Shown: piece by piece, positions 1-64,000 of the stretch | How the letters are laid out: every line of letters begins with the position of its first letter | Numbering within the stretch: the stretch's first letter is position 1 | Assembly: GCF_020567705.1 (NCBI RefSeq) | Contig: NZ_JAJDJU010000001.1 | Coordinates: forward strand, 248,001 to 312,000 | DNA from: Acidocella sp. KAb 2-4 | Lineage (GTDB): Bacteria; Pseudomonadota; Alphaproteobacteria; Acetobacterales; Acetobacteraceae | Reading direction: 5' to 3' | Length of the DNA: 64,000 nucleotides | Notes under the pieces: model-generated | What the model was told of the DNA's origin: nothing | The model's input: only the letters and a program-made list of their open reading frames with translations | Database searches by the model: none | Program-made: the position numbers and the translations under genes

Positions 1-1
1 G

Positions 2-469
2 GCCATGCCGGGCTTCGCCGCCAGCTTGTCGGACCAGCAGATCGCCGATCTCACCAATTATGTGCGCACCGCCTGGGGCAACCAGGGTGTGCCCAACGCC
101 ACGCCGGACGATGTGATGCGCCTGCGCGGCGTGGCCGTGGTGCCCGCGATGGCCGACGCCCAATCGGACGCGCTTGGCTGTCCGCATATCTCCGCGGCGG
201 GCGGGCCCACCACGGTGGCCGACCCCGGCAACGGGCTGCTGGATATCTATGCCGGCGCCACCCCTGGGACGCTGGCCAACCGCACCCGCGCACTCATCGC
301 GGCGGTGCGCGCCAATAATGCCACGATCAGCGACGCCGACCTCACCAACACGCTGATTGCGGCTTATTGCCCGGTGGTGGCGCATCAGGCCGGGATGAGC
401 CTCGCCGATAAACAGGCGGCACTGAAGAACTTCGTCGCCGGGGCGGAGCCGCTGATTGCCGCACATTAA
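2..469 (+). CDS. C-terminal part of a dehydrogenase-linked cytochrome c (5' partial)
   Basis: The open frame enters from the left edge and shows only the last 155 residues. It begins with MPGF followed by an LSDQQIADLTNYVR stretch and WGN. This is the end of the last heme domain in the tri-heme cytochrome c subunits of membrane-bound alcohol or gluconate dehydrogenases of acetic-acid bacteria; the Met of MPGF would be the axial heme ligand. The CxxCH heme sites lie outside the window. Such subunits pass electrons from a periplasmic dehydrogenase to ubiquinone. A tail of about 110 residues follows the heme domain. The family call is fairly safe; which dehydrogenase it serves cannot be seen. 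Confidence 0.75.
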   Translation, partial: AMPGFAASLSDQQIADLTNYVRTAWGNQGVPNATPDDVMRLRGVAVVPAMADAQSDALGCPHISAAGGPTTVADPGNGLLDIYAGATPGTLANRTRALIAAVRANNATISDADLTNTLIAAYCPVVAHQAGMSLADKQAALKNFVAGAEPLIAAH

Positions 470-1040
470 CGTCGAAACCCTGCGCGGAGCGGCGCTGCTG
501 CCGCTCCTGCCAGACCTCGCGCGGCTGCGCATCACCGTGTTCCGCGCCTTTCCCTATCTTTACGATGGCGACGAAGCCTATGAGCGCGACTATCTGAAAC
601 TCTACGCCGAAACGCCCGGCGCGGCGGTGGCGGTGGCGCGCGATGGCGCGCAGGTGGTCGGTGCGGCCACCTGCCTGCCAATGGCGGCGGAAACGCCTAA
701 CGTGCAGAAGCCGTTTCTCGATGCCGGGCTCGACATCTCCCGCATCTTCTATTTTGGCGAGAGCGTGCTGGAAGCCGCCTATCGCGGCCAGGGCATCGGC
801 GTGGAATTCTTCCGCCACCGCGAGGCCGCCGCCCAGGGCTACGCCACCACCGCCTTTTGCGCCGTGCAGCGCCCGGCCAACCACAAGCTGCGCCCGGCCA
901 ATTACGTGCCGCTCGACGAATTCTGGCGCCATCGCGGCTACCGCCCGCGCCCAGAGCTTGTCTGCACCATGTCCTGGCGCGATATCGGGGAGGCGGACAA
1001 AACCGCCAAGCCCCTGATGTTCTGGACCAAAGACCTGTGA
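456..1040 (+). CDS. GNAT family N-acetyltransferase
   Basis: A 194-residue protein with the GNAT fold signature. The acetyl-CoA binding loop reads RGQGIG at residues 110-115, after a beta-strand ending in FGES. It begins with TTG inside the last codons of the upstream cytochrome gene (14-base overlap). No ATG or GTG lies in a better place, so the start is inferred. The substrate is unknown. The stop overlaps the GTG start of the carbon-nitrogen hydrolase that follows (GTGA), so the two are translationally coupled. In other bacteria GNAT and carbon-nitrogen hydrolase domains occur fused in one polypeptide, which suggests that this pair acts in one pathway. Confidence 0.8.
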   Translation: MPHINVETLRGAALLPLLPDLARLRITVFRAFPYLYDGDEAYERDYLKLYAETPGAAVAVARDGAQVVGAATCLPMAAETPNVQKPFLDAGLDISRIFYFGESVLEAAYRGQGIGVEFFRHREAAAQGYATTAFCAVQRPANHKLRPANYVPLDEFWRHRGYRPRPELVCTMSWRDIGEADKTAKPLMFWTKDL

Positions 1041-1903
1041 AACTCGCCCTCGCCGCCTTCGGCGTCACCCCGCCGCCCAGCCGCGCCGCCTTTCTTACCC
1101 GCATCGAACGTCTGGCCGCGCAGGCCGCGCTGGGCGGCGCGCAACTTCTCGTGCTGCCGGAATATTTCTCGATGGTGCTGGCCGGAGCGGCGGTCAAATC
1201 GCCCGATATCATGGCCGAGCTGGCCTTCGTGGTGGACGAGGCCGAGGAACTGGTGGCCGATCTCGCCGCCATGGCTAAACGCCACGGGCTGTATCTGCTG
1301 GCCGGGTCGGTGCCGATGCGCGGGGCGGAGGGTAAAATCTATAACCGCGCCCCGTTCATCGCCCCTTCTGGCCATGTGCTGTTTCAGGACAAACAGGCGA
1401 TGACGCGATTCGAGGATGAGGAGTGGCACATTGCCCGCGGCGCCGGGCCGCGCGTGTTCGACACCGAACTGGGCCGCATCGGCGTGTCCATCTGCTATGA
1501 TTCCGAATTCCCGCTGCATGTGCGCGCCCAGGTGGCGGCCGGGGCGAAGCTCATCCTCACCCCGTGCTGCACCGCCTCGCTGGCCGGGTTCAACCGCGTG
1601 CGCCTCTCCGCCCGCGCCCGCGCGGTGGAGAATCAGTGCTATGTCGCCGTGGTGCCGCTGGTCGGCAATGCCGCCTGGTCAGGCTCCATCGACACCAATA
1701 CCGGCCATTCCGCCCTGTTCACCCCTTGCGACACCGGCTTTCCGCCCGATGGCGTCGCCGCCGCCGGGCCAATGGACGAGCCGGGGCTGATCTTCGCGGC
1801 GCCCGATTTCGCCGCCATCGACAATGTGCGCGCGGCGGGCACCGTGCTCAACCACCGCGACTGGCCGGATGTGCCCCCCTGCCCGGTCGTGGCGCTGGCG
1901 TGA
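1037..1903 (+). CDS. carbon-nitrogen hydrolase (nitrilase superfamily)
   Basis: A 288-residue enzyme that would hydrolyse an amide, nitrile or carbamoyl C-N bond. All three catalytic residues are visible: Glu42 in LPEYFS, Lys119 in FQDKQ and Cys153 in SICYDSEF. The length is normal for a single-domain nitrilase-superfamily member. The GTG start at 1037 overlaps the upstream stop as GTGA and gives a family-like first strand (KLALAAF); longer readings only add arginine/proline-rich out-of-family sequence. The stop overlaps the GTG of lpxB, again as GTGA, so GNAT, hydrolase and lpxB form one operon. The substrate cannot be deduced. Confidence 0.88.
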   Translation: MKLALAAFGVTPPPSRAAFLTRIERLAAQAALGGAQLLVLPEYFSMVLAGAAVKSPDIMAELAFVVDEAEELVADLAAMAKRHGLYLLAGSVPMRGAEGKIYNRAPFIAPSGHVLFQDKQAMTRFEDEEWHIARGAGPRVFDTELGRIGVSICYDSEFPLHVRAQVAAGAKLILTPCCTASLAGFNRVRLSARARAVENQCYVAVVPLVGNAAWSGSIDTNTGHSALFTPCDTGFPPDGVAAAGPMDEPGLIFAAPDFAAIDNVRAAGTVLNHRDWPDVPPCPVVALA

Positions 1904-3039
1904 CCAAAATCTTCATCATCGCGGGCGAGGCCAGCGGCGACGTTCTTGGCTACCGGCTGATGACCGCGCTGCGCGCCTTGCGCCCTGGCCTCGAATTCAG
2001 CGGCATTGGCGGCGCGCGCATGGCCGAGGCCGGGCTGGTCTCGCTCTTCCCCATGCAGGAACTGGCGCTGATGGGGCTGGCCGAGATCCTGCCGCGCGTG
2101 CTGCACCTCAAGGCCCGGCTACGCCAGACCGTGCAGGCCATCGCCGCGCAAAAGCCCGATATCGTGCTCACCATCGACAGCCCCGGCTTCACCCTGCGCG
2201 TGCTCAAGGCCGTGGGAGCGAATGGGCCGAAGCGCGTGCATTACGTCGCCCCGCAGGTCTGGGCGTGGCGGCAGGAGCGCGTGAAGCATTTCCCCGGCCT
2301 CTGGGATGAGCTGATCTGCCTGCTGCCCTTCGAGCCGGACTTCTTCGCCCCGCACGGGCTGCACCCGGTCTTCGCCGGGCATCCGGTGCTGGAATCGGGC
2401 GCCGACAAGGGCGATGCCGCGCGCTTCCTGGCCCGCCACAGGCTGGGGCCGGAGGCGGTGCCGGTGGTGCTGATGCCCGGCTCGCGCGTGACCGAAACCA
2501 AGCGCCTGCTGCCGGTGTTCCGCGAGACCTTGGCCCTGCTGGCCCCGCACGTGCCCAATCTGGCCCCGGTATTGGCCGCCGCCCCCGGCATCGCCGATGC
2601 GGTGGCCGCGTACACCGCCAACTGGCCGCACAAGCCGGTGATCGTGCGCGATGTGCAGGAGCGCTACGACGCCTTCGCCGCCGCCCGCGCCGCGCTCACC
2701 AAATCCGGCACCTCGACGCTGGAACTGGCGATGGCCGGCGTGCCGATGGCCGTGACCTACCAGGTGAACCCGGTCTCCGCCTGGTTCGGCCGCCGCCTGA
2801 TCAAGGTGCCGCATGTGGCGATGATCAACCTGCTGGCCAAGCGCGCTTTGGTGCCGGAGCTGCTGCAGGAGCAATGCCACCCCGAGATCCTGGCCGCCAC
2901 GCTGCTGCACCTGCTGCGCGACGATGAAGCCGCCGCCGCCCAGCGCGCGGGCTATGCCGAAGCTCTGGCCAGCTTGCACGCGCCCGAAGGCACGCCCTCG
3001 CACGCCGCCGCCAAGGCGGTGCTGTCAGTGCTCGGCTGA
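1900..3039 (+). CDS. lpxB: lipid-A-disaccharide synthase LpxB
   Basis: A 379-residue GT19 glycosyltransferase. It condenses UDP-2,3-diacylglucosamine with lipid X to form the beta-1',6 disaccharide of lipid A at the inner membrane. The start IFIIAGEASGDVLGYRLM is the LpxB N-terminal signature. Other family segments are FSGIGG, YVAPQVWAWRQERVK, FAGHPVLE and KSGTSTLELA near residues 267-276. The GTG start overlaps the stop of the preceding hydrolase by four bases. Its stop lies one base from the stop of the convergent cytochrome c gene. The other lipid A genes of the window sit about 20 kb away. Confidence 0.96.
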   Translation: MTKIFIIAGEASGDVLGYRLMTALRALRPGLEFSGIGGARMAEAGLVSLFPMQELALMGLAEILPRVLHLKARLRQTVQAIAAQKPDIVLTIDSPGFTLRVLKAVGANGPKRVHYVAPQVWAWRQERVKHFPGLWDELICLLPFEPDFFAPHGLHPVFAGHPVLESGADKGDAARFLARHRLGPEAVPVVLMPGSRVTETKRLLPVFRETLALLAPHVPNLAPVLAAAPGIADAVAAYTANWPHKPVIVRDVQERYDAFAAARAALTKSGTSTLELAMAGVPMAVTYQVNPVSAWFGRRLIKVPHVAMINLLAKRALVPELLQEQCHPEILAATLLHLLRDDEAAAAQRAGYAEALASLHAPEGTPSHAAAKAVLSVLG

Positions 3040-3040
3040 T

Positions 3041-3406
3041 TCAGGATTTCAGCGTCTTCAGGTAGGCGATGATATCATCCACCTGGGCGGTGGTGAGGCG
3101 CCCGGCCCAGGCGGGCATCGGCATGTCCAATGGCTCATCGTCCTGGTCCCTGGCGTGCAGGATAGCGCGGCGCAGCAAATCGTCGCTCTGCTTGTAGGTC
3201 TGCTCCAACCCCGGCGCGCGCAAATCGGCCGAGACGGCGCTGCCCAGATGCACCCCGCCCGCGCCAGTGCTGAGATGGCAGACGCTGCAATTCTGATCGA
3301 ACAAAGCCTGCCCCGCGGCGAGTTGCGCCGCATCGGGCGCCTGCGCCAGCGCTGGGGCGGCAAGCCCCAGGGCCAGAACGAACGCGAGAAGAAATTCACG
3401 GCTCAT
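3041..3406 (-). CDS. small periplasmic mono-heme cytochrome c
   Basis: A 121-residue exported protein. A signal peptide covers residues 1-22 (a leucine/alanine core ending in ALA). The heme site CSVCH is at residues 40-44, and Met95 or Met97 in MPMPAW is the probable sixth ligand. It resembles class I cytochromes c such as c5 or c-type subunits of dehydrogenases. The ATG at 3406 is preceded by AGGAGG at good spacing; the frame extends 16 codons further upstream with an arginine-rich non-signal sequence, so the internal ATG is preferred. It lies 63 bases downstream of maeB on the same strand. The redox partner is unknown. Confidence 0.88.
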   Translation of the reverse strand: MSREFLLAFVLALGLAAPALAQAPDAAQLAAGQALFDQNCSVCHLSTGAGGVHLGSAVSADLRAPGLEQTYKQSDDLLRRAILHARDQDDEPLDMPMPAWAGRLTTAQVDDIIAYLKTLKS

Positions 3407-3469
3407 GCGGCGCCTCCTGCGGCTGAAACGGCACAGCAGAGATAAGCGCCCCACCCCGCCCCCGCAAGC

Positions 3470-5746
3470 TCAGCGCTGCGCCGCCAGCGCCGCTTCCATC
3501 GCCGCCACGGCGGAGAGGTTGATGATCCCGCGCGCGGTGGCGCTGGGCACGGCGATGTGCATCGGCTTCGCCAGCCCCAGCAGAATCGGCCCCACGGTCA
3601 CGCCCTCACCCGTCGCCTTCACCAGGTTGAAGGCGATGTTGGCGGAGTCGATATTCGGGAAGATCAGCACATTGGCGACACCATGCAGCGTCGAATCCGG
3701 CAGCGCCTGGCGGCGGATCTGCTCGACCAGCGCGGCATCGGCGTGCATCTCGCCATCCACCTCCAAATCAGGGTCGTGGCTGTGGATCAGCCCCAGCGCG
3801 TGGCGCATCTTCTTGGCGCTCGGCGAGTTGGAGGCGCCGAAATTCGAGTGCGAGAGCAGCGCCACCTTCGGCGTGATACCAAAATGGCGCACGGTTTCCG
3901 CCGCCATCAGCGTCATCTCCGCGATCTCCACGGCGGTCGGGTCCATGTTCACATGCGTATCGCAGAAAAACAGTACGCCCGCCTGCAGGATCAGCGCCGT
4001 CATCGCATAGACGCGCCCCGAGCCCGAGCGGCGCGGAATGATCGGCAGCGCGTATTGGAATTGCCGCCACCAATCGCCCACGCCACCGCACACCGCGGCA
4101 TCGGCATGGCCGGTGCAGAGCAGCATGCCCGCGGCCACGGTCGGGCGCTTGCGGATGTGGCGGATGGCCGTGTCGGGCGGGGTGCCGCGGCGGCCGACCT
4201 TGGCCGAATAGGCGTTCAGCACGGTCTTGAACAATTCCGGCTCGCGCTCAAGGTCGAGAATATCGACATCGCGCCCCGGCTGCAGCCGCAGGCCCAGCAG
4301 GCGGATGCGGTTGACGATCGCGTCGGCCCTCCCGAGCAGGATCGGCCGCGCCAGCCGCTCATCCACCACGCCCTGCACGGCGCGCAGCGTGCGCTCATCG
4401 TCACCCTCGGCATAGACGATGCGCGGCCGCGCCTTGCGCGCCACCTCGATGACCGGGCGCAGCAACTGGCCCGAGCGCACGCCGAAACGCTCCAGCTCGT
4501 GCTTATAAGCCTCGAAATCCGCGATTGGCTTGCGCGCCACGCCCGCTTCCATGGCCGCCTTGGCCACCGCCGGGGCGACATGCAGCATCAGGCGCGGGTC
4601 AAACGGCTTGGGGATGATGTATTCCGGCCCAAACATCGGGGCGTGCCCGCCATAGGCGGCGGCCACGGTCTCCGAGGCCTCCACCCGCGCCAGCCCGGCA
4701 ATGGCCTGCACCGCCGCCAGCTTCATGCTCTCGGTGATCGCGGTCGCCCGCACATCCAGCGCGCCGCGGAAGATGAACGGGAAGCACAGCACGTTGTTCA
4801 CCTGGTTCGGAAAATCCGAGCGCCCGGTGGCGACGATGGCGTCCGGCCGGGCGCGGCGCGCTACGTCCGGCATAATCTCGGGCTCCGGATTCGCCAGCGC
4901 CAGGATCAGCGGATTCGGCGCCAGCAGCTCCAGCCACTCTTCCTTCAACACGCGCGGGGCCGAGAGGCCGAGGAAGATATCCGCCCCCGGCAGCACCTCG
5001 GGCAGCGTGCGCGCATCGGTCTCGCGCGCCACGTCCAGCAGCGTCGGGTCCAGATTCGGACGCCCCTTATATACCACGCCTTCCTTGTCGGTCATGGTGA
5101 TGTTCTCGGGGCTCGCGCCCAGCGCGCGCAGGATCCGCACGCAAGAGAGCGCCGCCGCCCCCGCGCCGGAGGTGACGATCTTAATCTCCTCGATCTTCTT
5201 GCCCTGCACCAGCATGGTGTTGAGCACCGCCGCGCCGACGATGATCGCGGTGCCGTGCTGGTCGTCGTGAAACACGGGGATCTTCATCCGCTCGCGCAGA
5301 ACCTGCTCGATGCGGAAGCATTCGGGCGCCTTGATGTCTTCGAGATTGATGCCGCCGAAGCTCGGCTCCAGCCGCGCCACCGTCTCGATGAACTTATCCG
5401 GGTCCTGCTCGTTGATCTCGATGTCGAACGAGTCGATCCCGGCGAATTTCTTGAACAGGACGGATTTGCCCTCCATCACCGGCTTGCCGGCGAGCGCGCC
5501 GATATTGCCCAGCCCCAGCACCGCGGTGCCGTTGGTGATGACGCCGACGAGATTCGCGCGCGAGGTCAGGTCGAAGGAGGCATCCTCATCCGCGACGATG
5601 GCCTCGCAGGCCGCGGCCACGCCGGGGGAATAGGCGAGCGAGAGGTCGCGCGAGGTTTCCATGCGCTTGGTGGCGACGATCGCCAGCTTCCCAGGCCGCG
5701 GGAAGCGGTGGTATTCGAGCGCGGCTTTGCGTAAATCGTCGTCCAT
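3470..5746 (-). CDS. maeB: NADP-dependent malic enzyme MaeB (malic enzyme / phosphotransacetylase-like fusion)
   Basis: A 758-residue two-domain protein that oxidatively decarboxylates malate to pyruvate with NADP. The N-terminal half (about residues 1-420) is malic enzyme: [11 protein letters not shown], the metal/substrate region [10 protein letters not shown] and the nucleotide-binding segment around [15 protein letters not shown]. The C-terminal half (about 430-758) resembles phosphate acetyltransferase, as is usual for MaeB, where it is thought to be regulatory (acetyl-CoA control). The length is typical. The ATG is preceded by GGGGAGAA. It is transcribed towards the small cytochrome c gene. 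It would supply pyruvate and NADPH. Confidence 0.95.
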
Positions 5747-5796
5747 AGGTCACGTTCTCCCCTGATAGTCCAAGGGGTTCATGGCCCAACGGCGCG

Positions 5797-5817
5797 GGCG
5801 GGACAACCCGTCCCGCC
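5797..5817. other. GC-rich hairpin between maeB and tRNA-Leu
   Basis: An 8-bp perfect stem (GGCGGGAC / GTCCCGCC) with a 5-base loop lies between the maeB start and the 3' end of tRNA-Leu. A run of six T follows five bases later on the plus strand, but no plus-strand gene ends here. On the minus strand, where tRNA-Leu would need a terminator, no T-run follows the stem. It may still slow or stop transcription between the tRNA and maeB. Its function is not established. Confidence 0.35.
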
Positions 5818-5845
5818 ATTCGTTTTTTACAGAGGAGAGAAAATT

Positions 5846-5931
5846 TGGTGCGGTCGAGAAGACTCGAACTTCCACGGGGTTGCCCCCACAAGCACCTCAA
5901 GCTTGCGCGTCTACCATTCCGCCACGACCGC
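5846..5931 (-). tRNA. tRNA-Leu (anticodon GAG)
   Basis: An 86-base class II tRNA on the minus strand with an encoded CCA end (5846-5848). The acceptor stem pairs GCGGTCG with CGACCGC. The D-arm region reads TGGCGGAATGGTAGACGCG. The anticodon arm is CAAGC-TTGAGGT-GCTTG with anticodon GAG at 5896-5898. A long variable arm (GTGGGGGCAACCCCGT) and the T-loop TTCGAGT follow. The long variable arm and the UUGAGGU loop identify it as leucine, reading CUC and CUU codons. It lies between maeB (same strand) and lipB (divergent). Confidence 0.97.
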
Positions 5932-5978
5932 ACGGACGAAACCGCCGTGCTAAGAACGGCGCCGGGAGCCTATAGACG

Positions 5979-6626
5979 ATGATTCCCGCTCCTGCAACAT
6001 GGGAGGTGAGCGAAGATTTCACCGATTATAACGCGGCGCTGGAGCGCATGCGCCAGCGCGTGGATGACATCCGCGAGCGCGGCGCGCCGGAGCTGGTCTG
6101 GCTGGTCGAGCATCCGCCGCTCTACACCGCCGGCACCTCCGCCAAGCCCGAGGATCTGCAGGATGCCGCCCGGTTCCCCACCTATAGCGCCGGTCGCGGC
6201 GGGCAATGGACATATCACGGCCCCGGCCAGCGCGTGGCCTATGTGATGCTGGACCTCACCCGCCCGCACGGCACCGTGCCCGCGCGCGATGTGCGCTGTT
6301 ACGTCGCGGGGCTGGAGCGCTGGGTGATCGAGACCTTGAAGGAATTCGGCATCAAGGGCGAGATCCGCGAGGGCCGCGTCGGCATCTGGGTCGTCACCCC
6401 GCATGGCGAGGACAAGATCGGCGCCATCGGCGTGCGCGTCAGCCGCTGGGTGAGCTGGCACGGCTTGGCACTGAACGTGAACCCCGATCTCGGGCATTTC
6501 ACCGGCATCATCCCCTGCGGCATCCGCGAACATGGCGTCACCAGCCTGCACGCGCTGGGGGTGAAGGCCAGCATGGCAGAGGTGGATGCGGCGCTGAAGC
6601 GGAACTGGCGCAAGATCTTCGGATGA
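5979..6626 (+). CDS. lipB: octanoyltransferase LipB
   Basis: A 215-residue cytoplasmic enzyme that moves the octanoyl group from octanoyl-ACP to lipoyl domains of 2-oxoacid dehydrogenases and GcvH, the first step of lipoate synthesis. Family motifs are [32 protein letters not shown] with catalytic Lys146, and [14 protein letters not shown] with the acyl-thioester nucleophile Cys180. The length matches the family. The ATG at 5979 is the first in frame after the tRNA promoter region. Its stop overlaps the ATG of the next gene (ATGA). Confidence 0.96.
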
Positions 6627-6991
6627 AGATTTTCGTTTACGGCACGCTCATCGACAAAACCGCGCTCGGCCGCTGCGCGGGCAAGCCGGTGAACATCCAC
6701 CCCGAACCCGCGGTGCTGCACGGCTATACGCGCGTCTATCTGCGTGGCGCGCGCTACCCCACGCTGCGCCGCGCCCCCGGCCAGCACGTGGCCGGGGTGA
6801 TGCTGCGCGTGAACGCCGACATGCTGGTCCGGCTGCGCAATTACGAGTCGGTGCGCTACCGCGTGGCGCATGTGCGGCTGCTGGCGCAGTCTGGCCCGCA
6901 CCGGGCCCGCGTGTTCATCGGCGATGCCGCGACCCGCGTGGCCTGGATACCAGACCAGAAGCTCATGACCCTACGCTCGCGCAGTTTTTAG
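6623..6991 (+). CDS. gamma-glutamylcyclotransferase-like (AIG2/GGCT fold) protein
   Basis: A 122-residue protein with the fold's signature FVYGTL at residues 4-9. This loop binds the gamma-glutamyl group. Glu75 in NYESVRY occupies the place of the catalytic acid. Proteins of this family release 5-oxoproline from gamma-glutamyl compounds or act on gamma-glutamylamines. The true substrate here is unknown. It starts four bases inside lipB (ATGA), so the two are co-translated, and a flavin-dependent oxidoreductase follows after 15 bases. Longer frames upstream overlap lipB and have no homology. Confidence 0.8.
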
Positions 6992-7006
6992 GTTATACAC
7001 CCTGCC

Positions 7007-8014
7007 ATGAAAATTTCCGTGCTCGACCAGTCGCCGATGAAAACGGGAATCTCCCCCGATGCCTGCATCCGCGAGACGCTGGACCTCGCCCGTTCCTGCG
7101 AGGCTTATGGCTATCACCGCTATTGGCTCTCCGAGCACCATAATTCCGAGGCCCTGGCCGGCTCCGCGCCCGAGGTGCTGATGGCCGCCATCGCCGCCAC
7201 CACCAGCCGCATCCGCATCGGCTCGGCCGGGATCATGCTGCCGCATTATTCCGCCTTCAAGGTGGCCGAGCAGTTCCGGGTGCTGGAGGCGATCGCGCCC
7301 GGGCGAATCGATCTCGGGGTGGGCCGCGCCCCGGGCTCCGATGGCCGCACCGCCATGGCCCTCAACCCCGGCGCCTCGCACGCGGCGGAGAACTTCCCGG
7401 CCCAGGTGCGCGACCTGCAAGCCTGGACCGCGGGCGCCGAGCTGCCGGTGGACCACCCGTTCCGCACCCTGCGCGCCGAACCGCGCGGGCCTTTTGCGCC
7501 GCAGATGTGGATTCTCGGCTCCTCGAATTACGGCGCCCAGCTCGCCGCCTGGTTCGGCCTGCCCTATTGCTTCGCCTATTTCTTCTCCGACGGCGAAGGC
7601 GCCGCCGAGGCGCTGGAAACCTACCGCGCCCAATTCCGCCCCTCGCCGCTGCTGGACAAACCGCATTGCGGCATCGTCGTTTGGGCCTTCGCGGCGGACA
7701 CGCAGGAGCAGGCGGATTACTGGTTCCGCTCGCGCGCCATCATCCAGACCCTGCGCGCGCGCGGCCGCTTCCTGCCGCTGCCCATGCCCGAGGAAGCTGA
7801 ACAGGTGGAGCTGAGCGAGATGGAAAAGCTGCGCCTGGCGCAAATCAAGGCGCGCGCCTTTGTCGGGCCGGGGCAGGAAACCGCCAACCGCCTGCGCGCC
7901 CTCTGCGCCGAGCTTCAGGCGGATGAGCTGGTGATCACCACCGGCGTCACCGATCACGAGGTGCGCCGCCACTCCTTCAAGCTGCTGGGCGAGGCGTTCG
8001 GGTTAGCCGCGTAA
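7007..8014 (+). CDS. LLM class flavin-dependent oxidoreductase
   Basis: A 335-residue bacterial-luciferase-like TIM-barrel protein that uses reduced FMN or F420-type flavin. The N-terminal strand SVLDQSP is followed by YGYHRYWLSEHHN near residues 34-46, then RIRIGSAGIMLPHYSAFKVA and RIDLGVGRAPGSDG. These are typical of the group of short-chain monooxygenase-like enzymes annotated as luciferase-like. No substrate can be inferred. Its last 12 bases overlap the convergent ruvX gene. It probably belongs to the lipB transcription unit. Confidence 0.85.
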   Translation: MKISVLDQSPMKTGISPDACIRETLDLARSCEAYGYHRYWLSEHHNSEALAGSAPEVLMAAIAATTSRIRIGSAGIMLPHYSAFKVAEQFRVLEAIAPGRIDLGVGRAPGSDGRTAMALNPGASHAAENFPAQVRDLQAWTAGAELPVDHPFRTLRAEPRGPFAPQMWILGSSNYGAQLAAWFGLPYCFAYFFSDGEGAAEALETYRAQFRPSPLLDKPHCGIVVWAFAADTQEQADYWFRSRAIIQTLRARGRFLPLPMPEEAEQVELSEMEKLRLAQIKARAFVGPGQETANRLRALCAELQADELVITTGVTDHEVRRHSFKLLGEAFGLAA

Positions 8015-8464
8015 GGCGTCCAGCGCCTTTTGCAAAATCGCCTGGGCGGCGAGCTTGTCGATGATCTCGTCGCGCCGCGCCCGGCTCATCCCGGCCTCGA
8101 TCAGCCGCTCATGCGTCTCGGCGGTGGTATAGCTCTCATCCACCATCGCCACCGGCAGCCCGGTGGCGGCGCTCATGCCATGCGCCCAGTCCCGCGCCGC
8201 CTGGGCGCGCGGCCCCAGCTTTTGCTCGGCATCCAGCGGCAGGCCCACGACCAGCCCGCCCACCCCCTCGCGCGCCACGATGGCGGCGATCTCGGCGGCG
8301 TTCTGCTTCATCTTGGCGCGGGCCAGCGTGGCATAGGGGCTGGCGATCTGCCGGTTCACGTCCGACAGCGCCACGCCGATGCGCTTGCTGCCCGGGTCCA
8401 GCCCCAGCAGCCGTGCGCCGGGGGCGAGGTGAGTCTTGAAATCCGCGAGGTTGTAGAGCGCCAT
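8003..8464 (-). CDS. ruvX: RuvX / YqgF-type pre-16S rRNA nuclease
   Basis: A 153-residue RNase H-fold protein of the RuvX/YqgF family. In E. coli it matures the 5' end of 16S rRNA and has been called a putative Holliday-junction resolvase. Seen here are [15 protein letters not shown] with the first catalytic Asp at residue 23, [15 protein letters not shown] with a catalytic Glu, and a late Asp in DEIIDKLAA. The ATG at 8464 gives the normal N-terminus; a frame 12 codons longer has no conserved residues. It is divergent from gatC, with about 50 bases between the starts. Confidence 0.92.
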
Positions 8465-8515
8465 GCCCGCCTGTATGGTCCGCCCGGTATTTTTAGCCAA
8501 GTGTTTGGAGCCAAG

Positions 8516-8803
8516 ATGTCACTGGACGCCGCAACGGTACGCCGGATTGCGAGACTCGCCCGCATACGGGTGGAAGATGCAGAAGTCGAAACCCTCAAGA
8601 GCGAGTTGAACGCCATTCTCGGCTATGTCGAGCAGCTGGACGAGGTGGATGTGGATGGTATCGCGCCGCTCGCCAGCGTGGTGCAGCTCGGCCTGCGCCA
8701 GCGCGAGGACCAGCTCTCCGATGGCGAAATCGCCGAGCAGGTGCTGGCCAACGCGCCGGACCGCATCGGAAACTTCTTTGCCGTGCCGAAGGTGGTGGAA
8801 TGA
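8516..8803 (+). CDS. gatC: aspartyl/glutamyl-tRNA amidotransferase subunit C
   Basis: A 95-residue subunit of GatCAB, which converts Asp-tRNA(Asn) and Glu-tRNA(Gln) into the correctly charged Asn- and Gln-tRNAs. The start [17 protein letters not shown] and the end [14 protein letters not shown] are typical of GatC, which wraps round GatA and steadies the complex. The ATG at 8516 follows GGAG. Its stop overlaps gatA (ATGA). gatC-gatA-gatB form one tight operon. Confidence 0.96.
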
Positions 8804-10278
8804 GCCCGTTTGACCTGACCATCGCCCAGGCCGCCAAGGCGCTGCGGGCGAAAGACATCTCGGCCGTGGAGCTGACCACCGCCTATAACGGCGCCGTGGC
8901 GGCGTTGAACCCGCGCCTGAACGCCTATATCACCACCACGCCGGAGCTGGCGCTGGAACAGGCCAAGGCCGCCGATGCGCGCCTGAAGGCGGGTGACGCC
9001 ACCGCGCTCACCGGCATCCCCATCGCCATGAAGGATTTGTTCTGCACCGAGGGCGTGCGCACCACGGCGGCGAGCAAGATCCTCAGCCCCTTCGTGCCGC
9101 CTTATGAGAGCACCGTCTCCGCCAAGCTCAAAGCGGCGGGCGCGGTGATGCTGGGCAAGGCCAATCTCGACGAATTCGCCATGGGCTCGGCCAATATCAC
9201 CTCGGCCTATGGCCCGGTGGAAAACCCCTGGAAGCGCCGCGAGGACGCGGACGCCAAGCTGGTCCCCGGCGGCTCCTCGGGCGGCTCGGCGGCGGCGGTG
9301 GCGGCGCGCATCGCGCTCGCAGCCACGGGCACCGACACGGGCGGCTCCATCCGCCAACCCGCCGCCTTCACCGGCCTCGCCGGCATCAAACCGACCTATG
9401 GCCGCTGCTCGCGCTGGGGCATTGTCGCCTTCGCCTCCTCGCTCGACCAGGCCGGCCCGATGGCCCGCAATGCCGAGGATTGCGCCATCCTGCTCAACGC
9501 CATGGCTGGGTTCGACGAGAAGGACTCCACCTCCGCCCCGCAGCCCGTGCCCGATTTCACCCAGGCGCTCACCCGTGGCGTGAAGGGGCTGCGCATCGGC
9601 ATCCCCGCCGAATACCGGCTGGAGGGCACCAACCCGGAAATCCTGGCGCTGTGGGACAAGGGCATCGCCTGGCTGCGCGAACAGGGGGCCGAAATCGTCG
9701 ATATCTCGCTGCCCCACACCAAATACGGCCTCGCGGTGTACTACATCGTCGCCCCGGCCGAGGCGTCGTCGAACCTCGCGCGCTACGATGGCGTGCGCTT
9801 CGGCGCGCGCGTCGATGGCGTGGACCTGATCGACATGTATGAGCGCACCCGCGCCGCCGGGTTCGGCGCCGAGGTCAAGCGCCGCATCATGATCGGCACC
9901 TATGTGCTGAGCCATGGCTATTACGACGCCTATTACCTCAAGGCGCAGAAGGTGCGAAATCTGATCCTCCGCGATTTTTCCAACGCCTTTGGAAAAGTCG
10001 ATGCGATCCTCACGCCCACCGCCCCCTCGGCCGCGTTCGGCCTGGGCGAGAAGATGGACGACCCGGTGACGATGTATCTCAACGACGTGTTCACCGTCCC
10101 CGCCTCGCTCGCCGGTGTTCCGGCGATGAGCGTCCCCGCCGGGCTGAACGCCGAGGGGCTGCCGCTAGGCCTGCAGGTCATCGGCAAGCATTTTGATGAA
10201 GAAACGGTTTTCGCGGTCTCCGCCGCGATCGAGCAAGCGGCGGGCTTCGCGGCCCTGCCTGAAGTGCGAGCGAAATAA
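8800..10278 (+). CDS. gatA: aspartyl/glutamyl-tRNA amidotransferase subunit A
   Basis: A 492-residue amidase-signature enzyme that releases ammonia from glutamine for the transamidation. The Ser-cisSer-Lys triad is visible: Lys78 in PIAMKDLF, Ser159/160 in [11 protein letters not shown] and Ser183 in [10 protein letters not shown]. The length is normal. It overlaps gatC by four bases and gatB by one (TAATG), which supports coupled synthesis of the three subunits. Confidence 0.97.
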
Positions 10279-11729
10279 TGGCATATTCTCTGGAAGGCCG
10301 CACCGGCACCTGGGAAGTGGTCGTGGGCCTGGAAGTTCACGCCCAGGTCATCTCCGAATCGAAACTTTTCTCCGGCGCCTCGGCCACTTACGGCGGCGCG
10401 CCCAACGCGCATGTCTCCTTCGTCGATGCCGGTTTCCCCGGCATGCTGCCGGTCATCAACAAGGAATGCGTGGCCCAGGCCGTGCGCACCGGGCTGGGGC
10501 TGAAGGCGCAGATCAACCTGTTCTCGCGCTTCGACCGCAAGAATTATTTCTACGCCGACCTGCCGAACGGCTACCAGATCAGCCAGTTCGCGCATCCCGT
10601 CGTCGGCACCGGCACGGTCGAGATCGAGCTGCAGGACGGCACCATCAAGCAGATCGGCATCACGCGCCTGCATCTGGAGCAGGATGCCGGTAAATCGATG
10701 CACGATCAGCATGCCAGCAAATCGGTCATCGACCTCAACCGCGCGGGCGTGGCGCTGATGGAGATCGTCTCCGAGCCGGATATCCGCTCGCCCGAGGAAG
10801 CCGGCGCCTATTTGCGCAAGCTGCGCCAGATCCTGCGCTATCTCGGCACCTGCGACGGCAACATGGAGGAAGGCTCCATGCGCGCCGACGTGAACGTGTC
10901 GGTGCGCAAGGCGGGCGAAGCCTTCCGCACGCGCTGCGAGATCAAGAACGTCAACTCCATCCGCTTCGTGATGCACGCGGTGGAGGCCGAGGCGCTACGC
11001 CAGATCGAAATCTGGGAATCCGGCGGCGAGGTGGTGCAGGAGACGCGGCTTTACGATCCGTCCAAGGGCGAGACGCGCTCGATGCGCTCCAAGGAAGACG
11101 CGCATGACTACCGCTACTTCCCCGAGCCCGACCTGCTGCCGCTGGTGCTGGAGCAGAGCTGGGTGGACGAGCTGGCCGCCAAGCTGCCCGAACTGCCCGA
11201 TGAAAAGCGCGCCCGCTTCTGCGATCAATACGGCATCCCGTTCTACGATGCGGGCGTGCTGGTGGCCGAGCAGGCAACCGCCGATTTCTACGAGACCGTG
11301 GCCAAGACCCGAGACGGCAAGCTTGCCGCCAACTGGATCACCGGCGATTTCTTTGCCGCGCTGAACCGCACCGGCACCACCATCGAGACCTCCCCCGTCT
11401 CCGCCGCCGCGCTGGGTCAGTTGCTCGACCTCATCGCGGACAAGACCATCAATGGCCGCATCGCCAAGGATGTGTTCGAGGAGATGGTGGAAACCGGCGC
11501 CATGCCGGCCGACATCGTGGAGAAGAAGGGTCTGCGCCAAGTCACCGACACCGGCGCCATCGACGCCGCGGTGACCAAGGTGCTGGCCGAGAACGCCGAC
11601 AAGGTGGCCGAGTATAAATCGGGCAAGGACAAGCTGTTCGGCTTCTTCGTCGGTCAGGTGATGAAGGCCATGCAGGGCAAGGGCAACCCGGCCCTGGTGA
11701 ACGAGGCCGTGAAGAAGCAGCTCGGCTGA
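10278..11729 (+). CDS. gatB: aspartyl/glutamyl-tRNA amidotransferase subunit B
   Basis: A 483-residue subunit that binds the misacylated tRNA, phosphorylates its side chain and receives ammonia from GatA. The first conserved block, VVGLEVHAQ, lies near residues 15-23; [20 protein letters not shown] and the C-terminal YqeY-like helical tail (from about residue 330) are also typical. A GatCAB system usually goes with a non-discriminating AspRS or GluRS. The operon is followed by a strong hairpin. Confidence 0.97.
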
Positions 11730-11734
11730 ATACA

Positions 11735-11766
11735 AGGCCGGAGGCTCAGCGATGAGCTTCCGGCCT
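11735..11766 (+). terminator. hairpin downstream of gatB, probable terminator
   Basis: A 14-bp stem with one mismatch (AGGCCGGA-x-GCTCA against TGAGC-x-TCCGGCCT) and a 4-base GCGA loop starts six bases after the gatB stop. A second small stem (CCCCGC 11772-11777 / GCGGGG 11789-11794) follows and runs into TTT. There is no long T-run, so termination strength is uncertain. Confidence 0.5.
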
Positions 11767-11795
11767 AGCTGCCCCGCTCTGGCGGCAGGCGGGGT

Positions 11796-11809
11796 TTGAT
11801 CTCAATCAA
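11796..11809. promoter_or_regulatory. FNR/FixK-type box upstream of the flavin reductase gene
   Basis: TTGATCTCAATCAA is a perfect match to the TTGAT-N4-ATCAA consensus for FNR/FixK/ANR regulators. Its centre is about 42 bases before the ATG of the flavin reductase gene. A TAATTT hexamer at 11832-11837 stands where the -10 element would be if the box sits at -41.5, the class II activator position. That would place the transcription start at about 11844, next to the ATG. The box is seen; its use is inferred. Confidence 0.65.
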
Positions 11810-11844
11810 GCCGCCTGCGTCAGGCCGGGCGTAATTTCCGGGGC

Positions 11845-12381
11845 ATGTTGAAAGACCTGCCCCTCGCCAAAGTCTACCAGTTCATCGAACCCGGCCCAGT
11901 GGTGCTGCTCACCACCCAGGCGGCCAAGGAAAAGCCGGATGTCATGGCGATGTCATGGCACATGATGCTGGAATTCGAGCCGCCGCTGATCGCCTGCGTG
12001 GTCAGTGCCGATAATCACAGCTTCAAGGCGCTCCGCAAATACCGCGAATGCGTGATCGCCATTCCCCCCGCCGAACTGGCCGAAACCGTCACCGGCATCG
12101 GCAACTGCACCGGCGCGGACACCGATAAATTCGGCGTGTACGAACTCACCCCGCTTCCCGCCAAGCATGTCGCCGCGCCGCTGATCGGCGAGGCGATCGT
12201 CAACCTGGAATGCAAGGTGCGCGATACGCGGATGGTGAACGCCTATAACTTATTCGTGGTGGAATGCGTGCAGGCTTGGCAGAATCCGAAACTCAAAGAC
12301 GCCAGGACCATCCATCACCACGGCTACGGCGATTTCGCCGTGGATGGCGAGATGATCCACATTAAATCAAAAATGCGTTAG
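11845..12381 (+). CDS. flavin reductase family (FMN-binding split-barrel) protein
   Basis: A 178-residue protein of the flavin reductase-like family. The central segment PDVMAMSWHMMLEFEPPLIA (about residues 31-50) is the FMN-binding part. VVSADNHSFKALRKYRECVI, NLECKVRDT and VVECVQAW follow in the usual order. Members reduce FMN for a partner monooxygenase or carry out FMN-dependent reductions; the role here is not known. It stands behind an FNR-type box, which suggests oxygen- or redox-linked control. No good Shine-Dalgarno site precedes the ATG. The stop TAG shares four bases (TTAG) with the stop of the convergent Gfo/Idh/MocA gene. Confidence 0.82.
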   Translation: MLKDLPLAKVYQFIEPGPVVLLTTQAAKEKPDVMAMSWHMMLEFEPPLIACVVSADNHSFKALRKYRECVIAIPPAELAETVTGIGNCTGADTDKFGVYELTPLPAKHVAAPLIGEAIVNLECKVRDTRMVNAYNLFVVECVQAWQNPKLKDARTIHHHGYGDFAVDGEMIHIKSKMR

Positions 12382-13358
12382 CCCAGCTTCGGGATCAGCC
12401 CGCTCGCCTCGGCGACCGCCCGGCTGGCGGCGATCGATTCGCTCACCATCAGCGCCGCCGCCAGGGCGCGCTTGCCTGCCTCGGCGTCCACCGCCACCGG
12501 CGCGCCATCGAGGCAGGAGGCGAAAAACGCCTCATGCTCGGCCTGCAGGGCGTCATGGTCCTGCCAGCCCGCCTGCTCCACGCCAAATTCCTCGAAACCG
12601 GGCAACTTCATGCCGATCCCGCGGCCCACCAGGGTGAGCTTGCGGGCCGAGAAATCCACGGTCAGATAGCCGGTCTGTGAAAAGATGCGCATCTTGCGCT
12701 CGGTCTTCAGCGAGATGCGGCTGGCCGTGATCGTCGCCACCGCGCCATTGGCGAAGCGGATGCGCGCATTGGCGATGTCGTCATGCAGGCTGGCCACGGG
12801 CGCGCCCACGGCGTCCACGCTCACCACCTCCGAATCGGTCAACGCCAAAATCAGGTCGAGATCATGGATCATCAGGTCCAGGATCACCGACACATCGGTG
12901 CCGCGCGGCTTGAAGGGCGCGATGCGTACGGCCTCGATATAAAGCGGCTTGCCCATGCGTGCGCTCACCGCGCCATGCGCGGCCGAGAAGCGCTCCAGAT
13001 GCCCCACTTGCAGCACCACGCCCGCCTGCCGGGCCAGCGCCGCCAGTTCCGTCGCCTGATCCAGCGTCGCCGCGATCGGCTTTTCCACCAGCACATGCTT
13101 GCCCGCCCGCAGCGCCCGGGCGGCAAGATCGTAATGAAACTCGGCGGGGGCGGCGATCACCACGGCCTGCGCCTGGGCCAGAATCTCCTCCACCGGCTTC
13201 ACCGGGCACCCGGCTTCCCAGGCCACGATCTTGGCCCGCTCGGGGTTGGCGTCGGCCAGCCCGATCAGTTTCGCCCGCTTCGCCCCGGCCAGTTTCAACG
13301 CGTGGTAGCGGCCAAAATGCCCCGCCCCGATCAAGCCCACTTGCAATCGCTCGCTCAT
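12378..13358 (-). CDS. Gfo/Idh/MocA family oxidoreductase
   Basis: A 326-residue NAD(P)-dependent dehydrogenase. The N-terminal Rossmann motif VGLIGAGHFGRYHALKL is at about residues 6-22, and the family's Lys-Pro motif is in HVLVEKPIAAT. The C-terminal alpha/beta domain has SVILDLMIHDLDLI. Relatives act on sugars, inositols or UDP-sugars; the substrate here is not evident. The ATG at 13358 gives the usual short N-terminus. It is divergent from secD with 86 bases between the starts. Confidence 0.88.
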   Translation of the reverse strand: MSERLQVGLIGAGHFGRYHALKLAGAKRAKLIGLADANPERAKIVAWEAGCPVKPVEEILAQAQAVVIAAPAEFHYDLAARALRAGKHVLVEKPIAATLDQATELAALARQAGVVLQVGHLERFSAAHGAVSARMGKPLYIEAVRIAPFKPRGTDVSVILDLMIHDLDLILALTDSEVVSVDAVGAPVASLHDDIANARIRFANGAVATITASRISLKTERKMRIFSQTGYLTVDFSARKLTLVGRGIGMKLPGFEEFGVEQAGWQDHDALQAEHEAFFASCLDGAPVAVDAEAGKRALAAALMVSESIAASRAVAEASGLIPKLG

Positions 13359-13444
13359 GGCTCCGTGGTATTCCGCTCCGGGGTTGCGCGCAACGCCTTG
13401 CCCGGCCATACCGCTACCGGTTCAGGGGAATTTTTGGAGCCACC

Positions 13445-15022
13445 GTGCTTTACTTCAGCCGCGCCAAGACTATCGGCATCTTGCTGCTTTGCGGGTTGGG
13501 CATTCTGCTCAGCCTGCCCAATCTGTCGGCCCGCCCGGGCTTCTGGCCAGGGTTTTTGCCCTGGAACCAGGTGCATCTGGGGCTGGATTTGCGCGGCGGC
13601 TCGTATCTGCTGCTGCAGATCGACACCAGCGCCATCGTCAAGCAGGACCTCAACAGTCTGGTCGATGAAACGCGGCAGACGCTGGTGCATGCGCAGCTCG
13701 GCTATACCGGTCTGCATGCAGATCCGGCGAAGGATGCGGTGGTGCTGCACCCGCTCGACGGCCAGACCCAGCAGGATCTGACGGCGCTGCAAAAGCTGAT
13801 CTCCTACGCCCCCGGCGCCACTAGCCCCAGCGTCGCCATCGCCCAGCAGCCCGACGGCTCGATCGCCATCAGCATCCCCCAGGCCACGCAGGCCGCGCGC
13901 AATGCGCAGGCGGTGCAGCAGGCCATCACCATCATCCAGCGCCGCATCGACGGCTCGGGCGTGCTCAACGCCACCATCCAGCGCCAGGGGCAAAACCAGA
14001 TCGTGGTGCAGCTCCCCGGCATCTCGGACCCTGAGCGCGTGAAGACCCTGATCGGCACCACCGCGCATCTCACCTTCCAGATGGTGGACGCCAACGCCGC
14101 CCCGGGCCCCATCGCCCCGCTGGGCGACGAGGTGCTGCCCATGGCCAGCAACCCCAGCCAGAGCATGGATGTCTATTCCACCGTGGCGGTGGACGGCGCC
14201 AGCCTGGAAAACGCCCAGGCCAGCACCGACCCGCAATCGGGCGAATGGGTGGTCAATTTCACCCTCAACGCGCTGGGCGCGCGGCAATTCGCCGATATCA
14301 CCACCGCCAATGTCGGCAAGCTGTTCGCCATCGTGCTGGACGGCAAGATCATCGAAGCCCCGGTCATCCGCGAGCCGATCACCGGCGGTTCTGGCCAGAT
14401 TTCCGGCAATTTCACCGCGCAATCCGCCACCGACCTCGCCTTGCTGCTGCGCGCCGGCGCCCTGCCCGCGCCGCTCAACATCGTCGAGGAGCAGAGTGTC
14501 GGCCCCGAGCTGGGCGCCGACGCCATCCGTGCCGGCGCCATGGCGCTGGGGCTCGGCTTTGTGCTCGTGCTCGCCTTCATGGGCACGTTCTACGGGCTGT
14601 TCGGCTGGTTCGCGAATGTCGCGCTGGTCATGAACCTCGTGCTGATGCTCGCCATCCTCTCGGTGATGGGCGCCACCCTCACCCTGCCCGGCATGGCCGG
14701 TATCCTGCTCACCCTCGGCATGGCGGTGGACGCCAACGTGCTCATCAACGAGCGCGTGCGCGAGGAGGTGAAGAACGGCCGCAAGCCGCTCGCGGCGCTG
14801 GAGGCCGGGTATAAGCGCGCCTACGGCACCATCATCGACAGTAACGTGACCACGCTGCTCGCCCATGTCACGCTGTTCATCTTCGGCTCGCCCCCGGTGC
14901 GTGGCTTCGCCGTCACCATCTGCGCCGGCATCATCACCACCATGTTCACCGCCACCGTGCTGGTGCGGCTCATCACCGGGCGCTGGTATATCTCGCGCCG
15001 CCCGGCCGCCCTGCCCGTCTAA
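13445..15022 (+). CDS. secD: protein translocase subunit SecD
   Basis: A 525-residue inner-membrane subunit of SecDF, which uses the proton gradient to help pull proteins out of the SecYEG channel. TM1 lies at residues 8-25. The conserved GLDLRGGSYLLLQ starts the first periplasmic region. The C-terminal half (from about residue 355) holds five further membrane segments, with GMAVDANVLINERVREE carrying the functional Asp of TM4. The GTG start follows TTTTGGAGCCACC; frames open further upstream without homology. secF follows after nine bases. Confidence 0.95.
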   Translation: MLYFSRAKTIGILLLCGLGILLSLPNLSARPGFWPGFLPWNQVHLGLDLRGGSYLLLQIDTSAIVKQDLNSLVDETRQTLVHAQLGYTGLHADPAKDAVVLHPLDGQTQQDLTALQKLISYAPGATSPSVAIAQQPDGSIAISIPQATQAARNAQAVQQAITIIQRRIDGSGVLNATIQRQGQNQIVVQLPGISDPERVKTLIGTTAHLTFQMVDANAAPGPIAPLGDEVLPMASNPSQSMDVYSTVAVDGASLENAQASTDPQSGEWVVNFTLNALGARQFADITTANVGKLFAIVLDGKIIEAPVIREPITGGSGQISGNFTAQSATDLALLLRAGALPAPLNIVEEQSVGPELGADAIRAGAMALGLGFVLVLAFMGTFYGLFGWFANVALVMNLVLMLAILSVMGATLTLPGMAGILLTLGMAVDANVLINERVREEVKNGRKPLAALEAGYKRAYGTIIDSNVTTLLAHVTLFIFGSPPVRGFAVTICAGIITTMFTATVLVRLITGRWYISRRPAALPV

Positions 15023-15031
15023 GGAGCCCGC

Positions 15032-15979
15032 ATGTTCTACCGGCCCATGTTCCGCTTCGTCCCGGACGGCACCAAGATCCGCTTCATGAATGGCCGCTTC
15101 GCGGGGCTCATCGTCTCCGCGGTGCTGTCCACGGCGTCCATCATCCTGTTCTTCGCGCCCGGCCTCAATCTGGGGCTGGATTTCCGCGGCGGCGTGGTGC
15201 TGCAGGTGCAAACCCCGCAAACCGCCAACTTCCCCGCCCTGCGCGCCGCCCTGGCCGAGGCCGGGCTGAAGGACGCCGCTTTGCAAACCTTCGGCAGCGG
15301 CGGCAACGGCGTGCTCATCAGCCTGGAAAGCCGCGACTCCGCCGCCGCCACCCAGACCTCGATCCAGGAAGCCGAGACCGCCCTGAACCAGGTGGCACCG
15401 GGCAGCAAGATCCTCTCCACCCAGGCGATTGGCGCGGCCGTGAGCCAGCAGCTTTTCGCCCAGGGGCTTGAGGCGCTCGGCCTGAGCTTCGTGATGATCC
15501 TGGCTTACATCTGGTTCCGGTTCGAGTGGCAATTCGCCGTCGGCGCCGTCGCCACGCTGGTGCTCGACACCACCAAGACCATCGGCTTCATGGTCCTCAC
15601 GCGCATCCCGTTCGACCTGGTGACGATCGCCGCGATCCTCACCATCATCGGCTATTCCACCAACGACAAGGTGGTGGTGTATGACCGCGTGCGCGAGAAT
15701 TTGCGCAAATATAAAAGCATGCCCCTGCGCGAGCTGATCGATTTGTCCATCAACGAGACGCTGAACCGTACGCTCGGCACCTCCGGCACGGTGTTCCTGG
15801 CGGCGCTGCCGCTGGCGCTGTTCGGCGGCAACGCGCTCTCGGGCTTCGCTTGGATCATGCTGTTCGGCATCGTTGTCGGCACCTCCTCCTCCATCTTCAT
15901 CGCCGCCCCCATCCTGCTGTTCCTGGGCGAGCACCGGCTGCGCCGCAGCGCCGCCATGCCTAAAACCGCCACAAGTTGA
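15032..15979 (+). CDS. secF: protein translocase subunit SecF
   Basis: A 315-residue partner of SecD with six membrane segments. GLDFRGGVVLQVQTP near residues 46-60 is the SecF copy of the D1 motif. IIGYSTNDKVVVYDRVREN in the TM4 region is the family signature. AAGGAG precedes the ATG. After the stop comes an A+T-rich tract of about 90 bases before the EAL gene, where its promoter probably lies. Confidence 0.96.
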   Translation: MFYRPMFRFVPDGTKIRFMNGRFAGLIVSAVLSTASIILFFAPGLNLGLDFRGGVVLQVQTPQTANFPALRAALAEAGLKDAALQTFGSGGNGVLISLESRDSAAATQTSIQEAETALNQVAPGSKILSTQAIGAAVSQQLFAQGLEALGLSFVMILAYIWFRFEWQFAVGAVATLVLDTTKTIGFMVLTRIPFDLVTIAAILTIIGYSTNDKVVVYDRVRENLRKYKSMPLRELIDLSINETLNRTLGTSGTVFLAALPLALFGGNALSGFAWIMLFGIVVGTSSSIFIAAPILLFLGEHRLRRSAAMPKTATS

Positions 15980-16072
15980 GTTTTTAGACAATTATCATAA
16001 TTTAAGTCGCCACCAACGCGGAAACCTGCTAAACCCGCGCTGAAATGACTTTTTTCTCGCAATTTTAGACGA

Positions 16073-16819
16073 ATGCACCTCGCTTTGCCGGATACGGAGC
16101 TGCTGAGCGCGGTGCGTATTTCCTACCAGCCCATCGTCCGCCTGGCCGATGGGGGGCTGGATCATGTCGAGGTTCTGGCCCGCAGCGCCGATGATGACGG
16201 CACGTTGCGCGGGCCGGAGCGGCTGCTCAAGGCGATGCGCAGCGGCACCGGCGCGATGCGCGTGACCGAGGCGATCATCACCCGCACCCTGGCCGAATAT
16301 GAGCGCTTCAGCTTCGCCGCGCATGGTTTGCCAGTGGCCTTCAACCTCAGCCTGGACGCGCTCCTGCATCCAGATCTTACCGAACTGATCGAGCGCCTGC
16401 GCATGGCGGCCGGACTAAGGCGAGAGCTGATCCGTTTTGAACTCACGGAAGACCAGCCCGTTCACGACCTCGCCGCGGCTGAAGCCGTCGTCACCCGCAT
16501 GCGCCTCGCCGGCTACGCCCTGGCGCTCGACGACATCACCCCCGGCATGCCCTATCTCGCCGCGCTGCTCGACATGCCCTTCACCACCATCAAATTTGAC
16601 CGCAGCGTGGTCACTTCGCCGGGGCGGATGGCGCAGGATTTCCTGCGCGACCTCGCCGCCTATGCCGCCCGGCGCGGCCAGCACAGCATCGCCGAGGGCA
16701 TTGAAACCGCGCATGTGGATGCCCGCATGCGCGCCAGCCGCATGACCCATGCCCAAGGTTATCTGTACGCGCGCCCGCTGCCGGCGGGGGCGCTGCACGC
16801 CTACCTCAACCCGGCTTAA
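16073..16819 (+). CDS. stand-alone EAL domain protein (probable c-di-GMP phosphodiesterase)
   Basis: A 248-residue protein that is almost entirely one EAL domain, with no GGDEF, PAS or membrane part. The catalytic residues appear in place: Glu33 (EVL instead of EAL), Asn91, Glu123, Asp153-Asp154, Lys174, Glu208/Glu211 in AEGIET and Gln228 in QGY. Loop 6 after the Asp pair reads DDITPGM rather than DDFGTG, a change in the segment that links dimerisation to metal binding, so activity may be altered. It would cleave c-di-GMP to pGpG. It shares a 4-base stop (TTAA) with the convergent gene. Confidence 0.85.
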   Translation: MHLALPDTELLSAVRISYQPIVRLADGGLDHVEVLARSADDDGTLRGPERLLKAMRSGTGAMRVTEAIITRTLAEYERFSFAAHGLPVAFNLSLDALLHPDLTELIERLRMAAGLRRELIRFELTEDQPVHDLAAAEAVVTRMRLAGYALALDDITPGMPYLAALLDMPFTTIKFDRSVVTSPGRMAQDFLRDLAAYAARRGQHSIAEGIETAHVDARMRASRMTHAQGYLYARPLPAGALHAYLNPA

Positions 16820-17787
16820 GCCGCGGGTCGCAGCCCGAAGCGGCGCATGGAATCGCTATAAAAGCTGGGAATCTCGCCGCCGCTCTCCATGTCCACCCCG
16901 CTCAGCGACTTTAGCAGAGCCAGGGTTTCGGCGGGGGGTTCGGCCTCGGGCGCATGCTCCTCCGCCACGCCTTCGGCCTTCAGCTTCAGCAGATGCGCCA
17001 ACACATTGCGCTGCGCCGCGCCTTGCAGGAAGGGATCAGCCTTGTGGTACAGCCTGGCCGCCAGCGCCGCCACGCTCCAATCCTGCCGCGCCAGCTCCGC
17101 CATAATCGTGCGCTCACGATATTGCCGGTGCGCCAGCAGATCAGCCACCAGCTTGCGCGGCTCGGCCAATAGCGGCCCGTGCGCGCTCAGATACACATCG
17201 TCATCGCGCGCCAGCAACCGCTCCAGCGAGCGGTAATATTCGAGCATGTCGCCATCCGGCGGGCTGACGATCGAGGATGACCACGGCATCACATGATCGC
17301 CGCTGAACAGCACCTTCTGCCCGTTCTCAGCGTAATATTCGTAACACAGATGGTCCGCCGCATGGCCGGGGGTATGCAGCGCCGTCAGCCCGCCCACGCG
17401 GCTCCCGTCATCGAGCGGAAAATCGGGCCGCAGCCCGGGATGCGCGCTATAGCGATAGCCATAAACCGGCGCGCCCGTGGCCTCGGAGAGCGCCGGCACG
17501 GCGCCGCAATGGTCACCATGGGTGTGCGTGAGCACTTGCCGCTTGATCGGCCGCCCCGCCACCGCCGCCAGCAAATCCTGCACATGCTTATCGCTGTCGG
17601 GGCCGGGGTCGATCACCGTGACCCCATCCGGCTCGTCGATCAGATAGGTATTGGTGCCATGATAGGTCATCACGCCAGGGTTCTCCGCCACCACGCGGCG
17701 GATGCCCGGCAACACATTTAGCGGAACACCGCGTGGCGGCTCCGGTTCTTCGAGAAATGCCATAGCCGCATCATGCACAGCGGTCAT
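16816..17787 (-). CDS. MBL-fold metallo-hydrolase (LACTB2/glyoxalase II-like)
   Basis: A 323-residue metallo-beta-lactamase-fold enzyme. The metal motif HTHGDH is at residues 88-93. Further ligands are likely in HTPGHAADHLCY and FSGDHVMPW. An all-helical C-terminal region of about 90 residues follows, as in LACTB2-type proteins. Substrates in this subfamily include acyl-thioesters and RNA; none can be assigned. The start at 17787 gives an N-terminus consistent with the family. Confidence 0.85.
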   Translation of the reverse strand: MTAVHDAAMAFLEEPEPPRGVPLNVLPGIRRVVAENPGVMTYHGTNTYLIDEPDGVTVIDPGPDSDKHVQDLLAAVAGRPIKRQVLTHTHGDHCGAVPALSEATGAPVYGYRYSAHPGLRPDFPLDDGSRVGGLTALHTPGHAADHLCYEYYAENGQKVLFSGDHVMPWSSSIVSPPDGDMLEYYRSLERLLARDDDVYLSAHGPLLAEPRKLVADLLAHRQYRERTIMAELARQDWSVAALAARLYHKADPFLQGAAQRNVLAHLLKLKAEGVAEEHAPEAEPPAETLALLKSLSGVDMESGGEIPSFYSDSMRRFGLRPAA

Positions 17788-17803
17788 GACGAAGGCAATT
17801 GGC

Positions 17804-17971
17804 TCAGCCGAACGCGTAGAGCGCCCACAGCACGCCGAACACCGCCACCACGCAAACCACCCCCAGCACCGTCACCATCACGTTGTGATGCGCCGGCTCG
17901 CGGCTCATCGCCCGGTGTGGCGGGTCTCGCGTCTCGCTCGTGGAAATCGTAGGAAAATCTTTTACAGTCAT
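17804..17971 (-). CDS. small single-span membrane protein
   Basis: A 55-residue reading frame with a polar N-terminal half and one hydrophobic segment at residues 31-53 (VMVTVLGVVCVVAVFGVLWA). An ATG at 17971 follows a weak AAGG. It lies between the MBL hydrolase (same strand) and the divergent DUF445 gene. I do not recognise a family. The uninterrupted hydrophobic helix and the tight fit next to its neighbour suggest a real gene. Confidence 0.5.
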   Translation of the reverse strand: MTVKDFPTISTSETRDPPHRAMSREPAHHNVMVTVLGVVCVVAVFGVLWALYAFG

Positions 17972-18130
17972 TGCCTTATACCTCGAAACCTCGAAGCGCT
18001 CCCGGTCGCGTCCGCCGGGTTGCCTGGATTGTTTCCCGGACCAAATTATGCGCCCGAAGGTCTTTACAATGCAATAAAAACAAGCGCGGCGGGCTTTGCG
18101 CCACCGGGGCTGGCCGTTACTGTCAGCGGC

Positions 18131-19390
18131 ATGACTCAAGACTCGGATGCCAGCTTGCGCGCCTCGCTCACCCGCCACAGGCTGTTCGCCAGTTCGCTGC
18201 TGGGGCTGATGGCCGCCCTTACCTTGCTCGGCTATTGGCTGCCGCTCTCCCCCTGGTCGGCGCTGCTGCGCGATGCCGCCAAGGCCGGCTTCATCGGCGG
18301 GGTGGCGGATTGGTTCGCCGTCACCGCGCTGTTCCGTCATCCGCTCGGCCTGCCGATCCCGCACACCGCCATCCTTCCGGCGCAGAAGGAGCGGCTGGGC
18401 AACGCACTGGGGCGCTTCGTCGCCAACCACGTGTTCACCGAGGCGGATATCCGGAAGGTGCTGGCCAATCTTGACGCTCCGGCGATCCTGCGCCGCTTCC
18501 TCACCGACAGCACCGCCACCCGCCCGCTGGCGGAGGCCCTGGCCGGGATGCTTCCCAAGCTGCTCGCCAGCATCGAGGATGGCCGCGCGCGGCGCCTGCT
18601 GGCGCGGCTGCTGCCCAAGCTGGCCGGGGGCCGTGCCGCCGGGGTGGTCGTGGCCCGCGCCCTCGCCGGGCTGGTCGAGGGAGGACGCCATCAGGAAGTA
18701 TTTTCATTCATTCTCAGCCAATTGAAGGACACTCTTGCGACGCGTGAGGAAATCCTGCGCGACGCCATCAAGGAGCGCGTGCGCGAGCAGGGCGGCAAGC
18801 TGGTCGGCTGGGCGCTGGGCGCCACCGTGGCCAACCGGGTGCTGACTGCGGTGAATGCCGAACTCGACCGCATCGGCCCCGATAGCTCAGAGATCCGCGA
18901 GGCCTTCGATGAATGGGCGCATCGCGAGATCGCCCGGCTGGAGACCGACCCCGAGCGCGCCGCGGAACTGGGCCGCGCCCTGCGCGCCGTGCTGTCGCAC
19001 GACACGGTGAAGGCCTGGGCCTGGGATGTCTGGGCCCGCATGCGCCACGCCCTGGAGGTGGACGCCGCCAACCCGCATGGCCGCTCGGTCGCGGTGATCG
19101 AGGCGGCGCTGGTGCATCTCAGCGATGTGCTGGAAAAAGACGAAGCCGCCCAGCAGCGCGTCAACGCCGCGGCGCAGGCGCTGGTGCTGCGCATGCTGCC
19201 CGGCGCCCAAGCCGAGGGGGCGAAATTCATCGGCCGCGTCATCGGCGCGTGGGACACCGCGACCATCACCGAGAAGCTGGAACTGCGGGTCGGCAAAGAC
19301 CTGCAATATATCCGCGTCAACGGCACGCTGGTCGGCTTCTTCCTCGGCGCGGCCATCAACCTCGCCTTGGCGGCCCTGCATCTGGGGTGA
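18131..19390 (+). CDS. DUF445 family membrane protein (YjiN-like)
   Basis: A 419-residue protein with the DUF445 layout. TM1 is at about residues 22-40. Then comes the conserved AAKAGFIGGVADWFAVTALFRHPLGLPIP segment (roughly 48-76), a long helical middle, and a final TM at about 397-417. The function of the family is not established. The ATG at 18131 is chosen because the family signature begins shortly after it; the frame stays open upstream without homology. IalB-like and rlmN genes follow on the same strand. Confidence 0.85.
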   Translation: MTQDSDASLRASLTRHRLFASSLLGLMAALTLLGYWLPLSPWSALLRDAAKAGFIGGVADWFAVTALFRHPLGLPIPHTAILPAQKERLGNALGRFVANHVFTEADIRKVLANLDAPAILRRFLTDSTATRPLAEALAGMLPKLLASIEDGRARRLLARLLPKLAGGRAAGVVVARALAGLVEGGRHQEVFSFILSQLKDTLATREEILRDAIKERVREQGGKLVGWALGATVANRVLTAVNAELDRIGPDSSEIREAFDEWAHREIARLETDPERAAELGRALRAVLSHDTVKAWAWDVWARMRHALEVDAANPHGRSVAVIEAALVHLSDVLEKDEAAQQRVNAAAQALVLRMLPGAQAEGAKFIGRVIGAWDTATITEKLELRVGKDLQYIRVNGTLVGFFLGAAINLALAALHLG

Positions 19391-19458
19391 GCACATAGGA
19401 GACCTGCCCGGTCCCGGTTTTACTTGGATCGGCCAGCCAGTTGGGCTATCTGGGCGGC

Positions 19459-19953
19459 ATGAAGCATCTCCCCCTCGCCGCCGTGCTCGCCTTGCTGCCC
19501 GCCCTCGCCCTTGCCGATTCGCCCGCTCCGCTCGGGGCCAATGGCGGCAAATATGGCGACTGGACAGCCGCCACCTACGGCACCGGCGCCGCCAAGATTT
19601 GCTACGCCTTCACCACCGCGCAGAGCTCGAAGCCCGACTGGAAGAGCCGCGGCAAGGTGATGCTGACCGTGACCGAGCGCCAGGGCTCGCGCGACGAGGT
19701 GACGCTGACCCCCGGCTACACCTATCTCAAGGCCGCCACCGTCAGCCTGAAAATCGGCACCACGCCCTTCGCCTTCTACACCCAGGGCGCCAACGCCTTC
19801 ACCACCTCGGGTGGCGCCGTCGTCACCGCCTTCAAGGCGGGCGACGCGGTTGAGGCCACCGGCACCGGCCCGCACGGCCACCCTGTGGTGGACAGTTTTT
19901 CCCTCACCGGCTTCTCCGCCGCCTATAAGGCCATCAACGCCGCATGTCCGTAA
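19459..19953 (+). CDS. IalB-like (invasion-associated locus B family) periplasmic protein
   Basis: A 164-residue exported protein. A signal peptide covers residues 1-19 ([14 protein letters not shown]). The mature part has the IalB-family pattern: GDWTA, KICYA, a beta-rich middle with [11 protein letters not shown], and a C-terminal [13 protein letters not shown] segment ending in a lone Cys near the terminus. The family is widespread in Alphaproteobacteria. It is named after a Bartonella protein tied to erythrocyte invasion, but its biochemical role is unclear and nothing here points to virulence. Its end overlaps rlmN by ten bases. Confidence 0.75.
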
Positions 19954-21107
19954 CCGATCTCACCGCCGCCGAGCGCGAGCGCATCCTCGCCAAGGCGGCG
20001 CATTTCTCCCCGCCCGAATACACCCTGCCCGACGGGCGGCGCGATCTCGTCGGCCTCTCGCGCGAGGAGCTGGTGGCCGAGATGGCGGCGTTCGGTGAGA
20101 AGCCCTTCCGCGCCAAGCAGCTTTGGCACTGGATCTATCACCAGGGCGTGCGCGATTTCGCCGCCATGTCCAGCATCGCGCGCCCCTTGCAGCAAAAGCT
20201 GGCGGAGCGTTTCGTCATCGGTCGGCCCGAGGTTGCCACCGACCAGCTCTCCAAGGACGAAACCCGCAAATTCCTGTTCCGCTTCCGCGATCACGAGGCG
20301 GTGGAAACGGTCTACATCCCCGACCGCCAGGAGGATCGCGGCGCGGTCTGCCTGTCCTCGCAGGTGGGCTGCACGCTGTCGTGCAAATTCTGCCACACGG
20401 GCACGCAGCGCCTGGCGCGCAACCTCTCGGCGGCCGAGATCGTCGGCCAGTTCATGGCCGCACGCGATGCCTATGGCGAATGGCCCAGCCCCAAGGGTGA
20501 AACCCCGCGCCTGCTCTCCACCATCGTGCTGATGGGCATGGGCGAGCCGCTGTATAATTACGAAAACGTGGCGAAAGCCATGAAGATCATCATGGACAAT
20601 GAGGGTATCGCCCTCTCGCGTAGGCGCATCACGCTCTCCACCTCGGGCGTGGTGCCGATGATGGACCGCGCCGGGGCCGAGCTGGGCGTGAACCTCGCCG
20701 TGTCTCTACACGCCGTCACCGATGAGCTGCGCGACGAGATCGTGCCGCTGAACCGAAAATACCCGATCAAGGAGGTCATCGAGGCCTGCCGCCGCTATCC
20801 CGGCGCCTCGAATGCCCGGCGCATCACGTTTGAATACATCATGCTGCGCGGGATCAACGATTCCGAGGCCGATGCACGGGCGCTGGTGAAGCTGATCGCG
20901 GGCCTGCCCGCCAAGGTGAACCTGATCCCCTTCAACCCCTGGCCGGGCAGCGCCTATCAGCCCAGCACGCCCGAGGCCCTGAAGAAATTCGCCGCGATCG
21001 TGATGAACGCGGGCTATGCCTCCCCCATCCGCACCCCGCGCGGACGTGACATCCTGGCTGCCTGCGGGCAGCTCAAGAGCGCCGTGGAAAACGGCGCGGC
21101 GGCATAA
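19944..21107 (+). CDS. rlmN: dual-specificity 23S rRNA/tRNA methyltransferase RlmN
   Basis: A 387-residue radical-SAM enzyme that methylates C2 of A2503 in 23S rRNA and A37 in some tRNAs. The Fe4S4 cysteines are in CTLSCKFC (residues 143, 147, 150). The second catalytic Cys is near residue 374 in [19 protein letters not shown] and [19 protein letters not shown] are also family blocks. The ATG lies within the last codons of the IalB-like gene. A strong hairpin region follows the stop. Confidence 0.96.
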
Positions 21108-21140
21108 AACCAACTGGAATTAAAAGTTTTTGTGGGGTTT

Positions 21141-21165
21141 GGGGGGCTTTTGAAAAAAGCCCCCC
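21141..21165. terminator. GC-rich hairpin between convergent rlmN and panE
   Basis: An 11-bp perfect stem, GGGGGGCTTTT / AAAAGCCCCCC, with a 3-base loop lies in the 104-base gap where rlmN and panE converge. The T-tract is in the stem itself, and no separate T-run follows on either side. The position suggests that it ends both transcripts. The surrounding tract (GTTTTTGTGGGG and CCCAAAAACC) recalls intergenic repeats seen in Acetobacteraceae. Confidence 0.5.
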
Positions 21166-21200
21166 AAGGCTTTCGCCCCTTTTCCGCAAAAAAAGGGTAG

Positions 21201-21213
21201 CCCAAAAACCTTT
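21201..21213. repeat. intergenic repeat copy 1 (CCCAAAAACCTTT)
   Basis: A 13-base sequence just after the rlmN/panE hairpin and immediately before the panE stop. The same 13 bases occur at 35072-35084, also in a convergent gap. In both copies a T-rich stretch and TTTCG follow within about 10 bases. Confidence 0.5.
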
Positions 21214-22111
21214 ATAACCTTTCGTCAATCACCCGGATCATCCGCGTCAGCACCTCGTTCACCGGGGTCGCCACGTCCAACTCACGGCCCAGCGCCATCA
21301 CGGTGCCGCCGAACAGCTCCACCTCGGTCGGCCGGCCCGCCTCCACATCCTGCAACATCGAGGTCTTCTGCTCGGGCCCGAGCGTGCCGATGATCGGGAA
21401 GATCTTCTCGATGTCATCCTCGCGCAGATCGATGCCCTTGCGCTGCGCCACCGCCACCACTTCGCGGCAGGCCAGGCGCACCAGTTCGCGCAGCTCGTCG
21501 GAGCCATGGAATATGCCATAGGGCGCGCGCAGCACCGCCGAGAGCTGGTTGATGCCGACATTCAGCATGAATTTCCACCACAGCTCGCGCAGCATGTCCT
21601 CGGGCACGCGCGTTTTCAGCCCGGCCTTGGCGAACAGCGCCTGCACCGCCGCCACGCGCGGCGAGATCGCGGCGTTGCGCGCCTCGCCAAACACCGTGGT
21701 ACCGGGCAGCGAGAAGCGCACCTCATGGCCCGTTCGCACCGCGTCCACCTGCACGGCGAAGGCGTAGAGCAGCTTCTCCGGCCCAAATGCGGCGCCCAGG
21801 ATCTCCTCCGATGAAATCCCGTTCATCACCGAGAGGATCACCGTCTCCGGCCCCACATAAGGGCGCAGTAATTCCACCGCCTCGGGCAGTTGCTGCCCCT
21901 TCACCGCCACGATGATGAGGTCAGCCGGTGGCGCCGTCTCGCCAGGAGCGAGGTAGTTCAGCGCCAGCGCCTCGCCATTCACGCGCACGCCCTCGGCGCG
22001 GTAGCGGGCGATTCGCACCGCATCAGCCACCACGCGCAGCCCCAGCGGCGCCAGATGCCGCACATAAATCGTGCCCAGCGCGCCCAGGCCGCAAAGATAG
22101 ATATTTCGCAT
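21212..22111 (-). CDS. panE: 2-dehydropantoate 2-reductase (ketopantoate reductase)
   Basis: A 299-residue NADPH-dependent reductase of the PanE family. The nucleotide motif IYLCGLGALGTIYVRHL is at the N-terminus. The conserved Lys/Asn segment WWKFMLNVGINQLSA comes at about residues 184-198, and LGPEQKTSMLQDVEAGRPTE near 255-274. PanE makes pantoate for pantothenate/CoA, but many paralogues reduce other 2-oxoacids, so pathway use is probable rather than certain. ATG 22111 is chosen over the adjacent GTG at 22114. It is convergent with rlmN and divergent from the next SDR. Confidence 0.82.
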   Translation of the reverse strand: MRNIYLCGLGALGTIYVRHLAPLGLRVVADAVRIARYRAEGVRVNGEALALNYLAPGETAPPADLIIVAVKGQQLPEAVELLRPYVGPETVILSVMNGISSEEILGAAFGPEKLLYAFAVQVDAVRTGHEVRFSLPGTTVFGEARNAAISPRVAAVQALFAKAGLKTRVPEDMLRELWWKFMLNVGINQLSAVLRAPYGIFHGSDELRELVRLACREVVAVAQRKGIDLREDDIEKIFPIIGTLGPEQKTSMLQDVEAGRPTEVELFGGTVMALGRELDVATPVNEVLTRMIRVIDERL

Positions 22112-22232
22112 CACTGCGCCATATCATCCCAATATGGACCTGGAAAAGCCAGATTTGTGCCACAACCGGCCAAGCATAACCGAGGGGTGGGCCCTCACCG
22201 GCCAAGGCTGACAACAGCGAAGGAGCGGAAAC

Positions 22233-22922
22233 ATGGCGGTTTATCTCATCACCGGCGGCGCGCGCGGGATCGGATCCGGCATCGCCCGGCGGCTGGCGGC
22301 GGCGGGTGGCACCGTCATCATCGCCGACCGGGAAAAGGCCCATGTGGACGGCGCGCGCAGCGTGATCTGCGATGTGGCGGACGAAGCCCAGGTCGCTAGC
22401 CTGCTCACCGGCATCGAGGCGGTGGAGGGCAAACTCGACGGCCTAGTCTGCAACGCGGGCGTCATGATCCGCAAGCCGGTGGAAGATCTGACGCTGGAGG
22501 AGTGGAACAGCGTGCTCGCCACCAATCTCACCAGCACCTTCCTGCTGGTGAAGGCGGCGGCCCCGCTGCTGCGCGCGGCCAGGGGCGCGGTGGTCACCAT
22601 CACCTCCACCCGCGCGCATATGTCAGAGCCCCATACCGAGGCTTACAGCGCCTCCAAGGGCGGGCTGCTGGCGCTTACCCATGCGCTGGCCGTGTCGCTC
22701 GGTCCCGAGATTCGCGTGAACTGCATTTCGCCAGGCTGGATCAACACCTCGGGCGAAACCCTGAGCCCGGCTGACCATACCCAGCACCCGGCCGGGCGGG
22801 TCGGCACGGTCGAGGATGTCGCCGAACTCGCCGCCTTTCTGCTCAGCGGCAAGTCGGGCTTCATCACCGGGGCGGAATTTATCGCCGATGGCGGGATGAC
22901 GCGGAAGATGATCTACGTCTGA
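22233..22922 (+). CDS. SDR family oxidoreductase
   Basis: A 229-residue classical short-chain dehydrogenase. The cofactor motif TGGARGIGSGIARRL is at residues 6-20. Also seen are CNAG, the active-site Tyr and Lys in YSASKGG, and NCISPGWINT. The C-terminal GKSGFITGAEFIADGGMTRK is typical of the family. The substrate is unknown. Its stop lies eight bases before the -35 element of the PadR gene, so the two genes need not share a transcript. Confidence 0.88.
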   Translation: MAVYLITGGARGIGSGIARRLAAAGGTVIIADREKAHVDGARSVICDVADEAQVASLLTGIEAVEGKLDGLVCNAGVMIRKPVEDLTLEEWNSVLATNLTSTFLLVKAAAPLLRAARGAVVTITSTRAHMSEPHTEAYSASKGGLLALTHALAVSLGPEIRVNCISPGWINTSGETLSPADHTQHPAGRVGTVEDVAELAAFLLSGKSGFITGAEFIADGGMTRKMIYV

Positions 22923-22930
22923 CGCCGCGC

Positions 22931-22959
22931 TTGACTCCGACTGTATTACGATATATCTA
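22931..22959 (+). promoter_or_regulatory. sigma70-type promoter of the PadR gene
   Basis: TTGACT at 22931-22936 is followed, after 17 bases, by TATCTA at 22954-22959. This is a near-consensus promoter in a GC-rich chromosome. The operator palindrome begins at its downstream edge and would cover the transcription start, which predicts repression of the gene by its own product. Confidence 0.6.
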
Positions 22960-22980
22960 AACTGTATTCTGAATACAGTT
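22960..22980. promoter_or_regulatory. PadR-type operator palindrome
   Basis: A perfect 10-bp inverted repeat, AACTGTATTC / GAATACAGTT, separated by one T. It lies 12 bases before the ATG of the PadR gene. The half-site ACTGTATT also occurs as a direct copy 21 bp upstream (22940-22947), overlapping the promoter spacer and placed two helical turns away. PadR-family operators are typically such palindromes. This one very probably mediates autoregulation. Confidence 0.72.
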
Positions 22981-22992
22981 GGAGCCAATCTC

Positions 22993-23538
22993 ATGCGTCA
23001 TTTTCATCAACACCGCCACGGCGGCGAATGCCGTCGCTTCGTCCGTGGCGAGGGGCCTCACGGCCGCGGCTTCGGGCGCGGCGGGCGGCTCGGGCGGTTT
23101 CTGGAGCACGGCGACCTGCGCGTGCTGGTGCTGCACCTGCTCAACCAGCAGCCCCGCCATGGCTACGACCTGATCAAGGAGATCGAGGGCCTGACCGGCG
23201 GCGCCTACGCCCCCAGCCCCGGCGTGATCTACCCCACCCTGACCATGCTGGAGGAACTCGGCCAAGCCGAAGCCGCCGCCGAGGGGGCGAAGAAGCTCTA
23301 CAGCATCACCGCCGCCGGGCGCGAGGCGCTGGCGCAGAACGGGGCCGGGCTGGCCGCCATCATGGCCCGGCTGCAAGCCGCCACGCCCCGCGCCGCCGCC
23401 CTGCCGGTGATGCGCGCGATGGAAAACCTGAAGACCGCGCTGCGCCTGAAACTGGGCAGCGAGACCGTGCCGCCCGAAACCGTGCGCCAGATCGCCGATC
23501 TGCTCGACCAGACCGCGCGCCGCATCGAGGATCTCTAA
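22993..23538 (+). CDS. PadR family transcriptional regulator
   Basis: A 181-residue DNA-binding protein. The first 40 residues are rich in His, Arg and Gly (HFHQHRHGG at the start). The winged-helix PadR domain covers about residues 45-115, with LLNQQPRHGYDLIKEIE and YAPSPGVIYPTLTMLEELG. A helical dimerisation region follows. It sits behind a strong promoter and a perfect palindrome, so autorepression is likely. The target beyond itself and the effector are unknown; the His-rich start could bind a metal. The lipopolysaccharide operon begins 124 bases downstream. Confidence 0.9.
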   Translation: MRHFHQHRHGGECRRFVRGEGPHGRGFGRGGRLGRFLEHGDLRVLVLHLLNQQPRHGYDLIKEIEGLTGGAYAPSPGVIYPTLTMLEELGQAEAAAEGAKKLYSITAAGREALAQNGAGLAAIMARLQAATPRAAALPVMRAMENLKTALRLKLGSETVPPETVRQIADLLDQTARRIEDL

Positions 23539-23662
23539 CGCTGGACGCCGCGACGCCGATGAGGGCGCCATCCGCCACGTTTCGCCCTCCGCGAGTCCAT
23601 CGGCATAGAACGGCGCGGCTGACGAGGTTGGCGCGCGGCGCCGCAGGTGCTACCCGCCCGTT

Positions 23663-24316
23663 GTGAAACGTATCCTGAAATCCGCCCCCGCCCAGGCCGC
23701 GCTGGCTTGGCTCACGGTGGGGTATGTCAGCCTTGTCATCCGCACCCAGCGCTGGCGCATCGAGGGCGAGGAGAATCTGCGTGCGGCGCTCGACGGCCCG
23801 GTCATCGCCGCGCTGTGGCACGAGGCCCTGCCGGCCTCCGCCATTCTGTTCCGCGTGCTGCGCCGGCGCGGTATGCGGCGCGAGGTTGTGGCGCTCGCCA
23901 GCCTGCACCGCGACGGCCAGCTCATCGGCAACGCCTTCCGCCATCTTGGGATGAGTCTGGTGTCCGGCTCCTCCTCGCGCGGCGGGGCGGAGGCGCGCGA
24001 GGCCCTGAACCAAGCCCTGGCTGAAGGCAAGCATGTGGTGCTGACGCCCGACGGCCCTCGCGGCCCGCGCCGGATCGCCGCCCCCGGCGTGGCCCGCCTC
24101 GCCGCCACCAGCGGCAAGCCGGTGCTGCCCTTCGGCGTCTGGACCTCCCGCGCCATCGGCCTGAATTCCTGGGACAAGATGCGACTCGCCCTGCCCTTCG
24201 GCCGTGGCGTGGTCGCCATCGGTGCGCCCGTGCCCGTGCAGGGCAACTGGGAGGAATCGCTGCCCGCCATCGCGGCGGCGATCAGCGCCGTGCAGGATAA
24301 GGCCGCCAAGGGATGA
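23663..24316 (+). CDS. lysophospholipid acyltransferase-like (DUF374) protein
   Basis: A 217-residue protein of the DUF374 family related to LPLAT acyltransferases. One hydrophobic helix lies near the start (about residues 11-26). Then come ALWHEALPAS, VVALASLHRDGQLI, SSSRGGAEA and LTPDGPRGPRR, where DGPRGP is the family signature. It would act on lipid A or phospholipid at the inner membrane; the exact step is unproven. The GTG start at 23663 fits the N-terminal basic-hydrophobic pattern. It opens a four-gene envelope operon with 4-base overlaps throughout. Confidence 0.82.
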   Translation: MKRILKSAPAQAALAWLTVGYVSLVIRTQRWRIEGEENLRAALDGPVIAALWHEALPASAILFRVLRRRGMRREVVALASLHRDGQLIGNAFRHLGMSLVSGSSSRGGAEAREALNQALAEGKHVVLTPDGPRGPRRIAAPGVARLAATSGKPVLPFGVWTSRAIGLNSWDKMRLALPFGRGVVAIGAPVPVQGNWEESLPAIAAAISAVQDKAAKG

Positions 24317-25545
24317 TGCTGCGCCTCTACGCCGCCGCCGCCACCCTCGCCGTCCCGGCCCTGCGCCGGATGCTCCGCCGCCGCGCCGCGGGCGGCAAGG
24401 AGATCGCTTCGCGCCTGCCCGAGCGCGAGGGCCTCACCGCCCTGCCGCGCCCCGCGGGCCGGCTCGTCTGGGTGCATGCCGCCAGCGTGGGGGAGACGAT
24501 GTCCGTCCTCCCGGTGCTGCGCGAACTCGCGGCGCGCGGCTCGGTGCTGCTCACCACCGGCACCGTCACCTCGGCCAAGCTCGCCGCCGAGCGCCTGCCG
24601 TCGGGCGCGCTCCACCAATTCGTGCCGCTCGACGTGCCCGCCTGGGTCAACCGCTTCCTCGACCATTGGCGCCCCGATGCGGCGGTGTTCGTGGAGAGTG
24701 AGCTTTGGCCCAACCTGCTGCGCGGCTGCGATCAGCGGGGCATCCGCCGCGTGCTGCTGAATGGCCGCATCTCGGCCCGCTCCACCGCCCATTGGCGGCG
24801 CGTGCCGGGGCTGGCGCACGCGCTGCTCGGCGGTTTCAGCGCCATCCACGCGCAATCCACCGCTGATGCCGCGAATTTCCGCGCCCTCGGCGCGCCGCGC
24901 GTGCTAGAATGGGGCAATCTCAAATTCTTCGCCGCCCCGCTGCCGGTGGACGACACCGCGCTGGCCGCGTTGCAGGCCCGGCTCCCCGGCCCGGTCTGGC
25001 TGGCCGCCAGCACCCATCCCGGCGAGGAGGCGCTGGTCGCCGCCGCGCATCAAGCGCTGATCGCCGCCCATCCCGGCCTCGTCACCCTCATCGTGCCCCG
25101 CCACCCCGAGCGCGGGGCCGAAATCGCGGCGCTCTGCGGCAACGCGCCACGGCGCAGCCAAGGCGAGGCGCCGGTGCCGGGCCAGATCTACATCGCCGAC
25201 ACGCTGGGCGAGCTGGGGCTGTTCTTCCGTCTTGCCCCCTTCGCCTTCATCGGCAATTCCCTGGCCGGGTTCGGCGGCCATAACATCATCGAACCCGCCT
25301 TGCTGGCCCGCCCGGTCATCGCTGGGCCGCATCTGGAGAATTTCACCGAGGCCGCGCAGCGCCTCAGCGACGCCCGCGCCCTGGTGCGGGTGACGGATGC
25401 CGCGAGCCTCGCCGCCGCCGCGCAAACCTGGCTCACCGCGCCCGAGGCCGCGCTCGAGGCCGGCGCCCGCGCCGCCGCCTGCTTCGCCGAGGCCACGCAT
25501 CTGCCCGCGCGCCTCGCCGCCCTGGCGCTGGAGGGCGCGGCATGA
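24313..25545 (+). CDS. waaA: 3-deoxy-D-manno-octulosonic acid transferase WaaA (KdtA)
   Basis: A 410-residue GT30 enzyme that adds Kdo from CMP-Kdo to lipid IVA. The N-terminal membrane-associated helix is followed by WVHAASVGETMSVLPVLREL, TTGTVTSAKLAA and FVESELWPN, the acceptor-side motifs. The C-terminal domain has AASTHPGEEALV and FIGNSLAGFGGHNIIEPAL for CMP-Kdo. Length and order match the family. It overlaps the upstream DUF374 gene and lpxK downstream by ATGA. Whether it adds one or two Kdo cannot be read. Confidence 0.95.
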   Translation: MMLRLYAAAATLAVPALRRMLRRRAAGGKEIASRLPEREGLTALPRPAGRLVWVHAASVGETMSVLPVLRELAARGSVLLTTGTVTSAKLAAERLPSGALHQFVPLDVPAWVNRFLDHWRPDAAVFVESELWPNLLRGCDQRGIRRVLLNGRISARSTAHWRRVPGLAHALLGGFSAIHAQSTADAANFRALGAPRVLEWGNLKFFAAPLPVDDTALAALQARLPGPVWLAASTHPGEEALVAAAHQALIAAHPGLVTLIVPRHPERGAEIAALCGNAPRRSQGEAPVPGQIYIADTLGELGLFFRLAPFAFIGNSLAGFGGHNIIEPALLARPVIAGPHLENFTEAAQRLSDARALVRVTDAASLAAAAQTWLTAPEAALEAGARAAACFAEATHLPARLAALALEGAA

Positions 25546-26480
25546 AGGCTCCCGGCTTCTGGCGCCATCGCGGCCTCCTTGCCCAGCTTTTGCGCCCCTT
25601 CAGCGTCATCACCCGCCTCGTCACCGCGCGGCGGATGCGCCGGCCCGGCTTCGCCCCTGGCATCAAGGTGATCTGCGTCGGCAATGCCGGGGTGGGCGGC
25701 GCGGGCAAGACCATCGTGGCGCTCGACCTGCTGGCCCGCCTGCCCGGCGCCTTCGCCCTCACGCGCGGCTATGGCGGCACGCTGGCCGGACCGGTGCTGG
25801 TCAACCGGAGCATCCACACCGCCGCGCAGGTGGGCGACGAGGCGCTGCTGCTGGCCCAGGCCGCCCCCACCGTGGTGTCGCGTGATCGCGCCGCCGGGGC
25901 CCGCCTCGCCTTGGCCGAGGAAGCCAGCGCCATCGTCATGGATGACGGGCTGCAAAACCCCACCCTGCGCAAGGATCTCGCGCTGCTGGTCATCGATGGC
26001 GGCTATGGCTTCGGCAATGGGTTGCTGCTGCCCGCCGGGCCGCTGCGCGAGCCGGTGGCCGAGGCCGCCGCGCGCTGCCACGCCGCCGTGCTGATCGGCG
26101 ATGACGAGACCGGCGCACTCGCCGCCCTGCCGCCCGGCCTGCCCGTGCTGCGCGCCACGCTTGAACCCGATTGCGCCGAGAGTCTCGCGCGGCGGCGCGT
26201 GATCGCCTTCGCGGGCATTGGGCGGCCCGATAAATTCTTCCGCTCCGTGCTGGCGCTCGGCGCCGAAATCGTCAGCCGCCACGCCTTCCCCGACCATCAC
26301 GTCTATGCGCCCGGCGACATCAACGCCCTGCGCGCCGAGGCGCTCGACAAGGCCGCCGCGCTGGTGACGACCGAGAAGGATTTCGTAAAACTGCCCGCCA
26401 TGCTGCGCGGCGCCTGCGTGGTGGTGCGCGCCAGGCTGCGCTGGGACGACCCGGACGCGCTGGACGCCTTGCTGCAATGA
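25542..26480 (+). CDS. lpxK: tetraacyldisaccharide 4'-kinase LpxK
   Basis: A 312-residue membrane-associated kinase that phosphorylates the 4' position of the lipid A disaccharide to give lipid IVA. The Walker A region GNAGVGGAGKT is at residues 47-57. The catalytic Asp pair is in VMDDGLQNPTL, and GRPDKFF and TTEKDFVKL are family motifs. It overlaps waaA and the next acyltransferase gene by four bases on each side. Confidence 0.95.
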   Translation: MKAPGFWRHRGLLAQLLRPFSVITRLVTARRMRRPGFAPGIKVICVGNAGVGGAGKTIVALDLLARLPGAFALTRGYGGTLAGPVLVNRSIHTAAQVGDEALLLAQAAPTVVSRDRAAGARLALAEEASAIVMDDGLQNPTLRKDLALLVIDGGYGFGNGLLLPAGPLREPVAEAAARCHAAVLIGDDETGALAALPPGLPVLRATLEPDCAESLARRRVIAFAGIGRPDKFFRSVLALGAEIVSRHAFPDHHVYAPGDINALRAEALDKAAALVTTEKDFVKLPAMLRGACVVVRARLRWDDPDALDALLQ

Positions 26481-27394
26481 GCCAGAGCAAAGTGAAACTC
26501 GGGCACCGCCTGGAGGCCGCCATCGTCTGGCTGCTGATCCGCGCCCTGCGCCCGCTGCGGCCCGAGACGGCCTCACGCATCGGCGGCGGCGTGGCGGCGG
26601 CGATCGGCCCGCTGATCCCCACCTCACGCATCGCCGACCAGAACCTCCGCCTCGCCATGCCCGAGCTGGACGCCGCCGCGCGCCAGCGGATCGTGCGCGA
26701 TTGCTGGCGCAACCTGGGCCAGACGGCGGCGGAGCTGGTCTGTATGGACCGCATCCGCGAGACCGAAACCGGCCCCGGCTATAAATTCATCGGCTGGGAG
26801 GAGAACATCGCCCCGGCGCTGAAAAACGGCACGGGCGGCCCCTCCATCTTCATCACCGGCCATATCGCCAACTGGGAGATCACCCCGCCCGCCGCCTTCA
26901 CCCGTGGCCTCGATGTCGGCTTCATGTACCGCGCCGCCTCCAACCCGCTGGTGAATGAGATGATCCTGCGCCTGCGCGAGGCCAATTCCGGGCGCAAGGT
27001 GACAATGTTCCCCAAGGGTGGGGCCGGGGCCCGGGCGGCTTATGCGCATCTGTTCAAAGGCGGGCATCTCGGCCTGCTGGTGGACCAGAAGCTGGATACC
27101 GGCATCGCCGCGCCGTTCTTTGGGCACGAGGCCATGACCATGGACGCGATGGCCGCCTTCGCCCTGAAATTCCGCTGCCCGGTCTTTCCGGTGCATGTGG
27201 TGCGCGTGGCCCCGGCGCGGCTGCACATCATCTGCGAGCCGCCAATGCCCCTGCCCGATACCGGCGACAAGAAGGCCGACACCCTGGCCCTGACCACGCA
27301 GATGAACCAAACGCTCGAACGCTGGATCAGGGAGGCGCCGGGCGCGTGGCTCTGGCTGCACCGGCGTTGGCCGAAAGCGCTTTACCGGCGTTAG
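26477..27394 (+). CDS. LpxL/HtrB-like lipid A late acyltransferase
   Basis: A 305-residue inner-membrane acyltransferase of the LpxL/LpxM family, which adds secondary acyl chains to Kdo-lipid A. The H-x4-D/E active site is His129-Glu134 in ITGHIANWE. Family segments YRAASNPLVNEM, FPKGGAGARAAYAHL and LVDQKLDTGIAAPFFG follow. It ends the operon, and its TAG shares TTAG with the convergent BrkB gene. The position and chain it acylates are not evident. Confidence 0.85.
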   Translation: MSQSKVKLGHRLEAAIVWLLIRALRPLRPETASRIGGGVAAAIGPLIPTSRIADQNLRLAMPELDAAARQRIVRDCWRNLGQTAAELVCMDRIRETETGPGYKFIGWEENIAPALKNGTGGPSIFITGHIANWEITPPAAFTRGLDVGFMYRAASNPLVNEMILRLREANSGRKVTMFPKGGAGARAAYAHLFKGGHLGLLVDQKLDTGIAAPFFGHEAMTMDAMAAFALKFRCPVFPVHVVRVAPARLHIICEPPMPLPDTGDKKADTLALTTQMNQTLERWIREAPGAWLWLHRRWPKALYRR

Positions 27395-28275
27395 CTCCGC
27401 GCCATCTGCCCGGCGCGGTGCAAGCGGTAATGCCGCCATTCGCGGTCGAGCGCGGCATTCACCTCGGCCCCGAACAGCACCACATAGGCCGAGATGTAGA
27501 ACCACATCATCAGGCCGATCAGCGCCCCCAGCGGCCCATAAACCACGCTGTAGGCGGCGAAATGCCCGACATACAGCCCAAACGCCCAAGAGGCGAGCAG
27601 CCACAGCACAGTGGCGATCGCCGCCCCCGGCGCCTGAAACACCCGCCCCGCCCCGGCCGGGCCGTAGCGGTAGAGTAGCCCCAGCGCCAGCGCCAGGAAC
27701 GCGACCATCACCACCGCGCCGATCAGCCCGACCAGCGCCGTCGCCGCGCCCGAGAGCCCCAGAAACGCCAGCGCCACCGGCAGGAAGACAAGAAACGCGA
27801 TCGCCAGGGCGGTGCCGATGATGGCGATCAGCGTCATCCCCAGCGCCACCAGCTGGAAGCGGATCAGCCCGCGCGTCTCGCGCTCATGGTAAGCCAGCGA
27901 CAGCGCGTTGAGCACCGATTTGGTGCCGGTTGAGGACGACCACAGGGAAATCCCCAGTGAGACCAGCAGGCTCAGCCCCAGCCCCTTGGCCGGCTGCGCC
28001 ACCACGCTCTGGATACGGTCCGAGATAAGCGAAAACGCGGCGGGCGGCATGAAACTTTGCAGGTAATGCAACTGCGGCTGCACGGTTTGCGGGTTATACA
28101 CCAGCCCGTAGAGCGAGATCAGCATGGTGATGGTGGGGAACAGCGCCAGCGTGGCGTAAAACGCGCAGCCCGCCGCCACCAGCGACACGCGCTGCGAGGC
28201 CGTCGCCCGCCCCGCCGAGAGCAGCGCGCGCCGCAGCAGCGGCCAATGCGCAAGGGAGATGAAACGCTCGGTCAT
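27391..28275 (-). CDS. YihY/BrkB family membrane protein
   Basis: A 294-residue inner-membrane protein with about six transmembrane helices. The family signature ASQRVSLVAAGCAFYATLAL is at residues 26-45, followed by GIGISLWSSSTG-like and YGPLGALIGLMMWFYISAY segments. The family was once called a ribonuclease BN; this was not upheld, and its members are membrane proteins of uncertain role, possibly transport. Its stop overlaps that of the LpxL-like gene by four bases. Confidence 0.85.
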   Translation of the reverse strand: MTERFISLAHWPLLRRALLSAGRATASQRVSLVAAGCAFYATLALFPTITMLISLYGLVYNPQTVQPQLHYLQSFMPPAAFSLISDRIQSVVAQPAKGLGLSLLVSLGISLWSSSTGTKSVLNALSLAYHERETRGLIRFQLVALGMTLIAIIGTALAIAFLVFLPVALAFLGLSGAATALVGLIGAVVMVAFLALALGLLYRYGPAGAGRVFQAPGAAIATVLWLLASWAFGLYVGHFAAYSVVYGPLGALIGLMMWFYISAYVVLFGAEVNAALDREWRHYRLHRAGQMARS

Positions 28276-28340
28276 CGCGCCCCGAATCTACGCGCTTCGC
28301 CGCGCCTGGCAAACCCGTCACGCGGCGGACATAAACCGCC

Positions 28341-29192
28341 TCAGCCTTCGAGCAGAAATGCCTTGATGCGCGCGATCGAGTCGGCATCCATCAGCGCCGG
28401 GGCGTGGCCGGCATCCTCCACCACATAGCCTTGCGCGCCGGTTTCCAGCATGCGCGCATAGGTCGGCTCGGTCAGCAAATCGCTCTCCCCGCCGCGGATC
28501 ACCAGCCGGGGCAGACGGATCATCTCCCAGAGCGGCCACATATCCACGTCGATCGGCACCGAGGCGAGCAGCGGCTCGACGATCTTCGGGTCGTAATGCA
28601 TGGCGAAGGCGCCTTCGCCCGTCTGGTCCAGCACCTGGCGGGCGGAGAACCGGGCCAGATGCGCCCATTGCGCATCGGTAAGCGGGCCGAAGGGGGCATG
28701 CACGAGCCGGAGATGCGCCTCCACCGCCGCCATCGAGACAAACCGCTCCGGCGCGGCGCTCAGATAATCGCGGATGCGCTTGAGCGACACCGCCGGAATA
28801 TGCGGACCGACATCGTTGAGCACCAGCCGGGTGAGCGGCGTGTTTTGCGTGCCGCCGAGCATCATGCCGCAAATGCCGCCGAGCGAAGTGCCCACCCACG
28901 CCACCGGCTTGTTGAGCTGCGCCAGCAGATGCCCGAGCGCCACCACATAGCTCGGCGGCTGATAGGCCATCGACTCGCTCAGCCATTCCGACTTCCCGCG
29001 CCCCGGCAGATCCGGGCAGATCACGTGGAAGCGCTCGGCCAGCGCCTCGGCCAGCGGGTCGAAATCGCGCCCCGTGCGGGTCAGCCCATGCACGCACACC
29101 ACGGCGGGCGCGGCGGGGTTGCCGAACTCGGTATAGGCCATCCTGAAGAACCGGGTACCGAACAGATACTCCACCGAACCAGACCGCGGCAT
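28341..29192 (-). CDS. alpha/beta hydrolase
   Basis: A 283-residue alpha/beta-hydrolase-fold enzyme. Seen are the oxyanion-hole motif VHGLTRTGRDF, the strand VICPDLPGRGKSEW and the nucleophile Ser103 in GTSLGG. A probable acid Asp lies in RGGESDLL, and the catalytic His in DAGHAPAL near the C-terminus. The substrate is unknown. It is divergent from the GT87 gene with 46 bases between starts. Confidence 0.87.
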   Translation of the reverse strand: MPRSGSVEYLFGTRFFRMAYTEFGNPAAPAVVCVHGLTRTGRDFDPLAEALAERFHVICPDLPGRGKSEWLSESMAYQPPSYVVALGHLLAQLNKPVAWVGTSLGGICGMMLGGTQNTPLTRLVLNDVGPHIPAVSLKRIRDYLSAAPERFVSMAAVEAHLRLVHAPFGPLTDAQWAHLARFSARQVLDQTGEGAFAMHYDPKIVEPLLASVPIDVDMWPLWEMIRLPRLVIRGGESDLLTEPTYARMLETGAQGYVVEDAGHAPALMDADSIARIKAFLLEG

Positions 29193-29238
29193 AGACCCTC
29201 CATCGACCGAACCTAAATCCTGGCTTAAGGCTTAGAAT

Positions 29239-30387
29239 ATGCCACCCGCCTCCACAACCAGCCCGGCGCGTCTGGCGCTCATCGCCGTGCTGGCGCTGTG
29301 CGGGGCGCTTAATGGCGTCACCCTGCTCTGGCTGCTGCTGCGCCAGCCGCATTTCAACGCCGATTTCCTGGGTTTCTGGTCCTATCCGCGCTTCGCCCCA
29401 CTGGCGCAAATCTACGACCCGCAGGCGATGGCGCGCTTCCAGCAGGCGCTCTATCCCGGCTTCAAGAGCTTCTACCCGTTCACCTACCCGCCGGATTTCC
29501 TCCTCGTCACCGGCTGGATGCGCGATTTCAGCCTCGGCGCGGCGCGCGATATCTGGACGGTCACCGGCCTCGCCGCCTTCCTCGCAGCGGGGCTCGCGCT
29601 GTTCCGGGGCCGGCCGCTGCCGGTGGTGGCGCTGCTGGCTAGCCCCGCGGCGCTGCTCTCGCTGGTGGCGGGGCAGACCGGCTTCTTCGCCGGGGCGCTG
29701 CTGCTGGGCGGGCTTGCATGGCTGCCCAGCAGCCCAGTGCTGGCGGGCATCGCCTTCGGCCTGCTTACGCTCAAGCCGCAAATGGGGTTGCTGCTCGCCG
29801 TGCTGCTGCTGGCGCGGGGCGCGTGGCGGGCGATCGCCGCCGCCAGCCTCACCGCGCTGGCGCTGGCGGCGCTCTCCTGCGCGCTGCTGCCGCCCGAGCT
29901 CTGGCGGCTCTGGCTGCACTCCCTGCCGCAGATCCAGCGCGATTACTTCGCGGGCGGCGTCAACCTCAACGTCATGATCACCCCGGCGGCGAATCTCGCG
30001 CATCTTGGCGTGCCCGTGCGCTTGCTCGGCGCGACCCAGGGGGTATGCACCCTGGCCGTGATCACTGTGATGGCGCTCATCGCCCGCCGGGCCGAATACA
30101 GCCTCGCCGTGGCGGCGCTGCTGGCCGGCACTTTCCTCGCCCAGCCGCATGCCTATGCCTATGATGCCGTCACCCTCCCCGCCGCGCTCGCGCTCTGTGC
30201 CCCGCCCCGCCCGGCGCCCTGGCAACTCGCCCTGGCGGCGGCGGTCTATCTGTCGCCACTGCTGCTGCTCACCCCGGCGGATGGCTGGTTTCTCTACGCC
30301 CCGCTGCTCGCCGTGTTGTTTGGCGCCATCGCCGCGGCGCCGCGTGCAAATTCCCTGTTGACGCGGCGGGGGGAAAGCCAAACATAG
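29239..30387 (+). CDS. DUF2029/GT87 family polyprenyl-phosphate-sugar glycosyltransferase-like membrane protein
   Basis: A 382-residue protein with about nine to ten hydrophobic helices. An early acidic motif FNADFLGFWSY (residues 39-49) would carry the catalytic Asp of GT-C enzymes of the GT87 type. A YPFTYPPDFLL loop and a TLKPQMGLLLAVLLL segment are also family features. GT87 members such as the mycobacterial mannosyltransferases use lipid-linked sugars on the periplasmic face. Donor and acceptor are unknown here. The bpt gene follows after seven bases. Confidence 0.75.
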   Translation: MPPASTTSPARLALIAVLALCGALNGVTLLWLLLRQPHFNADFLGFWSYPRFAPLAQIYDPQAMARFQQALYPGFKSFYPFTYPPDFLLVTGWMRDFSLGAARDIWTVTGLAAFLAAGLALFRGRPLPVVALLASPAALLSLVAGQTGFFAGALLLGGLAWLPSSPVLAGIAFGLLTLKPQMGLLLAVLLLARGAWRAIAAASLTALALAALSCALLPPELWRLWLHSLPQIQRDYFAGGVNLNVMITPAANLAHLGVPVRLLGATQGVCTLAVITVMALIARRAEYSLAVAALLAGTFLAQPHAYAYDAVTLPAALALCAPPRPAPWQLALAAAVYLSPLLLLTPADGWFLYAPLLAVLFGAIAAAPRANSLLTRRGESQT

Positions 30388-30394
30388 TCATGCA

Positions 30395-31156
30395 ATGAGC
30401 TTCAAGCCGCCCCGCCGCCCGCATTTCTTCTACACCACGGCGCCACTGCCATGCCCCTATGTGCCTGGGCGCATCGAGCGCAAGGTGGTGACGGAGCTGG
30501 CTGGCGTCTCCGCCGAAACCCTGCATGACCGGCTTTCGCGCGGCGGCTTCCGGCGCAGCCATAACATCGCCTATGCCCCGGTCTGCCCCGCCTGCTCGGC
30601 CTGCCTGCCCATCCGCATCCGCGCGGCGGATTTTACCCCCAACCGCACCCAGCGCCGCATCGCGCGGCTCAATGCCGATTTGCAGGTGCAGGAAATGCCG
30701 CCCCGCGCCACCGCCGAGCAATATCAGCTCTTCCAGGCCTATCAGCACGCCCGGCATGGCGAGGGCGACATGGCGGCGATGAGCTTTTACGACTACCGCG
30801 CCATGATCGAGGACACGCCGATCGAGACCTCGGTCCTCGAATTCCGCCTGCCGGACGGGCGGCTCGCCGGCGGCTGCCTCATCGACCGCGTCGGCGATGG
30901 GCTCTCCGCCGTGTATTCGTTCTTCGACACCGCGCTCGACGCCCGCTCGCTCGGCACCTACGCGGTGCTCTGGCTGGTCAGCCGCGCGGTGGAGCTGGGA
31001 CTGCCCTATGTGTATCTCGGCTACTGGGTCGCGGAGAGCCGCAAGATGGCCTACAAGGCCAAATTCCGCCCCAGCGAAGTGCTGCGCGGTGGCCATTGGA
31101 TGCCGTTGGCCGAGCCGCCGCGGATCACCCCGGCCAAGGCGCTGGCCGAGGCGTAG
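30395..31156 (+). CDS. bpt: aspartate/glutamate leucyl- or arginyl-tRNA-protein transferase (Bpt/Ate)
   Basis: A 253-residue cytosolic transferase of the bacterial N-degron pathway. It adds an amino acid from aminoacyl-tRNA to proteins with N-terminal Asp or Glu, marking them for ClpS/ClpAP. The N-terminal half has FFYTTAPLPCPYVPGRIERK and the cysteine cluster CPACSACLPIRI. The C-terminal GNAT-like half has YLGYWVAESRKMAYKAKF. The length and both halves fit Bpt; leucine versus arginine specificity cannot be read with certainty. Confidence 0.92.
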   Translation: MSFKPPRRPHFFYTTAPLPCPYVPGRIERKVVTELAGVSAETLHDRLSRGGFRRSHNIAYAPVCPACSACLPIRIRAADFTPNRTQRRIARLNADLQVQEMPPRATAEQYQLFQAYQHARHGEGDMAAMSFYDYRAMIEDTPIETSVLEFRLPDGRLAGGCLIDRVGDGLSAVYSFFDTALDARSLGTYAVLWLVSRAVELGLPYVYLGYWVAESRKMAYKAKFRPSEVLRGGHWMPLAEPPRITPAKALAEA

Positions 31157-31165
31157 CCCCCGCCG

Positions 31166-33052
31166 CTAAAACCCGAACATGTGATCGAACGAGAACCCGC
31201 CCTCGCCGTCATCCACGCCGTGGAAGCCGAACAGCCGGCAGGTGGTGTCGCGGATCAGCACATAGCCGCTCTCGCCCGCCGCACTCAGCTCAGCGGGGGA
31301 GAAATGCGCCGAGGGCCGCACCAGCGCCGAGCCGGAGCAGGCAATGGCGAGATTCTTGCGGCAAATCTGCCGCCCGGCGCCGTCATATAGCTCCAGCACG
31401 GTGGTGGAGTGTTCCAGCCACGGCCCCGAGGCCGGGTAGATCAGCACGCAGAAACTCTCCCGCCCGCCGAAGCCGAGCTTGAGGAATAGCCGCGTGGACA
31501 GCCCCGGCGGCTTACCGGTGTAGCTCTGCGGCTCGTTTTTATAGACCATCAGCGTGTTGAAGATATGCCCGCCGAAGCTGCTCTCCGCCGCGTGGCCGCT
31601 TTGCCGGTCCTCGAAGCGGAACAGCGCGTGCAGCCAGCCATTGGCCTCGCCGCCAAAGCGGAAATCATAGACCAGCTCGGCATGGCCGCCCTCGGGCAGC
31701 GCGCCTTCGGGCAGCATGTCGTCGAGGTCGAAGGCGCAATCATGCTTGCGCGGCAGCACGCCGAAATAATGCTCGCCCAGCTTGCTGCCATCGGGGGCGA
31801 ACACATCCAGCCTCAGCGGCGTGTTCTCCTCCGCAACCGCCATCGGCGTGGGCAGCACGATGGTGCGGAACCGCCCGCGCGGCAGCACCGGGAAGGGCAG
31901 CAGATAGCCGCGCCCCATCTCGGGGGACAGCGCCTTCAGCCCGGCATCGGACTTGAGGTCGGCGCGCTCGACATTCACATGCGCGATGCGCGTGCGCCCG
32001 CCGCGCGCCACCTCATAGCGTGGACGCACCACATGCCGCCCGGCCAAAACCTCAAGCTGCGCCGGCCATTTCAGGTCGGGGAACAGCGCCGCCACATCTA
32101 GCGCCAGCGTGGCGAAGGGCGGGATCTCGGTATCCAGCGCCACCGGCTTGCCCTCGCCCATGCGGTCGAGCGCCACCCCGCCCGCCGGAATGGCGACGGC
32201 ATGGCTGTTTTGCAGCCACAGGATCACCCGCTCATCCGCGCCCGGCGCGGGCAGCCCGGCGAAGCGCTCCGAGGGCCAGGCATTGGCGTCATGCGTGCAG
32301 GAGAGCGAAGGCCCGCCATCGGTGGCATAAGTGTCCAGCGCGTATTTCACCACGTCATGTCCGGCGATGCCGGTGGCGTGGATGAATAACTGCCCGGTAA
32401 ACGGCCCCAGCCCGAAACGCGCGCGCACGGTCTGGCTGTCGATGACATGCCCGCCCGGGCCGATCGGCGCGTCATCGGTCCATTCCGCCAGCACCTCGCC
32501 GCCCTGGCCGAACAGAATGTGCCTGAAGCGCACCTGATGCGCCCCATACCCGGCCCAGTAATTGGCCGTGGTCAAGCGGGTGGCGAAATGCCCGTCATCG
32601 CGGAAGAACACGAAATTGGTCGCGAAATTGCGCGCGTCCAGATAGCGCTCGGGCGCGCTCAGCCATTCGGCGGGCAGCTTCACCTCGTCCAGCGTGATCA
32701 CCCGCGCCCCAGCCGGAATGAACCGCCCCAGCCGCTCGGCCACGCGCGGCGCGTCAAACGCCGCGATCAGCACGGTCTGCACCTGCGCGCCGGGCAGCGC
32801 CGTCAGTGGCCTCGCCTCGTGCCCGCCGCGCCTCCGGCCCAGGGCCAGCACGTCCTGCACATACACGCCCTCGACGTTGAAATCAGGGCAGAGCGCCAGC
32901 AGCGGGGCGGCGAAACCCTCGGTATCCACCACCGCCACCCTGCCGATATGCCGCGCCAGCCCCGCCAGAGCCCGCGCCGCCAGCGGATGCGCCAGCGCCT
33001 TGTAAACGGTGTTGCCGCCACGGACGTTATCGAAGGTCTCAATATCCAGCAT
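31166..33052 (-). CDS. uncharacterised 628-residue protein coupled to ELM1-like gene
   Basis: I do not recognise a characterised family. The first 110 residues look like a Rossmann-type alpha/beta part (IGRVAVVDTEGFAAPLLALC, VQTVLIAAFDAPRVAERL, RVITLDEVKLP). The rest is rich in beta strands, like repeated sandwich domains, and has no signal peptide or membrane helix. The ATG at 33052 is preceded by GAGG at good spacing. A GTG at 33064 overlaps the upstream stop and is an alternative. The ELM1-like gene lies directly upstream on the same strand, so the two are co-expressed. Codon use is like that of the neighbours. Confidence 0.75.
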   Translation of the reverse strand: MLDIETFDNVRGGNTVYKALAHPLAARALAGLARHIGRVAVVDTEGFAAPLLALCPDFNVEGVYVQDVLALGRRRGGHEARPLTALPGAQVQTVLIAAFDAPRVAERLGRFIPAGARVITLDEVKLPAEWLSAPERYLDARNFATNFVFFRDDGHFATRLTTANYWAGYGAHQVRFRHILFGQGGEVLAEWTDDAPIGPGGHVIDSQTVRARFGLGPFTGQLFIHATGIAGHDVVKYALDTYATDGGPSLSCTHDANAWPSERFAGLPAPGADERVILWLQNSHAVAIPAGGVALDRMGEGKPVALDTEIPPFATLALDVAALFPDLKWPAQLEVLAGRHVVRPRYEVARGGRTRIAHVNVERADLKSDAGLKALSPEMGRGYLLPFPVLPRGRFRTIVLPTPMAVAEENTPLRLDVFAPDGSKLGEHYFGVLPRKHDCAFDLDDMLPEGALPEGGHAELVYDFRFGGEANGWLHALFRFEDRQSGHAAESSFGGHIFNTLMVYKNEPQSYTGKPPGLSTRLFLKLGFGGRESFCVLIYPASGPWLEHSTTVLELYDGAGRQICRKNLAIACSGSALVRPSAHFSPAELSAAGESGYVLIRDTTCRLFGFHGVDDGEGGFSFDHMFGF

Positions 33053-33060
33053 TTCTTGCC

Positions 33061-33987
33061 TCACAGCCCTAGACGGCGGCGCAGCTCCGCCCCGGCTTCT
33101 GCCGTATCATCCAGCGGCGCGGTGTTCCATAGCTCCAGCCGCCCGGCGAAGTCGCGCACGCGGCCATCGCGCGCCAGCGCGTCCATGAATGCACCGATGC
33201 GCGCCGATTTGCCGGGCAGGCGCACCAGATACACCGGCACATGCGTCGCCACCGCCTCCGAGACCATCGACACCGAATCGGCGGTGACGACCACCGCGTC
33301 GGCGCAGGCGAGCATGCCGAAATACGGGTTCTCGCCGGAAAAATCCCAGATCCACGCCCCCAACGGCTCCAGCGCCGCGCGCAAGATGGCGATCACCTCC
33401 GGCGCGGTGCGGCGCGAGGGGGTGATGAGCAGTCCGGCCTCGCGCGCCACCTGGGCGAGTTGCGCAGCCAAGGCATGGGCCTGTGCGGCCTCAAACCGGT
33501 AGCGCCCGTTGGAGCCGCCCAACAGCACCGCCACCAGCGGGCGGCGATAGTCCGCGAAGCGCGCCGCCCAATGCTCCCGCTCCGCCGCGAGCCGCGCCTG
33601 GGTAACCCGGTGCAGCGCCGTGCGGGTGACGATCACATTCGGCCCCGAGATGCCGTCATGCCGCGCGGCCAGCACGGCGTCGAATTTTTCCAGCGCCATG
33701 CGCGGATGCTGGATCGCCACCGCCCGCACATCCTTGCGCCGCAGCGCTGCGGCCACCCGCGCCCCGGCCCCGCCCGCGCCCATCACCACCGGCGGCAGCG
33801 GCGTGGCGAAGGCATCCGCCTCCACCGCCAGGCGCGGGTTGAACCACAGGCTGGTGGGAATCCTGTCCCACGGTTTGCGGAAGCGCAGCGTGCGCAGATC
33901 TGGCGTCAGCCCGGCGGCCTCGGCCAGGCCCAGCGCCTGGTTCCGCAGCCCGGCGATGTCGGTGCAGAACAATCTCACAATCTCCAT
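33061..33987 (-). CDS. ELM1 family (DUF1022) protein
   Basis: A 308-residue protein of the bacterial ELM1 group, homologous to the plant mitochondrial fission factor ELM1, with a fold resembling GT-B glycosyltransferases. The N-terminal GLRNQALGLAEAAGL comes first. Then come the AVLLGGSNGRYRF, LLITPSRRTAPEV and DAVVVTADSVSMVSEAVATHVPVYL segments, the last being the nucleotide-sugar-like site. ATG 33987 gives the usual start; a longer frame adds nine basic residues. Its biochemical role in bacteria is not established. It is transcribed into the uncharacterised gene described above and is divergent from a deacylase. Confidence 0.8.
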   Translation of the reverse strand: MEIVRLFCTDIAGLRNQALGLAEAAGLTPDLRTLRFRKPWDRIPTSLWFNPRLAVEADAFATPLPPVVMGAGGAGARVAAALRRKDVRAVAIQHPRMALEKFDAVLAARHDGISGPNVIVTRTALHRVTQARLAAEREHWAARFADYRRPLVAVLLGGSNGRYRFEAAQAHALAAQLAQVAREAGLLITPSRRTAPEVIAILRAALEPLGAWIWDFSGENPYFGMLACADAVVVTADSVSMVSEAVATHVPVYLVRLPGKSARIGAFMDALARDGRVRDFAGRLELWNTAPLDDTAEAGAELRRRLGL

Positions 33988-34067
33988 GCTCCGGCTTTGG
34001 CGGCGCCACGGCACGGCGTCAACCCGCGTGGATTGCGCCGCCCGCCAACCAAGCTACACTGGCGGAC

Positions 34068-35060
34068 ATGAATGCCGGTCCCTCGCGCGAGCCGCTGCCG
34101 ACAAACACGACCCCCGCCGGGCTGCCGGATTTCCCCATGGAGATCGCGCCGCCCGACCTTGCCCCGTTCATCGCCGGCAATACCGGCATCCCCGGCTTCA
34201 CCTTGCGCGATTCAGGAGCGCCCGGCCCGCATGTGGTGATGGTCTCGCTGATTCACGGCAATGAATTCGCCGGGGCGATCGCCCTGGCCGAGTTGCTGCG
34301 CGATGGCTTCACGCCGCTGCGCGGGCGACTGACCATCGGCTTCGCCAATCTCGCCGCCTTCGCCCGGTTCGACCCCGCCAACCCGCTCACCTCGCGCTAT
34401 GTCGAGGAAGACCTCAACCGCGTGTGGGACGATTACCAGCTCTTCGGCGTGCGCCGCTCGGTGGAGCTGGCCCGCGCGCGCGAGATGCGCCCGGTGATCG
34501 ACAGCGCCGATCTGCTGCTCGACCTGCATACCATGCTCTGGCCCTCCGAGCCGCTGCTGCTCTGCGGCGCGGGCGCGCGCGGGCGGGCGCTGGCCCTGGC
34601 CGTGGGCACCCCAGACCTGGTGGTGGCCGATGCCGGGCATGCTGGCGGCAAGAGGCTGATCGATTACGGCCGCTTCACCGAGGGCGCCGAGCAAAAAGCC
34701 GCCTGCGTGCTGGCCGAAACCGGCGAGCATTGGACGCAAAGCGCCGTAGCCCAGAGCCGCGCCACCATCCGCGCCATGCTGCGCCATGCGGGGATGCTGG
34801 CGGGCGGCGCGTCGGCGGCGCATCCGCGCTTGGCCGAGGTGGTGCGCACCATCACCGCGCGCACCAATCGCTTCCGGTTCACCCGCGCCTGGCGCGGCGG
34901 CGAGATCATCGCGCGCGCCGGCACCGTGATCGCGCATGACGGCGACACGCCCATCGCCACGCCCGAGGATGAGCTGATGCTGGTGCTGCCCAGCCTGAAG
35001 GTCTCGCACGGGCATACGGCCGTGCGCCTGGCGCGGGTGAAGGCGCCGCCCGTTTTGTAA
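34068..35060 (+). CDS. succinylglutamate desuccinylase/aspartoacylase family zinc hydrolase
   Basis: A 330-residue zinc carboxypeptidase-like deacylase. Zinc ligands are His63 and Glu66 in HGNE and His154 in LLDLHTM. Glu217 in AETGEHW is the probable general base. The C-terminal beta domain from about residue 260 is typical. Relatives remove acyl groups from N-acylated amino acids or diamines such as acyl-diaminobutyrate; the substrate is unknown here. The ATG is the first in frame. The stop lies in a short gap that also holds intergenic repeat copy 2. Confidence 0.83.
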   Translation: MNAGPSREPLPTNTTPAGLPDFPMEIAPPDLAPFIAGNTGIPGFTLRDSGAPGPHVVMVSLIHGNEFAGAIALAELLRDGFTPLRGRLTIGFANLAAFARFDPANPLTSRYVEEDLNRVWDDYQLFGVRRSVELARAREMRPVIDSADLLLDLHTMLWPSEPLLLCGAGARGRALALAVGTPDLVVADAGHAGGKRLIDYGRFTEGAEQKAACVLAETGEHWTQSAVAQSRATIRAMLRHAGMLAGGASAAHPRLAEVVRTITARTNRFRFTRAWRGGEIIARAGTVIAHDGDTPIATPEDELMLVLPSLKVSHGHTAVRLARVKAPPVL

Positions 35061-35071
35061 ACAAGCGGCGC

Positions 35072-35084
35072 CCAAAAACCTTTT
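35072..35084. repeat. intergenic repeat copy 2 (CCCAAAAACCTTT)
   Basis: The second copy of the 13-base sequence found at 21201-21213. It lies in the 39-base gap between the convergent deacylase and alcohol dehydrogenase genes and is followed by TATTTTCG. Its repeated use at convergent 3' ends suggests a transcription-ending or structural role, but this rests on only two copies. Confidence 0.5.
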
Positions 35085-35099
35085 ATTTTCGAAACGTCA

Positions 35100-36107
35100 T
35101 TAAAACTCCAGGCAGATCTTGCCGAAATGCTTGCCCGACATCTCATGCCGGAAGGCCCCGGCGATGTCGTCGAGCGGGAAGACGCTGTCGATCACCGGGC
35201 GGATGCCGGTGGCCTCCAGCCCGCGCACCATCTCCATCTGCTGGCGGCGGCTGCCGACGATGATGCCCTGCAACTTCGCCTGCTTGGCCATCAGCGACGC
35301 CGTCGGGATCTCGCCGCTGCGCCCGGTCAACACACCGATCAGCGAGATATGCCCGCCGATCCGGACTGCCGCCACCGATTGCGGCAGCGTGCCCGGCCCG
35401 CCAACCTCCACCACATGATCCACCCCGCGTCCGCTGGTGATCTCACGCACGGCGCGCCCCCATTCCGGCGTCGTCTTGTAGTTGATGGTATGCGCCGCGC
35501 CCATGCCGCGCAGCCGCTCCAGCTTGGCGTCGGAGGACGAGGTGGCGATCACCTCCGCACCCATGGCGCGGGCGAGTTGCAGGGCGAAGATCGAAACCCC
35601 GCCGGTGCCCAGCACCAGCACCGTATCGCCCGCCTTCAGCCCGCCTTCCACCACCAGCGCGCGCCAAGCGGTCAGCCCCGCCGTGGTTAGCGTCGCCGCC
35701 TCGGCATGGCTCCAGCCGCGTGGGGCATAGGTGAAAAACGCCGCGGGCAGGGTCACGCGCTCGCGGGCATAGCCGTCCACGCCGTCACCCGGCACGGTGG
35801 CGAAATTGCCGACCAGCGGCGCGCCATCCAGCCAATGTGGAAAGAAGGTGGTGACGACATGATCGCCCGGCTTGAACTCGGCCACCCCAGCGCCCACGGC
35901 CTCGACCACCCCGGCGCCATCGGCCATCGGGATGCGCCCCTCGGGCGTGGGGATGTAGCCCATCGCCACCGCGAAATCGTGATAATTGAGCGAGCTGGCT
36001 TGCAGGCGGACCTGGATCTCCCCCGCCCCTGGCGGCGGCGGTTCGGGCATCTCCACGATGGCGAGATTGTCGAGCCCGGCGGGGTGCTTGATCCTGATGG
36101 CTTTCAT
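35100..36107 (-). CDS. MDR superfamily NAD(P)-dependent alcohol dehydrogenase/quinone oxidoreductase-like
   Basis: A 335-residue medium-chain dehydrogenase. The GroES-like N-terminal domain has SSLNYHDFAVAMG and the GAGVVEAVG turn. The Rossmann domain has VLVLGTGGVSIFALQLARAM near residues 163-182. The catalytic zinc Cys of classical alcohol dehydrogenases is not evident in the first domain (NYHD replaces the CxxD region), so it is closer to zinc-free quinone oxidoreductase-like members. The substrate is unknown. It follows the IMPase gene on the same strand with an 18-base gap. Confidence 0.85.
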   Translation of the reverse strand: MKAIRIKHPAGLDNLAIVEMPEPPPPGAGEIQVRLQASSLNYHDFAVAMGYIPTPEGRIPMADGAGVVEAVGAGVAEFKPGDHVVTTFFPHWLDGAPLVGNFATVPGDGVDGYARERVTLPAAFFTYAPRGWSHAEAATLTTAGLTAWRALVVEGGLKAGDTVLVLGTGGVSIFALQLARAMGAEVIATSSSDAKLERLRGMGAAHTINYKTTPEWGRAVREITSGRGVDHVVEVGGPGTLPQSVAAVRIGGHISLIGVLTGRSGEIPTASLMAKQAKLQGIIVGSRRQQMEMVRGLEATGIRPVIDSVFPLDDIAGAFRHEMSGKHFGKICLEF

Positions 36108-36125
36108 TGGTCCTCCCTTGAGTGT

Positions 36126-36944
36126 TTAGCGCAGCAGCGCGTTAGCCAGAGCCTCCCAACTGGTGGCGTCGGGTGCCAGCAACAAGCCCCCGGTGATATG
36201 CGAAGGGCGATATTCCGTGCCGTCGAAATGCCGCGAATAACCGCCCGCCTCACGGTGCAGCAGCCAGCCCGCCGCATGGTCCCAGGGCAGCAGCTTGCGG
36301 AACATCTGCACATGGCAATGCCCGCCCGCCAGCATGCGGTATTGATGCGCGGCGCAGCGGTAATCCGTCACCGCCGCCAGCCGGTCCAGCCGGTGCAGCA
36401 CATGGCTGCGCAGCGGCTCCTCCATGTAGCGCCAGGACATCGAACCGAACATCTGCCCCACTGGCAGCGGCTCAGCCACGCGCAGCGGGCGGCGCGTGCC
36501 ATTCGCGGCCTCCAGCCAAGCGCCCTGCCCGGCCAGCGCCACGGCGCAATCATCGCTCACCGGGTCGAAGATGAACCCGGCCTTGACCTCATCTTCCTCG
36601 ACCAGCGCCGCCATCACCCCGAACAACGGCAGCTCGGCGGCGAAATTCGCGGTGCCGTCGATCGGGTCCACCACCCAGACGCGCCCCGGCTCGGCCAGGC
36701 GCTCGATCCGCGCCGTGCCTTGCGCCACCGCCTCCTCGCCGATCACGTCATCGCCGGGGAACAGCGCGCGCAGCCCCGCATACAGCGCCCGCTCGGCGGC
36801 CTCGTCGGCCACCGTCACCGGGTCCAGCGGGCCGGATTTGCTGCGTACGTCGCCGCCGCCGAGATGCTTGAAATAGGGCATGATCTCGGTGCGCGACACC
36901 TCACGCAGCAACGCGATCACTGCGCGCTGCTCGGCCGGGGTCAC
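36126..36944 (-). CDS. inositol monophosphatase family protein
   Basis: A 272-residue Mg-dependent, lithium-sensitive-type phosphatase. The metal ligands are in VIGEEAV (Glu70/71), DPIDGTANF (Asp93, Asp96) and PWDHAAG near residue 220. Substrates in the family include inositol phosphates, histidinol phosphate and PAP. The GTG at 36944 overlaps the hflX stop (GTGA) and matches the usual N-terminus; a longer in-frame reading would run through hflX. It belongs to the hfq-hflX unit. Confidence 0.87.
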   Translation of the reverse strand: MTPAEQRAVIALLREVSRTEIMPYFKHLGGGDVRSKSGPLDPVTVADEAAERALYAGLRALFPGDDVIGEEAVAQGTARIERLAEPGRVWVVDPIDGTANFAAELPLFGVMAALVEEDEVKAGFIFDPVSDDCAVALAGQGAWLEAANGTRRPLRVAEPLPVGQMFGSMSWRYMEEPLRSHVLHRLDRLAAVTDYRCAAHQYRMLAGGHCHVQMFRKLLPWDHAAGWLLHREAGGYSRHFDGTEYRPSHITGGLLLAPDATSWEALANALLR

Positions 36945-38233
36945 TGTGCCTCGAACCGCGCTTTGTCGGCGGCGGAAAGCCGCAGGCGCAGCCGCAGGCG
37001 CAGCCGCACGAATTCCTCGCCATCCTCGCGCTCCAGCACCTCGCCATGGCGGTAGAGCCAGGCCAGCTTCGCGCCATCGGCAACCGGGATGCGCAGTTCC
37101 ACGACCTCCAGCCGCGCGGCGAGGCGGGTGTCGATCTGCGCCAGCAGCCGGGGCAGCCCCTCGCCGGTCAGGGCCGAGACGGCGATGCCCTCGCCCTGCA
37201 CCACATGCGCCACCCCGCCCACGGCATCGGCCTTGTTCAGCACCTCCAGCGTACGTGAAGGCCAATCCTCGTCCAGCGCGCCATCCTTCACCATGCGCCC
37301 CAGCACGGCGCGCACATCCTCGGCCTGGGCCTCGGTGTCGGGGTTGGAAATATCGCGCACATGCAGCAGCAGATCGGCCTCCGCCACCTCTTCCAGCGTG
37401 GCGCGGAAGGCCGCGACCAGCTCGGTCGGCAGTTCGGAGATGAACCCCACCGTGTCGGAAAGGATGATATTGCGCCCCGAGGGTAGGGTGAGCCCGCGCA
37501 TGGTCGGGTCGAGCGTGGCGAAGAGCTGGTTCTCGGCCATCACCGCCGCCCCGGTAAGGGCGTTGAACAGCGTGGATTTGCCGGCATTGGTGTAGCCCAC
37601 CAGCGCCACGATCGGATACGGCACCTTCTTGCGCGCGCCGCGATGCAGCCCGCGCGTGCGGCGCACCTCCTCCAGCTCGGCTTTCAGCCGCACGATGCGG
37701 TCGCCGATCAGGCGGCGATCCGCCTCGATCTGCGTCTCGCCCGGCCCGCCCAGGAAGCCGAAACCGCCGCGCTGGCGCTCCAGATGGGTCCAGGAGCGCA
37801 CCAGCCGCGAGCGCTGATATTCGAGATGCGCCAGCTCCACCTGCAACGCGCCCTCGCGCGTGCGGGCGCGGGCGCCGAAGATATCCAGGATCAGCCCGGT
37901 GCGGTCGATCACCTTGGCGCCCCAGGCTTTCTCCAGGTTGCGCTGCTGCACCGGGGTCAGGGCCGCGTCCACCACCACCACATCCACGGCGGCGGCGCGC
38001 AGCGCGGTGGCGGCGATCTCCACCTGCCCCTTGCCCAGCAGCGTGGCCGGGGTGAGGGCGCGCAGCATGAAGATCTGTTCATGCACGATCACCAGCCCGA
38101 TGGAGGCGGCGAGCCCCACGGCTTCAGCCAGCCGGGCTTCGGCCGAGCGCAACGGATTCCCCGTGCGCGCGGCGTCCTTATCCCAGGGCAGGAGGATGGC
38201 CGCCCGGCTGGGCGGCGGCGCGGTCTCGATCAG
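36941..38233 (-). CDS. hflX: ribosome-associated GTPase HflX (start uncertain)
   Basis: A GTPase that splits stalled 70S ribosomes. The N-terminal nucleotide-binding domain is followed by the HflX helical segment [20 protein letters not shown] and the G domain with [17 protein letters not shown] and NKAD. The start is unclear. No ATG or GTG opens the frame; a TTG at 38152 would give 403 residues. However, family-like sequence ([11 protein letters not shown]) continues upstream to a CTG at 38233 that overlaps the hfq stop as CTGA, giving 430 residues. I use the CTG as the better fit. A 12-bp repeat near the end encodes an Arg-Leu run. Confidence 0.88.
36981..37008. repeat. 12-bp tandem repeat inside hflX
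   Basis: The unit CGCAGGCGCAGC occurs twice without a gap and then starts a third time. On the coding strand it encodes an alternating Arg-Leu run (five pairs) close to the HflX C-terminus. The unit length is a multiple of three, so copy changes would not shift the frame. Confidence 0.8.
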
Positions 38234-38559
38234 CCTTCGGAATCCGGGTCGTATTGCGGTTCAGGAGCACGGTGCAGCTTCAGCGTGCTGCCGCCCTCGG
38301 CCGGCGCGGGCGCGGCGCCCTCGGCGCGGCTGGCGTCGAACAGCATGATCGGCGCGCCCGGCATCACGGTGCTGATGGCGTGCTTATATACGAGCTGGGT
38401 ATGCCCGTCGCGGCGCAGCAGCACCGAGAAATTGTCGAACCAGGTGATGACGCCCTGCAGTTTCACGCCGTTGACAAGAAACACCGTCACCGGCGTCTTG
38501 CTCTTACGAACGTGATTCAGGAATACATCCTGTACATTTTGTGATTTTTCGGTGGCCAC
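38230..38559 (-). CDS. hfq: RNA chaperone Hfq
   Basis: A 109-residue Sm-like protein that forms hexameric rings and brings small RNAs to their mRNA targets. The start [19 protein letters not shown] is typical. The Sm1 motif [19 protein letters not shown] is followed by the Sm2 region LVYKHAIST. An acidic, low-complexity tail of about 35 residues ends in DPDSEG. It is the first gene of an hfq-hflX-IMPase unit and has a clear promoter upstream. Confidence 0.97.
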
Positions 38560-38664
38560 GGCGGAATCCTTATTTTTGTCGCCTGTTCCGGCGATGTCTG
38601 GTTGATCTAGTCTAAAAGCCTGAAGTTTCCGGCGGCTGCGTGGCGCGCGCCGCCGGTGTCCGCG

Positions 38665-38692
38665 ATTATATCGAAATTGTGCGCCGCGGCAA
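38665..38692 (-). promoter_or_regulatory. sigma70-type promoter of hfq
   Basis: On the minus strand TTGCCG (38692-38687) and TATAAT (38670-38665) are separated by 16 bases. The -10 hexamer is a perfect consensus in a GC-rich region. Transcription would start near 38658, leaving a leader of about 100 bases before the hfq ATG. Such a leader could hold regulatory sites, but no hairpin stands out. Confidence 0.65.
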
Positions 38693-38711
38693 CCACGTGC
38701 GCGCAGACCGG

Positions 38712-39707
38712 CTAGAACCGGGTGGAGATGGCCACCGAGCCATATTGGAAGGCCGGAGCCGAGTGCCGAAATTCCGGCGTTTCAATCGTCTCCACGGCGG
38801 AAATGCGCATACCCCCAAGGATGACCGCCGCACCGAATTCCAAATCCCCCTGCAGCGGAATGAGCGAGGTGCCGCGGCTGCTCGTGAAATCATTGCCCTG
38901 GATCAGCATGTCATGCGCCACCACGCGGCCCAGCACACCGCCAAACACATACCAGCTTAACGCCTGCGTCGGCGTATAGGCATCGGTGCCTGAGAGTTGC
39001 GGCTGGATCACCGCCGGGCCGAAATCGGCGTCCAGCCCCTGCCCAAAGCGCAGGATGCCGCCCGCCTGGGCATAAATCTCGGTATTGCCCACCTGCCCGG
39101 TCATCTGCGGCAGCACCTGCACATCCACCCCGCCGATCTGGCCGACATCCTCGCGCCAGATCCGTCCGCCATAGACATTGAGGGTCGGCTCGTTGCGCAG
39201 CTGATAGTGCCAGCCGCGGTTCGGGGTCTGGCCGATGATCTCATGGAAGCCGTTCTGCACCGACTGCCCCAGCGAATCCGGCCCGACCACGCCCAGCGCC
39301 ACGCCCGCCAGACTGCGCGTCTCCGTGGTGTCCTGAATCAGCCCGACACGCAGGCTGAGCTCACCGGCATAGGGCCGGTCCTTGGGGTTGGGGTTATAGA
39401 GCTGCGTGTTGGTGGGGGTGAAAATCACCTGCTGCAGGTCGATCTCCATGCGCTGCGTGCCTTCGCCAAAAAGCCGCCGCCCCAGCCCGGAGACAAAGCC
39501 CGGCACATCACCCGTGGGGGTGACATAGCCCAACCGCTCGCCGGAGGTGTAAAGCCTGTCGGTGCTGGGAATGGAGAGCGCATCATTCTCGAGTTGTATG
39601 GTCAGGATGCCAGCCGGGTCAGGCGGCGGCGTCGCGGCGCGGGCGGCGGGCGCCAGCAAAACCAGCGGGCTAAGGGCAATGAGCGATGAACGCAAAAAAG
39701 TTTTCAT
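38712..39707 (-). CDS. LpxR-like lipid A 3'-O-deacylase family (DUF2219) outer-membrane protein
   Basis: A 331-residue exported protein. A signal peptide covers residues 1-24 ([16 protein letters not shown]). The mature start [10 protein letters not shown] carries the Asn-Asp pair of the LpxR family, followed by [25 protein letters not shown] and [18 protein letters not shown], where the His is the candidate catalytic base. The C-terminus ends in Phe, as in outer-membrane beta-barrels. LpxR removes the 3' acyloxyacyl group of lipid A. ATG 39707 starts the signal peptide; the frame is open further upstream. Confidence 0.8.
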
Positions 39708-39772
39708 TAGGTCAGGCACCAGTGCATGGTGGAGGTGTGACCAAGTTGTAACCCATAGCCGCGAGAATGGAA

Positions 39773-40441
39773 CTACCGTTCTCGGCTCGTGCACAGCGCA
39801 AGATCGAGCAGACGCTCCAAAACCTCCGCCTCCTGCGCCCCGGCGATGGCGTGTTCGCCGTCGATCAGCAGACAGGGCACGCCATTAATTCCCAGCCTGT
39901 GCGCGTGGAGATTCTCGGCATGCACGGCATCCGCGCCCTCTTCGGTGGCGAGAAACGCCATCGCCGCGCCGGGGTCGGCGCCAAGCTGCGCCGCCAGTCC
40001 TGCAAGGACAGCATGGCTGCCAATATCCAGCCCCTCGACGAAATGCGCGGCGAAAATCCGCTCCACCAGCCGGTCCGCGACTCCGTGCCGCCCGGCCCAG
40101 CGCACGAGCCGGTGCGCATCCACCGAGCTTGGCGTGCGGCGGATGGCGGCGAAGTTGAAAGCAATTCCCTCCGCCGCGCCCAGCTCGGCGATCGAGGCAT
40201 AAAGCCGGCGCGCGCGGTCCTCGGCGCCGAATTTGCGGATCATGTAGTCAGCGCGCGGCATGCCGGTGCGCGGCATGTCCGGGTTGAGCAAAAACGGGCG
40301 CCAGCTGAGTTCGACATCGAGATCCTGCCGCCGTGCGAGCAGGAAGGACAGCCGCTTCACCCCCAGATAACACCAGGGGCAGACGAAATCGTACACGACC
40401 TCGACAACCAGCCGCGCCGGAAGGGGGGCGAGGATATTCAT
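39773..40441 (-). CDS. DsbA family (FrnE-like) oxidoreductase
   Basis: A 222-residue cytoplasmic thioredoxin-fold protein of the FrnE/2-hydroxychromene isomerase-like group. The redox site is CPWC at residues 21-24, after VVYDFV. The helical insert has FLLNPDMPRTG and RRTPSSVDAHRLVRWA. The cis-Pro loop is INGVPCLLIDG. No signal peptide is seen, so it would act as a cytoplasmic disulfide oxidoreductase. It is divergent from a small exported protein gene. Confidence 0.87.
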   Translation of the reverse strand: MNILAPLPARLVVEVVYDFVCPWCYLGVKRLSFLLARRQDLDVELSWRPFLLNPDMPRTGMPRADYMIRKFGAEDRARRLYASIAELGAAEGIAFNFAAIRRTPSSVDAHRLVRWAGRHGVADRLVERIFAAHFVEGLDIGSHAVLAGLAAQLGADPGAAMAFLATEEGADAVHAENLHAHRLGINGVPCLLIDGEHAIAGAQEAEVLERLLDLALCTSRER

Positions 40442-40554
40442 GACAGCGCAGTCTAGCCGATATGCCGCCCGGCGGCGAGAGAATTAACCCGCCGGCCTTG
40501 CCCCGGCGGCGGCGCGGCGCGATATGGCGGGGCGAAATCTCTGGAGACCCGCTC

Positions 40555-40860
40555 GTGACACGTCTTTCCGCCGCCCTGTTCGCCGCTCTGCTGCTGCCCG
40601 CCGGAACCGCCCTGGCCAGAGAATCGATGACCCCGCCGTCCTCGGGCATCACCGTGCATCTGTTCGGGCCGAACTCGGTGCTGAACAACGTCATCCCCGG
40701 CGGCGATGGCGGCAATGGCGGCGCCACCGCCAGCACCCCGGAAAACGGCGCCAGCGCCGCGCCGGATAACGGCTCCCTGCTGCATGAAATGTTCGTCACC
40801 GGCGACCCGAGCGTGCCCAGCAGCGCCCGACTCTCCAAGGGCAAGACCGGCGGGCAGTAA
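40555..40860 (+). CDS. small exported Gly/Ser-rich protein
   Basis: A 101-residue protein with a signal peptide (TRLSAALFAALLLPAGTALA). The mature part has VHLFGPNSVLNNVIPGG, then a Gly/Ala/Asn-rich low-complexity stretch, and a hydrophilic end. The GTG start follows CTGGAGAC at good spacing and fits the signal peptide; upstream in-frame codons are not family-like. I recognise no family. It is convergent with an EF-hand-like exported protein 17 bases away. Confidence 0.6.
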   Translation: MTRLSAALFAALLLPAGTALARESMTPPSSGITVHLFGPNSVLNNVIPGGDGGNGGATASTPENGASAAPDNGSLLHEMFVTGDPSVPSSARLSKGKTGGQ

Positions 40861-40877
40861 CACCCGCCGGCACCGGC

Positions 40878-41285
40878 TCAATCCAGCGCGCGCAATTCGT
40901 CGGCGCGCTGCTCCATGTGTTTGGCGACATCGTCCAGCCGCCAGGCCTCGATATCGTAGAACGTGACATAGCCGCGCTTCTTCACGTCGATCTCGCTGAA
41001 ATGATCCGCGATCGGCGTGAGCCCGCCGGCCTTGGCCTGGGCCAAGGTCAGATGCCCGTCATGCGTGGTGTTGGCGGCATAGAATTTCATCAGCATCTCA
41101 TCGGGGCCAAGGCCGCGATGGTGCCATTTACCACCCCCCGGCCCCCAGCCTCCGATCATGCCATCAGGCCCACCGAAATCGGGCGGGGTCGCTTGGGCGC
41201 TCTGCGGGGCGGCGGGCGCCGCGCTTTGCGCCAGGGCGAGGCCCGGCAGCAGCGCGATGCAGGAGGCAAGCAGAATACGGCGCAT
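40878..41285 (-). CDS. exported EF-hand-like protein
   Basis: A 135-residue periplasmic protein. A signal peptide (residues 1-19, LLASCIALLPGLALA) is followed by a Pro/Ala/Gly-rich linker and two EF-hand-like loops near residues 71-82 and 99-110. The loops read NTTHDGHLTLAQ and DVKKRGYVTFYD. Several calcium ligands (positions 1, 3, 5, 12) are not Asp or Glu, so calcium binding is doubtful. ATG 41285 is preceded by AGGAG. It lies downstream of the rpsD terminator. Confidence 0.7.
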   Translation of the reverse strand: MRRILLASCIALLPGLALAQSAAPAAPQSAQATPPDFGGPDGMIGGWGPGGGKWHHRGLGPDEMLMKFYAANTTHDGHLTLAQAKAGGLTPIADHFSEIDVKKRGYVTFYDIEAWRLDDVAKHMEQRADELRALD

Positions 41286-41365
41286 GGGGTGGTCTCCTTG
41301 TCGTGAACAAACGCCACCCTGATGCGCCCTGATTGTAACCAAGGTGTCTCCGCTCTGTGACAAAC

Positions 41366-41390
41366 AAAAAACGGCGCCCTGAGGCGCCGT
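41366..41390 (-). terminator. Rho-independent terminator of rpsD
   Basis: On the minus strand an 8-bp perfect stem (ACGGCGCC / GGCGCCGT) with a 4-base loop is followed by a run of six T (the plus strand shows A at 41366-41371). It begins 25 bases after the rpsD stop. Confidence 0.85.
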
Positions 41391-41414
41391 TTTCCGTAAT
41401 CCGTCTGGTTCCGC

Positions 41415-42029
41415 TTAGCGGGAGTAGAATTCCACCACCAGATGCGGCTCCATCTGCACCGGGTAGGGCACATCGGCCAGCTTCGGCGCGCGCAGGAACT
41501 TGCCCTTCATCGCGCGGTGATCGACCTCGACATATTCCGGCACGTCGCGCTCGGCGGACTGCGCGGCATCGAGCACCACGGCCAGCTGCTTCGACTTCTC
41601 GCGCACCTCGACCACATCCTCGTCCTTCACCTGGAAGGAGGGGATGTTCACCTTCTTGCCGTTCACCATCACGTGGCCATGGCTGACCAACTGGCGGGCG
41701 GCGAACGGGGTGATCGCGAATTTCAGGCGGTACACCACCGCGTCCAGACGGCGCTCGAGCAGCTCGATCAGGTTCTCCGAGGTGTCGCCCTTACGGCGCA
41801 CGGCTTCCTCGTAATATTTGTGGAACGCCTTTTCGGAGATGTTGCCGTAATAGCCCTTCAGCTTCTGCTTCGCCATCAGCTGCACGCCGAAATCCGACGG
41901 CTTCTTGCGGCGCTGGCCATGCTGGCCGGGGCCATATTCACGCTTGTTCACCGGGGACTTGGCGCGGCCCCACAGGTTAACGCCCAGACGGCGGTTGATC
42001 TTATACTTACTCTCGGTGCGCTTGGTCAC
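41415..42029 (-). CDS. rpsD: 30S ribosomal protein S4
   Basis: A 204-residue primary 16S rRNA-binding protein of the small subunit. The start [20 protein letters not shown] and [20 protein letters not shown] are typical, as is the S4 RNA-binding domain [20 protein letters not shown] followed by [21 protein letters not shown]. The GTG at 42029 matches the family start; the longer in-frame reading does not. It stands alone, with a strong terminator, away from the alpha operon, as in many Alphaproteobacteria. Confidence 0.97.
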
Positions 42030-42145
42030 GGCGCTGAAACCTTTCTTGTTAAAATTCCGCCAGTAGTCCCTCCCCTGCAAATGCAGAAAAGAGCGGGCGC
42101 GGGCGACCACCGCCCGTCCACGTTCCCGGCAACAACGCCGCCGCC

Positions 42146-45100
42146 TTAACCCCCGGCGGCCCGCCCGTCAACCGGCGGCCTCAGCCAACTGGGCGCAATC
42201 GCGGCCAAGGGCAGCGTAATGCACCGCCGCGCCCGGCCAAAGCGCAACTCCGCCCGCGCGCCCATCCAGGCGCCCGCATCCTGCGCGCCACGCGCCAGCC
42301 AGCCCTCGCCCAGCGCCGCGCCGGGCATTTCACCCAGGCACAGGCTGAGCTCGCGCCAATCCTCCGAGTCCGGGTCGGTCTCGGCCGGGGCGGCGGCGCC
42401 CGCCAACAGGGTGAGGCGCTCCACCGGCCGGGCGAATTCCAGCCGCGCCAGCCGCGCCGCGCCGGCGCGGGTGATCTCGGGCAGCAGCGTCTGCCCCTCG
42501 GCCACGGCCCGCAGCCGGGGCAGATAGGCCGGGCGGAACCCGGCCGCGAGCGCGACACCGTGCAGACGCTGCCGCGCCGCCGCCAGCCGCGCGCCCTTGG
42601 TGATGCTCGGCGCATAAGGCCGCGCCGCCGGGCTGCGCCGCCCCAGCTCATGATACAGCGCGCCGCGATTGCCCGCGCAAAAATAAGATTCGCAGCCCAG
42701 CCCCTCGGCCAGCAAGATGTCGTGCCGGTCCAGCTCGACATGAAAATATGTCGCCGCAGCCGCGCCGCGCTCGCGGCGGATCGTCGCACCGTTCACCAGA
42801 TGCGTGACCGGGATCAGCACCCCGTCCACATACACGCCATGCAGCGGCGAGAGGCGCAGCATCCGGCGCGGCAGCCCCGGCCCGAAGGCGCCAGGCATGA
42901 TCAACACCGGCAGTGCCGCGCGCGCCGGGTTGGGGCCGAAATCCAGCGTGCGCCAGCCGATCCAGCGCACCGGGCGGCGCTCGCCTGCCGCGGTGATCAG
43001 CGGGTCGCCGGGGCGCAAACTCTCCACCGGGCGGTAGCCATCGGGGCTGAGCAGCCGCGTGCCGCGCGCGAAGCAGGGCATCTCGCCACCCAGCGTGAGC
43101 AGTGAGCCGCCCGCCCCGTCCGCGACAACGGACATCGCAGGCTGGCCCGCCACCGTCTGCACCGCGAAGGCGGTAATCTCGGCGCCCAGCGTGTCGAACA
43201 CCCCAATCGTCCCGGCGCTGTAGGTGACGAGGCTGGGCGCCACGCCCACCAGATCCACCGCGTCGCCGCCCTCCATGTTGGCGATGCCCGAGAGCCCCGC
43301 CGCCACATCATCCACCACCAACTCGGCGCCTGTGCCCGCGAAACTCACCGCCGCGCCGCTCACCGCGCCGCTCAGCTCCAGCACCGCGCCCGCGCCTACC
43401 GCCAGCTTCCCGGCATTGTTCACCACCCCGGCCAGCACCAACCGCCCGCCCAGCGCCTCGATACTGCCGGTGTTGCCGATGCTGCCCGCCGCCAGAACGC
43501 CATAGCCGCTGAGCAGCCCGCCGCCCTCGGCGGCGCTGGCGGCGCTGATCTCGCCACCTTGCAGCGTCAGCGTCTCCGCGCTCAGGCTGCCCGCCACACT
43601 CACCTGCCCAGCCACGCTCATCACGCCGCCATTTTGCACCAGCATACCCGCGCGCAACCCGGCGCCGAGGCCGATTCCAATCGTTCCGCCCGCCTCCTCG
43701 GTCAGCGCGCCGCTCACCGCCATGCTGCCGGTGCCGCCCAGCGTCAGCGCGCCCGCGCCGTCGTAGGATGACGCTGTCAACGTCGCGGCATCGGCCAGGG
43801 TCATGCCGCCGGCATTGCTCACCGCGCCCAGCACCCCCGCCCCGCCGCCATAGGCCAGCAGCGTGCCCGCCGCGCCGATGGAAGCCGCGCCCAGTGTTGC
43901 CGCGCCGCCGATCTCGAACATGCCCGAGGCCAGCGCCAGCGAACCCGCCGCGCTGAACTCGCCGCTGATGACCGCCTGGCTGGCATTGGCCAGGGTGATA
44001 TTACCCGTGGAGGAAAACGCCGTGCCCAGCACCGCCAGCGACCCGCCGCTCAGCATGGCGTCGGCGCCCAGCGCCACCTCGGCCGCGGCGCCAAAAATCG
44101 CCTCGCCGCCGCCGTTCACCAGCAGCGCCGTGCCCGAATAGCCGCTGGCCTCCAGCAGACTATTGAACTCCACCGTGCCGGAGACCGACACCCCGCCCAG
44201 CGCGGCGGCGGCCGTGATCTCGGGCAGGCCGGTGCCGGGGCCGAACCCGGCCAGCTCGGCGGCGCTGAAGGCGGTGGCGGTGTAGCCGTTCACCGTGCCG
44301 GCGCTCAGCCCGGCGATGGCAATTTTCTCGTTGAGCCCGGCCAGCAGCCCGGTGCTGCCGGTGAAGCTCAGCGCGTCATTCACGCCAGTGCCGGTATAGC
44401 TCAGCCCCGCCAATTCGGCGTTCATCGCCTGCGCATTGGCCGCGCTCAGCGTGAGCGTCGCGGCCGGAGCCAGCGTGCCCAGGCTCAGCGTGCCATGCGC
44501 CACGGACACGGTGAGCGAGAGCGTCTGCGCCGCCGTGCCCGCGAGTTCGAGATCCAGCCCCGGCAGCGCCTGCGCCACGCCGGCGCTCGCCCCCAGCGCC
44601 GCGCCACTGCTGATGCTGGGCGCCGAGGGGCGCAGATAAATCACCGCGTCACCCCCGGCATCGAGCCCGGCGGCGGGCACATAGCCCGAGGGCAGCGCAG
44701 CATGGATGGTGTAGGACTGCGTGGTGCCCCCCGCATCCACGCCCGACACCGCGAAGGAGGACGCGCTTACATTATAGACGCTGAACCCGGTGAGGCCGGG
44801 GAAGATCAGCTCATCGCCCGGCGCGAAGCCGGTGATGGTGCCCGAGAAAAGCTGCGGCCCGGTGATGACGAACGCGCCCCCCGCCCCGCCCAGCGTGCCC
44901 GCATAGCCGCCGCTCACCGGCACCGCCCCGGCGCCGGGCAAAAAGTTGAGCGTCACATCGCTGGCGATGGTCAGCGGCGTGATGTTGAAAATGCCGTAGA
45001 GCGAGGCATCCTCGCCCAGCACCATCACGCCGCCCGGCGCCACATCCAGCGCCACCCCACCCGTGATCAGCCCGGCATTCACCCCCAGCGTCTCCCCGCC

Positions 45101-46348
45101 CAAGGCGAGCAGCGTGCCCGGCCCGGTGATCTCGGGCGCGGCGGAGAAATTGCCCACGGTGAGCGTGCCGCCGCCCTCCAGCACCGCCCCGGCGGCCAGC
45201 GACACCCCTAGCTCATAATCATTGCCCGCATTGCCATCCACGGTGAGCGACCCGGCGAAGTCGAGCAGCGCGCCCGCGCCGAGCGAAACCGGCCCGGCGA
45301 TGACACCGCCCGCGCTCAGCAACGTGCCGGTCCCGGTGAGGCTGGCGGCGCTGAGCGTGCCGAAATCCAGGCTGGTGCCACCCAGAGTGAGCGCGTTCTG
45401 CGCCACTTGCAGCGCGCCATCGGGCGCCACGAACACTCCCGCCCCGGCGCTGAGATTACCGAGCATGGCGGTGGTGCCACTCACACTCAGCACCGAAGCG
45501 AGCGTGGTGTCGCCCGTGACCAGCGTGTCCGCGCCCGTTGCGTAAGTGCCGCTGGCCCCCGGCGTGCCCACGGTGTTGAGGTAGATATTGCCATAAGTCG
45601 CCATGCGCGGCAGCACGCCGTTCAGGTTCCAGGCGGTGTAATCGAGATGCTGCCCGCCGCTCACCGTTGGCCCGGCGAATTCCAGCCCGGGGAGCAGCGT
45701 GTTCAGCGCGCCCAACTCGTCGGCGGTGCAGCTCAGCACGATGGTGCCCGTGCCCACACCCGCAGCGCTGACCCCGCTCATCCCGGTGAGCCCCGGCAGC
45801 AGCAGCACGCCCTCGGCCACCGCCAGGGTCACGGCCAGCGCCTCCTGCTTGCCTAGCCCCATCGCCGCCAGCCCCGCCGCCGATGGGTCGGCCAGCAGCA
45901 GATCGGGCAGCGTCGTCGGCGTGCCAGGATGCAGGGTGACGATCTTCGCCGGATTGACAAAAGCGGGGCCGGTGGCGGGCGCCACGCTCACCGCGATATC
46001 GGTCTGCGCGCTCAGCGCCGCCGGGTCGGTCGCGCTCAGGCGCAGCACATCGGCGCTGGTCCCGGCGGGCTCTGTCACCTCCAGGCTGGCCAACGCCGCG
46101 TTCACCTGCGCCGCGCTGCCGGTCAGCGTAATCAGATTGCCCGCGCCGGACACCACGGCGCCGGAGGCCGCGCCAACCGCCAGCACCGCGCCGCTATTGG
46201 CGGCCGAAACTTGCACCGTCAGCGTGCCGCCCGCCACCGGGTCGCTCACCATGATCGCGGGCGCCAGCGCCTCCAGCGAGGACAAGGTGGCGTTGCCCGC
46301 CAGCACCGTCAGTGTCGCGGGCGCGGAGATGTTCAGCCGGCTGGTCAC
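42146..46348 (-). CDS. large Hint-domain, cadherin/autotransporter-repeat-like adhesin
   Basis: A 1,400-residue protein. The first 250 residues have cadherin-like beta repeats. From about 270 to 1,070 are Ala/Gly/Leu-rich beta-helix-like repeats (patterns such as [33 protein letters not shown]). A Hint domain starts at Cys1092 ([20 protein letters not shown]), with the conserved His in [13 protein letters not shown] and the end block [20 protein letters not shown]. About 170 residues follow. No signal peptide is obvious, so export may use a type I system. The GTG start follows a 127-base A+T-rich divergent region. Confidence 0.82.
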
Positions 46349-46475
46349 GTCCGGACCCTATACAATCTCCGGAATTAATCAATGTTAATGTTCAACCAAT
46401 GGATGTATAGGCGATGCTAAAATTAACGCCGAAAAGGCATGGTCCTGCGTCGTTTCCACCCCCATACTGTTCCGC

Positions 46476-48734
46476 ATGAAAACAAAGCACAAAACGCCCC
46501 GCGCCAAGACCAGCAAGGCCGCCACAGCCGCCGCAGCACCCGCCCTGCCGGGCCGCGACGCCCTGAAGCAGTTCCTCGCCGAGGCCGGGCAAAAGGTGCA
46601 TCTGCGCGACGTGGCGCGCGCCTTCTCGGTGCGCACCGAAGACCGCAAGGCCCTGCGCGGGCTGATGAAATCGCTGGAGCATGCCGGCGATGTCGAGCGC
46701 GCCGGGCGCAAGCTATTCGCCGAGCCAGGCCGCTTGCCCGAGAGCGCGCTGGTCGAGGTCACCGGCATCGACCGCGACGGCGAGGCCCTGGCCCGCCCGG
46801 TGGTGTGGGACGGCCCCGGCCGCCCCCCGATCATCTTCATGCATCCCGAGGCCAAGGGGCAGGCGGCGCTCGCCCCCGGCGCGCGCGTCTATGCCCGGCT
46901 CAAGCGCGTCGGGCCGGATAAATACGAGGGCCGCACGCTCAAGCGCATCGCCGAGCAGGCGGGCAGCATCGTCGGCGTGTTTCACCCCACCGCGCATGGC
47001 GGGCGCATCGAGCCCACTGACCGCCGCCAGAAGACCGAATGGATCGTGCCCGCGGGCGAGACGATGGAGGCGCGCGAAGGCGAGATCGTGCGCGCCGAGC
47101 CCCTGCCCGGCCGCGTCTTCGGCCCCAAACCCGCGCGCGTGACCGAGAAGCTCGGCACCATCGACGATGCCCGCTCCGTCAGCCTGATCGCCATCGCCCA
47201 GCACGGCATCCCCCTGGATTTCACCGACGCGGCGGTGAAGGAGGCCGAGCGCGCCAAGCCCGTGCCGCTCGGCAAGCGCACCGATCTGCGTGAGCTGCCG
47301 CTGATCACCATCGACGGCCATGACGCGCGCGATTACGACGACGCGGTGTATGCCGAGAAAGTGGAGCACGGCTACCGGCTGATCGTCGCCATCGCCGATG
47401 TCGCGCATTACGTGAAGCCCGGCTCGGCACTCGACAAATGCGCCCGCGAGCGCGGCAATTCCTGCTACTTCCCCGACCGCGTGGTGCCGATGCTACCCGA
47501 GGCGCTCTCCAACGGGCTGTGCTCGCTGAAGCCGGATGAGGACCGCGGCTGCCTGTTCGTGGAAATGTTCATCAATGTGCATGGCCATAAGCAGAGCCAT
47601 AAATTCGGGCGCGGGCTGATGCGCTCATCGGCGCGCAAGACCTATGAGCAGATCCAGGCCGAATTCGAGCAGAATCCCGCCATCCATGCCGATCTGTTCG
47701 CCGCCTATTTCGCGCTGCTGCAAGCCAGGCATGCGCGCGGCACGCTCGATCTCGACCTGCCCGAGCGCAAGGTGGTTCTGGGCGAGGACGGCCAAGTGCA
47801 GAGCGTGGCCCCGCGCCCGCGCCTCGACAGCCACAAGTTGATCGAGGAGTTCATGATCCTCGCCAATGTCTGCGCCGCCGAGGAGCTGGAGCGCCTGCAC
47901 CAGCCCTGCATGTACCGCGTGCATGCCCCGCCCTCGCCGGAGAAGCTCGACCGGTTGCGTAACTTTCTGCACACGCTGGACATCTCGCTCAAGCCTGGCG
48001 ACGAGCTGCACCCGCGCGATCTCGACCACATCCTGAAGCTGGTGGCCGACACCCCCACCGCCCCGCTGGTCAACGAAACGATGCTGCGCGCGCAATCCCA
48101 GGCCGAATACGCGCCGGAGAATATCGGCCATTTCGGCCTCGCCCTGAGCCGCTACGCGCATTTCACCTCGCCGATCCGCCGCTATGCCGACCTGCTTGTG
48201 CACCGCGCGCTCATCACCGGGCTGAAGCTGGGCAAGGACGGCCTCTCGCCCGACGACCTCGCCGGATTCGCCGCCACCGCCGAGCAGATTTCCGGCACTG
48301 AGCGCCGCGCCGCCCTGGCCGAGCGCGACTCCGCCGACCGCTATCTTGCGCTGTATTTGCAACACCGCATTGGAGAGTTGTTCTCGGGACGGGTATCGGG
48401 GGTGACGAAATTCGGATTATTCGTCACTTTAACGGAAAGTGGTGCGAGCGGTTTTCTGAGTATGGGATCTTTGCCTGATGATCATTGGATCTTCGATGAA
48501 GGCGCCCAGACTCTGTCAGGCCGGCGCAGCCGCCATGTGTTCTCCCTGGCCCAGCCCATCGAGGTGCGACTGAACGAGGCCCGGCCCGTGACCGGCGGGC
48601 TGCTGTTCGGGATGGCCGAGGCGCTGCCCGGGCTCTCAGCCCCGCGCCGGGGCAAGCCCGCCAAGGCCAAGCCAGGCAAGGCGGCACCGGGCAAGGCGAA
48701 GCCCAGCAAACCCAAGCAGAAGCGGGCAAGGTGA
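46476..48734 (+). CDS. rnr: ribonuclease R
   Basis: A 752-residue processive 3'-5' exoribonuclease that degrades structured RNA. A basic start is followed by a winged-helix region (about residues 30-75), cold-shock domains, the RNB domain with TIDGHDARDYDDAVY (catalytic Asp cluster near residues 278-290) and the S1 domain from about residue 630 (SGRVSGVTKFGLFVTLTESG). It ends in a Lys/Pro-rich tail. The ATG lies after a divergent promoter region. Its stop overlaps the GTG of the S41 protease gene. Confidence 0.95.
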   Translation: MKTKHKTPRAKTSKAATAAAAPALPGRDALKQFLAEAGQKVHLRDVARAFSVRTEDRKALRGLMKSLEHAGDVERAGRKLFAEPGRLPESALVEVTGIDRDGEALARPVVWDGPGRPPIIFMHPEAKGQAALAPGARVYARLKRVGPDKYEGRTLKRIAEQAGSIVGVFHPTAHGGRIEPTDRRQKTEWIVPAGETMEAREGEIVRAEPLPGRVFGPKPARVTEKLGTIDDARSVSLIAIAQHGIPLDFTDAAVKEAERAKPVPLGKRTDLRELPLITIDGHDARDYDDAVYAEKVEHGYRLIVAIADVAHYVKPGSALDKCARERGNSCYFPDRVVPMLPEALSNGLCSLKPDEDRGCLFVEMFINVHGHKQSHKFGRGLMRSSARKTYEQIQAEFEQNPAIHADLFAAYFALLQARHARGTLDLDLPERKVVLGEDGQVQSVAPRPRLDSHKLIEEFMILANVCAAEELERLHQPCMYRVHAPPSPEKLDRLRNFLHTLDISLKPGDELHPRDLDHILKLVADTPTAPLVNETMLRAQSQAEYAPENIGHFGLALSRYAHFTSPIRRYADLLVHRALITGLKLGKDGLSPDDLAGFAATAEQISGTERRAALAERDSADRYLALYLQHRIGELFSGRVSGVTKFGLFVTLTESGASGFLSMGSLPDDHWIFDEGAQTLSGRRSRHVFSLAQPIEVRLNEARPVTGGLLFGMAEALPGLSAPRRGKPAKAKPGKAAPGKAKPSKPKQKRAR

Positions 48735-50254
48735 AGCGCGCGGCGTTCCTCTTCGTTATCTGCCTGTGCGGCGGCCTGTGGACGCGGGCCGCCAATGCCG
48801 CCGCTATTGGATTCGACGCCGCCACGGCTGGCGCCGTGTGGTCCGCCGCCCTCACCTATATCGCCCCCCGCGCGCTGGAGCCGCTCACCGTGCCGCAGAT
48901 GACGCTCTGGGGCCTGAACGGACTCGCCGCCCTCGACCCCGACCTCAACACCACGTTGCAGGACGGCCAGGTGCGCCTCTACGGCCCCAATGCGCTGCTG
49001 CTGGCCGTGCCGACCCCGGCGGGTAACGACGCCAATGCCTGGGGGCAGCTCGCCGCGCAGATCGCGGCGGCCGCCTATGCCGCCTCGCCGGCACTGCAAC
49101 AGGCGGGTACGCCGGAGGTCATCAGCAGCTTTTTCGATGAGCTGTTCAACCATTTCGATCCGTATTCGCGCTACGAATCGCCCCAGATTACAGCACAGAA
49201 CCAGCTTATGATCATGGGCCTGGCCGGCACCGGCATCACCTTCGCCGCCGATTCGGGGCATGTGGTGATCGGCGCCATCGCCGCTGACAGCCCGGCCGAG
49301 AATGCCGGCCTCACCCCGGGCATGGTGGTGCTCTCGGTGAATGGCCGCCCCGCCTATACCGGCGCGCTCGACACGCTGAACGCCGAAATGAGCGGCATTG
49401 CGGGCAGCACCGCCACCATCGCCCTGCGCGACGACGCCGACAGCCCGCCCGCCACGCAGCAAGTCACGCTGAATTTCGGCTTCATCCCGCCGCCCACGGT
49501 GTTCGCCGAGCCCGCCCCCGGCCCGGGGCTCGCGGCGCTGAAGATCACCGGCTTCAACAAGGGCACCTCGACACAGTTCGGCTCCATGCTCGCGGCGCTG
49601 ATGGCGCAGAATCCCGCCCCCATCGGACTGGTGCTGGATCTGCGCGGCAACCGTGGCGGCGTACTGCGCCAGGCTGTGCTGGTGGCTGATTCGCTGCTCT
49701 CCTCGGGCATGATCGTGCAGACCATCGGGCGCGACCCCGATGCCGACCAGAGCTTCAAGGCCGAGGGGGCTGACCTCACCAACGGCCTGCCGATCACCGT
49801 GCTGGTCGATGGCCAAACCGCCAGCGCCGCCGAGATCCTGACCGCCGCCCTGGCCGATAATGGCCGCGCCGTGGCCATCGGCTCGGAGACGCTGGGTAAG
49901 GGGCTGGTGCAGACGCTGGACAGCTTGCCCGATGGCGGCGAACTCTATGTCACCTGGAGCCGTGTGATCGCCCCGCGCGGCTGGCCGCTGCAAAGCCTGG
50001 GGGTGATGCCGCAGGTATGTACCAGCCTCGGCCCGGCGGTGCTGGAGAACGAGCTGGCGGCGCTCGACCGAGGACGAAACCCGCAGGCCGCCGCCGTGGC
50101 CGCCGCCCGCGCCATGCGCGCCCCGGCCGACATGGATGCCATTCTGCGCATCCGCAACCAATGCCCGGCCGATATCGGCACTGATCTCGATTTCACCGCC
50201 GCCGCGCATATCCTCACCAACCCCCGCGCCTATCAGGCCGCGCTGCTGCACTGA
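48731..50254 (+). CDS. S41 family C-terminal processing-type peptidase
   Basis: A 507-residue exported serine protease. A signal peptide covers the first 23 residues. The PDZ-like domain is near residues 170-235 (VVIGAIAADSPAENAGLTPG). The peptidase domain has GLVLDLRGNRGGVLRQAV and a Ser365-Lys390 dyad in DGQTASAAEIL and GSETLGKGLVQT. CtpA-type enzymes trim periplasmic or envelope proteins; the target is unknown. The GTG overlaps the rnr stop. The C-terminal 100 residues show no known domain. Confidence 0.88.
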   Translation: MKRAAFLFVICLCGGLWTRAANAAAIGFDAATAGAVWSAALTYIAPRALEPLTVPQMTLWGLNGLAALDPDLNTTLQDGQVRLYGPNALLLAVPTPAGNDANAWGQLAAQIAAAAYAASPALQQAGTPEVISSFFDELFNHFDPYSRYESPQITAQNQLMIMGLAGTGITFAADSGHVVIGAIAADSPAENAGLTPGMVVLSVNGRPAYTGALDTLNAEMSGIAGSTATIALRDDADSPPATQQVTLNFGFIPPPTVFAEPAPGPGLAALKITGFNKGTSTQFGSMLAALMAQNPAPIGLVLDLRGNRGGVLRQAVLVADSLLSSGMIVQTIGRDPDADQSFKAEGADLTNGLPITVLVDGQTASAAEILTAALADNGRAVAIGSETLGKGLVQTLDSLPDGGELYVTWSRVIAPRGWPLQSLGVMPQVCTSLGPAVLENELAALDRGRNPQAAAVAAARAMRAPADMDAILRIRNQCPADIGTDLDFTAAAHILTNPRAYQAALLH

Positions 50255-50273
50255 GGCGCCCCCTAAACCGGAC

Positions 50274-50303
50274 TTGACGAAACCGCCGCACCTGCGCCAT
50301 ACG
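50274..50303 (+). promoter_or_regulatory. possible promoter of rpmG
   Basis: TTGACG at 50274-50279 and CATACG at 50298-50303 are separated by 18 bases, 24 bases before the rpmG ATG. The -35 is good and the -10 weak. CTGGAG upstream of the ATG is the ribosome-binding site. Confidence 0.4.
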
Positions 50304-50326
50304 GCGCGCTCTGGAGATTCTTAATC

Positions 50327-50494
50327 ATGGCAAAGTCTAACGTCGTTCAAATCAAGCTCGTTTCCACCGCGGACACTGGTTACTTCTACGTGACCAAGAA
50401 GAACGCGCGCGCCCAGACCCAGAAACTGGAGCTGAACAAGTACGATCCTGTCGTGCGCAAGCACGTCAAGTTCAAGGAAGCGAAGATCAAGTAA
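50327..50494 (+). CDS. rpmG: 50S ribosomal protein L33
   Basis: A 55-residue ribosomal protein: [20 protein letters not shown] at the start, then [20 protein letters not shown] and a basic end ([11 protein letters not shown]). It lacks the CxxC zinc pairs of the zinc-binding form, as expected for most Alphaproteobacteria. An ATG with CTGGAG upstream is clear. A terminator follows 43 bases after the stop. Confidence 0.97.
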
Positions 50495-50536
50495 GCGCCG
50501 CCTTCGGGCAGCGCGTCTCCTTTCTCTGGCAACAAG

Positions 50537-50566
50537 CCCCCGAAGCCCCTGGCTGCGGGGGTTTTT
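50537..50566 (+). terminator. Rho-independent terminator of rpmG
   Basis: A GC stem CCCCCG / CGGGGG with a 13-base loop is followed directly by TTTTT at 50562-50566. It lies in the 114-base gap where rpmG and thiL converge. Confidence 0.75.
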
Positions 50567-50608
50567 GCGTGTCTGAGCGGCTAAATTAACCAGATTCTGG
50601 TTAATTCT

Positions 50609-51544
50609 CTAAAAATGCTTCCAACCCAGGGTCTTAAGGCTGATTTCGTCGCCGTTGGCCGCCAGCACGCGCACCCCGGCTCCAGGCTCGAACCAACCGA
50701 TTCGCGCCACCGGCAACGCGCCGCAAGCCGCCCGCAGCGCCGCCTCGCCCCCTGGCGGCACCGCCAGGATCAGCTCGTAATCATCGCCACCGGTGAGGCG
50801 GGCTTCCAGCACCGCCTCGCCCAACGCGGCGGCCTCGGGCGAGGCTGGCACAAGCGCCGCCTCGATCACCGCGCGCAGCCCGGAGCAGTGCGCGATATGC
50901 GAGAGGTCCTGCACCAGCCCGTCGGAGACATCGATGGCGGCATGCGCGATCCCGGCCAGCGCCAGCCCGAGTCTGGGCTGCGGCAGCAGCGAGCGGCGCG
51001 TGAAGACGCCCGTGGGGTCTCCGCGCTCGCCCCGCCGGGCTTGCAGGCCCAGCACGGCATCGCCAATGGTGCCCGTCACCCAGATCTCATCCCCCGCCCT
51101 GGCGCCATCGCGGCGCAACGCCGCCCCCGGCGCCACCGTGCCGAGCAGAGTCGCGGTGAGGGCGATGCCGTGGCGGGAGGAGGACGAATCCCCGCCCAGC
51201 AATTCCAGCCCGAATTCGGCCTGATCCTGCCCCAGCCCGGCGGCGAAGGCCGCCAACCAGTCTTCGGGCAAAGCGGCGGGCAGCGCCGTGGTCAGCAGAT
51301 AGCCGAGCGGGGCCGCACCCATTGCCGCGAGGTCGGAAAGGTTACGGCGCAGCAGCTTACGCGCGATCAGCGCCGGATCGTCGCCGGGCAGGAAATGCAC
51401 GCCCTCCAGCATCTGGTCCACGGTGAGCACCAGCTCCCGCTCTGGCGGCGGGGCGAGCACCGCGGCGTCATCGCGCAGACCCAGCGCCGCCTCTCCCGCC
51501 AGCGGCGCGAAATAGCGCGCGATGCGGGAGAATTCGTCGGGCAT
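50609..51544 (-). CDS. thiL: thiamine-monophosphate kinase
   Basis: A 311-residue ATP-dependent enzyme that turns thiamine phosphate into thiamine diphosphate. The start EFSRIARYFAPLAG is typical. LGLRDDAAVL and TVDQMLEGVHFLPGDDP carry Mg-binding Asp residues, and RNLSDLAAMGAAPLGYL is the family signature. AAIDVSDGLVQDLSHIA is also conserved. It is the last gene of the minus-strand riboflavin unit, and its ATG overlaps the nusB stop by one base (TAATG). Confidence 0.95.
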   Translation of the reverse strand: MPDEFSRIARYFAPLAGEAALGLRDDAAVLAPPPERELVLTVDQMLEGVHFLPGDDPALIARKLLRRNLSDLAAMGAAPLGYLLTTALPAALPEDWLAAFAAGLGQDQAEFGLELLGGDSSSSRHGIALTATLLGTVAPGAALRRDGARAGDEIWVTGTIGDAVLGLQARRGERGDPTGVFTRRSLLPQPRLGLALAGIAHAAIDVSDGLVQDLSHIAHCSGLRAVIEAALVPASPEAAALGEAVLEARLTGGDDYELILAVPPGGEAALRAACGALPVARIGWFEPGAGVRVLAANGDEISLKTLGWKHF

Positions 51545-52020
51545 TAACTCGCTGCCGGAAATTCCGCCGGGCGCAGCAGATGCGCCAGCCGGTCCAGCAC
51601 GCCGTTGAGCATGCGCGGCTCATCGCCTGAGAAGAAGCCATGCGCCACGTCGAGATACTCGTTGATGACGACGCGGCTGGGCGGGCCGTCGCTCAGCCAC
51701 AGCTCGGCCCCGCCGGCGCGCAGGGCGGCGCGCAGCACCGGGTCGAGCCGGTTGATCGGCCAGTTCTCGGGCAGGGCGTTGGCGATCATGCCGTCGATCG
51801 TGTCCTGCTGCTGGGTGGCGGTGCGGACGATGCGCGCGAAGAGCGGTACATCGGCCGCGGGCAGACGCCCCTCCTCCACCCCGCCCGTGCCCGGCGGGTC
51901 GCCGATGCGGTGGCGCACGAACTGGTCGATCACCGTCTCGCCGGTCTGCCCGGCCTGCTCGGCCTGATACAGCGCCTGCACGGCGGCGACGCGCGAGAGG
52001 GTCCGCGGGCGGGCGCTCAT
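51544..52020 (-). CDS. nusB: transcription antitermination factor NusB
   Basis: A 158-residue all-helical factor that, with NusE (S10), supports antitermination on rRNA operons. The start SRVAAVQALYQAEQAG and the late NRLDPVLRAALRAGGAEL and VINEYLDVAHGFFSG segments match the family. It overlaps ribH (ATGA) and thiL (TAATG). The ribH-nusB-thiL order is common in Proteobacteria. Confidence 0.95.
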   Translation of the reverse strand: MSARPRTLSRVAAVQALYQAEQAGQTGETVIDQFVRHRIGDPPGTGGVEEGRLPAADVPLFARIVRTATQQQDTIDGMIANALPENWPINRLDPVLRAALRAGGAELWLSDGPPSRVVINEYLDVAHGFFSGDEPRMLNGVLDRLAHLLRPAEFPAAS

Positions 52021-52493
52021 GCCAGGCTCCGTTTCAGGGCGATTTGTTTGAGGCAGGCCACGGCGGCCTCGGCACCCTTGTTCGAGCCCGTCTCATGGCT
52101 GCGCGCAAGGGCCTGGGCAAGGGTGTCCACCGTGAGCAGCGCGGTGCCCAGGCACAGCGCCTCGCGGGTGGCGACGCGCATCAGCCCGTCCATGGCGGCG
52201 GCGCAGATGAACTCGTAATGATCGGTCTCGCCGCGCACCACGCAGCCAAGCGCGACATAGCCGTCGAAATCCTGCACCGAGGCGGCGGCGATGGCTAAGG
52301 CCTGGGGCAGCTCATAGGCGCCGCCGACCTCGACCACGGTGAGCTCGGCCGCGACCTCGGCGAAGATCGCTTGCGCGGCGGCGAGCATGCCATCGACCAC
52401 CTGGCGGTAATAGGGGGCGCTGATCACCAGGATGCGCGGCGCCGGGCCGGGCAGGCTGGGCGCGGCGGGCAGCGGGGCGTCGGCGGTGCTCAT
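52017..52493 (-). CDS. ribH: 6,7-dimethyl-8-ribityllumazine synthase
   Basis: A 158-residue enzyme that joins 3,4-dihydroxybutanone phosphate with the pyrimidine intermediate to form lumazine. Conserved blocks are VISAPYYRQVVDGML, VGGAYELPQALAIAA, YVALGCVVRGETDHYEF and NKGAEAAVACL. A Pro/Ala-rich stretch precedes the domain. It overlaps ribB by four bases upstream and nusB downstream. Confidence 0.96.
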   Translation of the reverse strand: MSTADAPLPAAPSLPGPAPRILVISAPYYRQVVDGMLAAAQAIFAEVAAELTVVEVGGAYELPQALAIAAASVQDFDGYVALGCVVRGETDHYEFICAAAMDGLMRVATREALCLGTALLTVDTLAQALARSHETGSNKGAEAAVACLKQIALKRSLA

Positions 52494-53611
52494 GCGGCGC
52501 CTCCGATCTCGCGCTGCTCGACGACGTTCAGCCCGTAGCCCTCCAGCCCGACGATGTGGCGCTTGGTGTTGGAAAGCAGGATCATGTTCTTGATGCCAAG
52601 ATCGAGCAGGATCTGCGCCCCGATGCCGTAATCACGCAGGCCCGGCGGCGGATGCGTCCCCTCGACCAGGGTGCGGATACCGGCCGACATCGCCGCCTTG
52701 CGCTGCTCGCGCAGCACCACCACCACGCCGCGCCCCTCTTTCTCGATCGCCGCCATCGCCCCGCGCAGCGCGACGAAATGCTCGCCGCCCAAAACGTCGG
52801 AGATCAGGTCCATGCCGTGCATGCGCACCAAAACCGGGGCCTCGCCGGAGACATCGCCCTTGACCAGGGCCAGATGCTCCAGCCCATCCACCTTGCTCTC
52901 AAAGGCGATCAGCTTCCACGCGCCGCCATTGGGGGCCTGGACATTGCCCTGCTCCACCCGCTTCACCAGCCGCTCATTCATGCGGCGATAGGCGATGAGG
53001 TCGGCGATGGTGCCGAGCTTAAGGTTGTGGCGCTGGGCGAAGGCCACGAGGTCCGGCAGGCGGGCCATGGTGCCGTCATCGTTGATGATCTCGCAGATCA
53101 CCCCGGCCGGGATCAGCCCGGCGAGACGGGCGATGTCCACCGAGGCCTCGGTATGCCCGGCGCGCACCAGCGTGCCGCCATCGCGCGCCATCAGCGGGAA
53201 GATATGACCCGGCGAGACGATGTCGTTACGGCCCATCTCGGGGTTGATCGCCACCGCCACGGTGCGGGCGCGGTCAGCGGCGGAGATGCCGGTGGAGACG
53301 CCCTCCTTGGCCTCGATGGAGACGGTGAAGGCGGTCTCATGCCGCGTGCCGTTGGCCTGGGTCATCAGCGGCAGGCCCAGCGCCTCGCAGCGCGATTTGG
53401 TCATCGCCAGGCAGACCAGCCCGCGCGCGTGCTTGATCATGAAATTGATGGCGTCCGGCGTGGCGAATTGCGCGGGGATGACGAGATCGCCCTCGTTCTC
53501 GCGGTCTTCATCATCCACCAGGATGAAGATGCGCCCGGCCCGGGCTTCCTCGATGATCTCGGAAGCGGGGGAGATGTAGTCGTGCAGATGCGAAGATTTC
53601 AGGCCTTCCAT
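52490..53611 (-). CDS. ribB: 3,4-dihydroxy-2-butanone 4-phosphate synthase with degenerate GTP cyclohydrolase II domain
   Basis: A 373-residue RibBA-like protein. The RibB domain (residues 10-210) is complete: the acidic Mg loop DDEDRENEGDL at 33-43 and RAGHTEASVDI at 150-160. The C-terminal half (about 225-373) is related to GTP cyclohydrolase II but lacks its zinc cysteines. Where active enzymes have an HSEC-type motif, this has HGMD (residues 265-268), and no Cys pair follows. Hence only the RibB reaction is expected, with GTP cyclohydrolase II encoded elsewhere. No room for an FMN riboswitch exists upstream (47-base gap). Confidence 0.92.
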   Translation of the reverse strand: MEGLKSSHLHDYISPASEIIEEARAGRIFILVDDEDRENEGDLVIPAQFATPDAINFMIKHARGLVCLAMTKSRCEALGLPLMTQANGTRHETAFTVSIEAKEGVSTGISAADRARTVAVAINPEMGRNDIVSPGHIFPLMARDGGTLVRAGHTEASVDIARLAGLIPAGVICEIINDDGTMARLPDLVAFAQRHNLKLGTIADLIAYRRMNERLVKRVEQGNVQAPNGGAWKLIAFESKVDGLEHLALVKGDVSGEAPVLVRMHGMDLISDVLGGEHFVALRGAMAAIEKEGRGVVVVLREQRKAAMSAGIRTLVEGTHPPPGLRDYGIGAQILLDLGIKNMILLSNTKRHIVGLEGYGLNVVEQREIGGAA

Positions 53612-53658
53612 GGGCGGTATTCCTTTAGGCCGGCGCGCGGGGGCGGCGGCGGTGCGAT

Positions 53659-54273
53659 TTAGGCGGTCTTGAAGCTGAGCTGACGGGCGACATAGCGCGC
53701 CAGCATGTCGATTTCCACGTTCACCATCTCGCCGGGGCGCAGGCTGCGGAAATTGGTGTGCGCGGCGGTGTGGGGAATGATGTTGACGCCGAAGCGGTTT
53801 CCCTCGACCTCGTTGACCGTGAGCGAGACGCCGTTGATGGCGATGCTGCCCTTGGCGGCGACATAGGGGGCGAGCGCGTCGGGCAGCTCAAACGCCCAGC
53901 GGATGGAGCCATGCTCGGGCGTGGCGGAGACCACCTTGGCCAAGCCGTCGACATGGCCGGAGACGAGATGGCCGCCGATCTCGTCGCCCAGGCGCAGCGA
54001 GCCTTCCAGATTGATCTCGGTGCCCGGCTGCCAATCGCCCAGCGTGGTCTTGGAGATGGTCTCGGCCGAGACCTCGACCGCGAACCAATCCGCCCCGGCC
54101 TCGACGACCGTGAGGCAGACGCCCGAACAGGCGATGGAGGCGCCGAGCGCCTTCTCGGCGTGCTGCCAGGCCGCGTTATCGGGCGTGGCGATGACGAAGC
54201 GGGCATCCTGGCCGGTGCCGAGCGGAGTGACCGCGCGCACGGTGCCGATGCCGGTGATCAAACCGGTGAACAT
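53659..54273 (-). CDS. ribE: riboflavin synthase alpha chain
   Basis: A 204-residue enzyme that dismutates two lumazines into riboflavin and the pyrimidine. It has the two-fold repeat of lumazine-binding barrels: [12 protein letters not shown] with SIACSGVCLTV in the first half, and GHVDGLAKV with SIAINGVSLTVNEVE in the second. ATG 54273 overlaps the ribD stop by one base (TAATG). The frame is open 14 codons upstream inside ribD. Confidence 0.96.
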   Translation of the reverse strand: MFTGLITGIGTVRAVTPLGTGQDARFVIATPDNAAWQHAEKALGASIACSGVCLTVVEAGADWFAVEVSAETISKTTLGDWQPGTEINLEGSLRLGDEIGGHLVSGHVDGLAKVVSATPEHGSIRWAFELPDALAPYVAAKGSIAINGVSLTVNEVEGNRFGVNIIPHTAAHTNFRSLRPGEMVNVEIDMLARYVARQLSFKTA

Positions 54274-55367
54274 TAGGTGATCTTCCTGAAATTGGTGAGC
54301 ACGTCCTGCCCCCATTGCTGGCGGGAGACGGCGCGGAACCGCGGCATCTCATCGAGCCGGGTGACGCCGAAGGCCTGGGCGGCGGGCCAGCCATCGCCGC
54401 CGAGCACGGCGGGGGCGTGGAACCAGGAGAGCCGGTCCACCAGCCGCGCGCGCAGCAGGCTGGAGGCGATCGAGGCGCCGCCCTCGACCATCACGCGGGT
54501 TAAGCCATGTTTGGCCAGAGCCTGCATGCCGGCGGCGAGATCCACGCCGATGGTGCTGGCGGGCAGCTCGATCAGCTTGACCCCGGCGCTTTCCAGCGCC
54601 TTGGCGCGCAGCTTGTCGGCGCCGTCGCGGTGCAGAATCCAGAGCGGATGCTCGGTGGCGGCGCGCACCAGCTTGGAGAGCAGCGGCGTGCGCAGATGGC
54701 TATCCACCACCACCCGCACCAGCGGCGCGGCGCGGAAGCCGTCCAGCCGGCAGGTGAGCTCGGGATCGTCGGCCAGCACGGTGCCGACGCCGACCATCAC
54801 CGCATCGTGCCGCCCGCGCATGGCGTGTACGGCGCGCCGGGCCTCGGGGCCGCTGATCCATTGCGATTCGCCCTTGGCGGTGGCGATGCGGCCATCCAGC
54901 GTGGAGGCGAGCTTGAGCCGCACCAGCGGCCGCCCCGCGCGCTGCACCAGGGCGAAGCCCTCGCTCACTGCCTCACATTCGGGGCGCAGCACGCCCTCGG
55001 TCACCTCGATCCCCGCCTCGCGCAGCCGGGCCAGACCGGCGCCGTTCACCTTCGGATGCGGGTCGATGGCGCCGACCACCACGCGCGCCACCCCGGCGGC
55101 GATCAGCGCCTCGGTGCAGGCGCCGGATTTGCCGGGGAAGGCGCAGGGTTCCAGCGTCACATACACAGTCGCCCCGCGCGCGGCCTCGCCCGCGGCGGCC
55201 AGCGCCACGCGCTCGGCATGCGGGCGCCCTCCCGGCGCGGTAGTGCCGCGGCCAAGCACGCGGCCATCCTTGACGATGACGCAGCCGACCGAAGGATTGG
55301 GCGCGGTCTGCCCCAGGCCGCGGCGGGCCAGGGCCAGGGCCGCGCGCATATGGGATTCGTCACTCAT
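54273..55367 (-). CDS. ribD: bifunctional pyrimidine deaminase/reductase RibD
   Basis: A 364-residue two-domain enzyme for the second and third steps of riboflavin synthesis. The deaminase domain (1-145) has zinc ligands in [11 protein letters not shown] and in [14 protein letters not shown]. The reductase domain (about 150-364) has [19 protein letters not shown] and [17 protein letters not shown] 55367 gives the family start ([14 protein letters not shown]); another ATG four codons upstream (55379) directly follows GGAGG and is possible. Both lie inside the nrdR 3' end. Confidence 0.94.
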
Positions 55368-55845
55368 GCCGGGCGTCATCCTCCGTGGCCAGCGGGGCGC
55401 CGTCCATGCTGCCGAGGAACTGCTCGAAATCCTTGGCCTCGCGGAAATCGCGGTAGACAGAGGCGAAGCGGACATAGGCGACGGCGTCGATGCCCTTTAG
55501 CGCGTCCATCACCGCCTCGCCGATTTCGTCGCTCTTGATCTCGGTCTCGCCGCTGGCTTCGAGCTTGCGCACGATGCCGTTGACGATGCGCTCCTGGCGC
55601 TCCTCATCCACCGGGCGCTTGTTCAGCGCCACGCGGATCGAGCGGGCCAGCTTGTCGCGGTCGAAGGCGACGCGCCGGCCATCGGCCTTGAGCACCACCA
55701 GCTCGCGCAGCTGCACCCGCTCCACGGTGGTGAAACGCTGGCCGCACGCCGCGCAGAAGCGGCGGCGGCGGATGGCGCTGCCGTCCTCGGTAGGACGGCT
55801 GTCCTTCACCTGGGTATCGGACTCACCGCAGAACGGGCAGCGCAT
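55360..55845 (-). CDS. nrdR: transcriptional repressor NrdR
   Basis: A 161-residue ATP/dATP-sensing repressor of ribonucleotide reductase genes. The zinc ribbon uses Cys3, Cys6, Cys31 and Cys34 (RCPFCG, CAACG). The ATP-cone domain runs from about residue 49 ([20 protein letters not shown]) to about 139. ATG 55845 starts the zinc ribbon. It lies seven bases after glyA and overlaps ribD. Confidence 0.96.
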
Positions 55846-55852
55846 GCCAGAC

Positions 55853-57136
55853 TTACCGGTAGATGGGGAAACGGGCACAGAGCGCCTTCACCCGCGCCCC
55901 GACCGCCGCTTCCGCCGCGTCGTTGGTGCCGTCATTGGACTTCGCCAGCCCGTCCAGCACCTCGCCGATCATCAGGCCGATCTCGCGGAACTCGGCCTCG
56001 CCGAAGCCGCGCGTGGTGGCGGCCGGGGTGCCGAGGCGGATGCCGGAGGTGACGGCCGGCTTCGCCGGGTCGAACGGGATGGCGTTTTTGTTGGCGGTGA
56101 TATGCGCGCGCTCCAGCGAGGCTTCGGCGGCCTTGCCGGTGGTGTTCTTGGGGCGCAGATCGACCAGCATCAGATGGCTGTCGGTGCCACCGGTGACGAT
56201 CGCCAGCCCCTGCTCCACCAGCGTCGCCGCCAGCACCTTGGCATTGGCCGCCACCTGCTTCTGATACGCCACGAATTCCGGTGTCAGCGCCTCGCCGAAC
56301 GCCACCGCCTTGGCAGCGATGACATGCATCAGCGGGCCGCCCTGCAGGCCGGGGAAGGTCGCGGAGTTGATCTTCTTGGCGATGTCCTCGTGATTGGTGA
56401 GCACCATGCCGCCGCGCGGGCCGCGCAGGGTCTTGTGCGTGGTGGTGGTGACGACATGCGCGTGCGGCAGCGGGTTGGGATAAATGCCCGCCGCGACTAG
56501 GCCGGCGAAATGCGCCATGTCCACCATGAAATAGGCCCCAACCTCATCGGCCACGGCGCGGATGCGTGCGAAGTCGATGAAGCGCGGATAGGCGGAGCCG
56601 CCGGCGATGATCAGTTTCGGCTTATGCTCGCGGGCCAGGCGCTCCAGCTCCTCGTAATCGAGCAGGCCGTCTTCGCGCCGCACGCCGTATTGCACGGCGT
56701 TGAACCATTTGCCGGACATGTTGGGCGCGGCGCCATGGGTGAGATGCCCGCCCGCCGCCAGCGACATACCGAGGATGGTGTCGCCCGGCTGGATCAGCGC
56801 CAGGAACACCGACTGATTGGCCTGGGAGCCGGAATTTGCCTGCACATTGGCGAAACCGGCGCCGAACATCTTCTTGGCGCGCTCGATGGCGAGGTTTTCC
56901 ACCTCGTCCGAGGGGCCGCAGCCGCCGTAATAGCGCTTGCCGGGGTAGCCCTCGGCGTATTTATTGGTGAACACCGAGCCCTGCGCGGCCAGCACGGCGG
57001 CGGAGACGATGTTCTCGGAGGCGATCAGCTCGATGCCGTCCTGCTCGCGGGCCAGCTCGCGGCCGATGATGGCCGCGATTTCAGGGTCGGTCTGGGTGAG
57101 CGGAGCGGAGAAGAAGCGCGCGAGGGTCTGCGTCAT
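55853..57136 (-). CDS. glyA: serine hydroxymethyltransferase
   Basis: A 427-residue PLP enzyme that interconverts serine and glycine with tetrahydrofolate. Conserved segments are [34 protein letters not shown]-like KRYYGGC, and [12 protein letters not shown]. The PLP lysine is in [16 protein letters not shown]. Start and length are normal. It overlaps rpiB by four bases and is followed by nrdR after seven. Confidence 0.97.
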
Positions 57137-57591
57137 GGCGTGGGTTCCGTGGTCTTGTTGATCTTGGCGAGGCGGCGCTCATGGCGGCCGCCCTCGAACT
57201 TGGTGGCGAGGAAAGTTTTCACAATATCCACCGCCACTTCCTCGCCGGTGATGCGCGCGCCGAGGGCGAGCACGTTGGCGTCGTTATGCTGGCGGGTGAG
57301 GCGCGCGGTGGTGACATCATGCACCAGGGCGCAGCGTATGGCCGGGTTGCGGTTGGCGGCGATGCTCATGCCAATGCCGGTGCCGCAGACGAGCAGGCCG
57401 AAATCGGCGCGCCTCTCGGCCACGGCGTCGCACACTGCATGGGCGAAATCGGGGTAATCCACGCTTTCCGGGCCGTTGGTGCCGTAATCGAGGAGCTGGT
57501 GGCCGGCCTCGGCCAGCAACACGGCGAGGCGCTGCTTGAGCGCCACGCCGCCATGGTCGGCCCCCAGGGCCAGGATCAAAGAACGAGTCAT
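57133..57591 (-). CDS. rpiB: ribose-5-phosphate isomerase B
   Basis: A 152-residue isomerase for ribulose 5-phosphate and ribose 5-phosphate. The start [16 protein letters not shown], the DYPDFAHAV segment and Cys69 in [17 protein letters not shown], the ring-opening/isomerising base, fit the RpiB family. It is the first gene of the nine-gene rpiB-glyA-nrdR-ribDEBH-nusB-thiL unit. Confidence 0.95.
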
Positions 57592-57626
57592 GCGGACCCC
57601 TTAACACGCTGGGACGGCATGGGAAA

Positions 57627-58889
57627 CTAGCCGAAGAACAGCCCGCCTATGCCACCCAGCACGCCGAAGCCGCAGGTGACGGCGCAGACCGCCCATACCA
57701 CCCAGAGATACCAGCCCTTGAGGCGCTGCGCGGCGGGCAGCGTGACCATGGCGAGGCGCACGAGGAAGCCCAGCACCACCGGCAACAGCAGCGCGTTCAT
57801 CACCTGCACGCCCACGTTCAGGCTCACCAGATTGGGGGCAAACCCCACCGCCAGCGCGCCCCCGATGACGCAGAGCGCATAAACGCCATAGAACCATTTG
57901 GCCTTGAGCGGGTGGTATTCGAGCGAGCGGCGATAGCCGGAGACCTCGCCCAGCCCCCAGGCAAGCGCGAGCGAGGCGACGATGGCCGCCACCAGCCCCG
58001 CGCCCAGCACGCCGAGGGAGAACACCACCTCGCCAAATTCCTTGCCGAGGTAAGGGGTCAGCGCCTCGCTCATCTGGCCGACGGTGGAGAGGGTGGCCTG
58101 CGGGGCGTGCGGGCGGATAGCCGCGGCCGCCGCCACCAGCACCGCCGCCATCACCAGCTGAGTGACCACCGCGCCGATCCCCGTATCCCAGCGCGCGGCG
58201 CTGAAATGCTCAGCCTTGAGGCGTTTATCAGCCACCGCCGATTGCTGGTAGAACACCATCCAGGGCATGATCACCGCGCCGATATTGGCGGCGACGAGAT
58301 ATTCATAGCTGGCGTTGAACACGGGCGGGTGCAGGGCCTCGGTGCGAAGTTGGGCGAGATTGGGATGCGCGATCCAGGCGACAAAGAAAAACGCCAGCTC
58401 GAACAGCCCCACGGCGATGGCCACACGCTCCACCCGGCGGTAGGAGCCGGTGACAACGATGGCGAGCAGCACCGCCGCCGCCATCGGCAGCGAGACGTAA
58501 TGCGGGATGCCGAACAGATCGCCCACCCCGGCCACGCCCGAAAACTCGGTGAGCAGCGCGCCGATGGTGGCCACCGCCAAGCCGGAAGCTGAGAACCACG
58601 CCCAGCCAGGGCCGAACGCCTCGCGGATCAGCTCGCCATGACCCTTGCCGGTGAAGATGCCGAGGCGGACGGTGAGCTCCTGCACCACATAGAGCACCGG
58701 CATGAGCAAGAATTGCGGCAGCAGCAGCTTGTAGCCCCATTGCACCCCGCTCTGCCCGGCGGTGATGATGGAGCCGACATCGGTATCGGCCAGCATGACG
58801 ACGAGGCCGGGGCCGAAGACGGCCATGAGCATGGCCCAGGAGGGAAGCCCGCGGCGTGAGGCGGCCGGAGCTTGGGTAGCGGTGGGCAT
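57627..58889 (-). CDS. atypical Nramp-like divalent metal transporter
   Basis: A 420-residue integral membrane protein of the Nramp superfamily with about 11 helices. The start FGPGLVVMLADTDVGS (residues 25-40) corresponds to TM1, whose canonical DPGN metal site is replaced by DTDVG. In TM6 the canonical MPHN is replaced by MPWM (residues 208-211). Both substitutions depart from the Mn/Fe site of MntH, so the ion is uncertain. A Fur-type box lies upstream. ATG 58889 fits a short N-terminus; a 24-residue longer reading reaches into the regulatory region. Confidence 0.82.
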   Translation of the reverse strand: MPTATQAPAASRRGLPSWAMLMAVFGPGLVVMLADTDVGSIITAGQSGVQWGYKLLLPQFLLMPVLYVVQELTVRLGIFTGKGHGELIREAFGPGWAWFSASGLAVATIGALLTEFSGVAGVGDLFGIPHYVSLPMAAAVLLAIVVTGSYRRVERVAIAVGLFELAFFFVAWIAHPNLAQLRTEALHPPVFNASYEYLVAANIGAVIMPWMVFYQQSAVADKRLKAEHFSAARWDTGIGAVVTQLVMAAVLVAAAAAIRPHAPQATLSTVGQMSEALTPYLGKEFGEVVFSLGVLGAGLVAAIVASLALAWGLGEVSGYRRSLEYHPLKAKWFYGVYALCVIGGALAVGFAPNLVSLNVGVQVMNALLLPVVLGFLVRLAMVTLPAAQRLKGWYLWVVWAVCAVTCGFGVLGGIGGLFFG

Positions 58890-58920
58890 GAGCGCGGGAT
58901 CCTCTCCGGGGCGTTGTAAT

Positions 58921-58935
58921 TGCAAATCATTCTCA
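58921..58935. promoter_or_regulatory. Fur-type box between the Nramp-like gene and hemB
   Basis: TGCAAATCATTCTCA agrees at 11 of 14 positions with the 7-1-7 Fur consensus TGATAAT-n-ATTATCA. It lies 32 bases before the Nramp-like ATG on the minus side and about 107 bases before hemB. Next to it (58939-58955) is a separate perfect 7-3-7 palindrome, CTAATTC / GAATTAG, whose regulator is unknown. Fur, Mur or a related protein may control the transporter. Confidence 0.5.
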
Positions 58936-58938
58936 CTT

Positions 58939-58955
58939 CTAATTCTGCGAATTAG
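58939..58955. promoter_or_regulatory. perfect inverted repeat, possible second operator
   Basis: CTAATTC-TGC-GAATTAG is a perfect 7-bp inverted repeat with a 3-base spacer, directly beside the Fur-type box in the divergent Nramp-like/hemB interval. The architecture recalls Irr/Fur-family sites, but the sequence is not a known consensus. Function inferred from position only. Confidence 0.4.
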
Positions 58956-58981
58956 TTTCAATTACGTCCCCTTGTCAATCA

Positions 58982-58995
58982 TTGATCTGGATCAA
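58982..58995. promoter_or_regulatory. FNR/FixK-type box upstream of hemB
   Basis: TTGATCTGGATCAA is a perfect TTGAT-N4-ATCAA match, centred 53 bases before the hemB ATG. Control of heme genes by FNR/FixK-type regulators under low oxygen is known in Alphaproteobacteria, but is best documented for hemA and hemN. A clear -10 is not evident. Together with the box upstream of the flavin reductase this is the second perfect copy in the window. Confidence 0.6.
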
Positions 58996-59032
58996 GCCGC
59001 GCGCATTTCTCTGCCAGCCCGAACCGGTTTAG

Positions 59033-60034
<1,002 letters not shown>

Positions 60035-60036
60035 GC

Positions 60037-60954
60037 ATGGCGCTGTGGCCAGGGGCGCTTCTGCCGGACCTCTCCGGCTTGGTCGCGGTGGTGACCGGGG
60101 CGAATAGCGGCATCGGCTATTACACGGCGCTGGAACTGGCGCGGGCCGGGGCAGATACGGTGCTGGCCTGCCGCAACGCCGAGAAGGGCGAGGCGGCGGC
60201 GGCGCGGATCAATGCCGAGACGCCGGGCCGGGCGCGGTTCATGGCGCTGGACCTGGCGGATCTCGCCTCGGTGCGCCGGTTCGCCGCGGGGTTTGGCGGG
60301 CGGCTGGACCTGCTCATCAATAATGCCGGGGTGATGAAGCCGCCGCGCCGGCGGCTCACCGCGCAGGGCTTCGAGCTGCAATTCGGGGTGAATTTTCTCG
60401 GGCATTTTCTGCTCACCGCGCTGCTGCTGCCGGCGCTGCGGCAGGCACCGTCGCCGCGCGTGGTGCAGGTGTCGTCCATCGCCCACCGGCGCGGGCGGAT
60501 GAATTTCGACGACCTTCATTATGAGCGGCGCTATGAGTCCTGGGGCGCGTATCAGCAATCCAAGCTGGCGATTCTGATCTTCGCGCAGGAGCTGCAACGC
60601 CGGTCGGATGCAGCCGGATGGGGGCTTTGCTCGCTGGCGGCGCATCCGGGCATCGCCAGCACCGCGCTGGTGGCCAACGGGCCGGGGCGGCGCAGCCTGA
60701 CAGGGCTGGGCTTTCTGCTCGGCAAGCTCTGCGTGGTGCAGTCCGGTGAGGCCGGGGCGTGGCCGCTGATCCTGGCCGCCACCGACCCCGCCGCCCGGCC
60801 CGGCGGCTATTATGGCCCGCGCGGCTGGGGCGAGTATCGCGGCACGCCGGGGCTGGCCAAGGCCGAGCCCAAGGCCCTGGACCCGCAGGCCGGGGCGCGG
60901 CTGTGGCAGGCGGCTGAAGCGATGACCGGAGCGGTGTTTACACCCGCCCGGTGA
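60037..60954 (+). CDS. SDR family oxidoreductase
   Basis: A 305-residue short-chain dehydrogenase of the retinol-dehydrogenase/WWOX-like type. The cofactor motif TGANSGIGYYTALELARAGA is at about residues 20-39, NNAGVMKPP near 91-99, and the active site YQQSKLAILIFAQEL near 170-184. The substrate is unknown. It is co-transcribed with hemB. Its last 17 bases overlap the convergent NDUFAF6-like gene. Confidence 0.87.
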   Translation: MALWPGALLPDLSGLVAVVTGANSGIGYYTALELARAGADTVLACRNAEKGEAAAARINAETPGRARFMALDLADLASVRRFAAGFGGRLDLLINNAGVMKPPRRRLTAQGFELQFGVNFLGHFLLTALLLPALRQAPSPRVVQVSSIAHRRGRMNFDDLHYERRYESWGAYQQSKLAILIFAQELQRRSDAAGWGLCSLAAHPGIASTALVANGPGRRSLTGLGFLLGKLCVVQSGEAGAWPLILAATDPAARPGGYYGPRGWGEYRGTPGLAKAEPKALDPQAGARLWQAAEAMTGAVFTPAR

Positions 60955-61609
60955 GCGCGGCGCGCAGCACGGCGAGGCGGTCGGCCAGGCCGCGCGCGCG
61001 GTAGGGACGGCTGAGATCGCGCCGCGCGAACACGGCGGGCAGCGCCGCCGCCAGCGCCGGGCGCGGCGGCTGCGCGGCGAGCAGGGCGCGGGCCTGGGCG
61101 GCCAGGGTTTCGTCCGGCGTGGCATCCTCGGGGCGCAGCCTGGTGGCGCGGAGCAGGCCGGAGACCGCATAGGCGGTGCCCAAATCCTCCACCACGGCGG
61201 AGTCGGCGCCGAGCCACTTGCCCGCGATGCGCGCCAGCCTGCCGCCTGTGCCGCGCGCATAGGCGAGGAAGGAGTCGGCATCGAGCAGCGCGGTTTCCTG
61301 CTCGCGCGCCTCGATCAGCGCCAGCAGGTCGTCGCGCGCGAACACCCCGGCGCGCAACGCCGCCGCGAGCGGGGTGGCCAGTTCGTGCTGGCGCTCCGCG
61401 CCTTCCACCACCTCGCGCCACCATTGCAGACGGATCAGCGCCAGCAGCGGCTCCGAGGCGACCTCGTGCGCGCGGGCCAGCTCGTGGTTGAATAAATAGA
61501 GCAGCGCCAGGGAGTCGCGCTGCGCCGCCGGGGCGAACAGCGTGCAGAAGTAGCGGTCCGGGTCGGCGCGGCGCAGGCGGAGGAGGAAACTGTCGCTTGA
61601 CGGGGGCAT
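60938..61609 (-). CDS. squalene/phytoene synthase-like protein of the NDUFAF6 type
   Basis: A 223-residue protein of the squalene/phytoene synthase fold. The segment DPDRYFCTLFAPAAQRDSL, then LLYLFNHELARAHEVASEP and ALIRLQWWREVVEG, is strikingly like mitochondrial complex I assembly factor NDUFAF6. The Asp-rich substrate motifs of true prenyl synthases (DxxxD) are not seen, so catalysis on prenyl diphosphates is unlikely. ATG 61609 follows GGAGAG; the frame extends further upstream without homology. It is divergent from sodB. Confidence 0.75.
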   Translation of the reverse strand: MPPSSDSFLLRLRRADPDRYFCTLFAPAAQRDSLALLYLFNHELARAHEVASEPLLALIRLQWWREVVEGAERQHELATPLAAALRAGVFARDDLLALIEAREQETALLDADSFLAYARGTGGRLARIAGKWLGADSAVVEDLGTAYAVSGLLRATRLRPEDATPDETLAAQARALLAAQPPRPALAAALPAVFARRDLSRPYRARGLADRLAVLRAALTGRV

Positions 61610-61661
61610 CAACTCTCCATAGCTAATCCGCACCAAGACACAAACCACTGGAGAGTGCCCC

Positions 61662-62270
61662 ATGGCGTTTGAACTGCCGACCCTGCCCTTCTCGATCAAT
61701 GCGCTGGCCGAGGCCGGCATGTGCCAGGAGACCCTGGAGCTGCACCACGGCAAGCACCACAACGCCTATGTGACGGCGCTGAACGGGCTGGTGGAGAAGA
61801 ACACCGCCCTGCAAGGCAAGAGCCTGGAGGAGCTGGTGAAGCTCGCGCATGGCAATGCCGAGCTGACCCCGGTGTTCAACAATGCCGGCCAGCACCTGAA
61901 CCACAGCCAGTTCTGGCTGAGCCTGAGCCCCAAGGGCGGCAAGCTGCCGGGCAAGCTGGAAGCCAAGATCATCGAGGATTTCGGCTCCGTCGAGGCGTAT
62001 AAGGAAGCCTTCAAGCAGGCTGGCGTCACGCAGTTCGGCTCCGGCTGGGCGTGGCTCGTGCTATCGCCCGAGGGCAAGCTGAAGGTGACCAAGTCGGCCA
62101 ACGCCTCCACCCCGTTCGTCACCGGCGAAGGCAAGGTGCTGCTGACCTATGACGTGTGGGAGCACGCTTACTACGTGGATTTCCGCAACCGCCGCCCGGA
62201 TTACATCTCCAACTTCCTCGACAAGTTGGCGAATTACGAATACGCCGAAGCCAACCTGCTGGCCGCGTAA
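61662..62270 (+). CDS. sodB: superoxide dismutase (Fe/Mn family, Fe-type)
   Basis: A 202-residue cytosolic enzyme that dismutates superoxide. Metal ligands are His28 (ELHHGKHHN), His81 (AGQHLNHSQFW), Asp164 and His168 (YDVWEHAYYVDF). Gln77 at the position typical of Fe-type enzymes, just before the second ligand helix, favours iron; Mn use cannot be ruled out. GGAGAG precedes the ATG. A strong terminator follows 5 bases after the stop. Confidence 0.95.
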   Translation: MAFELPTLPFSINALAEAGMCQETLELHHGKHHNAYVTALNGLVEKNTALQGKSLEELVKLAHGNAELTPVFNNAGQHLNHSQFWLSLSPKGGKLPGKLEAKIIEDFGSVEAYKEAFKQAGVTQFGSGWAWLVLSPEGKLKVTKSANASTPFVTGEGKVLLTYDVWEHAYYVDFRNRRPDYISNFLDKLANYEYAEANLLAA

Positions 62271-62275
62271 AACCG

Positions 62276-62306
62276 AAAACCCCCTGGCAAAACCAGGGGG
62301 TTTTTT
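62276..62306 (+). terminator. Rho-independent terminator of sodB
   Basis: A perfect 8-bp stem (CCCCCTGG / CCAGGGGG) with a 5-base loop is flanked by AAAA before and six T after (62301-62306). It ends the sodB transcript before the alcohol dehydrogenase gene. Confidence 0.92.
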
Positions 62307-62378
62307 ATTGCCGCACGCGTTGGGTTGAAAACGTGGTATGCGGCTCCGATATCCGGCGCGTTCAACAAGGAGATATTC

Positions 62379-63431
62379 ATGCTCGTTTGCACTGGTTACG
62401 CCGCCGAATCCCCCAGCGCCCCGCTCGCCCCCTACAGCTTCACCCGCCGCGCTCCCGGACAGCAGGATGTCGAGATCGAGATCCTCTATTGCGGCGTCTG
62501 CCATTCCGACCTGCATTTCGCCCGCAATGAATGGGGCTTCACCGCCTACCCCGCCGTGCCGGGGCATGAAATCGTGGGCCGGGTGAAGAGTGTGGGCGCC
62601 GGGGTGAGCAAGCACAAGGTCGGCGATCTCGTCGGCGTGGGCTGCATGGTGGATAGCTGCCGCACCTGCCCCTCCTGCCAGGAAGGGTTGGAGCAGTATT
62701 GCGATGGCGGCCTCGCGGGCCAGACCTATGGCGGTGTCGAGAAGCAGACCGGCGAGCCCAGCAAGGGCGGCTATGCCGAGCGCATCGTGGTGGATGAGAG
62801 CTTCGTGCTGCGCATCCCCGAAAACCTGAACCCCGCCGCGGCGGCGCCGCTGCTCTGCGCGGGAATCACCCTGTATTCGCCGCTGCGCCATTGGGGCGCG
62901 GGACCGGGCAGGAAAGTGGGGATCATCGGCCTGGGCGGGCTGGGCCATATGGGCGTGAAGCTGGCGCGCGCGATGGGCGCGCATACGGTGGTGTTCACCA
63001 CCAGCCCCGGCAAGGTGGCGGATGCGCGCCGGCTCGGCGCGGATGATGTGATCATCTCCAAAGACCCCGAGCATATGGCGCAGCACGCCGAGAGCTTCGA
63101 CCTGATCATCGACACCGTCTCGGCCAGCCATGATCTGGCGCCGTATTTTGGAACATTGAAGCGCGAGGCGACGCTGGTGCAGGTAGGCGCGCCCGACAAG
63201 CCCCTGCCCTTCAACGTGTTTCCGCTGCTGATGAAGCGCCGCAACTTCGCCGGCTCGCTGATCGGCGGCATTAAGGAGACGCAGGAGATGCTGGATTTCT
63301 GCGGCCAGCACAACATCACCGCCGATGTCGAGATGATCCCGATCCAGGCGATCAACGAAGCTTATGAGCGGATGCTCAAGAGCGACGTGAAGTACCGGTT
63401 CTGCATCGACATGGCCTCGCTGAAAGCCTAG
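62379..63431 (+). CDS. zinc-dependent alcohol dehydrogenase (cinnamyl/YahK-type)
   Basis: A 350-residue medium-chain alcohol dehydrogenase. The catalytic zinc ligands are Cys41 (CGVCHSDLHF) and His63 (PGHEIVG). The structural zinc uses Cys94, Cys97, Cys100 and Cys108. The Rossmann motif GIIGLGGLGHMGVKLARAMG is at about residues 186-205. It resembles NADP-dependent aldehyde reductases such as YahK/AdhA of the CAD group. ATG 62379 follows AAGGAG; the frame is open 18 codons upstream. Confidence 0.92.
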   Translation: MLVCTGYAAESPSAPLAPYSFTRRAPGQQDVEIEILYCGVCHSDLHFARNEWGFTAYPAVPGHEIVGRVKSVGAGVSKHKVGDLVGVGCMVDSCRTCPSCQEGLEQYCDGGLAGQTYGGVEKQTGEPSKGGYAERIVVDESFVLRIPENLNPAAAAPLLCAGITLYSPLRHWGAGPGRKVGIIGLGGLGHMGVKLARAMGAHTVVFTTSPGKVADARRLGADDVIISKDPEHMAQHAESFDLIIDTVSASHDLAPYFGTLKREATLVQVGAPDKPLPFNVFPLLMKRRNFAGSLIGGIKETQEMLDFCGQHNITADVEMIPIQAINEAYERMLKSDVKYRFCIDMASLKA

Positions 63432-63438
63432 GCCCGAA

Positions 63439-63858
63439 GTGGTCGCCCCCCTCCTCACCCATATCCTGGAAACGTCGCTCTATGTGACGGAGCTGGAGCG
63501 GGCGGAGGGGTTTTACCGGCATGTGTTCGGCTTCGAGCCGATCCACCGCGACCACCGCATGGTGGCGCTGCGCGTGGCGGCGCAGAGCGTGCTGCTGCTG
63601 TTCCGGCGCGGCGCCACCGAGGCGGGCAGTGACACGCCGGGCGGGCATATCCCCCCGCATGGCGGCGGCGGGCAGCTACATCTGTGCTTCGCCATCCCCA
63701 AGGCTTCGCTGGCGGAATGGGAGACGCATCTCGCGGCCTGCGGCGTCGAGATCGAGAGCCGCGTGAGTTGGAAGCTGGGCGGTGTCAGCCTGTATGCGCG
63801 CGACCCTGACGGCCATTCGGTGGAATTGGCGACGCCGGGGCTCTGGACGAATTATTAA
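63439..63858 (+). CDS. VOC family (glyoxalase/bleomycin-resistance fold) protein
   Basis: A 139-residue protein of the vicinal-oxygen-chelate superfamily. The N-terminal ETSLYVTELERAEGFYRHVF helix-strand unit and the C-terminal LYARDPDGHSVEL block, with a His and Glu as possible metal ligands, define the fold. The reaction is unknown. The GTG start lies seven bases after the alcohol dehydrogenase stop, so they may act together. Confidence 0.85.
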   Translation: MVAPLLTHILETSLYVTELERAEGFYRHVFGFEPIHRDHRMVALRVAAQSVLLLFRRGATEAGSDTPGGHIPPHGGGGQLHLCFAIPKASLAEWETHLAACGVEIESRVSWKLGGVSLYARDPDGHSVELATPGLWTNY

Positions 63859-63862
63859 ACAA

Positions 63863-63892
63863 AAAAAGCCCCGGTTTTCACCGGGGCTTTTT
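63863..63892. terminator. bidirectional Rho-independent terminator
   Basis: A 12-bp perfect stem, AAAAAGCCCCGG / CCGGGGCTTTTT, with a 6-base loop. A and T runs at the ends let it work for the VOC gene on the plus strand and for the convergent gene that ends at 63899. Confidence 0.92.
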
Positions 63893-63898
63893 CTTGGC

Positions 63899-64000
63899 TC
63901 AGGCGGCGGCCTTGTTGGTCTGCCGCTCCTTGAGGAAGGCGAAGAACTCCACGCCCTCACGCAGGCGGCGCACCAGCATCTGCGGCGAGGTCGCCATCTC
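63899..64000 (-). CDS. C-terminal fragment of an unknown protein (5' end outside the window)
   Basis: Only the last 33 residues are visible, ending ...REGVEFFAFLKERQTNKAAA before a TGA at 63899. They form a helical, positively charged tail. I cannot assign a family from so little. The strong terminator follows two codons after the stop. Confidence 0.65.
   Translation of the reverse strand, partial: EMATSPQMLVRRLREGVEFFAFLKERQTNKAAA

Follow-up and report, generated by a model that had tools for sequence, protein, structure and literature searches.

A Fur-boxed Nramp-related transporter of Acidocella with a DxxS-AxxM ion site: probable Fe2+ and/or Mn2+ importer orthologous to the 'MntH' of Acidithiobacillus ferrooxidans

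Which ion does an Nramp-like protein carry when its metal motifs depart from those of MntH, and what controls its gene? The question is raised by a gene in a 64-kb window of the Acidocella sp. KAb 2-4 genome. The initial annotation read DTDVG in TM1 and MPWM in TM6, noted a Fur-type site and a separate palindrome in the promoter, and proposed either an iron/manganese importer with a different coordination scheme or a transporter for another ion, such as Mg or Al, under metal-responsive control. Structure prediction and placement in a tree with MntH and NRMT were suggested as checks.

The transporter gene and its ion site

The Nramp-like reading frame was recovered where it had been annotated, on the minus strand, and its translation matched the Pfam Nramp profile PF01566 over profile positions 2-344 of 357 (E=3e-71; 240.8 bits for a cut-off of 29.8), placing it in the superfamily. 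Its start codon was revised. The longest frame opens at TTG 58961 and its first 24 codons cross conserved operators; the start codon is therefore most likely the ATG at 58889, with 58890-58961 forming a non-coding promoter/leader. The gene so delimited spans 57627-58889 and encodes 420 amino acids. As context, rpiB lies downstream (57133-57591, minus strand), followed by glyA, nrdR and ribD, and hemB, encoding ALA dehydratase, is divergent (59042-60034, plus strand). No conserved operon partner was found beyond local synteny, the adjacency of hemB and rpiB being confined to the Acidocella group. Elsewhere in the window, a 1401-aa minus-strand frame (42146-46348) resembles large, repetitive, autotransporter-like surface proteins.

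Both annotated motifs are present in the translation. Residue equivalences were taken from a MAFFT alignment with DraNramp. In TM1, D37-V38-G39-S40 (codons 58770-58781, minus strand) stands opposite D56-P57-G58-N59; DTDV could thus be rejected as the replacement of DPGN, D37 being set at D56. In TM6, A205-V-I-M208 (codons 58266-58277, minus strand), followed by P209-W210-M211, aligns with the A/CxxM motif, and A205, M208 and W210 correspond to A227, M230 and H232. The view that both canonical metal motifs are lacking holds for the Asn to Ser and His to Trp changes but had misjudged the register: of the four classical metal ligands, Asp, the Ala carbonyl and Met keep their positions, Asn to Ser being the one ligand change. 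In TM3, A105, L112 and E115 correspond to E124, D131 and E134, so that the proton-path residues E124, D131 and H232 are replaced by A, L and W, respectively, and the canonical TM9 Arg pair is absent. These states are near-fixed in the subfamily (n=42), with S40 and M208 each found in 41 members, and A205 and W210 in all 42.

Acidophiles face high Al3+, a setting in which an aluminium (NRAT-like) transporter could be imagined. Of the published signatures, DxxN-A/CxxM marks transition-metal Nramps, DxxN-AxxT marks NRATs and DxxG-TxxA/T marks NRMTs; in transition-metal Nramps the TM6 Met serves as the soft ligand, NRMTs having Ala or Thr at this position (PMC8806188). The DxxS-AxxM signature of the transporter fits none of them exactly. 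It differs from that of NRATs and from that of NRMTs, and among the canonical features it has A/CxxM in TM6 but DVGS for DxxN in TM1, and neither the TM6 His (W210) nor the TM3/TM9 proton path (A105, L112, no Arg pair).

The AlphaFold2 model (pLDDT 88.9, pTM 0.87) has the helix breaks of the LeuT fold at residues 36-37 of TM1 and 207-208 of TM6, where the ion site is expected. Its best match among solved folds is EleNRMT (TM-score 0.82), followed by DraNramp and other family members; EleNRMT is also the nearest solved structure by sequence (1e-46). SiNRAT is a distant match, at rank 28, which together with the signature makes aluminium transport very hard to credit. The closeness to EleNRMT, a mover of Mg2+ as well as Mn2+, with which the transporter has in common the TM6 PWM and the lost proton path, counts against a purely transition-metal reading and would suit an NRMT-kind magnesium transporter that happens to carry Fur control. 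The signature is not that of NRMTs, the Met being kept; in addition, neither the M-box that controls some NRMTs nor any other riboswitch was found in 17 loci, the genome encodes CorA for Mg, and the regulation described below is of iron type. We consider this explanation improbable, and the Mg or Al alternative of the initial annotation is not favoured.

Fur-type and Fnr-type boxes of the promoter

The 15-bp site reported in the promoter was confirmed: TGAGAATGATTTGCA (58921-58935, minus strand) agrees with the 7-1-7 Fur consensus in 11 of its 14 positions, a match as good being reached within 200 bp in 0.7% of dinucleotide shuffles (P about 0.007). It was reinforced by two further analyses. 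First, an unsupervised EM search of 72 non-redundant promoters of orthologs, started at random and restricted to symmetric motifs (symmetry was assumed, the letters were not), converged on a 9-1-9 palindrome of Fur type, AtTGcGAATNATTCgCAaT, with a log-likelihood of 520 versus 53-66 in shuffled sets. Second, a Fur matrix was built with the window's own group (L002-L012) left out, and its two highest-scoring sites in the whole window both lie in this promoter: box 1, AGTGAGAATGATTTGCAAT (58919-58937, minus strand), with 22.6 bits, and box 2, ATTGAAACTAATTCGCAGA (58944-58962, minus strand), with 17.5 bits, the best reversed-sequence control reaching 7.6 bits. An exact match to TGAGAATNATTYGCA occurs only once in the genome, in this promoter. 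The separate perfect palindrome was also found as described (CTAATTC-TGC-GAATTAG, 58939-58955) and overlaps box 2. Most Acidocella relatives likewise carry two Fur-type sites. The third-best matrix match of the window (13.5 bits) lies at 18690-18708, with a weak overlapping match at 18700.

Searching the genome for the Fur pattern with at most 2 mismatches yielded 26 matches, versus 2 in the control. The motif fronts, as two sites 37 bp apart, an operon of cupredoxin, FTR1 and P19-like genes (L172, G000:C14:29000-37000), the names FTR1 and P19 resting on sequence reading; these genes form a probable Fur-controlled iron uptake operon. It is also found beside an MbfA-like rubrerythrin/VIT1 gene, so that the transporter has a conserved box in common with iron genes. 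The genome encodes two FUR-family proteins; since one of the genes sits in the znuA region, the other, a Fur-like protein at C34 (L084, 1348-1881), would be the natural reader of the boxes. DtxR/MntR was sought in the genome and not found.

The box of the orthologous gene has a history of its own. A. ferrooxidans 'MntH' (AFE0105) is reported to have a validated Fur box (PMC2631029, PMC2621215), and a 33-nt mntH Fur-box probe was bound by AfFur in gel shifts (PMC11910503). We searched this probe in 17 Acidithiobacillus genomes and obtained three exact matches, each directly upstream of an ortholog of the transporter with 64-66% identity (one at 97.9 kb of its contig). Because the matches stand directly before these orthologs, the name 'MntH', as used for the Fur-regulated protein in these acidophiles, designates the subfamily of the transporter. 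Likewise, since the AfFur-bound probe fronts the 64%-identical AFE0105, the regulatory half of the question is essentially already known for the subfamily. Taken with the conserved boxes common to iron genes, Fur control of the transporter is strongly supported, and the metal-responsive control put forward initially stands.

Which member of the Fur family reads the boxes bears on the substrate. Alphaproteobacterial Fur-type proteins can be Mn-sensing, and the protein could be chiefly a manganese importer whose boxes are read by a Mn-sensing, Mur-type member of the family. Some Acidocella boxes read TGCAAACTATTTGCA, which we take to be Mur-like, and a gene resembling Fe/Mn superoxide dismutase is found 3 kb from the transporter. 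Moreover, the Nramp-related NrmT of A. capsulatum gave full rescue of Mn-deficient and partial rescue of Mg-deficient B. subtilis (PMC4072509). Against this stand the presence of the same motif at the FTR1/P19-type iron uptake genes and at the MbfA-like gene, and the binding of the orthologous box by AfFur, an iron sensor (PMC11910503). Fur boxes alone cannot tell Fur from a Mn-sensing Mur, and only one regulator of this sort, be it Fur or Mur, is encoded in the genome. We regard the chiefly manganese reading as the less likely one, though it deserves to be kept in view.

A second perfect palindrome of the promoter, TTGATCTGGATCAA (58982-58995), has the TTGAT-N4-ATCAA pattern of an Fnr/Anr-type box. 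Only two exact occurrences of the pattern exist in the window, the other (11796-11809) being located just upstream of a frame of flavin-reductase-type appearance (11845-12381). In 8 Acidocella-type loci (L004-L011) the box is found again with 9-10 of its 10 positions matching, a level attained by 0.9% of shuffles, and four further Acidocella-labelled loci have it with one mismatch. In two of the eight (L005 and L008) hemB is about 700 bp from the transporter gene and the box remains with the latter, ruling out that it serves hemB alone. The genome encodes a Crp/Fnr protein (L178) whose N-terminal cysteines are Fnr-like. Between the boxes, TTGACA (58973-58978, minus strand) is a possible -35 element; its -10 counterpart is weak and would extend into Fur box 2, and a sigma-70 consensus scan found no full promoter match. 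An Rfam scan of the 17 loci returned only tRNAs, with which riboswitch control was ruled out.

Clade, distribution and metal-transport gene content

A scan of species genomes retrieved 80 relatives with 57-89% identity to the transporter, all having ADTD/E-x-GS or near variants and nearly all AVxMPWMVFYQQSA. Names from acid habitats are common among them (Acidocella, Acidithiobacillus, Acidicaldus, Thiomonas, Mizugakiibacter, Rhodopila), an impression of a subfamily common in acidophiles that the retrieval of near relatives biases. Orthology and the shared ADTDxGS and AVxMPWMVFYQQSA motifs place the transporter in the A. ferrooxidans MntH-type subfamily. A divergent clade member from a Bacillota MAG (L077/L142) combines DAGN (TM1) with ATFNPWM (TM6), i.e. 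the canonical Asn with the Met absent.

In a tree of 75 rows (IQ-TREE, LG+C20), canonical Nramps formed a single clade with 100/100 support and the transporter fell outside it, in a clade of its own supported at 100/99. This clade is sister (join 99/94) to a group of DAGG-TTIAPW and DGPS-ATVTPWM proteins. EleNRMT and its partner are on long branches, EleNRMT outside the sister pair, and the deep order is unsure. The grouping with NRMT-like proteins thus comes through the sister clade holding the DAGG-TTIAPW proteins, and the strongly supported clade of the transporter, distinct from MntH, lies on the NRMT-like side of the Nramp tree. By parsimony only, and depending on long branches, the Met looks gained independently rather than kept.

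The tree also bears on the idea that the protein is a canonical, proton-coupled MntH altered by nothing more than drift at its motifs, with which the conserved D, A and M ligand positions would agree. The canonical Nramps are a separate, fully supported clade, the NCBIfam MntH model gives the transporter 102.6 bits versus a cut-off of 430, and the proton-path residues are absent, with replacements near-fixed subfamily-wide; a drifted MntH is in our judgement quite unlikely.

According to score bands, about 11 of 17 Acetobacteraceae genomes have a canonical-type gene beside the transporter ortholog. Replacement of canonical MntH across the family was therefore discarded, there being no clear exclusion, and the transporter need not be the main Mn importer, because several Acetobacteraceae carry canonical MntH alongside. 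In several Acidithiobacillus genomes the ortholog is the sole Nramp.

The Acidocella genome itself (estimated completeness 100%) encodes three Nramp-like proteins, none canonical. FeoB was sought in this genome and not found, and its sole ZnuA-type binding-protein gene lies near the second FUR-family gene. With neither canonical MntH nor FeoB, ZnuA placed by a FUR-family gene and CorA available for Mg, this gene content suggests the transporter as the best candidate for inner-membrane entry of Fe2+/Mn2+ besides FTR1. The second paralog (L003, G000:C2:74853-75917), with the site DGPS / ATVTPWM, and a FUR-family gene are divergently oriented in a region (G000:C2:70937-74489) which also holds znuA; this paralog is possibly a zinc-responsive Nramp-related transporter. 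The third gene (L001, G000:C1:230850-231944; site DPSG / TTISPYL) belongs to a 100/100 clade of its own.

Proposed function and comparison with known systems

From sequence, structure model and regulon together, the protein is probably a Fur-repressed importer of Fe2+ and/or Mn2+, belonging to a distinct Nramp-related subfamily and orthologous to AFE0105. It would act as a stand-alone inner-membrane importer, its gene being repressed by holo-Fur on the two tandem promoter boxes under iron sufficiency; low oxygen, when Fe2+ is available, probably brings higher expression in Acidocella through an Fnr-type regulator. The ion would be held between the unwound TM1 and TM6 by D37, S40, the A205 backbone and M208, and E115 on TM3 may assist its binding. 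The iron/manganese importer with different coordination proposed initially thus keeps its altered site (Asn to Ser), with the qualification that the D, A and M positions are unchanged. EcoDMT still transports Mn without the Met (PMC8806188), so that the Met alone is no proof of selectivity.

With the proton-path residues lost, import probably proceeds without H+ coupling. BfraNramp (PMC12873925) and EleNRMT (PMC8806188) both lack most of these residues and are not H+-coupled, and by analogy we lean, by a modest measure, towards transport without proton coupling. More tentatively, and with doubts that outweigh our confidence, a proton-uncoupled NRMT-like scaffold may have regained (or kept) a transition-metal Met/Ala site independently of canonical Nramps. 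The site joins the soft Met of transition-metal Nramps to the proton-free frame of NRMTs and offers a natural test of the determinants of metal choice versus proton coupling in the Nramp family, and of the way in which bacteria living at very low pH take up iron while keeping acid out. If the proposal is true, acidophiles would possess a Fe2+/Mn2+ uniporter without proton leak at pH 2-4, and selectivity and proton coupling would be separable outside clade B.

Among known systems, a match to a characterised clade exists by half, the A. ferrooxidans ortholog being annotated 'MntH' and having a bound Fur box. AFE0105 is of the same subfamily, with 64% identity and a Fur-type box overlapping its promoter, and all Acidithiobacillus members read have DTDVGS (DTEVGS in one MAG branch) and GAVIMPWM; the promoter layout differs, Acidocella having two boxes and an Fnr box. 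AFE0105 is named MntH in the literature though it is without the canonical motifs, and for proteins of its type the name is a misnomer as to motif: the widely used 'MntH' of acidophiles, with a Fur box that serves laboratories as a standard probe, falls outside canonical MntH. EleNRMT, the Mg2+/Mn2+ transporter of Eggerthella lenta (7QIA), resembles the transporter in its TM6 PWM, absent proton path and conserved TM3 Glu, but has a DxxG-TxxA site where the transporter has DxxS-AxxM with the soft Met and Ala. BfraNramp, a proton-independent Mn2+ uniporter of canonical clade B (10KY/10LE), has a similar Asp/Met site and TM3 Glu and lacks most proton-path residues; unlike the transporter, which has S and W and groups with NRMT-like proteins, it retains DPGN and MPH and belongs to the canonical clade. 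Finally, canonical MntH proteins (DraNramp, EcoDMT) have the same LeuT fold and D, A and M ligands, whereas the transporter is without their Asn ligand, His and proton path and forms a separate clade.
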